Below, piece by piece: positions 1 through 24,496 of a stretch of DNA of 24,496 bases. The position numbers and the translations under genes were made by a program. The notes beneath the pieces were generated by a model, which made no database searches, had not been told where the DNA came from, and worked only from the letters and a program-made list of their open reading frames with translations. The stretch is from a virus. The DNA lies in the IMG/VR virus record IMGVR_UViG_3300048556_000354, positions 1-24,496 of that record; one strand, written 5' to 3'. How positions within the stretch are numbered: the first letter of the stretch is position 1; every line of letters begins with the position of its first letter.

Positions 1-441
1 AGCAGTAATCGCTAGTGCGCCATCTGTTGCAATCGTTCCAGCCAAAGTGCCAGCTACACCGCCCGAAGTTGTAGTGTTGCTGCCAAAGATAGGCATCGCT
101 GGGACTACGCCAGCAGTGACAGTTGTAGACAATACGGTTGGAACGTCATCACCCTCTATGTACGACTCTGTATATGAAAAAGCGTCACCAGCAGTAGTAA
201 TAGTGTAAGCGCCAGGAGTGTAGCCAACAGCGGTGCCGGAAGTAAGTGTCCCCAAAGCAGGAGCAGTACCCAAAGTGACGTTAGAGCCAGATACCGCCAC
301 TGAAGAAGGTACGCGCGTTGAGATTGATCCCGCTCCATCAACAGTTAGCGAAATTGAGGATTTAATAGCGTGCGTAATGTCTGCCGAAGCAGGACTTATC
401 GCAAAAAATGTTAGGCACGATACAAAAAGAAAACGCCTCAT
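1..441 (-). CDS. Secreted protein of unknown function, 3' end beyond window
   Basis: The minus frame is open from an ATG at 441 to the window edge (147 codons, incomplete at its C-terminus). The N-terminus is a textbook Sec signal peptide: two arginines (MRR), a hydrophobic core (FLFVSCLTFFAI) and a likely signal peptidase I site ASA|D near residue 20. The mature part is low in charge and rich in Gly, Ser, Thr, Ala and Val, with short beta-like stretches such as SGSNVTLGTAPALGTL and GVAGTLAGTIATDG. This resembles a secreted or surface beta-structured protein. Its ATG overlaps the TGA of the upstream holin-like gene (ATGA), so the two are probably translationally coupled. An exported phage protein beside a holin-like gene could act at lysis or alter the host surface, but I do not recognise a named family. 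The plus-strand frames here are weaker. Confidence 0.75.
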   Translation of the reverse strand, partial: MRRFLFVSCLTFFAISPASADITHAIKSSISLTVDGAGSISTRVPSSVAVSGSNVTLGTAPALGTLTSGTAVGYTPGAYTITTAGDAFSYTESYIEGDDVPTVLSTTVTAGVVPAMPIFGSNTTTSGGVAGTLAGTIATDGALAITA

Positions 442-701
442 TTTGGCTTGGAGGTAGGGGTTTCTTCCTTAAGTGTAGGCTGCTCTTTCTTCTTTTTATT
501 GTTGCCAACAGCTAGTCCAAAGGACGCCGCCGTGCCAGAAAGAATGGAAGCTGGATAGGTGGGGTCAAGCGATTGCTTGAAGACGCCAAGGTAGTTAGCG
601 GTCAGGATTGCCATTGCCCAAGCAAGCAAGACAACCTTGATTACATCGCCTAGGCGTGAGTTGTCGTTTTCTTGTTCTTGCTTTGCTTGTTCTTCTGCCA
701 T
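438..701 (-). CDS. Small membrane protein, holin-like
   Basis: 87 residues. A charged N-terminus (about residues 1-19, rich in Glu, Gln, Lys, Asp) is followed by a strong membrane segment (VIKVVLLAWAMAILTANYLGVF), a short linker and a second weakly hydrophobic stretch (ASILSGTAASFGLAVG). It ends in a very basic tail (NNKKKKEQ...SKPK). Two membrane stretches and a positive C-terminal tail in under 100 residues fit class II holins, and the gene lies near a peptidase gene in a lysis-like module. The stop overlaps the start of the secreted-protein gene. Holin is inferred from topology and context, as holins share little sequence. It could instead be another small inner-membrane protein. Confidence 0.65.
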   Translation of the reverse strand: MAEEQAKQEQENDNSRLGDVIKVVLLAWAMAILTANYLGVFKQSLDPTYPASILSGTAASFGLAVGNNKKKKEQPTLKEETPTSKPK

Positions 702-724
702 GATGAGTTCACGCTAGAGGTCGA

Positions 725-979
725 ATGGTGGTTGAAATCTGGGCTGCTGTGGCTGGTGCGTCAATAGGCGTAGCAGCTTCTGGTATCAAAGGTGCCAACC
801 GTGAGACACAGCATGGAAGGGATTCGTTGGTGCGTCTGACCTCAGCTGTCGATAATTTAGCGTCAAGAATGGATGTGCTCCACGCTGACTTGAGGGTTCG
901 AGACCAGGAGCTATTCGCTCGAATCTCAGACCTAGAGCAGAATGTTGCACGACTGGAAGGCCACGCAAATCGGACTTAG
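725..979 (+). CDS. Small protein with N-terminal hydrophobic segment and coiled coil
   Basis: 84 residues, ATG start preceded by GAGG at a short spacing. Residues 1-20 (MVVEIWAAVAGASIGVAASG) are hydrophobic and glycine/alanine rich, like a membrane anchor. Residues about 35-80 form a heptad-like amphipathic helix (LVRLTSAVDNLASRM...ARISDLEQNVARLEG), probably a coiled coil. Anchor plus coiled coil is typical of small lysis-accessory proteins such as XhlA-type or spanin-like products, although the anchor here is at the N-terminus. It begins only 23 bp from the divergent holin-like gene and is followed by further small genes and the C39-like peptidase. Function is unproven. Confidence 0.7.
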   Translation: MVVEIWAAVAGASIGVAASGIKGANRETQHGRDSLVRLTSAVDNLASRMDVLHADLRVRDQELFARISDLEQNVARLEGHANRT

Positions 980-1003
980 ACTTCCGGCACACACAGTGCT
1001 GTC

Positions 1004-1177
1004 ATGGTTTTACTTCTAAAGCCAATCCTTTTTAGCTTCATCAAATCAAAGGCTGTAAAGCAGCTGCTACTTGACTGTTTGATCAAGATCAGTGAGCAGA
1101 CAGACAACCAACTGGATGATGTGGCCTGTAAGTATGTGCAGGACTTACTGTTTCCGGATGGTCGCGTTGAAAAGTAA
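1004..1177 (+). CDS. 57-residue helical protein of unknown function
   Basis: ATG at 1004, stop TAA at 1175-1177, immediately followed by the ATG of the peptidase gene, which indicates an operon. The product begins MVLLLKPILFSFIKSKAVKQ and continues as amphipathic helices (LLLDCLIKISEQTDNQ, VACKYVQDLLF). The N-terminal 15 residues are hydrophobic but interrupted by lysines, so a peripheral membrane helix is as likely as a transmembrane one. Small proteins starting with a leucine-rich helix and a 'D-D-A-V' region are, from memory, common next to lysis genes in aquatic phages. I cannot assign a function. Confidence 0.65.
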   Translation: MVLLLKPILFSFIKSKAVKQLLLDCLIKISEQTDNQLDDVACKYVQDLLFPDGRVEK

Positions 1178-1897
1178 ATGTGGCTTTGGGTCGTAATAGT
1201 TGTGGGCTTATCACTCCTCCCGTTCTTTCAGTTTTTTAAAAAAGGCGATCCTCACCAGCTAGCTGCGATTGCTGAGCTGGAGAAATCCATTGACCAAGAC
1301 CTCCTCAGTGATGAGGCTGAATGGTTTGAGATGTGGAAAACAAGCGGCATTCACCAAGAGGTTTATGGCGTCCCGTATTACAACCAAATGGATAGCCTTA
1401 CTGGCTATGGCTACCGGGAATGCTTTGATGCAGCGGCTGCAATGGTTGTAGCGTTCCACCATGGCATCAGAAGTCAAGATGCTTATCGGCATGTACGCCG
1501 AAAGTTTGGTGATACGACAGCAGTCCACGCTCAGGTTTCTGCGTTGAGATCACTTGGCTTGGACGCTGAGTTTCGCAGGGATGCCAGGGTTGAGGATATT
1601 GAGATTGAGATCGATGCTGGCAGGCCAATCATGGTTGGCTGGCTGCATAAAGGCGATCTAACCAAAGGCAATCCAGCAGTGTGCGATAGCGAAGGCTGTG
1701 GTCATTGGAGCGTAATCATTGGCTATGACAAGGATGATTTCATTGCTATGGATCCGATGGGTAAGCCAGATATGGATCATGGCGGCCATGACATTACAAA
1801 GTCAGGTGAGTTGATCAGGATGTCTCGCCCTGCTTTCTATCAACGCTGGTCTATCGAAGGAGAAGCAAGCGGCTGGGCTGTATTTGTTGATCGATGA
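1178..1897 (+). CDS. Membrane-anchored C39-like cysteine peptidase (Peptidase_C39_2 type)
   Basis: 239 residues. Residues 2-20 are a membrane anchor (WLWVVIVVGLSLLPFFQFF), followed by a linker and a papain-like C39 domain from about 62 to 238. Visible catalytic elements are the oxyanion glutamine Q70 in VPYYNQMDS, the nucleophile C82 in YRECFDAAAAM, H176 in GCGHWSVIIGYD and D192 in IAMDPMG, in family order and spacing. Two further cysteines (C169, C174) flank the His motif and could form a disulfide or metal site. C39-like domains cleave peptide bonds, including double-glycine leaders or cell-wall peptides. In this lysis-like cassette, with no other recognisable endolysin in the window, a peptidoglycan-peptide or lysis-protein substrate is plausible but inferred. 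The start directly abuts the previous stop, and the next candidate gene overlaps it by ATGA. Confidence 0.88.
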   Translation: MWLWVVIVVGLSLLPFFQFFKKGDPHQLAAIAELEKSIDQDLLSDEAEWFEMWKTSGIHQEVYGVPYYNQMDSLTGYGYRECFDAAAAMVVAFHHGIRSQDAYRHVRRKFGDTTAVHAQVSALRSLGLDAEFRRDARVEDIEIEIDAGRPIMVGWLHKGDLTKGNPAVCDSEGCGHWSVIIGYDKDDFIAMDPMGKPDMDHGGHDITKSGELIRMSRPAFYQRWSIEGEASGWAVFVDR

Positions 1898-2091
1898 ACT
1901 GGGGATATATCAGTGCGTTTTGGACAACAGTCGTGATGAACTGTGTCCAACCCGTGAATTGGCAGGCTTGTTTACCAGTGCAAGACTGGTTATTCCCAGC
2001 TATAGGTGATTACATACGGTTCAAGACGGAGGAACCCTATGCTTCCGAAAAGCGGGCCTTACGATCCATCAATGCAATGGATGGTCGTTGA
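1894..2091 (+). CDS. Possible 65-residue protein, overlapping downstream gene
   Basis: An open frame whose ATG overlaps the TGA of the peptidase gene (ATGA), the coupling style used through this phage. The product starts MNWGYISAFWTTVVMN and is rich in Trp, Cys and Pro in its first half. The last 17 codons overlap the next gene in another frame. No family is recognised. In its favour are the coupling and the otherwise empty 140 bp between peptidase and next gene. Against it are the 53-base overlap and the unremarkable C-terminal half. It may be a real small gene or a fortuitous frame. Confidence 0.4.
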   Translation: MNWGYISAFWTTVVMNCVQPVNWQACLPVQDWLFPAIGDYIRFKTEEPYASEKRALRSINAMDGR

Positions 2092-2263
2092 ACAGAGTCT
2101 TGAAGAGGAGTTGACGCTCGAACGCAGTATTAGGGAAATTGAGGATTGCGAGAACATAGATGTGCTGTCACAGCTTTGTGTTGCTATGGCGCGTCAACAG
2201 TGGCATCAGGGCAAGTTGCTAAAGCAAGCTGTTGGACATATCGCTGGACTGGAACAGGTTTAG
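2039..2263 (+). CDS. 74-residue acidic helical protein, unknown function
   Basis: I start at the ATG at 2039 (MLPKSGPYDPSMQWM...) and not at the ATG 33 bases upstream, because a strong GGAGGA lies 5 bases before this ATG. The protein has a short proline-containing N-terminus, then acidic amphipathic helices (EQSLEEELTLERSIREIED, LSQLCVAMARQQWHQ, KLLKQAVGHIAGL). It is probably soluble and all-helical. It is the last plus-strand gene of the lysis-like cluster. Its stop overlaps the stop of the convergent gene by 4 bases (2260-2263). No family is recognised. Confidence 0.7.
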   Translation: MLPKSGPYDPSMQWMVVEQSLEEELTLERSIREIEDCENIDVLSQLCVAMARQQWHQGKLLKQAVGHIAGLEQV

Positions 2264-2535
2264 GGCTCTTCCTTGAGGCCAGCACGTTCACGTCGCTTAG
2301 CGGCACGTCCAGCAATTCTTGCTTCTACAGAGTTCTGCCATTCCTGCTTGTCCTGGATTAGGGCTTGTTCGTACGTTTCAAGGTTGTTTTCGCTGGCGAT
2401 GTGGTCATAAATAATTTCACGCATTAAGGAAGAGGGTTTAATGCTTTTTTCTGCGGCTTCAAGTAAGAACAACGCTCCACGATTAGGGTCTAGGAGAACT
2501 TGGATGTAAACACGCTTGCCGTGATTGCTTGCCAT
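2260..2535 (-). CDS. Ribbon-helix-helix-like small protein
   Basis: 91 residues from the ATG at 2535 (MASNHGKRVYIQVLLDP...); an ATG 12 bases upstream is possible but less natural. A basic strand (KRVYIQVLLDPN) is followed by two helices (ALFLLEAAEKS and SSLMREIIYDHIASE), the strand-helix-helix pattern of CopG/Arc-type DNA-binding proteins. A charged C-terminal helix (QDKQEWQNSVEARIAG) ends in a basic tail RAAKRRERAGLKEEP. The family binds DNA as dimers through the paired strand, so a repressor or autoregulator is plausible. The minus-strand gene upstream ends 25 bp before this start, suggesting co-transcription. Assignment is from pattern only. Confidence 0.65.
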   Translation of the reverse strand: MASNHGKRVYIQVLLDPNRGALFLLEAAEKSIKPSSLMREIIYDHIASENNLETYEQALIQDKQEWQNSVEARIAGRAAKRRERAGLKEEP

Positions 2536-2560
2536 CAAACGGCACAATAGTACAGTAATA

Positions 2561-2770
2561 TTACCATGTTACTGAGTTGTCAACCTTTTTCTCCCAAGCA
2601 TTGGCTTGTGCTTTTCGAGCGGAAGATCGTTGACGGCTTGAGCCTGCCCTAATCTTTTTGGCTCCTTCTAGGAGCATTGCAGCTCGTTGGATGTCAGCAG
2701 TCGCGGCTGATCTAACTGCTGCATATAGACGATCCAGCATCAGTTGACGCCCTGATTTTGGTAGAGGCAT
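2561..2770 (-). CDS. 69-residue basic protein of unknown function
   Basis: I use the ATG at 2770 (MPLPKSGRQLMLDRL...), which has GGAG 9 bases upstream, instead of the in-frame TTG at 2788. The product is basic and largely helical: a first helix (RQLMLDRLYAAVRSAA), a second (ADIQRAAMLLEGAKKIR) and a basic, flexible end (SSRQRSSARKAQANAWEKK). This composition suggests nucleic-acid binding, but no motif is diagnostic. It lies 25 bp upstream of the ribbon-helix-helix-like gene in the same orientation, so the two probably share a transcript. Confidence 0.6.
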   Translation of the reverse strand: MPLPKSGRQLMLDRLYAAVRSAATADIQRAAMLLEGAKKIRAGSSRQRSSARKAQANAWEKKVDNSVTW

Positions 2771-2863
2771 CAGCCATCGCTCCAGCAAGCGTTTGATGGA
2801 ACGTTATCTCATTATTCTCTGTTAGCACAATCCATGTGCTGTCATTGCGAAAGATTTTAAGTT

Positions 2864-3121
2864 TCAAGCTTGTTGCGAGAGTTGTTTAATCCAGGCAAAA
2901 TCTTCCATTGGTGAAGCCGTGATGACACTTACGTCAACACCGCATGAAAGAGCAGCAGAGACCTGAGCTTGAAAGTAATTCGGGTCACTTTCGTAAGTTA
3001 CCTGCTCTACAGACAAGGGTTTGTGGTCCTCGTCATAGGCAGTAAATCGAGCAATGGCTAATGGGAAGTGCTCGTCGTCATCATCGACCTGGCAGTAGTA
3101 CAGATTAATTTTTTGCTGCAC
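2864..3121 (-). CDS. 85-residue protein of unknown function (GTG start)
   Basis: The open frame extends further upstream, but that part overlaps a good ribbon-helix-helix gene. The best start is GTG at 3121, with AGGAG 8 bases upstream and a 17-base overlap with the preceding gene's end. The product begins MQQKINLYYCQVDDDDEHFP and alternates beta strands (KINLYYCQVD, LAIARFTAYD) with a C-terminal helix (MEDFAWIKQLSQQ). The middle (DPNYFQAQVSAALSCGVDVSV) looks like a small alpha/beta fold. It may be transcribed with the upstream ribbon-helix-helix gene. No family recognised. Confidence 0.6.
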   Translation of the reverse strand: MQQKINLYYCQVDDDDEHFPLAIARFTAYDEDHKPLSVEQVTYESDPNYFQAQVSAALSCGVDVSVITASPMEDFAWIKQLSQQA

Positions 3122-3377
3122 GAAGACTGGCTCCTGAGAACTCTGCGAAGACTGACGCCACAACGCTTTCAGCCTGATGGCGACCAATAAGATGGCCACA
3201 ACGCTTACGAACCCTGACAACAGCTTTGTTGTAATCATCGGGCGTAATGTCAAAACTTGTTTGAGAGTTAAGGATGAGGTCACGGATCAATTCTGATCGT
3301 CCAACGCCAATGCTTTCTGCTTGATCAGAAAGACGTTTGGCGACTTCCTCGGGGAGGTAGGTTTCGACTCTTTTCAT
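3105..3377 (-). CDS. CopG/Arc-like ribbon-helix-helix protein
   Basis: 90 residues. The N-terminus is a clear ribbon-helix-helix: strand KRVETYLPEE, helix VAKRLSDQAESIG, turn GVGRSELIRDLILN. The turn 'GVGRSELIR' closely follows the family pattern in which helix 2 begins after a Gly and a Ser or Thr. The rest (residues 40-90) is helical (DYNKAVVRVRKRCGHL, AESVVASVFAEFSG) and could be a dimerisation or effector part. The family represses promoters or acts as antitoxin or plasmid copy-control factor. The toxin-type partner is not evident here. It lies about 240 bp downstream of the primase gene, near the GGGACA repeat cluster, so it is a candidate to bind that cluster (inference). Confidence 0.75.
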   Translation of the reverse strand: MKRVETYLPEEVAKRLSDQAESIGVGRSELIRDLILNSQTSFDITPDDYNKAVVRVRKRCGHLIGRHQAESVVASVFAEFSGASLRAAKN

Positions 3378-3522
3378 TCCGTGATTTTACGGGTTTCTTT
3401 TTGGATTTCTTGGATTTGTTGGACGATTTAACTCTGGGTTTGGAGCGTACCGAAGCAACGGTTTCAAGGTAGCCCGGAGGTTCAGGAACACCAGCCTTGC
3501 TAAGGATTTCGCTCCAATTCAT
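3325..3522 (-). CDS. Small protein with lysine/serine-rich tail
   Basis: 65 residues starting MNWSEILSKAGVPEPPG, then a short helix (YLETVASV) and a long Lys/Ser-rich disordered tail (RVKSSNKSKKSKKKPVKSR). The 3' end overlaps the ribbon-helix-helix gene by 53 bases in another frame. From memory, short proteins beginning MNW-EIL-(A/S)KAG-PEPPG and ending in Lys-rich tails are common in picocyanobacterial phages, which favours a real gene despite the overlap. The basic tail suggests DNA or RNA binding. Function unknown. Confidence 0.55.
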   Translation of the reverse strand: MNWSEILSKAGVPEPPGYLETVASVRSKPRVKSSNKSKKSKKKPVKSRNEKSRNLPPRGSRQTSF

Positions 3523-3598
3523 CGAAAGGCTTCTCGCGCGTATAGATGTAAAAAGTGTCCCTTTTGGTCAAAAGCCAGTCATGCCAAAGAGTTTGCAT
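3500..3598 (-). CDS. Possible 32-residue peptide downstream of the primase gene
   Basis: A short frame starts with ATG at 3598, 21 bases after the primase-helicase stop, and ends at TAG 3500-3502. The peptide begins MQTLWHDWLLTKRDTFYIYA and continues REKPFDELERNP. It is aromatic-rich with a protein-like composition, and it overlaps the start of the next gene by 23 bases. It fills the only gap in this minus-strand run. At this length coding status cannot be settled from sequence alone. Confidence 0.38.
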   Translation of the reverse strand: MQTLWHDWLLTKRDTFYIYTREKPFDELERNP

Positions 3599-3759
3599 GG
3601 GGACACCCAAGGGGGACAGTTAGAGTTGTCCCCTTTGTTCCTCGGTCAATTCAATCTCAACCGCTCCATCCATCAAAGGGGGACAGAGTGGGTTGTCCCC
3701 CATGCTTTGTCCCCCTTCAGATACCGCTCCAGCACTAGGTTTACTAGTAGAAGGGGACA
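3556..3759. repeat. Cluster of eight GGGACA/TGTCCC elements
   Basis: The hexamer occurs at 3556 (TGTCCC), 3600 and 3613 (GGGACA), 3627 (TGTCCC), 3680 (GGGACA), 3694 and 3708 (TGTCCC) and 3754 (GGGACA), most with one or two extra G or C. Two pairs are inverted with the same geometry: GGGGACA-N8-TGTCCCC at 3612-3633 and at 3679-3700. A third unit follows at the same 14-base step (3694 to 3708). The cluster spans the last ~140 bases of the primase-helicase gene and the bases after its stop. It could be operators, replication iterons or RNA hairpins. Equal spacing argues for a dimeric binder. Confidence 0.75.
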
Positions 3760-5878
3760 GTCTTTGACCCTCTCCGCACGCGAGAACAGCTTGATAGTGT
3801 TTGGAACGAGATCCTTCTAAGACGTAAGAGACGATCAACTTACGGTCTTCCATTCGTTGGAGCGTTTTCTTAATTGCGACAGCAGACCCAGCAACCAAAG
3901 GATCAGCAAGTAGATCCGTTTTGGTGCGTGACTCAGGGAAAGCAGTGCGAAGGCGGCTAAGAACGCGACCTGCAACAGACGAAGGAGTGTTGTCCTCTGG
4001 ATCCATTTCGGGCGTGAAGTCTTCGATATAAAAACCGAGGTCTTCATTCTGCCCAAGCTTGAGCTTGGTGCCAGAGCGACCAGAGCGGCTTTTTTCGATA
4101 GTGATAAGCCGTTCATGCTTTTCAACCCGTTGGTCCTTCATTGGGCGGTTCTGAAGTTTGTTCTCAGGGTTGTGGGGGTTCTGAAGCGACCAAGTTTCAT
4201 CTACAGCGTCACGGATAGCTGAAGTGCCTCTGAACCCTCCATTTTTGTTGGCATGGTGGATGATCAAGATTGTGGTGGCAGGGAACAGCTGACCATTGTT
4301 TTTTGTGAGCCAATAAAGGGGGGTCGCGAACTCAGACTTGTTCTCGTCAAAAGCTGCACCGCCAGAGCAGCCAATCAAGGAATCAATGACGACAAGCTTT
4401 GGCTTGTATTTTTCCATCAGCTTGATGAACTGGGCGTAACGACGAAGATGCCAGTCACTTCGGATGTAAGTGTCACTATTTATTGGAAAATCGGCTTCGA
4501 TCAACTGTTCTTTCAACTGCGGCAGACCTTGATCGCCATTTAGCAAAAGGACAGGGCCTTGTTCGACTGGTACGTCAGCCCCCCGAACCTTGAATGGTTT
4601 ACCGGAAGCTATATGCCCTGCAAGAGCCCAAGCTGCTGTGGACTTACCGTCACCACCAGCGCCATAGATCAAGACGACAGAAGGGTGAGGCAGAACGTCA
4701 GGGATCAAGTAATCACGCTTAACTTCTTTTTCCATCAACTCTTCAACAGTGAGAAGTTCAACTTTTTTCTCAAAAGCGATTTGATCAACAATGAGTTTTT
4801 CAAGTGCGCTTTGATCTCTGTATCCAGCCTGTAAAGCAAGGCTGTTGAGCTTGTAGTTGACCTCAGCTGGGTTATCAAGATTGAGTATTTGTTCGCAGCG
4901 GCGAATGACCTCTTCAAACTCAAGAGTTGCTGTGCGGAACTCTTGGACTACTTTTTCTTCGGCTGATTTGACGACTTTGGCCAAACTATCTGAAAACCTA
5001 AGCCGTTTGGGATCCTCCCTGTCCGCCAAGTGAATAAGAGTTCCGATGCCTACGCCATTGCCTTTAAAGGTGTTCCAGACATCAGCGCAAGGGTTGTCGT
5101 TTTCCCATTCAGAGGCGTAATCAGAATCCTCTGCTGACCATGCTGACCAAAGCATGAAGCCCATTTCATTGGGCAAAGCAGAATTAATTGCCATGCCAAT
5201 CCTGACCCAGTGATCCCTGGAGCCAGCGCCTTTGCATGGGATGACGTTTAGGCAGTCACGGACAATCTCAAAGATTTCGTCTTGCGTGCGATCCGTGAAA
5301 TCAGGATCACGCTTGTTAATAGCCTTTGCAGGCTGCTTCATCTCAGCAAGCAACCAATCTGGGGCGACAGGAATGCTGGATAGGTCGCCAGAGATCTTGT
5401 ACTGACCAGGCTCAGAGTTTTTGCTGCCGGGATACTCGCCAAAGATCACGCCTTGGCGCTTGGAGTTCCAAAGGATCTCGTAGTCCTGATCGCCTAAACC
5501 TCTGCCTTCAACGCTGCTCCAGAGGTCTTCAGGCACGCGGAAAAGGTATTTAGCGGCGTTGCTCTTGGTCGATGTGATTGTTGGAGCGCCTTCAAGGGAG
5601 GAGCCCCAGACCTTGAGAAGTTTTTTTAAGCCAAGGTCAACGTCAAGGATGACGATGCCATTGCCACGAATGCCAGTAAAGACACCAACAGCGTGAAGCT
5701 CAGGATTGCGTTGAATGGCAAGGGCAACATCAGCTGCATCAAACTTGCGATCAAAGCTTGCCTCTAAGGGGTTCTTGCCAGTAGCAGGCTTGCCAGAGGC
5801 CATTGGGGCGCCTTTGGCATATATCGGTGCATAGACCAGGCCAGAGGGCAGCTGGGCAACAAATTCCTGAAGGTTCAT
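3620..5878 (-). CDS. Primase-polymerase / RepA-type helicase fusion protein
   Basis: 752 residues. Residues about 1-180 resemble a bifunctional primase-polymerase domain: the acidic motif DVD sits at 79-81 (GIVILDVDLG), and GVIFGEYPGS (143-152) fits the later active-site region. Residues about 200-287 match the primase C-terminal PriCT_2 pattern (DHWVRIGMAINSAL, WSAWSAE, GVGIGTLIHLA). Residues about 395-600 form a RecA-like AAA_25/RepA ATPase: Walker A GAGGDGKS (406-413), Walker B LVVID ending at D499 and an IIHHANK motif (539-545). A winged-helix-like segment follows (VAIKKTLQRMEDRKLIVSYV), then a low-complexity tail. Such fusions prime and unwind DNA at phage or plasmid origins. No Shine-Dalgarno precedes the ATG. 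The gene faces the plus-strand recombination operon across a 161-bp gap. Confidence 0.9.
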   Translation of the reverse strand: MNLQEFVAQLPSGLVYAPIYAKGAPMASGKPATGKNPLEASFDRKFDAADVALAIQRNPELHAVGVFTGIRGNGIVILDVDLGLKKLLKVWGSSLEGAPTITSTKSNAAKYLFRVPEDLWSSVEGRGLGDQDYEILWNSKRQGVIFGEYPGSKNSEPGQYKISGDLSSIPVAPDWLLAEMKQPAKAINKRDPDFTDRTQDEIFEIVRDCLNVIPCKGAGSRDHWVRIGMAINSALPNEMGFMLWSAWSAEDSDYASEWENDNPCADVWNTFKGNGVGIGTLIHLADREDPKRLRFSDSLAKVVKSAEEKVVQEFRTATLEFEEVIRRCEQILNLDNPAEVNYKLNSLALQAGYRDQSALEKLIVDQIAFEKKVELLTVEELMEKEVKRDYLIPDVLPHPSVVLIYGAGGDGKSTAAWALAGHIASGKPFKVRGADVPVEQGPVLLLNGDQGLPQLKEQLIEADFPINSDTYIRSDWHLRRYAQFIKLMEKYKPKLVVIDSLIGCSGGAAFDENKSEFATPLYWLTKNNGQLFPATTILIIHHANKNGGFRGTSAIRDAVDETWSLQNPHNPENKLQNRPMKDQRVEKHERLITIEKSRSGRSGTKLKLGQNEDLGFYIEDFTPEMDPEDNTPSSVAGRVLSRLRTAFPESRTKTDLLADPLVAGSAVAIKKTLQRMEDRKLIVSYVLEGSRSKHYQAVLACGEGQRLSPSTSKPSAGAVSEGGQSMGDNPLCPPLMDGAVEIELTEEQRGQL

Positions 5879-5905
5879 GTACTATGGAAGGGTAATCAAT
5901 TAACT

Positions 5906-5950
5906 CTCCCGATTGGCCCCCTGGTTCGTGGGCTAGTCGGGAGTTTTTTT
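5906..5950 (+). terminator. Terminator-like hairpin between divergent replication genes
   Basis: CTCCCGA (5906-5912) pairs with TCGGGAG (5937-5943), and an inner GCCC/GGGC stem makes a two-tier hairpin. Seven T follow on the plus strand. In plus orientation this is a standard intrinsic terminator, yet no plus-strand gene ends upstream. In minus orientation the same hairpin lies in the predicted 5' leader of the primase-helicase mRNA. It may block antisense transcription into the rightward operon. Confidence 0.65.
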
Positions 5951-5963
5951 ATCCTAGCCCATA

Positions 5964-5992
5964 TTGACAAAAGGCAAGGTTGTTTGTAGTTT
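5964..5992 (+). promoter_or_regulatory. Candidate rightward promoter for ssDNA-binding/nuclease operon
   Basis: A perfect -35 TTGACA (5964-5969) is followed after 17 bases by TAGTTT (5987-5992), a weak -10. It lies just after the orphan terminator and 48 bp before the GTG of the first rightward gene. The -35 is strong and the -10 poor. Confidence 0.45.
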
Positions 5993-6039
5993 GTTGGAGC
6001 GTCAAACACTGACGCGACAACCCACAAGACAACTTTCTC

Positions 6040-6645
6040 GTGAAACTTTCCGCAGGCTTCATTCAATCTCTTGAACAAGAGAATGACGGTAGTTCTTCTA
6101 AAGATAACTACCTTGGATATACAAAACTAGAGCAGGGTAAGCCAGCAAACTTTGCACTTTTAGAGCAAGACCCGCTTGAATACTGGCTTGTCTGGGCAGA
6201 AGCCAAAGCATCAGGCTCCATGAAACCATTCCGTTTTATGGGTCAGCCATCATCCGATGAGATTGATTTAGAGCTTGGCTCTGAATATGTTCAGTCGATG
6301 AATTATGACAAGACAGCTATTCGCAAGCCACAACAATGCTTGACATGGCCTGTTTACAACTGGGACATGGATAGAGTCCAAGTTCTTGAAGTTTCACACA
6401 TTTCATTGGCACGTCAGTTTGCAAAGTATGGCTTGAACAAGAAGTACAGCAAGAACTTGCTGGACTGGGATTTCGAGCTGAGCAAGATCAAGGCTGACAT
6501 GGTGCGTTATGAGCTGTTGATCGTTCCCCGTGATGAGGACGAGCACAACGAGACTCAGATGGAGAAAGCTTGGCTGCAGGTGCAGAAGGGTGGATTTGAC
6601 CTAAACCGAATGGTGACAGGCGACGATCCGTTTAGCGAGGGTTGA
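6040..6645 (+). CDS. Candidate gp32-like single-stranded DNA-binding protein
   Basis: 201 residues, GTG start (MKLSAGFIQSLEQ...). It shows a pattern I associate with phage gp32-like ssDNA-binding proteins. There is a 'G-KPANFALLEQDPLEYWLVWAE' strand region, then KPFRF. The core reads 'QCLTWPVYNWDMDRVQVLEVS', where a phrase of the form vYn-d--kvkvLels is typical, and continues as a helix LARQFAKYGL. Next come 'LLDWDFELSKI' and a strand TKY-like 'VRYELLIVPRDED'. The C-terminus ends DDPFSEG, an acidic tip with a Phe as in many ssDNA-binding proteins. The gene heads the operon with a RecB-like nuclease, opposite the primase-helicase, which fits. No OB-fold is provable by eye. An alternative is an unknown replication accessory protein. 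Confidence 0.55.
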   Translation: MKLSAGFIQSLEQENDGSSSKDNYLGYTKLEQGKPANFALLEQDPLEYWLVWAEAKASGSMKPFRFMGQPSSDEIDLELGSEYVQSMNYDKTAIRKPQQCLTWPVYNWDMDRVQVLEVSHISLARQFAKYGLNKKYSKNLLDWDFELSKIKADMVRYELLIVPRDEDEHNETQMEKAWLQVQKGGFDLNRMVTGDDPFSEG

Positions 6646-6654
6646 TTTTGGAGC

Positions 6655-6679
6655 GGGGGCCTTGCGCCCCCTTTCTTTT
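6655..6679 (+). terminator. Intrinsic terminator after the ssDNA-binding protein gene
   Basis: A perfect 6-bp all-GC stem, GGGGGC (6655-6660) and GCCCCC (6666-6671), with a 5-base loop is followed by TTTCTTTT. It starts 10 bases after the stop codon. It probably lets the first gene be expressed above the following two. Confidence 0.85.
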
Positions 6680-6710
6680 CATGTAGATTAATCTTGGGAA
6701 AGAGCGTCTA

Positions 6711-6908
6711 ATGCCCGGTACAACAGAACTACCCGAGACAGTCACAGAGTTTCTAGAGGATGGCTCCGTTGCTGTCGTCGTTGGTCATCTAAGAGGCTGG
6801 GTTTCGAGCGCCCATTTGGTTGAGCCAAAAGCAAACCAACTTATGCGTCAATGGCTCAATGAAAAATCAGAGGCTCTATTGAACGAGGATTATGACGGAG
6901 CAGCTTGA
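6711..6908 (+). CDS. 65-residue protein of unknown function
   Basis: ATG at 6711 with a purine-rich GGGAAAGAG upstream. The product begins MPGTTELPETVTEFLEDGSV, then a beta-rich stretch (VAVVVGHLRGWVSSAHLV) and a C-terminal helix (ANQLMRQWLNEKSEALL). The strand-rich centre 'DGSVAVVVGHLRGWVSSAHL' resembles a small barrel of unclear kind. The 3' end overlaps the nuclease gene by 17 bases, so it is probably coupled to it and may be a nuclease partner. No family is recognised. Confidence 0.65.
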   Translation: MPGTTELPETVTEFLEDGSVAVVVGHLRGWVSSAHLVEPKANQLMRQWLNEKSEALLNEDYDGAA

Positions 6909-7713
6909 CGCCCAAGACATATTGGCGTCACTGCGTCGATGGCAACTGGAACAAGATAACTCTGGCCCATTCAGGGTTTACAGAGATCAAGAAGGGCAGA
7001 TTTATCATTCTGTCACCCATATCCTGAAGCACACAGCCCCTCAAACACAAAAAGATGCATTGGCACGATGGTCCAAGAGACCTGGCAGTTCATTGGAGCG
7101 TGATCTTGCCTGTGACCGGGGTACTGTTGCCCATGAGCATTGCGAGTATGTGCTCAAGACAGCAGCCAAGTTGGCCCGTCAAAGTGCCAACAAGAAAGGA
7201 GCGTGGAAGGTTTGGGATGATGGTTTGGCACGTCCTCCAAAAGCCATCACCACCTGGGCACTTAAGAAGTCAGAAAAGGGAGCGCCCAAAGTATCGTGGG
7301 CAGCCCGTGAGTACGCCAGAGGTTTATCCGACTGGCTGGTGAGTGGAGCGGTAACGGCCATTCATGCCTCAGAATTTAGCGTTAGCCATTCATCAGGCTT
7401 TGCTGGAACGGCAGACGCCTTGCTGGACACAGAGCTAGGACTAACGATCTGCGACTTCAAAACTAGCGGCAGGGAGACCGACAAGCCCGAGTCTTGGCTA
7501 AAAGACCATCAGGACCAACTTGGCGCTTATAGCCTCGCCTTATATGAAAGGGCTGGCATCCGTGTTGGTGGTGGAGCGGTAATTATTGGCAAACCCAATG
7601 GGACCATTCAACTAAGAATGTTGAACGAGTTAGAGATGAGAGGCTGTGAGGCTCGATGGACCGAACGAAACAACCTCTATCAGGAGATGCTTTTAGCTGG
7701 CGAGGTGTTTTAG
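6892..7713 (+). CDS. RecB/Cas4-like PD-(D/E)XK nuclease
   Basis: 273 residues. The RecB-family nuclease signatures are visible in order: a histidine in RGTVAHEHCEYV (H81), an acidic residue at E161 (ASEFSVSHSSG), the metal-binding aspartate in GTADALLD (D175), the core DFKTS (D188, K190) and the following QLGAYSLAL motif (Q209). These define an exonuclease-type PD-(D/E)XK domain. In phages it acts as a 5'-3' or recombination exonuclease, paired with an annealing or ssDNA-binding protein, which fits the candidate ssDNA-binding gene upstream. No four-cysteine Fe-S cluster as in Cas4 is evident. The stop overlaps the convergent helicase gene's stop by 4 bases. Confidence 0.88.
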   Translation: MTEQLDAQDILASLRRWQLEQDNSGPFRVYRDQEGQIYHSVTHILKHTAPQTQKDALARWSKRPGSSLERDLACDRGTVAHEHCEYVLKTAAKLARQSANKKGAWKVWDDGLARPPKAITTWALKKSEKGAPKVSWAAREYARGLSDWLVSGAVTAIHASEFSVSHSSGFAGTADALLDTELGLTICDFKTSGRETDKPESWLKDHQDQLGAYSLALYERAGIRVGGGAVIIGKPNGTIQLRMLNELEMRGCEARWTERNNLYQEMLLAGEVF

Positions 7714-9521
7714 CGCCCCCAGTAACATTCACCTTTTGCGAGTCTATATTTAAGCTCTTCAAGAGGAACGTAGTAGATCATAAAAGCTTGGATTAATGGA
7801 TCAATTTCGTAATAAGTAAGCAGTTTTTTGGAATTTTTATCGTAAAATCTTAAATCTTGCAATTCAACATTGACATACCTGGAGTAGTCCCCTACGTATA
7901 TTTCGTATCTACTATCTTGCATAACACTTTCCATAAATTTGTTTCCAAGGACTTGAATAAACATGGGCCAATTAGAGTATGGAGCGCCACTTTCGGATTT
8001 AAGTTCTGTCCTGTTTCTATAGGCTGACAGGACATTAAAAGGCTTGCCATCCATGCTTTTATTGTTTATGCCTACATAATCCCAAGCCTTCCAGCTGTTA
8101 AAAACATAATTTGAGAGCATGTTTTCAAATGACTCAATTTGCGCTTCTGTAAGTTGATCTCTGTTTTCATCAAGCAGCCAATGCAGCCTTACTCCGTACC
8201 AGCGAGTGCGATTTAGCCTTATTTCTCTGTTAATAATAAAATCAATCCTACCAGTAACCTCAAAAAGATTTAATTCTTCAATTTCTAGTTTTACTACTTC
8301 CTCCTGTGACAATAAAGGAGCTGCATTTTTTTTGTTCTGCTCATTTGGCTTGTAATCAGGGTTTTTGGCTCCGCAGTTGTCACAAAACTCTTGTACTTTA
8401 CTTAGGATCGAGTCACAACAAGTGCATTTAGTAATTTGTACGATTTTGGTTTTTCTTAGTCCGCGAGTAATGCTCCATTCTCTATGCTCATCTGGCAATC
8501 CATGTTTCCAAGTATTGCCAGCAAGATCAATTATGAAAGCAAATCGTTTACCAGGCGAAGTTCTTAAAACCCGTCCAACCTGTTGCAAATAAAGGCTTTC
8601 AGATTGTGTTGGTCTAAGCAAGATAGCAGCTTGAGCGTCTGGGATGTCAGTGCCTTCACTGATTAAGTCTCTGCTAGTAATGACTTGGATAGTCCCCTCT
8701 TGAAATTGTTGAAGGATAGATTCACGCTCTAATTTAGAAAGTTTTCCATGCAAGCAGGCAGATGAAAACCCTGCATTTTGGAACGCTTGTGCGGTGTGTT
8801 CCGCATGGAGGACACTGCAACAGAAGACTATTGCTTTAGCGTCTGGACAAATCCGTTTAAAGTTAAAAACAGCTTCATCTGCGACTTCTGGAGTGTCAAA
8901 GCGTTCAGTAAGTTGGCTTTGAATATATTCTCCAATTCTAGTTCCAACGCCTTCAGCGGTTACAGAAGCTTGAGGGCTGAACACTCTGACTGGGGCCAGA
9001 TAATTTTGAGAAATAAGTTCAGCGGTTGGCGGCCCTGATACGAGGATGTTGAACAGATTACCCAGAGGTTTGCCGTCAAGGCGACAAGGCGTTGCTGTTA
9101 CTCCAAGTGTTTTTGCCTTAGGCCATTTTTTAATAGCTTTAGTCCAGTTGTTATTACCTGCTGCATGGTGTCCTTCATCGATGATAAGGATGTCTGGCTG
9201 AAAGGTAAGTGTTCTTCTGTTCAAGGACTGAACTGAAGCGACAATGACCGTATGGGACGGGTCTACGCGTTCACCTGGCGCGATAAGGCTGTGTTGTATT
9301 TGTAGTCTCGAAAGTGCTGTAGAAGCCTGATCCAAAAGTTCTTTTCTATGGACAACAATAATTGCTTTTTTATTTTTAGCTAAATACTGTTTAACTATTT
9401 CGCAAAAGATAACTGTTTTACCTCCGCCTGTTGGGAGTTGAAGCAAGACTTTTGGAGCTTTCGAGAAAGCTTCATTAACTGACTGAACGATGGTTTGCTG
9501 GTAGGGTCGAAGTGTAATCAT
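7710..9521 (-). CDS. DEAH-type superfamily 2 helicase with zinc finger
   Basis: 603 residues from the ATG at 9521 (MITLRPYQQTIVQSV), which places the Q-motif-like RPYQ at the very N-terminus; longer in-frame starts would run into the divergent gene. Motifs: Walker A TGGGKT (31-36), DEGH (115-118), TATP (142-145), a second RecA domain with the 'SEGTDIPDA' region (288-296) and arginine-finger motif QQVGRVLR (313-320). A zinc-binding cluster (C366, C368, C369, C380, C383) follows, then about 200 residues of unknown fold. This is the RAD25/ComFA/type III restriction-like group often found in phage replication or recombination modules. It lies opposite to the nuclease operon. Its stop overlaps the nuclease stop, and its start is 23 bp from a divergent small gene. 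Confidence 0.9.
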   Translation of the reverse strand: MITLRPYQQTIVQSVNEAFSKAPKVLLQLPTGGGKTVIFCEIVKQYLAKNKKAIIVVHRKELLDQASTALSRLQIQHSLIAPGERVDPSHTVIVASVQSLNRRTLTFQPDILIIDEGHHAAGNNNWTKAIKKWPKAKTLGVTATPCRLDGKPLGNLFNILVSGPPTAELISQNYLAPVRVFSPQASVTAEGVGTRIGEYIQSQLTERFDTPEVADEAVFNFKRICPDAKAIVFCCSVLHAEHTAQAFQNAGFSSACLHGKLSKLERESILQQFQEGTIQVITSRDLISEGTDIPDAQAAILLRPTQSESLYLQQVGRVLRTSPGKRFAFIIDLAGNTWKHGLPDEHREWSITRGLRKTKIVQITKCTCCDSILSKVQEFCDNCGAKNPDYKPNEQNKKNAAPLLSQEEVVKLEIEELNLFEVTGRIDFIINREIRLNRTRWYGVRLHWLLDENRDQLTEAQIESFENMLSNYVFNSWKAWDYVGINNKSMDGKPFNVLSAYRNRTELKSESGAPYSNWPMFIQVLGNKFMESVMQDSRYEIYVGDYSRYVNVELQDLRFYDKNSKKLLTYYEIDPLIQAFMIYYVPLEELKYRLAKGECYWGR

Positions 9522-9544
9522 GGGTTGTTTGTTGGAGCGGTGGG

Positions 9545-9727
9545 ATGAAGCTTGAGGAAGCGTTAGACCTTTGTTATCGGGGAAAGAAGAATGTGGCGAA
9601 AGCAGCCGAAGAGGTAGAGATCCCATTCATAGAGATGAAACGTCTTCTGACTGCTTACATTTTGGAACGACCAATAAACGGCCATTCATGGGAGGAAGAG
9701 CTAGAAGTTAGTTGGCCCTGGTGTTAA
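9545..9727 (+). CDS. 60-residue helix-turn-helix-like protein
   Basis: ATG at 9545 with GGAG and GGTGGG upstream. The product begins MKLEEALDLCYRGKKNVAKA and continues AEEVEIPFIEMKRLLTAYIL. A segment 'KNVAKAAEEVEIPFIEMKRLL' fits a helix-turn-helix in which a first helix is followed by a turn and a recognition helix. The C-terminus (HSWEEELEVSWPWC) is acidic and Trp-rich. It is the only plus-strand gene between 7713 and 13482, and it starts 23 bp from the helicase start. A regulator of the adjacent divergent gene is plausible. Its end overlaps the convergent 54-residue gene by 4 bases. Confidence 0.7.
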   Translation: MKLEEALDLCYRGKKNVAKAAEEVEIPFIEMKRLLTAYILERPINGHSWEEELEVSWPWC

Positions 9728-9888
9728 TCATCAAGATCAAGGCGGCCAGTTTTTAGGGCATGAAGGTAAGCCCGTTCAAGGGCAGTGAGCCCTTTACTGT
9801 GTTTTTTGTGGAGCGCAGCAATCGCCCTAGTTTTAGCGGCTGCTCTCATCTCTTCTGGTCTTTTAGACCAACTAGAAAAGCTAGTCAT
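9724..9888 (-). CDS. 54-residue protein of unknown function
   Basis: ATG at 9888 overlaps the TGA of the upstream gene (ATGA), stop at 9724-9726. The peptide begins MTSFSSWSKRPEEMRAAAKT and continues with two amphipathic helices (RAIAALHKKHSKGLTALERA, YLHALKTGRLDLDD). It is basic in the middle and acidic at the end, probably helical and soluble, possibly DNA-binding. It is the last gene of the tightly coupled minus-strand run from 10801. No family known to me. Confidence 0.65.
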   Translation of the reverse strand: MTSFSSWSKRPEEMRAAAKTRAIAALHKKHSKGLTALERAYLHALKTGRLDLDD

Positions 9889-10172
9889 GACCATTCAACC
9901 TCTCTGATTAAAGTTGACAAAACCTTTAACGATTGAACGCTTGATAGTTTGCGTTGAGATCTACTCAAGGCAGTGCTAACCATGTCAGGATCACCCAATT
10001 TTATGTCGTTCTCCATTTCCTGCCCAATCAGTTTCAAACAAAGTTCTAAACGTTCTGGGATGTAATTTTCCAGATGATTAGATGCCAAGGCTTGTCTTCT
10101 GCCAATGATGACAGATAGCAATTGATTGACGGCACGATCAGCTTGTTGACGTGAGATTAGTTCGTTATTCAT
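9885..10172 (-). CDS. 95-residue helical protein of unknown function
   Basis: Starts MNNELISRQQADRAVNQLLS and is almost entirely helical (AVNQLLSVIIGRRQALAS, ERLELCLKLIGQEMEND, SSVQSLKVLSTLIREVEWS). Both ends overlap neighbours by 4 bases (ATGA), so it is embedded in a translationally coupled operon. Directly before the ATG lies CACCA and not a clear Shine-Dalgarno. No enzymatic motif, signal peptide or membrane segment is visible. Confidence 0.7.
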   Translation of the reverse strand: MNNELISRQQADRAVNQLLSVIIGRRQALASNHLENYIPERLELCLKLIGQEMENDIKLGDPDMVSTALSRSQRKLSSVQSLKVLSTLIREVEWS

Positions 10173-10396
10173 TGGTGAAGGAAATCGTAGGAGGTTTGTG
10201 GTGTTGGGTCGTAATTTACCTCAGCTTCCAGCAATGGAATGATCTCATATTCGAGAAGATCTCGCATGGAATGTGAAAGGTGTTCATCCATCATATGGCG
10301 CTTCTTTTCGCGCTCAATAACAGACTGAAGTTCTTTCAAGACCCTCTCAATCTTTGCTAGTTCGTACTCTTGTTGTGGTTGGTAGTGGTACGTCAT
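10169..10396 (-). CDS. 75-residue acidic coiled-coil protein, unknown function
   Basis: Begins MTYHYQPQQEYELAKIERVL and continues as a charged helix (KELQSVIEREKKRHMMDEHLS), then a second helix (MRDLLEYEIIPLLEAEV) and a short tail. It is probably helical with coiled-coil potential. The stop overlaps the next start, and the start overlaps the previous stop (ATGA at both junctions). No recognised family. Confidence 0.68.
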   Translation of the reverse strand: MTYHYQPQQEYELAKIERVLKELQSVIEREKKRHMMDEHLSHSMRDLLEYEIIPLLEAEVNYDPTPQTSYDFLHQ

Positions 10397-10638
10397 GAGT
10401 GGTTACGGATGAAAGTTTTACATTTGGCGACTTCATCGCCATCGATAGCTTGATCACGACCGTATTCGTTAGACAGCATCAATCCATCACCTTCTTTAAT
10501 TGAATTAAAGGTGCTGACGTAATAGCTGCTAACCAGAGACCCAGCTCTGGTTTTGAAGAAGATGATCTTCTCAGTTTTGCTGGTGTAACGTCCCAAGGTG
10601 GCTATCAAAAGCTCACCGGTTTTAGTGTTGATGTTCAT
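10393..10638 (-). CDS. 81-residue beta-rich protein of unknown function
   Basis: The open frame runs upstream to 10779, but that part overlaps another small gene that reads better. I therefore start at ATG 10638 (MNINTKTGELLIATLGRYTS), preceded by CGCACCA. The product is rich in beta strands (GELLIATLGRYT, EKIIFFKTRAGSLVSSYYVSTF) and ends with GDEVAKCKTFIRNHS. It has no membrane segment and may be a small beta-barrel. It ends with an ATGA overlap into the next gene. An alternative start is the ATG at 10719, which has AAGGGA upstream. Confidence 0.62.
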   Translation of the reverse strand: MNINTKTGELLIATLGRYTSKTEKIIFFKTRAGSLVSSYYVSTFNSIKEGDGLMLSNEYGRDQAIDGDEVAKCKTFIRNHS

Positions 10639-10645
10639 TGGTGCG

Positions 10646-10801
10646 TTAAGCCTCAGTGAGTGCGAATTGGTGGATGCGTTCTTGAAGATCACGGAGAAGG
10701 TCGGCTCGTTTGGAGTCATGCCATCCCTTCTCTTCAAGAAAGAACAGCTCCCAGCTGATGGCATCAACAAGGAGTTCAAGTTCGTGAACGGTTAGGTCCA
10801 T
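10646..10801 (-). CDS. 51-residue acidic helical protein
   Basis: ATG at 10801, 3 bases after the upstream stop; TAA at 10646-10648, 7 bases before the next start. The peptide begins MDLTVHELELLVDAISWELF and continues FLEEKGWHDSKRADLLRDLQ. It is a clean amphipathic helix-loop-helix with a natural composition, which is why I prefer it to the long overlapping frame on the same strand. Preceded by CTTAACCA and not a Shine-Dalgarno. Function unknown. Confidence 0.68.
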   Translation of the reverse strand: MDLTVHELELLVDAISWELFFLEEKGWHDSKRADLLRDLQERIHQFALTEA

Positions 10802-10804
10802 TGG

Positions 10805-11164
10805 TTAAGCGAAGGGTGATACGGACTGGGTGTTGTACCCGTTCCATTGTTTGGCTTGGTTCATAGCTTTAATTAAGCTGCAGACTGCTTTGTCGTCACC
10901 AGTGGCTACAGAGACCTCCAGACGATGCTGGAGCATCGCCAGGACGCTATCGGTGTTGATTGGTTCGGAAGCTTCCTCCAGGCTTGGTCCATCGTCACTC
11001 AGCTCAATCTCAGCCTGGGCGGCTGTGATGTCGTTATATGCGGTGGAACGTGAGACGCAAAATTTTGCGCTAACCATTGTGGCGACTGAAGCTGTACGGA
11101 TACCCCTTTCCAGCATTGCTCGGGTGTAACTGAGGCGGGCTTGAACTTCCAGTTGGGTTGACAT
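10805..11164 (-). CDS. Helix-turn-helix protein with small-terminase-like layout
   Basis: 119 residues. The N-terminal half carries a helix-turn-helix (IRTASVATMVSAKF, then CVSRSTAYNDITAAQ, where 'SRSTAYNDI' looks like a recognition helix). An acidic linker (ELSDDGPSLEEASEPIN) leads to a helical C-terminal part (LAMLQHRLEVSVATGDDKA, IKAMNQAKQW). HTH, linker and 'L--LQH' helices parallel the candidate small terminase at 13001, so the two may be distant paralogues. A transcription regulator is the other option. It precedes several coupled tiny genes and has the ACTCAACCA-type leader before ATG. Confidence 0.65.
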   Translation of the reverse strand: MSTQLEVQARLSYTRAMLERGIRTASVATMVSAKFCVSRSTAYNDITAAQAEIELSDDGPSLEEASEPINTDSVLAMLQHRLEVSVATGDDKAVCSLIKAMNQAKQWNGYNTQSVSPFA

Positions 11165-11194
11165 TGGTTGAGTTGGAAAAGCTGGACAAAAAAA

Positions 11195-11365
11195 TTAAAG
11201 GGTGCAGTGCTGAAGAATCCGAATCTTGGCTAGCAAGATTTCGCTTTTTGGAGTGCAAGCGCATTCGTCCATCAACAGGTGTTCAATGTGAGCCAGATCC
11301 TCACTGTCGAGTTCGATAAAGTCTTGAAGCGTGACGCCTGTCCATTCGGCTGTGAGTTCTTTCAT
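11195..11365 (-). CDS. 56-residue acidic protein of unknown function
   Basis: I start at ATG 11365, which overlaps the TGA of the upstream gene (ATGA); the longer frame would overlap that gene. The product begins MKELTAEWTGVTLQDFIELD, continues SEDLAHIEHLLMDECACTPK and ends with a short helix (SEILLAKIRILQHCTL). It is acidic, with three cysteines (two close together in ECAC plus one near the end) but no clear zinc motif. It belongs to the operon starting at 11771. Confidence 0.62.
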   Translation of the reverse strand: MKELTAEWTGVTLQDFIELDSEDLAHIEHLLMDECACTPKSEILLAKIRILQHCTL

Positions 11366-11556
11366 TTGAGGTTTGGGTTTAGTTCTGCTGGTGTTGGAAC
11401 GGATGGCAGGGATTCGCGCCAAAGCTCCTCCGCGATCAAGTCGTCAAGCTTCTGGCGGTCGTAGGCATCCAGCTCCATGGCTTCGATGTCATCGTCGGAT
11501 GGCGGCCAAGCTGGCTCAAGCTCACTGGGGAGCATGAAGTCGTCAGAGTTGTTCAT
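11362..11556 (-). CDS. 64-residue highly acidic protein
   Basis: Begins MNNSDDFMLPSELEPAWPPS and is dominated by Asp and Glu (DDDIEAMELDAYDRQKLDDL, then IAEELWRESL), ending in a proline-rich tail. Coupled to both neighbours: its ATG overlaps the upstream TAA (TAATG), its TGA the downstream ATG. Very acidic small phage proteins often mimic DNA or bind host enzymes, but that is speculation here. No known family. Confidence 0.65.
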   Translation of the reverse strand: MNNSDDFMLPSELEPAWPPSDDDIEAMELDAYDRQKLDDLIAEELWRESLPSVPTPAELNPNLK

Positions 11557-11771
11557 TAGTTAAATTGTGATGTGTTCTGGTGCGGGCCAGTGATGTACCA
11601 GGAGCAGACGGAACCAGGGATCCCGCGTTCTGATAGTGATTGATTCCAATCGTCCGCCAGTTCATCGGCGTCCATTTGGGACGTGATCAGTTGATACACG
11701 ACTTGGTGGCCGTGTCGTTCGGTGTACTGGCAGAGATGAAAGACGTGGGTTTGTTGCTTGGGTTGGTTCAT
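11556..11771 (-). CDS. 71-residue protein of unknown function
   Basis: Begins MNQPKQQTHVFHLCQYTERH and continues GHQVVYQLITSQMDADELAD, ending in Gly/Trp-rich sequence (GIPGSVCSWYITGPHQ). It mixes beta strands and a short acidic helix (DADELADDWNQSLSE). It is the first gene of a three-gene coupled operon. A promoter candidate lies 26-55 bp upstream and CTACAACCA stands directly before the ATG. No recognised family. Confidence 0.66.
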   Translation of the reverse strand: MNQPKQQTHVFHLCQYTERHGHQVVYQLITSQMDADELADDWNQSLSERGIPGSVCSWYITGPHQNTSQFN

Positions 11772-11796
11772 TGGTTGTAGTTGTGACTACTCCCCT

Positions 11797-11826
11797 AGTA
11801 TTGCATCAATATCGGCCAGCCGTCAA
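11797..11826 (-). promoter_or_regulatory. Candidate promoter for the 11195-11771 operon
   Basis: On the minus strand, TTGACG (11821-11826, five of six -35 matches) and AATACT (11797-11802, four of six, with an upstream TG) are 18 bases apart. Transcription would start about 18 bases before the first ATG. It lies directly downstream of two tandem terminators, so the operon is insulated. Confidence 0.6.
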
Positions 11827-11837
11827 CAACAAGGCAT

Positions 11838-11864
11838 AAAAAAAGACCCCTTTGATGGGGGTCT
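11838..11864 (-). terminator. Intrinsic terminator, second of a tandem pair
   Basis: On the minus strand the stem AGACCCC (11858-11864) / GGGGTCT (11844-11850) is a perfect 7 bp with a 7-base loop and is followed by seven T (11838-11844). It backs up the terminator at 11885-11910, which already follows the 52-residue gene. Confidence 0.85.
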
Positions 11865-11884
11865 AATGTTTGTTGGTACGGATG

Positions 11885-11910
11885 AAAAAGGCCAGCCATT
11901 CAGGCCGGCC
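11885..11910 (-). terminator. Intrinsic terminator after the 52-residue gene
   Basis: On the minus strand GGCCGGCC (11903-11910) pairs with GGCTGGCC (11890-11897), 8 bp with one G-T pair and a 5-base loop, followed by five T. It begins 12 bases after the stop of the 11922-12080 gene. Confidence 0.82.
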
Positions 11911-11921
11911 ATTCATGACGG

Positions 11922-12080
11922 TTATTCGGCTGTGTAGCAGTCAAACCAGACGCCAGCCTCACGGGTATCGGGACGGCGACAATGTGCCTGTGCCTCGTCA
12001 AGCGTTAAACCGCGTTTAATGGTGCGGTCTGACTTGTTGAGGCTTGGGTTGAACGACCGAACAATTTTGAAGGTTTCCAT
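11922..12080 (-). CDS. 52-residue protein with conserved-looking LTLDEAQAHC core
   Basis: ATG at 12080, TAA at 11922-11924. The peptide begins METFKIVRSFNPSLNKSDRT and continues IKRGLTLDEAQAHCRRPDTR, ending EAGVWFDCYTAE. From memory, this pattern (strand, 'G-LTLDEAQAHC', Asp-Thr, then 'WFD-Y') recurs in tiny proteins of aquatic phages and bacteria, so it is very likely real. It has two cysteines and a beta-alpha-beta look. It stands alone between terminators with no Shine-Dalgarno; CCAACCA lies 10 bases upstream. Function unknown. Confidence 0.78.
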   Translation of the reverse strand: METFKIVRSFNPSLNKSDRTIKRGLTLDEAQAHCRRPDTREAGVWFDCYTAE

Positions 12081-12116
12081 GGTGTGATTGGTTGGTTCTT
12101 TAGAATACTAGCAGAC

Positions 12117-12144
12117 AAGAAGAAAGCCCAGCGCGTGGCCGGGC
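12117..12144 (-). terminator. Intrinsic terminator after the 62-residue membrane protein gene
   Basis: On the minus strand GCCCGGC (12138-12144) and GCTGGGC (12126-12132) form a 7-bp stem with one G-T pair and a 5-base loop, followed by TTTCTTCTTG. It begins 8 bases after the stop at 12152. Confidence 0.75.
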
Positions 12145-12151
12145 CTCTTGC

Positions 12152-12340
12152 TTAACGTCCGTACACAGTTAGAAGACATTCCGCCTTCTCCGCATTGGAA
12201 CGTAAGCACCGCTGCATCGCTTGTTCATTCTCAACGTTAAAGACGACAGCCCCGAACGTTAAGACCAACAAGAACGCCGACAGCGTGGCACCTAAGCGCC
12301 ATGCGTCCAAGGTGTTTTCTTCAATCATTCTTTGAGCCAT
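12152..12340 (-). CDS. Small single-pass membrane protein
   Basis: 62 residues from ATG 12340 (MAQRMIEENTLDAWRLGATL); the frame is open further upstream but CCAACAACC precedes this ATG, like neighbouring starts. Residues about 16-37 (LGATLSAFLLVLTFGAVVFN) are a transmembrane helix. A soluble tail (VENEQAMQRCLRSNAEKAEC, then LLTVYGR) follows with two cysteines. The short N-terminus and single anchor suit an inner-membrane peptide, perhaps modulating host functions. It has its own terminator. No family known. Confidence 0.7.
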   Translation of the reverse strand: MAQRMIEENTLDAWRLGATLSAFLLVLTFGAVVFNVENEQAMQRCLRSNAEKAECLLTVYGR

Positions 12341-12362
12341 GGTTGTTGGTGCGGTTGATTTA

Positions 12363-12392
12363 AAAAGAATAAAAGAAGGGGACAAAGTCCCC
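12363..12392 (-). terminator. Intrinsic terminator after the 58-residue gene
   Basis: On the minus strand GGGGAC (12387-12392) and GTCCCC (12378-12383) pair perfectly around a 3-base loop and are followed by TTCTTTTATTCTTTTT. It begins 5 bases after the stop of the 12398 gene. The stem contains the same GGGGAC/GTCCCC core as the repeat cluster at 3556-3759. Confidence 0.82.
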
Positions 12393-12397
12393 CCTTA

Positions 12398-12574
12398 TCA
12401 GACACATTCGACAGCAGACTTTAGACACTGTTCAGCGAATTGCTGAAGTGTTTCGCCGCGTTCAAATGTAATTTTTAAGTCTGATGTTAATCCTTCGTAG
12501 TCATCAGCCGTTGTGATGTAGAAATCCCAGAGGACTTCCCATGCACACTTATCACTTAAATTTGAATTTTTCAT
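12398..12574 (-). CDS. 58-residue acidic protein of unknown function
   Basis: ATG at 12574, TGA at 12398-12400. The product begins MKNSNLSDKCAWEVLWDFYI and continues TTADDYEGLTSDLKITFERG, ending in a helix with cysteines (ETLQQFAEQCLKSAVECV). It is acidic with no membrane segment. It is the first gene after the multi-hairpin leader and the strong promoter at 12817-12846, so it is probably expressed early and strongly. CACTAAACC precedes the ATG instead of a Shine-Dalgarno. No family recognised. Confidence 0.7.
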   Translation of the reverse strand: MKNSNLSDKCAWEVLWDFYITTADDYEGLTSDLKITFERGETLQQFAEQCLKSAVECV

Positions 12575-12618
12575 GGTTTAGTGATTGGGTGGTTTTGGGT
12601 TGGTTTTCCTGCATACAG

Positions 12619-12747
12619 TGGGAGCGAGCTTGTGAGGCTCACAGGCTGCGAGGTCGCAGTCGTGAAGCTGCCAGGCTCACCCAAGCTGCGCAGGATTGGA
12701 GCCAATCGGCTCCCAAGTTGTCAAGGTCTTGAGGATGTAAAGTCCTC
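12619..12747 (-). ncRNA. Structured leader RNA or multi-hairpin element
   Basis: Inverted repeats follow one another: AGCTTGTGAG/CTCACAGGCT (12627-12647), CTGCGA/TCGCAG (12646-12659), GGAGCC/GGCTCC (12698-12713), TCAAG/CTTGA (12721-12732) and GAGGA/TCCTC (12731-12747). A long-range 7-bp pairing, TGGGAGC (12619-12625) with GCTCCCA (12709-12715), could instead close a multi-branched fold with GATTGG/CCAATC inside. AGGCTCAC occurs twice directly. From the promoter at 12817-12846 the minus transcript would carry all of this as a leader of about 235 bases before the ATG at 12574. A regulatory RNA, an origin element or a packaging site are open options. Confidence 0.5.
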
Positions 12748-12816
12748 TTGTTTATTATCCTAGTCGGTAGCACGGCGAATTGCGACTGCGTCGGCTGGAA
12801 ATAATTATTTCTTAAT

Positions 12817-12846
12817 ATTCTAGTATGTTACAGCTGGGTGTGACAA
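12817..12846 (-). promoter_or_regulatory. Strong minus-strand promoter candidate
   Basis: On the minus strand TTGTCA (12841-12846) and TAGAAT (12817-12822) each match the sigma-70 consensus at five of six positions and are 18 bases apart in an AT-rich setting. No other promoter-like site in the non-coding region is as good. It points into the tiny-gene array, through the multi-hairpin element. Confidence 0.7.
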
Positions 12847-12948
12847 CTGGCGACTGGCACAGGGGTGGGGGCAGGGTCGCGGATCCCAGCGGCTGAACAC
12901 TAATACCCATACCCCAAATATATATTGGCCATTTTGTTGATTCTCAAT

Positions 12949-12972
12949 AAAAAACCCCTTCTTGCGAAGAGG
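12949..12972 (-). terminator. Intrinsic terminator after the small-terminase candidate
   Basis: On the minus strand CCTCTTC (12966-12972) and GAAGGGG (12955-12961) pair over 7 bp with one T-G pair around a GCAA tetraloop, followed by six T (12949-12954). It begins 28 bases after the stop at 13001. Confidence 0.85.
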
Positions 12973-13000
12973 TAATTAAGTCGGCGGGGGGAGGGTGTTG

Positions 13001-13384
13001 TTAATCCTGTTTGTCTTGAATCTTGATGGTCAAATCAGGCGCTTGAATATTGACGATCTCGGTGGACTCACCAATCACGCGCCCAATCGAATCCAAAACC
13101 TGGCTTGCGGTCTGCAATTGCCCCTTCTTGATGGCCTGATTAAACAGTTTGGTACGCATGTGCTGAAGCCGCGCCAACATATTTTCGCGGTCAGACTTCC
13201 AATCTTCATCAACGAGAAGCTTTACTTCGGCCCAATCACGCCAAGCGGTATTGATGCTGACCTGTTCCCGTTCAACATGTTCATAAACAAGTGCCCTAGC
13301 GGACAAACCCTCTAGCTGCCGACGATATAAACGCCGCACACGATCTTCTTTTGCATTTGTGGTACGGCGTTCGTCTTGAGTCAT
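13001..13384 (-). CDS. terS: Candidate terminase small subunit
   Basis: 127 residues from ATG 13384 (MTQDERRTTNAKEDRVRRLY), with GGAAAAGG upstream; a longer start at 13405 is possible. The N-terminal half carries a helix-turn-helix (LYRRQLEGLSARALVYEHV, then INTAWRDWAEVKLLV). The second half holds long helices suited to oligomerisation (MLARLQHMRTKLFNQAIKKG, LQTASQVLDSIGRVIG), and the tail 'VNIQAPDLTIKIQDKQD' looks like the strand that contacts large terminase or portal. HTH, oligomerisation helices and tail are the usual small-terminase layout, and large terminase lies next door. It is divergent from terL, which is unusual. The name is from context and layout. Confidence 0.68.
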   Translation of the reverse strand: MTQDERRTTNAKEDRVRRLYRRQLEGLSARALVYEHVEREQVSINTAWRDWAEVKLLVDEDWKSDRENMLARLQHMRTKLFNQAIKKGQLQTASQVLDSIGRVIGESTEIVNIQAPDLTIKIQDKQD

Positions 13385-13481
13385 GCTTGATACGACCTTT
13401 TCCAAGATCTTAACTGGTAGAAAGGCTTCTAGCCCCTATTGAAGGGGGGCAGGGGTCAAGAATCTGTGTAATGTGGCATTT
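13385..13481. promoter_or_regulatory. Divergent control region between terS-like and terL genes
   Basis: 97 bp. A plus-strand promoter candidate is TTGATA (13387-13392), 17 bases, TTAACT (13410-13415), -35 good and -10 weak. A hairpin CCCCT (13433-13437) / AGGGG (13443-13447) lies just before terL. The position between the two terminase genes also suits a packaging recognition site. None of this is proven. Confidence 0.35.
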
Positions 13482-14735
13482 ATGAGCCAAAAAACCGGAC
13501 CAATTGAGCTTCGATGGGCTCAAGGCCAAGTATTTTCGTGCGAAAAACGCTTCAGAGTTTTAGTAGCAGGCCGTCGTTTCGGCAAATCGTACTTGTCTTG
13601 CGTTGAATTGGTGCGTGGAGCGATTAATCGTCCTGGGGAGACATTTTTTTATTGTGCTCCGACGTATCGGATGGCAAAGGATATTGCATGGCGAGCCTTA
13701 AAGAAGCTTGTGCCACAAGTTTGGATCAAGAGCAAGAACGAAACCGATCTACGCCTTGAGTTAATCAATGGATCAACGATTGAGTTAAAGGGAACAGAGA
13801 ACGCAATGGCCTTGCGGGGTCGCAGCTTATCTGGGGTCGTATTGGATGAGGCTGCTTTTATGAGTTCGGACGTATGGTTTGAGGTGATCCGGCCTGCGTT
13901 AGCGGATAAGGAGGGTTGGGCATTATTTATTTCAACGCCGGACGGTACGGCTAGTTGGTTTTATGACTTGTGGTGTTATGTGCCGGAGGACGAGACAGGA
14001 TTATGGGAACGCTGGAGTTATACAACAATTGACGGTGGGAATGTTAGTAAGCGTGAGGTTGAGGCAGCACGCGCCCAACTTGACACGAGAACATTCCGCC
14101 AAGAATTTGAGGCAAGCTTCGAGAACCTTACGGGTCTTGTTGCAATCAGCTTTGGCGACGAAAACATCTCTCAAGAGGCGAAGGATATAAGCATCCAGCC
14201 ATTGCTTTTAGGAGTTGACTTTAACGTTGATCCAATGAGTGGTATTTGCGCGGTCAAGGACGGCGAAACGTTATATGTATTTGACGAGATTATGTTGACT
14301 GGCGGTGCAACAACCTGGGATTTTGCCGAGGAAGTTACACGTAGATATGGTGTGGATCGAAGAATTATTGCGTGCCCGGACCCTACAGGCGGAGCACGAA
14401 AGACAAGTGGGGTTGGTGTAACGGACCATGCAATTTTGCGGCGCAGTGGATTTACGGTCCAATCACCTAGGGCTGCATGGAAAATCCGCGACAAGATCAC
14501 AGCAGTCAACACTGCATTAATGGATGCATCTGGGACGCGAAGAACGGTGGTGCATCCAAGGTGCAAACACCTGATTAAATCGTTGCGAACACTGACTTAT
14601 GCGCCTGGGACAGGGCTGCCAAACAAGAATCTGGGAGTTGACCACGCGTTTGACGCATTCGGTTATTTAGTTTTACAACAGTTTAATTTGGCAAAACCGG
14701 AGACGATGGGCTCTACGTCTTATCGGCTGTATTGA
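13482..14735 (+). CDS. terL: Terminase large subunit (packaging ATPase/nuclease)
   Basis: 417 residues from ATG 13482 (MSQKTGPIELRWAQGQVFSC); GTG at 13473 would add three residues. The ATPase domain shows Walker A AGRRFGKS (29-36), Walker B VVLDEA (119-124, D122 and E123) and the coupling motif FISTPDG (149-155). The RNase H-like nuclease domain shows LLGVDFNVDP (D246), IIACPDPTG (D300) and LGVDHAFDAFGY (D387, D391), the expected three acidic clusters. It packages DNA into the prohead with the small subunit and the portal. Length fits siphovirus terminases. No clear Shine-Dalgarno. The 3' end overlaps the convergent zinc-ribbon gene by 16 bases. Confidence 0.95.
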   Translation: MSQKTGPIELRWAQGQVFSCEKRFRVLVAGRRFGKSYLSCVELVRGAINRPGETFFYCAPTYRMAKDIAWRALKKLVPQVWIKSKNETDLRLELINGSTIELKGTENAMALRGRSLSGVVLDEAAFMSSDVWFEVIRPALADKEGWALFISTPDGTASWFYDLWCYVPEDETGLWERWSYTTIDGGNVSKREVEAARAQLDTRTFRQEFEASFENLTGLVAISFGDENISQEAKDISIQPLLLGVDFNVDPMSGICAVKDGETLYVFDEIMLTGGATTWDFAEEVTRRYGVDRRIIACPDPTGGARKTSGVGVTDHAILRRSGFTVQSPRAAWKIRDKITAVNTALMDASGTRRTVVHPRCKHLIKSLRTLTYAPGTGLPNKNLGVDHAFDAFGYLVLQQFNLAKPETMGSTSYRLY

Positions 14736-14995
14736 GGTTGTTCTGGATGCGGCAATGTCACTCTGACTTGGTCGCCAGTACCAGCCCAAGATATGCACGG
14801 GCCAATATTTACTTCAGGTGCCTGAGCGGTGTACCAGCGGAAATCACAGCTATTGCAGTGTCTACGACGCACAGTTTCATAAGGCCCTTCAACGGTTTTC
14901 TTAGTCGTAACGACATGCACGCGAAAAGATCCGCACTTGGGACAGTTCAATGTGGTTGTTGATTGGGGCGAAGGACTAGAATAGGCCAAAGCCAA
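14720..14995 (-). CDS. Zinc-ribbon protein, antisense between terL and portal module
   Basis: 91 residues if the TTG at 14995 is used; an in-frame stop lies just upstream and there is no ATG, so TTG or a later alternative start must be used. Two cysteine pairs, CPKCGS and CNSCDFRW, separated by about 25 residues (with VVTTKKTVEGPYETVRRRH between) form a zinc ribbon. The pattern of 'CPKCGS...T...RRR..C..C..RW' resembles the zinc ribbon of NrdR-type regulators and of small phage transcription factors. The remainder is unremarkable. It is convergent with terL and lies 8 bp from the divergent basic-protein gene. A DNA-binding regulator is plausible. Confidence 0.68.
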   Translation of the reverse strand: MALAYSSPSPQSTTTLNCPKCGSFRVHVVTTKKTVEGPYETVRRRHCNSCDFRWYTAQAPEVNIGPCISWAGTGDQVRVTLPHPEQPQYSR

Positions 14996-15003
14996 GCCTC
15001 GTC

Positions 15004-15216
15004 ATGCCCCAAGGTCGCGGAACTTACGGAAGTAAAAAGGGGCGTCCTGCGAAGAAGAAAAAAGGGCTGTACGCAAATATTGCAGCAAAAAAGAAGCGAA
15101 TTGCGGCGGGATCTGGTGAAAAGATGAGAAAAGCGGGCGATCCTGGCGCACCAACCGCAAAAGACTTCAAAAAATCTGCTAAAACCGCTAAAAAGCCACC
15201 CAAAAAGAAGAAGTAA
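15004..15216 (+). CDS. Very basic lysine-rich small protein
   Basis: 70 residues starting MPQGRGTYGSKKGRPAKKKK and ending PKKKK; about a third is lysine or arginine. No fold is expected beyond short helices, and it is probably disordered and nucleic-acid binding. The opening 'MP-G-GTYGSKKGRP' is, from memory, typical of a family of small proteins found near portal or terminase genes in aquatic phages. Its stop overlaps the next start (TAATG). It could neutralise packaged DNA or be a minor virion protein. Confidence 0.72.
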   Translation: MPQGRGTYGSKKGRPAKKKKGLYANIAAKKKRIAAGSGEKMRKAGDPGAPTAKDFKKSAKTAKKPPKKKK

Positions 15217-15482
15217 TGGCTGAAAAGAAAAAACGCAAAAAGGGGCCAAACCTTAGCGTTGGCCGGGGTGAAAAACTTCCAGCAAGTAAAGGTGCTGGCC
15301 TGACTGCAAAAGGCAGGGCTAAATATAATAAAGAGACCGGTTCAAATTTAAAAGCACCTGTCACGGGCAAGCCTAAAACCAAAAAAGAAGCAGCACGCAA
15401 GAAATCTTTTTGTGCCCGCAGCAAGAGTTGGACTGGCGAAAGAGGTAAAGCCGCTCGAAGGAGATGGGGTTGCAACAACTAA
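15216..15482 (+). CDS. DUF6321-like basic protein
   Basis: 88 residues. After a lysine-rich start (MAEKKKRKKGPNLSVGRGEK) comes the core GLTAKGRAKYNKETGSNLKA, PVTGKPKTKK and AARKKSFCARSKSWTGERGK, ending in AARRRWGCNN. I associate this order (GLTAKGR-KYN, GSNLKAPVT, RKKSFCAR, RRW-C) with the DUF6321-type domain of phage proteins. The function of that family is unknown to me. Its start overlaps the previous stop. Two conserved-looking cysteines in the C-terminal part could bind metal. Confidence 0.75.
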   Translation: MAEKKKRKKGPNLSVGRGEKLPASKGAGLTAKGRAKYNKETGSNLKAPVTGKPKTKKEAARKKSFCARSKSWTGERGKAARRRWGCNN

Positions 15483-15502
15483 TCAGCGGTTAAAATAATG
15501 AC

Positions 15503-16954
15503 ATGACTTACTCCGTTCCAGGGCTCGTTCGGACCCATTTGGTCAGCAGCTCCTATATGGGGAGTGTTGACAGTCCATTTGTCCGAACACGGGCAGTGAT
15601 TGACCAGATGAAAGGCTGGGAAATCATGAAAGCCGTGGTGTCTGGCACTGAGTATTTACGTGATAACAGCGAAGCATTTCTACCGTTAGAGCCCCGCGAA
15701 GATTATTCCGCATATCTAGCGCGTGTAAATCGTGCTGTCTTCACGCCATATACCCAACGTTTGATTCGAGCGGCAGCAGGTTTGATTTTGCGTAAGCCAA
15801 TTAATATTGTTGGCGATCCATATTGGACAGAAGTTTTCAACAAAGATGTTGATGGCTGTGGTTCAGATCTGGATGAGTATGCACGTCGTCTAGTTATCTG
15901 TGCGTTGACCTATGGCCATTGCCATACGTTGGTTGACTTTCCCGCTCCAACAGAAGCCCGAAGCCTTGCAGAAGAGCGTGCATTAAACCGTCGTCCATAT
16001 TGGATTGAGGTTGATCCAACCAAGGTGTATGGCTGGCGTTTGGATCGTGAATCAAATTACGGCAACCTGACGCAAGTGCGTATTGGTGAGAAGGCTGTTG
16101 TCCCTGATGGTGAGTTCGGAGAAAAAGTTTATGACCAAATTCGTGTCATTGAGCCGGGTCGTTATCGCGTCTATCGGCAAGAAGAGCAAAAGAAAGCGAT
16201 GCAAGGGAATTTCCCATACCCCTCTTCGTTTGACCAATCAGACGCTACTGCGGAGTTTGAGCTTATTGAATCTGGGCCGTATTCACTTGATCAAGTCCCG
16301 CTGGTCACCATATACGCGAACAAGACGGACACGCTGACAAGCCGTCCACCGTTATTGGACATTGCTCATCTAAATCTTGCTCATTTCCAGCGCCAAGCTG
16401 ACTTGATTCACAGCTTGCACATCGCATCACAACCGATGCTGGTGCTTGAGGGGTGGGATGATCAGACTAAGGACATGGCTGTAAGTGTTAATTATGCGAT
16501 GGCGACACAGCCGGGAAACAAGGTCTATTACGTGGAGCCTGCCGCTAGTGCTTTTGAAGCGCAATCTGCGGAGATCCAAGAGTTACAGCAACAAATGGCG
16601 ACGTTGGGCATCAGCACGCTTAGCCAACAGAAATTCGTAGCTGAATCGGCTGACGCACGACGATTAGACCGTATCGACACAAATTCAATGCTGTCGATGG
16701 TTTCTATGGACCTGGAGTCAGGTTTGCAAAAGGCTTATAACCTTGCTGCTAATTACTTGGGTATTGAGCCACCTGAAGTAAAAATCAGCCGTGACTTTGA
16801 CCTTCAGCGTCTTATCGGCCAAGACATTACAGCGATGGCTCAACTATTCCAGGACAGCATTATTGATCGCGAAGAGTTCCGCGACATGTTGGTACAGGGT
16901 GAAATCTTGCCTAACGCAGCCGAATCGCAAGACCAGTCAACAGAGGTACAGTAG
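15503..16954 (+). CDS. Portal protein (DUF4055-type)
   Basis: 483 residues. It lies right after terminase and before the scaffold gene, and its sequence fits the DUF4055 group of portals: an N-terminal helical part (KGWEIMKAVVSGTEYLRDN, TPYTQRLIRAAAGLILRKP), a wing region (RRPYWIEVDPTKVYGWRLD) and the core 'PPLLDIAHLNLAHFQRQADL', which resembles the portal crown and stem helices. An Ala/Gln-rich segment (EIQELQQQMATLGIST) is followed by a helix with a Glu/Asp-rich end. The dodecameric portal is the DNA entry pore and the head-tail joint. The start ATG at 15503 lies 21 bases after the previous stop with no strong Shine-Dalgarno. Confidence 0.88.
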   Translation: MTYSVPGLVRTHLVSSSYMGSVDSPFVRTRAVIDQMKGWEIMKAVVSGTEYLRDNSEAFLPLEPREDYSAYLARVNRAVFTPYTQRLIRAAAGLILRKPINIVGDPYWTEVFNKDVDGCGSDLDEYARRLVICALTYGHCHTLVDFPAPTEARSLAEERALNRRPYWIEVDPTKVYGWRLDRESNYGNLTQVRIGEKAVVPDGEFGEKVYDQIRVIEPGRYRVYRQEEQKKAMQGNFPYPSSFDQSDATAEFELIESGPYSLDQVPLVTIYANKTDTLTSRPPLLDIAHLNLAHFQRQADLIHSLHIASQPMLVLEGWDDQTKDMAVSVNYAMATQPGNKVYYVEPAASAFEAQSAEIQELQQQMATLGISTLSQQKFVAESADARRLDRIDTNSMLSMVSMDLESGLQKAYNLAANYLGIEPPEVKISRDFDLQRLIGQDITAMAQLFQDSIIDREEFRDMLVQGEILPNAAESQDQSTEVQ

Positions 16955-16976
16955 GAGCACAACAGCTCTTATTCTC

Positions 16977-17084
16977 ATGGGACTTCGTTTTGAAGAGATC
17001 AATCCTCCCAAAAAAGAGGGATCATCAACTCCTGCTGCAAAGAAAGAAACTAAAAAAGCTAAAAGCAGTAAAGTAGAAGAGTAA
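16977..17084 (+). CDS. 35-residue lysine-rich peptide
   Basis: ATG at 16977, TAA at 17082-17084, between portal and scaffold genes. The peptide begins MGLRFEEINPPKKEGSSTPA and continues AKKETKKAKSSKVEE: a short hydrophobic start and a disordered Lys/Glu tail. GGAG lies far upstream (about 20 bases), so translation initiation is unclear. Small Lys-rich peptides at this locus are common in related aquatic phages as I recall them. Function unknown. Confidence 0.55.
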   Translation: MGLRFEEINPPKKEGSSTPAAKKETKKAKSSKVEE

Positions 17085-17097
17085 ATTACTTTTCACA

Positions 17098-17808
17098 ATG
17101 GAAGAACAAGTCATCCAGGAGACGCCCGTGGCGCCTTCTGAACAGCCCGTGGCTGAGACTGCGACTTCAACTCCCGCTGTAGACGTTTCAGCGTATGAGC
17201 AACAGATTCAAGCGTTAAAACTACGTGCTAACGAAGCCGAGGAAAAGTTCCAAGGCGTCAAAGGCAAGCTTGATGATGTTTACAAAAAACAAGACGATCA
17301 ACGCAGAAAAACGCTTGAGGACCAAGGTCAATGGAAAGACCTTTGGGAAGAGGCCAACAAAACTGCTCAAGATAAGCAACAGCAAATTGCTGACCTAGAG
17401 CGTCAATTGCAAGAGCTTCGGACGTCAAACGAAACTGCAGCAATGCAAACGTCTGCTTTGTCTGCAATTAGTCAGGCTGGAGCAATTAATGCTGAGCAGA
17501 TGCTGCAATTAGTGCAGAACGGTCTTAAAAAGTCTGAAGATGGCAGCGTCAAAGTTCTTGACGGTGGCGTCGAGCAAGACCTAGGTGTTTATTTAGCCAA
17601 GCTAAAAAATCCTGGCTCTGGCTTTGAACATCATTTCAAGCCAAGCACTCAAGCTGGCATGGGAGCTAAGCCTTCAACAGGAACTGCAGGTGCTGCAGGC
17701 ATCGCAAATCCTTGGCTAGAGGGTAGTATTAACTTAACAAAGCAAATGGCTTTGGATGCTTCCGACCCTGATCTTGCAGCTGTGCTCAGGAGAGAGGCCG
17801 GTAAGTAG
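17098..17808 (+). CDS. Capsid assembly scaffolding protein
   Basis: 236 residues. A Pro/Thr/Glu-rich N-terminus (QETPVAPSEQPVAETATSTP) leads into a long coiled coil (about 35-110: IQALKLRANEAEEKFQGVKG, DKQQQIADLERQLQELRTSN), then a helical region (AISQAGAINAEQMLQLVQN) and a Gly/Ala-rich linker with a C-terminal helix (NLTKQMALDASDPDLAAVLR). This is the usual look of siphovirus scaffolds, and the gene directly precedes the major capsid gene. It directs prohead assembly and is then released or digested. No protease motif is visible, so any maturation protease must lie elsewhere. Confidence 0.85.
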   Translation: MEEQVIQETPVAPSEQPVAETATSTPAVDVSAYEQQIQALKLRANEAEEKFQGVKGKLDDVYKKQDDQRRKTLEDQGQWKDLWEEANKTAQDKQQQIADLERQLQELRTSNETAAMQTSALSAISQAGAINAEQMLQLVQNGLKKSEDGSVKVLDGGVEQDLGVYLAKLKNPGSGFEHHFKPSTQAGMGAKPSTGTAGAAGIANPWLEGSINLTKQMALDASDPDLAAVLRREAGK

Positions 17809-17843
17809 TCCCAGTGGGACACCATCTCAAGTCCGTGACTTGA
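17808..17843 (+). other. Two small hairpins between scaffold and capsid genes
   Basis: GTCCC-AGT-GGGAC (17808-17820) is followed by TCAAGTC-CGT-GACTTGA (17827-17843), stems of 5 and 7 bp with 3-base loops. There is no T run, so they are not terminators. They may protect the capsid mRNA 5' end or mark an RNA processing site, raising capsid output over scaffold. Confidence 0.45.
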
Positions 17844-17873
17844 ACTTCCGCAAACATTATCCCTGAATAAGAA

Positions 17874-18953
17874 ATGGCTGCTCCATTTCAGAATTATTCC
17901 GGCGGTGTCCTACTAGCGGACATCGTCAAGAGGAATAATCTCAGCACTTATGTGTCTGAGGCCATCAAAGAGCGCAGCTTGTTTATCAAGTCTGGTGCTG
18001 TTGTCCGTAACTCACTGCTCGATTCCCGCTCAGGCGGTACTCGTATTCAAGTTCCCGAGTTCAATCCTGTATCTCCAACAGAAGAGATCATGGACGGGAC
18101 AGCTACGTGGGGCACCGGCTCCGGTGGCTACCTGACTCCACAAAAGATCGGTACTGGCACTCAAATTGCAAGCATCTGCCATCGCGGTTTCGCGTATGCC
18201 GTAGATGACATTGCAGTGTTGGCTGCTGGTGAAGATCCAATGCTTCACATCCGCAATCAGCTGGCTGATGCGATCAACAAGCTGAACAGCGCACGTCTGT
18301 TCTCACAGCTTGCTGGTTTGTTCGGCACTGCTCTTTCTGCCAACGCACTGGACAAAGGTAAGGCTGCTGCTTCTGGCGCAACCGAAGCCAACTTCCTCAG
18401 TGCAACCATGGTTGCTGAAGCACGCTCCAAGCTTGGAGAACGTGGTGAAGAGCTGGACACTCTGATTGTTCACCCTTCTGTTGCTTACTACCTGTATCAG
18501 GTAGGGATGCTGACCTTCTCTACTTCAGCACTTGCCGCTTCTGGCTCAGTGACCTGGGGTGGTGGTGGCGTAGGCATTGGCGCTCGCGAAGTTGGTGAGT
18601 TCGCAGGAATGCGAGTCGTTACCGACAGTTCAGTGAACACCGTTGCTCCTGGCACTGGTGGTCACCAACGTGAGTTCTACTGCTATCTGATTAAATCAGG
18701 CACCATCCTTGAAGGTGTGCAGCAGGAGCTTCGTATTGAAGCTGATCGCAACGTCCTCTCGAAGCAAGACGTGCTTTCTGTGGATTACCACAGCACCTAT
18801 CACGTGATGGGTACTAAGTGGTCTGACGCTGGTGACAACCCCACCAACGCTCATCTGGCTACCGCTAACAAGTGGGCTGCCACCTATGACATCGACCTGA
18901 TCCCTATGGTTCAGTTGACTGTCAACTCTCCGCTGGATACCAGCACCATCTGA
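17874..18953 (+). CDS. Major capsid protein (HK97-fold)
   Basis: 359 residues starting MAAPFQNYSGGVLLADIVKR. The content fits a HK97-like coat: an N-terminal arm, a strand-rich E-loop-like region (GGTRIQVPEFNPVSPTEEIM), the spine helix region (MLHIRNQLADAINKLNSARL) and a P-domain/A-domain C-terminal half (LGERGEELDTLIVHPSVAYY and AGMRVVTDSSVNTVAPGTGG). The phrase 'LIVHPSVAYYLYQVGML' and the following 'VVTD' are typical of capsid A-domains. It is the most abundant virion protein, forming hexamers and pentamers. Position after the scaffold gene and before the connectors confirms it. A strong hairpin follows its stop. Confidence 0.93.
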   Translation: MAAPFQNYSGGVLLADIVKRNNLSTYVSEAIKERSLFIKSGAVVRNSLLDSRSGGTRIQVPEFNPVSPTEEIMDGTATWGTGSGGYLTPQKIGTGTQIASICHRGFAYAVDDIAVLAAGEDPMLHIRNQLADAINKLNSARLFSQLAGLFGTALSANALDKGKAAASGATEANFLSATMVAEARSKLGERGEELDTLIVHPSVAYYLYQVGMLTFSTSALAASGSVTWGGGGVGIGAREVGEFAGMRVVTDSSVNTVAPGTGGHQREFYCYLIKSGTILEGVQQELRIEADRNVLSKQDVLSVDYHSTYHVMGTKWSDAGDNPTNAHLATANKWAATYDIDLIPMVQLTVNSPLDTSTI

Positions 18954-18969
18954 TCTTGATCAGAGCAAA

Positions 18970-18991
18970 GGCCCTACCATTAGGTGGGGCC
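18970..18991 (+). terminator. Strong hairpin after the capsid gene, leaky terminator candidate
   Basis: GGCCCTACC (18970-18978) and GGTGGGGCC (18983-18991) pair over 9 bp with one T-G pair and a 4-base loop. The following ACCTTATTATTGTCTT is only moderately T-rich, so termination is probably partial. This would make capsid mRNA exceed that of downstream genes. Confidence 0.6.
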
Positions 18992-19007
18992 ACCTTATTA
19001 TTGTCTT

Positions 19008-19538
19008 ATGGCTGCCACGATCAACGCCACACTCAAGAGTGAGACAGCCAACAGCTTTGTGACGTTGGCAGAGGCAGACGCGTATTTTGAAACCGTCCCA
19101 AGCTCAACGCAGTGGGACAACAAACAAGACGACAACAAAAATCGTGCTTTGATTTCAGCTACAAGCTGGATCGACACATTGAATTTCTATGGTGATCGTT
19201 GCGATTCAAGCCAAGCCTTAAGTTGGCCCCGCAATAATTATCATGTCGATCGCGTAGAACTGACCTGTTCGGCAATTCCAAACGCAATTAAAAAAGCTAC
19301 ATATCTATTAGCGTTTGAACTGGCTAATGACACGGACGCGATTACAGGGACTACCGGCGATAAGGGGTTATACGAAGAAGTCGAACTCGGAGACCTTAAG
19401 GTCAAGTACAACACTTCCAGCCAAGCTACTGGAACTATCAATAACGTATTCGACGTTTACCCTTGGCTGCAGTCTTATCTTGGTGCTTATTGCCTTGGAG
19501 GTTCTGGCTCTTATCAAGTTCGTATGGTGAGGGGTTGA
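19008..19538 (+). CDS. Head-tail connector, DnaT-like (PF20557-type)
   Basis: 176 residues from ATG 19008 (MAATINATLKSETANSFVTL); the frame opens earlier but that ATG lies within the hairpin after the capsid gene. The sequence fits a family annotated as DnaT-like ssDNA-binding protein, in fact a phage head-tail connector: 'NSFVTLAEADAYFETVPSST', 'NRALISATSWIDTLNFYGDR' and 'ALSWPRNN', then a helix 'AIKKATYLLAFELAND'. Those proteins ring the portal as adaptor. It begins the usual run of connector genes. The C-terminal part (DVYPWLQSYLGAYCLGG) is less conserved. Confidence 0.82.
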   Translation: MAATINATLKSETANSFVTLAEADAYFETVPSSTQWDNKQDDNKNRALISATSWIDTLNFYGDRCDSSQALSWPRNNYHVDRVELTCSAIPNAIKKATYLLAFELANDTDAITGTTGDKGLYEEVELGDLKVKYNTSSQATGTINNVFDVYPWLQSYLGAYCLGGSGSYQVRMVRG

Positions 19539-19539
19539 G

Positions 19540-19917
19540 ATGTCACTTGTAGACAGCACTTTTAAGTCAATCCCCAAAGATCTATTGGACGAATGGGGCC
19601 AAGACATCACGCTTGTCAAAACGACAACGCCACGCACTTACGACCCAGCGACTGGTGCTGTGACTGGTGCGGACACGTCTGTCGTGCTGAAAGGTTTGAT
19701 TTCTAATGTCTCAGCGAGAGAAAACGACGGGCTTTATCAAACGACCGACATCAAGGTAATTATTGGTGGTGACGAGTTGGGTTCTTACTATCCAACTGAA
19801 GCCGACCGCATTCAGTATTCACAAGCTGGCGTGACAAGAGAAGCGAAGATTTTAAATGTATTGAGCTTGAGGGGTGAAGATCCTTTACTTCACACGATTA
19901 TCGCGAGGCCGCAGTAA
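19540..19917 (+). CDS. Head closure or head-tail adaptor protein
   Basis: 125 residues, ATG at 19540 with a good GAGGGG 7 bases upstream; the stop overlaps the next start (TAATG). It is beta-rich (DITLVKTTTPRTYDPATGAV, SVVLKGLISNVSAREND, DIKVIIGGDELGSYYPTEAD, REAKILNVLSL), as expected for the SPP1 gp16 / HK97 gp10-neighbour type of head-closure proteins with a small beta-barrel. Its position between DnaT-like connector and neck protein supports this. It seals the head exit and docks the tail. Confidence 0.72.
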   Translation: MSLVDSTFKSIPKDLLDEWGQDITLVKTTTPRTYDPATGAVTGADTSVVLKGLISNVSARENDGLYQTTDIKVIIGGDELGSYYPTEADRIQYSQAGVTREAKILNVLSLRGEDPLLHTIIARPQ

Positions 19918-20489
19918 TGGCATTTAAAAATAAATTCTGGGATGCCGCTAAACAGCTAGACATGGTTGTTGCTTCTACTGTCACAGCAGGCCCGTTGCGG
20001 GCTGCACATCGAGTCGTCACTGAGTTACAAGAAGAAGGGCCAAGCTGGACAGGCAGGTTCTCAAACTCTTGGAGTGTGAGCACTTTTGACGGGCGTTCCT
20101 ACCAAGGGGATGGAGCCCCCGGAGAGCCTCGTCGTCTTAATATCCCTTTGCTTACCGGCAGGCAGGCAATTAAGGCTGGTTTTGCAAAAGATCGTGTTGT
20201 TTATACAGTTTTTAATTTCAGCCCTTGGGCTGGGCAAGCTGTTGACTTTGAACAAGATAGATTTTTTCGTCCAACTGAAACACCTCAGACTCAGCTAGGT
20301 CTGAGCAAATGGGAGGTTTCTAATAATGCCAGGCGTCCGCGAGGTCTACGTGGGGATATTTATTCAGGGCCTTCAGGAGGGCAAGCTTCCCGAACTGCGC
20401 CCTTGGATTGGTTCACTAAATACGTTACTGGCGGTAGGCTCGATAGATCTGTGACTATAGAGATGAATAACATGCTTGGGTCGTTATGA
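19917..20489 (+). CDS. Neck / tail-completion protein (HK97 gp10-like)
   Basis: 190 residues starting MAFKNKFWDAAKQLDMVVAS. It has a helical start then mixed strands ('VVTELQEEGPSWTGRFSNSW', 'DRVVYTVFNFSPWAGQAVDF'). The phrase 'SWTGRFSNSW', followed by a late 'YT-FN-SPWA--VDFE' typical of the gp10-like (HK97-gp10) tail-completion group, where an assembled or ligand-bound 'N..pYA...e.G' signature is common, supports the call. Both ends overlap neighbours (TAATG and ATGA). It joins head and tail at the neck. Confidence 0.68.
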   Translation: MAFKNKFWDAAKQLDMVVASTVTAGPLRAAHRVVTELQEEGPSWTGRFSNSWSVSTFDGRSYQGDGAPGEPRRLNIPLLTGRQAIKAGFAKDRVVYTVFNFSPWAGQAVDFEQDRFFRPTETPQTQLGLSKWEVSNNARRPRGLRGDIYSGPSGGQASRTAPLDWFTKYVTGGRLDRSVTIEMNNMLGSL

Positions 20490-20917
20490 GGTATCAAGCT
20501 GTTCGAGCTGCAGTTGAGTCACCCATCCAGACAGCGTTTGGGGCATTAAGCCCTGCAGTGCCTGTTTTCTTCGACAACATTACCGCCGCTCCAGAAAATT
20601 CAACAACAGAATATATCAAAGTATCTTTAAGTTTTGGGTTAACTACAGAACAAGGATTAACTACTAATCTTGACCGAATTAGGGGCTCTATTGTCGTTCG
20701 TGTCTATACCGAAAAAGGTAAAGGCCCCGCAAGGAATCAAACGTTGGTAGACACAGCGGTCACAACGCTGCTCAGTTTAAGTGCGTCAACTAGGGCAGCT
20801 ACAGGTATTTATCTTCGCCCTGGAGTAGTTAATGGGCCTACTTTTTCAACGACTGAACAATCTCCCCACATGATGGGACGTATTGACGCAGGGTTTATTG
20901 CTGAAGATCACGGTTAG
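20486..20917 (+). CDS. Tail terminator-like protein (DUF4128-type)
   Basis: 143 residues starting MRYQAVRAAVESPIQTAFGA. An N-terminal helix is followed by a strand-rich middle ('PVFFDNITAAPENSTTEYIK', 'RIRGSIVVRVYTEKGKGPAR') and a helix ('TLVDTAVTTLLSLSASTR'), then a strand 'HMMGRIDAGFIAEDHG'. This alpha/beta layout, with 'G-i-v-VyT--G-G--r---lvD', matches tail terminator proteins (lambda gpU type; DUF4128). They form a ring capping the tail at the right length. Position just before the tail tube gene fits. The ATG overlaps the previous TGA. Confidence 0.72.
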   Translation: MRYQAVRAAVESPIQTAFGALSPAVPVFFDNITAAPENSTTEYIKVSLSFGLTTEQGLTTNLDRIRGSIVVRVYTEKGKGPARNQTLVDTAVTTLLSLSASTRAATGIYLRPGVVNGPTFSTTEQSPHMMGRIDAGFIAEDHG

Positions 20918-20991
20918 TTGTTTTGCTGACAGCACGCTAAGCTGTATGAGTCCGGGTTTCGCCCGTAAGTCCACCATTCTCAGTACCACGA

Positions 20992-21732
20992 ATGGCTACC
21001 GTCCTTTCGGGCACCTCTGGAGCCCTTTATTACAAGCCAGCTGGCACATCTGGAACCTTTAAGGCTGCAGATGTAACTAGCGGCAGCGACACGATCAACG
21101 TTGGAACGTTTCTGAACTTCAAAGCAAACGACAAAGTTTCGTTTACTACTGGCGGGGGTACGCTCCCCGGCGGTTTGGCGGCAGGAACTCCCGTTTTCAT
21201 CAAAACCTACACGGCTTCCACTGGAGCAACAACGTTCTCTGCAACAGCAGGCGGCAGTCTCCTCAGCCTGTCAAACGACGGAACTGACGGCACCAGTGCT
21301 TTCACGATTAAGTTTTCTGAGTTCCAAGCGGTCGCAAACGTGCGCTCTTGGAACTTTGAAGTAACCCGTGAAGAAATCGATGTAACAACCATCGGTGGCA
21401 CGCTGGGCCAAAACGCACCATTCCGAACCTTTATCTCTGGTTTTGCAGATGGTACAGGTTCAGCTGAGGTTTACTTCACTGATGACGACACCGGCATTTC
21501 GGCTCGTTTGATTGAAGACGTTACGCAGCGCAACCAAGCTGGTGCAACGTTCAAGCTGTATATGGATGCAATTGTTTCAGCTGGTACGCCAGATGATGCA
21601 GCCAGTCGTTCCATTTCAATGGAAGCGGTGCTGACTTCTGCAAGTTATTCAGTTACTCCTGACGACGCACAGGCGGTATCAATTAACTTCCGTCCAACTG
21701 CAGCTCCTACATTCGACTTCGCTAAGAGCTAA
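20992..21732 (+). CDS. Major tail tube protein
   Basis: 246 residues, beta-rich and low in charge. The N-terminal part (SGALYYKPAGTSGTFKAADV... to about 105) is Gly/Thr/Ser-rich and looks like an inserted or decorative beta domain. The core (VRSWNFEVTREEIDVTTIGG, FRTFISGFADGTGSAEVYF, TFKLYMDAIVSAGTPDDAAS, MEAVLTSASYSVTPDDAQAV) matches the tail tube fold: '(W)-F-v-(R)-e-iDvTt-G' is typical. It stacks as hexameric rings forming the tail. A terminator follows and the tail chaperone gene comes next. Confidence 0.87.
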   Translation: MATVLSGTSGALYYKPAGTSGTFKAADVTSGSDTINVGTFLNFKANDKVSFTTGGGTLPGGLAAGTPVFIKTYTASTGATTFSATAGGSLLSLSNDGTDGTSAFTIKFSEFQAVANVRSWNFEVTREEIDVTTIGGTLGQNAPFRTFISGFADGTGSAEVYFTDDDTGISARLIEDVTQRNQAGATFKLYMDAIVSAGTPDDAASRSISMEAVLTSASYSVTPDDAQAVSINFRPTAAPTFDFAKS

Positions 21733-21753
21733 TAGTCGATTGATGATAAAGAG

Positions 21754-21780
21754 GCTCCTGACATTGTTAGGGGCTTTTTT
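21754..21780 (+). terminator. Intrinsic terminator after the tail tube gene
   Basis: GCTCCTGAC (21754-21762) and GTTAGGGGC (21766-21774) form a 9-bp stem with two G-T pairs and a 3-base loop, followed by six T. It lies 22 bases after the tail tube stop and 35 before the chaperone gene. It limits read-through, so the tail tube is made in excess over the tail chaperone and tape measure. Confidence 0.85.
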
Positions 21781-21814
21781 AGTGCTAGTGTAGTAAGACA
21801 ATTAGTTGTAACTC

Positions 21815-22156
21815 ATGGCATTACGCGCCATTGACCGTCTCAAAAAAGCCGCAAATTTAGAAGCAACAAAAAGAGTCGTTACTCTTTCAGACGACAGCAA
21901 GTTTGAGATGTGGGTTACGCCATTGACGATGGCAGAACGTGAGCGTGCTCAAAAACGTGCTGGATCGGATGACGCCAATGCATTTGCCCTACAGCTTTTA
22001 ATTACGAAGGCTAAGGATGAGGTGGGAGAATCTTTGTTCTTGGCTGGTGAAGTTGATGTGCTTAAGAACGAGGTCAAGGACAAGGATTTGCAAGCTTTGA
22101 TGCTGGCAATTTTGACTGACGACGAAGAAGAAGAGGCAATCGACCCAAAATCCTAG
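21815..22156 (+). CDS. Tail assembly chaperone, short form (gpG-like)
   Basis: 113 residues starting MALRAIDRLKKAANLEATKR. The sequence has a beta-rich N-terminal half ('VVTLSDDSKFEMWVTPLTMA') and helices (RERAQKRAGSDDANAFALQL, QALMLAILTDDEEEEAIDPK), ending in a stretch of Asp/Glu. This is the usual shape of the lambda-gpG-type chaperone that coats tape measure protein. The gene lies between tail tube and tape measure. A slippery heptamer near the 3' end lets some ribosomes shift into a longer product. Confidence 0.82.
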   Translation: MALRAIDRLKKAANLEATKRVVTLSDDSKFEMWVTPLTMAERERAQKRAGSDDANAFALQLLITKAKDEVGESLFLAGEVDVLKNEVKDKDLQALMLAILTDDEEEEAIDPKS

Positions 22157-22341
22157 GAGCCGAGCTTCGGAAAGATAACTGGCTCATGCTGCAGTTTGGT
22201 ATTGCCAAAGAACTTGGCATGAGCTTGTCGGAGCTACGGTCAACGATGACAGCAGAAGAGGTTTTGGGTTGGAGCGCGTATTTTAAAATTTTGAACGAAG
22301 AGCAGGAGAAGGAGTTAGCAAAGGCAAGGCGTCGAAGGTAG
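21815..22341 (+). CDS. Tail assembly chaperone, -1 frameshift product (gpGT-like)
   Basis: Joined product 21815-22150 plus 22150-22341. The zero frame ends at TAG 22154-22156; after a -1 slip at CCCAAAA (22144-22150) translation continues ILGAELRKDNWLMLQFGIAK and on to YFKILNEEQEKELAKARRRR, giving about 175 residues. The -1 frame has no good start of its own, has clear protein character (LGMSLSELRSTMTAEEVLGW) and ends at TAG 22339-22341, 31 bases before the tape measure GTG. The 'GMS-SELR--MT-EE---W-AYF' phrase is typical of gpT-like extensions that bind tail tube subunits. Confidence 0.85.
22144..22150 (+). promoter_or_regulatory. Programmed -1 frameshift slippery site CCCAAAA
   Basis: The zero-frame codons are GAC CCA AAA TCC TAG, so the heptamer C CCA AAA has the exact X XXY YYZ layout and the tRNAs can re-pair as CCC AAA. 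A stop follows one codon later. Six bases after the site, GAGCC (22157-22161) can pair with GGCTC (22181-22185), or CCGA with TCGG inside, giving a stimulatory hairpin at the usual distance. Confidence 0.85.
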
Positions 22342-22372
22342 AGTGTTGTAACTAAGGCTTTGTTGTACCGCT

Positions 22373-24496
22373 GTGGCCTATAGAGCTGAGATTGAGATTG
22401 TTGCAAAGGGCGTAACGAAAGTTACGCAGTTGCAAAAAGGTCTCAATCAGCTTGCAAAGCAGATTGACCATTTAAACGGCCCAGGGTCTTTAAAAGACTT
22501 CAACAGTCAACTGGCACAAGCTAAAAAACTCTTAGACCGTGCTCAGCAGGGCACGGTTGAGGAGAAAAGAGCGGTTGATAAGTATGTAACTGCACTAAAA
22601 AATGCTAATACCGCACAGGTTCGTACCAACAAGCTTATTGCCGAAGAGATTAGGCAACGTGATGGTGCTACAGCTTCACTAAAACGTTATAACGCTGCTG
22701 CTGCATCAGCTCGCCAGCCTGGTGGCAGCATGGCTGGTCGTTACATGAGACCAGGCGCCGGAGTCTCTACCGCGCAAGCATATTCCAGCCCTATTGGTCC
22801 AGAACCTTCGTTTGTTTTTTCCGGGCAATCCACGGCAGTAGGCGGACGAATTAAAGCAATTAAGGCGGCCCAGGCCGCCATGGTCGCAGCAGAAACCGAG
22901 GTCAATCGTGTAACTCGTACGTTTGAGCAACAAGAAACGGCAAGAGAAAAGGCTAACGATAAGCTAATTTTTGACAGAAAGATGGCTCTGCTGGACGCAG
23001 AGCATCAGAAAACTTTAAAGCTAAATAAGAAGGAAAACGATGCTGCGCTGAAAAACTTTGATCAAAGGCTGAGCGCTCAGACTAAAAAAAGAGCAGCTCA
23101 AACAAAAGCGCAGGCAGGTAGGTCCAGAAAATTTACAGACATTGCAACAGGCGCTGGCTTCCCACTGTTATTTGGTGGCGGTCCAATCCAGGCATTGGCC
23201 GGGGGCCTTGGTGGAGCAGCAGGTGGACTAGGCGGGGCAATTGCTGCTAGCGCAATTACTGCACAGGTCGAAGCATTTGCGAAAGAAGCGGCAAAGGTTG
23301 GTCAAGCGTTGAACTCAACCAGTGGGGCTCTTGAGCTGGTACGTGAAAAGTCGTTATTTAGCCGTGAACAGATAAAAGAGAGAGCATTCCAGCTTGAAGA
23401 GCAAGGCAGGGTCGAAGAACTAGCGGCGTTGTTGACTGGTGAACTGACCCAATTGATTGGCAACGAAGGCGTTCGTTCTTTGCAGAAGTTGGGTGAAACT
23501 ACAAGCGAAACAACAAAGCTTTGGAATCAGCTAACGACGCAATTATTTGCGTTGGTTTCAGGGCCTTTGGACATGTTCTTGAAGGCCGTAAATGATTTAT
23601 TGGGGCGGTTAACGCAGGGCGGAAAATTCAGTGCATTCTTGGGGGACCTTGATCCTGAACAGCGTTCTGCCGCTGAGGCAAGGGTTAAGGAGCTGCAGGG
23701 CAGGGTTGGGACTGGGAGAAGTGCAGCGCAAGGCGAAAGAATGACACTTCAGGCGGCTCAAGCGCAAGTTTTAGAAGAGATGGGAGGCTTGCGGCCAGCA
23801 GGCCCTTCCATCCCTGTCACAAAACAAGACCAAAGAAATTTTTCGGTCAAGGGCGGGCGTACTGAAAAAGATCGTCTTCCAAGCTTGAACATTGAGCTTG
23901 GTCTAAAAGAAAAACTGCTCGTTCTTAATAAGCAAATTGCACAAGCAGTGCTTGATGAAGACAAGGTAACTCAGACTCTTCTTGAGAAAGACAAAGTTAG
24001 AGAAATTTCTGCTGCCAAGATAGACAAAATCAGGGCAAAAGGGCTCGCTTCGGAGGTGGAGGCCAAAGAAATTGCTATTGAAAGAGTTAACCAATCTCAA
24101 CAAATTCAAGACATCGACAGCAAGGCAGCGCAAGTTAAAGCCCAAGAAGCGAAAAAAGTAGAAGAGCTTGTTGGAAACCTAGAGAGTGAAGGAGCTTTGA
24201 TAAAGGCCAAGTTGAATGGCAGGGAAGATGAAGTTAAGTTGACGCAAGAGATTGCTGAAAAAACCGAAGGGTTGGGAGAAACAGACGCAAAAAGAGTTGC
24301 AGATTTAATTAGAGGCAATGCCGAGCTAGAGAAGCAAGCTGCTATTGCAGACAGGATGCAACAGATATACGACCAAATAGGCCAAAGCATTGCTAGCGGT
24401 GTTGTTGATACCCTCAGTGCTGCAGTAGACCAAACTAAATCTCTTGCAGACGCTGCTGCAAACACGCTTCGTAACGTTGCAAGCATCCTTTTGCAA
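22373..24496 (+). CDS. Tape measure protein, 3' end beyond window
   Basis: 708 codons are present, with no stop. The best start is GTG 22373 (MAYRAEIEIVAKGVTKVTQL); a TAA lies 24 bases upstream in frame and there is no ATG before it. The product is dominated by long charged helices and coiled coils (QLQKGLNQLAKQIDHL, HQKTLKLNKKENDAALKNFD, VKAQEAKKVEELVGNLE). One Gly/Ala-rich hydrophobic segment lies around residues 260-300 (GAGFPLLFGGGPIQALAGGL, then GGAAGGLGGAIAASAITAQ), the likely membrane-inserting stretch. Length sets tail length, and it may help DNA cross the host membrane. It follows the frameshifted chaperone, as expected. Confidence 0.9.
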   Translation, partial: MAYRAEIEIVAKGVTKVTQLQKGLNQLAKQIDHLNGPGSLKDFNSQLAQAKKLLDRAQQGTVEEKRAVDKYVTALKNANTAQVRTNKLIAEEIRQRDGATASLKRYNAAAASARQPGGSMAGRYMRPGAGVSTAQAYSSPIGPEPSFVFSGQSTAVGGRIKAIKAAQAAMVAAETEVNRVTRTFEQQETAREKANDKLIFDRKMALLDAEHQKTLKLNKKENDAALKNFDQRLSAQTKKRAAQTKAQAGRSRKFTDIATGAGFPLLFGGGPIQALAGGLGGAAGGLGGAIAASAITAQVEAFAKEAAKVGQALNSTSGALELVREKSLFSREQIKERAFQLEEQGRVEELAALLTGELTQLIGNEGVRSLQKLGETTSETTKLWNQLTTQLFALVSGPLDMFLKAVNDLLGRLTQGGKFSAFLGDLDPEQRSAAEARVKELQGRVGTGRSAAQGERMTLQAAQAQVLEEMGGLRPAGPSIPVTKQDQRNFSVKGGRTEKDRLPSLNIELGLKEKLLVLNKQIAQAVLDEDKVTQTLLEKDKVREISAAKIDKIRAKGLASEVEAKEIAIERVNQSQQIQDIDSKAAQVKAQEAKKVEELVGNLESEGALIKAKLNGREDEVKLTQEIAEKTEGLGETDAKRVADLIRGNAELEKQAAIADRMQQIYDQIGQSIASGVVDTLSAAVDQTKSLADAAANTLRNVASILLQ

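Follow-up and report, generated by a model that had tools for sequence, protein, structure and literature searches.

Many uncultured marine viruses, whose hosts are probably picocyanobacteria, probably start one operon with a folded RNA of 97 nucleotides, usually placed just after a boxA. The 97-nt RNA element itself is well supported by comparison among relatives; how it works we infer from the signals around it. Its usual position after a host-type boxA suggests that these viruses borrow the read-through machinery of their hosts.

The window analysed here is the whole of virus record IMGVR_UViG_3300048556_000354, 24,496 bases in length. Portal, major head and large-terminase (TerL) genes are found on its plus strand; tiny genes, a helicase and a primase-like gene are found on its minus strand. 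A comparison with 50,697 phage records gave no nucleotide match to the window, and no tRNA or tmRNA was found in it. By TerL, the nearest named phage is Cyanophage S-2L (about 43% identity), from which the 97-nt element is absent. The gene upstream of the leader (13001-13405) is presumably a small terminase, a role read from its position beside TerL alone. This TerS-like protein has no match among named phages and belongs to no PHROG family; its match to the ribbon-helix-helix family RHH_8 is sub-threshold (E 0.004). The sample consists of 80 viral contigs with TerL relatives and further sets retrieved with the TerS-like protein; the comparison set is the 180 non-redundant regions that follow the TerS-like gene in about 180 viral relatives. 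Contigs L002, L006, L012, L043, L068 and L078 stop inside or just past the TerS-like gene, which may reflect assembly breaks at a variable leader or a DNA end.

The 97-nt element and its closing stem

The element is closed by a 7-bp stem, P1, and its length is constant at 97 nt while its interior diverges. In the 180 regions, 79 TG-anchored arm pairs measure 97 nt end to end, against at most nine at any other length; looser criteria give a 97-nt pair in 109 of the 180 regions, while the other lengths between 80 and 115 each count 22-48. Alignment of 27 divergent copies requires no gaps. A fixed length that is not divisible by 3, combined with unrelated interiors, argues against protein coding across the element. 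It is unusual, and open to testing, for an RNA to keep its length fixed while its interior is free to vary.

The arms are mostly TGGGAGC, TGAGAGC, TGATAGC or TGACAGC, with the variable pairs GG/CC, AG/CT, AT/AT and AC/GT. The two variable positions have a matching partner in 63 of 63 non-redundant elements, across the four arm types; since detection required complementarity, some of this matching follows from the method, while the length peak is not so affected. Nine changes in the P1 arms can be mapped on the TerS tree. Four of the eight P1 pairs have changed on both sides, none of 500 shuffles reaches the covariation score, and the covariation is lost when the partner is slid by one column. 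The initial annotation, made from the window alone, had described a dense multi-hairpin element and named covariation among homologues as one of its checks; such covariation is found in the P1 arms. The hairpins and repeats that it listed are also all present: the P1 arms, the adjoining GGAGCC/GGCTCC pairing, and AGGCTCAC at 12635 and 12673. The exact length of 97 nt and the upstream boxA are additions to it.

Within the element interior, CCGGGT at a fixed place is the only strongly conserved sequence; otherwise a weak 3' hairpin recurs. Conserved interior helices at fixed columns were considered and rejected, with just a weak P3 and apical GGG/CC pairings found.

A covariance model of the element (R1) matches the minus strand of the window at 12619-12715 with 55.1 bits (E 3e-10), the window being one of its training sequences. 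On 81 viral sources the model gives 34 matches, one per source and each in the same orientation as the TerS-like gene; the strong ones are mostly training sequences or their kin. Matches outside the training set occur in L024, L026, L029, L036 and L050, with other lengths among them. The more distant L039-L049 and L051-L081 have no match, and there are none in a 383 kb control made up mostly of cyanobacterial rRNA loci and the S-2L region. Of the clade's 11 long relative genomes, 10 carry exactly one copy, and among the 81 viral sources the element is confined to the clade with this TerS type. At the gathering threshold, the window and nine relatives match no Rfam family, including EAR, the glutamine riboswitches, manA, wcaG and PhotoRC; the window leader has no Rfam match at E<=1.

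Folding is stronger than expected on both strands, but carries less weight than the recurrence of the closing stem and the 97-nt length in relatives, which is far above chance. For the 129-nt region, z against dinucleotide shuffles is -2.2 on the minus strand and -3.4 on the plus strand; the means for relatives are -2.69 and -2.34 respectively, and z for the interior is -1.6. Consensus folds by subfamily give a mixed strand preference (family B folds far better on plus), and P1 wobble pairs and A-C mismatches number 10 to 9. Folding and wobble were set aside as a basis for strand choice; they do not single out the minus strand.

Order of signals around the leader

In relatives, a terminator comes first, then a promoter, then (in those that have them) the hairpin and boxA, then the 97-nt element and, after a further 30-45 nt or so, the ATG; features of the window are listed in Table 1. 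A terminator lies between the end of the TerS-like gene and the element in 58 of 59 relatives. Of 60 relatives, 43 have a -10-like hexamer in the 140 nt before the element; among background windows the count is 34 of 368. The promoter proposed in the initial annotation, TTGTCA-18-TAGAAT, is close to consensus, but the nearer TAGGAT is the box at the conserved distance of 41 nt; a -10-like box at that distance is also found in L306, L340, L349 and L360, the closest relatives of the window. The conserved element and the order of signals support the same annotation's proposal of a structured minus-strand 5' leader before the tiny-gene array.

Table 1. Features of the leader region of the window, listed in minus-strand order
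Feature	Position	Strand	Basis or remark
Small-terminase-like (TerS-like) gene	13001..13405	-	Upstream of leader; adjoins TerL; inverted relative to TerL
Intrinsic terminator after TerS-like gene	12954..12973	-	Terminator scan; separates gene from leader transcription unit
Candidate upstream promoter TTGTCA-18-TAGAAT	12817..12846	-	Consensus match alone, 10/12
-10-like box TAGGAT	12757..12762	-	41 nt upstream of element
Small hairpin GAGGACTTTACATCCTC, GAGGAC..GTCCTC	12731..12747	-	Expected 5' end; directly before boxA, boxB-like position
boxA ACCTTGACAACT	12716..12727	-	Abuts element; same as core of picocyanobacterial rRNA-spacer boxA
97-nt structured leader element	12619..12715	-	Covariance-model match, gapless alignment, pair counts
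P1 5' arm TGGGAGC	12709..12715	-	Pair counts, arm comparison
GGG, element positions 34-36 (consensus CCGGGT)	12680..12682	-	Alignment
P1 3' arm GCTCCCA	12619..12625	-	Pair counts, arm comparison
First tiny ORF, 58 aa	12398..12574	-	ATG 44 nt after element; no Pfam or PHROG family
Terminator-like hairpin and T-run, tiny genes 1/2	12376..12394	-	Next ATG 12340, about 35 nt on
Terminator-like hairpin, tiny genes 2/3	12123..12147	-	Next ATG 12080, about 42 nt on
Terminator-like hairpin after tiny gene 3	11890..11910	-	Terminator scan
Second terminator after tiny gene 3	11844..11864	-	Promoter-like site next, 11826-11797

The core of the window boxA is identical over 12 nt to the picocyanobacterial rRNA boxA, and the pattern CCTNGACAAY has this boxA as its single match in the whole window. 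The boxA of cyanobacterial rRNA spacers was expected to read GAACCTTGAAAACTGCATAG. Matches in a scan with GAACCTNGAMAACTGCATAG are almost all to cyanobacterial rRNA spacers; a 16S 3' end is located within 1.2 kb upstream in 65 of 80 tested loci, and the picocyanobacterial form is GAACCTTGACAACTGCATAG. This 20-mer is independently named, as primer Picocya-boxA-R, as the box A for antitermination in every known marine picocyanobacterium (PMC9769826).

Within 80 nt upstream of the element, a 10/10 match to the boxA core is present in 36 of 63 copies but in only 1 of 464 background windows; for cores with 9 or 10 matches, the counts are 43 of 63 and 12 of 464. Several relatives match the boxA at 18 of 18 positions, and some are identical over ACCTTGAMAACTGCATAG. 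About a third of elements (families E, H and I, L004 and L287) have no recognisable boxA; consequently, boxA is not obligatory, and the element must have a role that is independent of it. In L011, L013, L022 and L214, which keep the 97-nt element, the boxA is apparently split by an inserted hairpin (CCTTGAGTCCGGC..GCCGGGATGAATA).

A full rRNA-type boxA (ACCTNGAMAACTGCATAG) is also found in other viral groups, which do not carry the 97-nt element; in several it follows a hairpin or promoter-like sequence. These groups comprise L399, L410, L416, L420, L438 and L456; L409, L419 and L442; L417, L432, L433, L445 and L452; and L396, L402 and L406. Leaders with a boxA may therefore be commoner among viruses than this clade alone. 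Exact boxA matches in L393, L404, L428, L436 and others lie in apparent coding sequence with similar flanks, and were excluded from support.

The hairpin directly before boxA occurs in relatives as the variant GAAGAC..TCTTC; hairpins at this position exceed the threshold in 58% of cases, compared with 14% in shuffles. Further upstream, before the promoter, L016 and the similar L026 and L028 have repeated palindromes like TGAGAATGATTATCATTCTC, which resemble a Fur box; tandem TTGAGAGTGATTCTCAGTTGCAATAG repeats take their place in L031.

Downstream of the element, the first ATG (of an ORF of at least 30 codons) is 28-48 nt away in 44 of 61 cases. Where the element comes after the first ORF, as in L019, L275 and L280, the next ATG is again 31-41 nt away. 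The gene downstream of the element varies among viruses. In many relatives (L010, L015, L017, L023, L037 and L038) the first such gene codes for a tiny protein, apparently membrane-spanning, with a conserved HSGTQxYVRVVR-like tail at its end. On the operon strand terminators number 1.82 per kb; the opposite strand has 0.81 per kb, and shuffles have 0.34. In the window, tiny genes 2 and 3 start about 35-42 nt past terminators, which leaves little space for separate promoters.

Possible roles of the leader

We give about an even chance to the reading that the region is an operon leader in which boxA recruits NusB/S10 for processive antitermination, in the manner of nut or put. Transcription would begin near 12750 and proceed through the hairpin, the boxA, the P1-closed 97-nt RNA and a CA-rich stretch to the first start codon. 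The boxA, either copied from the host rRNA boxA or converged on it, would draw host NusB-S10 and the remaining Nus factors to RNA polymerase. The 97-nt RNA would dock either on the polymerase so modified or on a viral factor, and this complex would read through the intrinsic terminators between the tiny genes, as with lambda nut or HK022 put. Promoter use, host, Nus recruitment, polymerase contact and read-through are all presumed here from sequence signals.

Several lines of evidence favour processive antitermination. NusB is over the cut-off in seven of seven picocyanobacterial (candidate host) genomes and Rho in none of the seven; read-through in such hosts would therefore concern intrinsic terminators. 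For the antitermination complex of the E. coli rrn operons, boxA is both required and sufficient (PMC10250234), and HK022 put demonstrates that leader RNA alone can render polymerase terminator-resistant (PMC9378689). Together with the start of genes 2 and 3 close to terminators, these points argue for antitermination. Against it count the elements that lack a boxA, strand tests that fail to single out the minus strand, the want of interior helices kept at fixed columns, and the deviating shape of the window's subfamily. Among the subset of minus-strand proteins scanned, no antiterminator family or N-like protein is recognised; N proteins are poorly conserved. Alternatively, the terminator-like hairpins may stabilise the mRNA or be sites of its processing.

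That the leader acts in translation or mRNA stability, shielding the 5' end from RNases and presenting an unstructured CA-rich initiation region with boxA as an accessory, seems rather unlikely. The tight spacing between element and ATG, preserved where the element follows the first ORF, is consistent with such a role; so is the -10 box just 6-17 nt upstream in L016, L021, L294, L295 and L004, which would put the stem at the very 5' end. However, neither the strict boxA motif in most relatives nor the order of hairpin and boxA in a terminator-rich operon is explained in this way, and an exact length of 97 nt is needless for simple protection. It is more doubtful still that the element is a DNA packaging site (pac/cos), or another nucleoprotein site, for the adjacent small terminase, with inverted TGRNAGC half-sites at 97-bp spacing. 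Constant spacing and matched arms would suit two protein half-sites, strand tests are neutral, and both the single copy in 10 of 11 long relatives and the restriction to one TerS type are in keeping with packaging. A packaging site nevertheless fits less well than a minus-strand leader: the element is always in a presumed transcribed region, after a promoter-like site and usually a boxA; the downstream ATG spacing is maintained when the element follows the first ORF; the interior has a stronger fold than its shuffles, something that DNA half-sites would not require; and long contigs span the element, whose position in them varies.

The initial annotation had also suggested a switching RNA, in which the local GGAGCC/GGCTCC hairpin excludes the closing stem. 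Such a switch is confined to the subfamily of the window (the window, L340, L349, L360 and L306), whose shape differs from that of other subfamilies and in which alone the local hairpin is favoured over P1, by about 1-3 kcal/mol (3.2 for the GGAGCC/GGCTCC hairpin). A family-wide switch was rejected: P1 forms in the minimum-energy structure of 56 of the 63 relatives, and local pairing of its 5' arm is no commoner than in shuffled interiors. As neither pairing contains a terminator or start codon, the downstream gene varies and no Rfam family matches, a riboswitch-like response to a ligand or protein is highly improbable. Least credible is a plus-strand small RNA ending at the hairpin at 12731-12747; the plus-strand fold of the window (z -3.4) and a terminator-like site on that strand speak for it, but the T-run after the hairpin is weak, the same hairpin reads on the minus strand as the pre-boxA hairpin, and no plus-strand promoter was found upstream of the element.

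Relation to known systems

Among the open-access papers searched, none was found to describe boxA or antitermination leaders in cyanophages. It is tentatively proposed, at somewhat less than even confidence, that the leader represents a class of antitermination RNA new among phages, in which a rigid element of 97 nt works with a copy of the host rRNA boxA and serves a widespread clade of uncultured viruses for read-through of intrinsic terminators in Rho-less hosts. If so, a widespread clade of uncultured viruses hijacks the rRNA antitermination machinery of picocyanobacteria by means of an undescribed RNA, and nut/put-type control reaches beyond the phages of well-studied bacteria. The leader would then offer a way into the study of transcription termination in cyanobacteria that lack Rho, and boxA with the 97-nt element would be a sequence marker for host assignment and for mapping operon starts.

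The EAR/epsC RNA of Bacillales, at roughly 100 nt, is close in size to the 97-nt element. It is likewise a leader RNA, with reported antitermination activity (PMC2864571); it differs in hosts and genes, and the 97-nt element has no Rfam match. HK022 put shares an early-leader RNA of fixed architecture with proposed cis action on RNA polymerase. In contrast to the closed 97 nt and usual boxA found here, put is about 70 nt long, with two stem-loops and no dedicated trans-acting proteins (PMC9378689).

Lambda nut (boxA, boxB and N) is also a phage leader in which boxA and then RNA structure precede a terminator-containing operon. Its short boxB is 3' of boxA, whereas here a 97-nt multi-helix closed element is 3' and hairpins are 5' of boxA; nut also works with the N protein, and an N-like protein is not recognised among the minus-strand proteins scanned. 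The cyanobacterial rRNA leader and 16S-23S spacer (boxB-boxA-boxC) differ in that the phage has no downstream rRNA and the 97-nt element is absent from the cyanobacterial rRNA loci searched; the likeness lies in an identical boxA core with a hairpin directly upstream.
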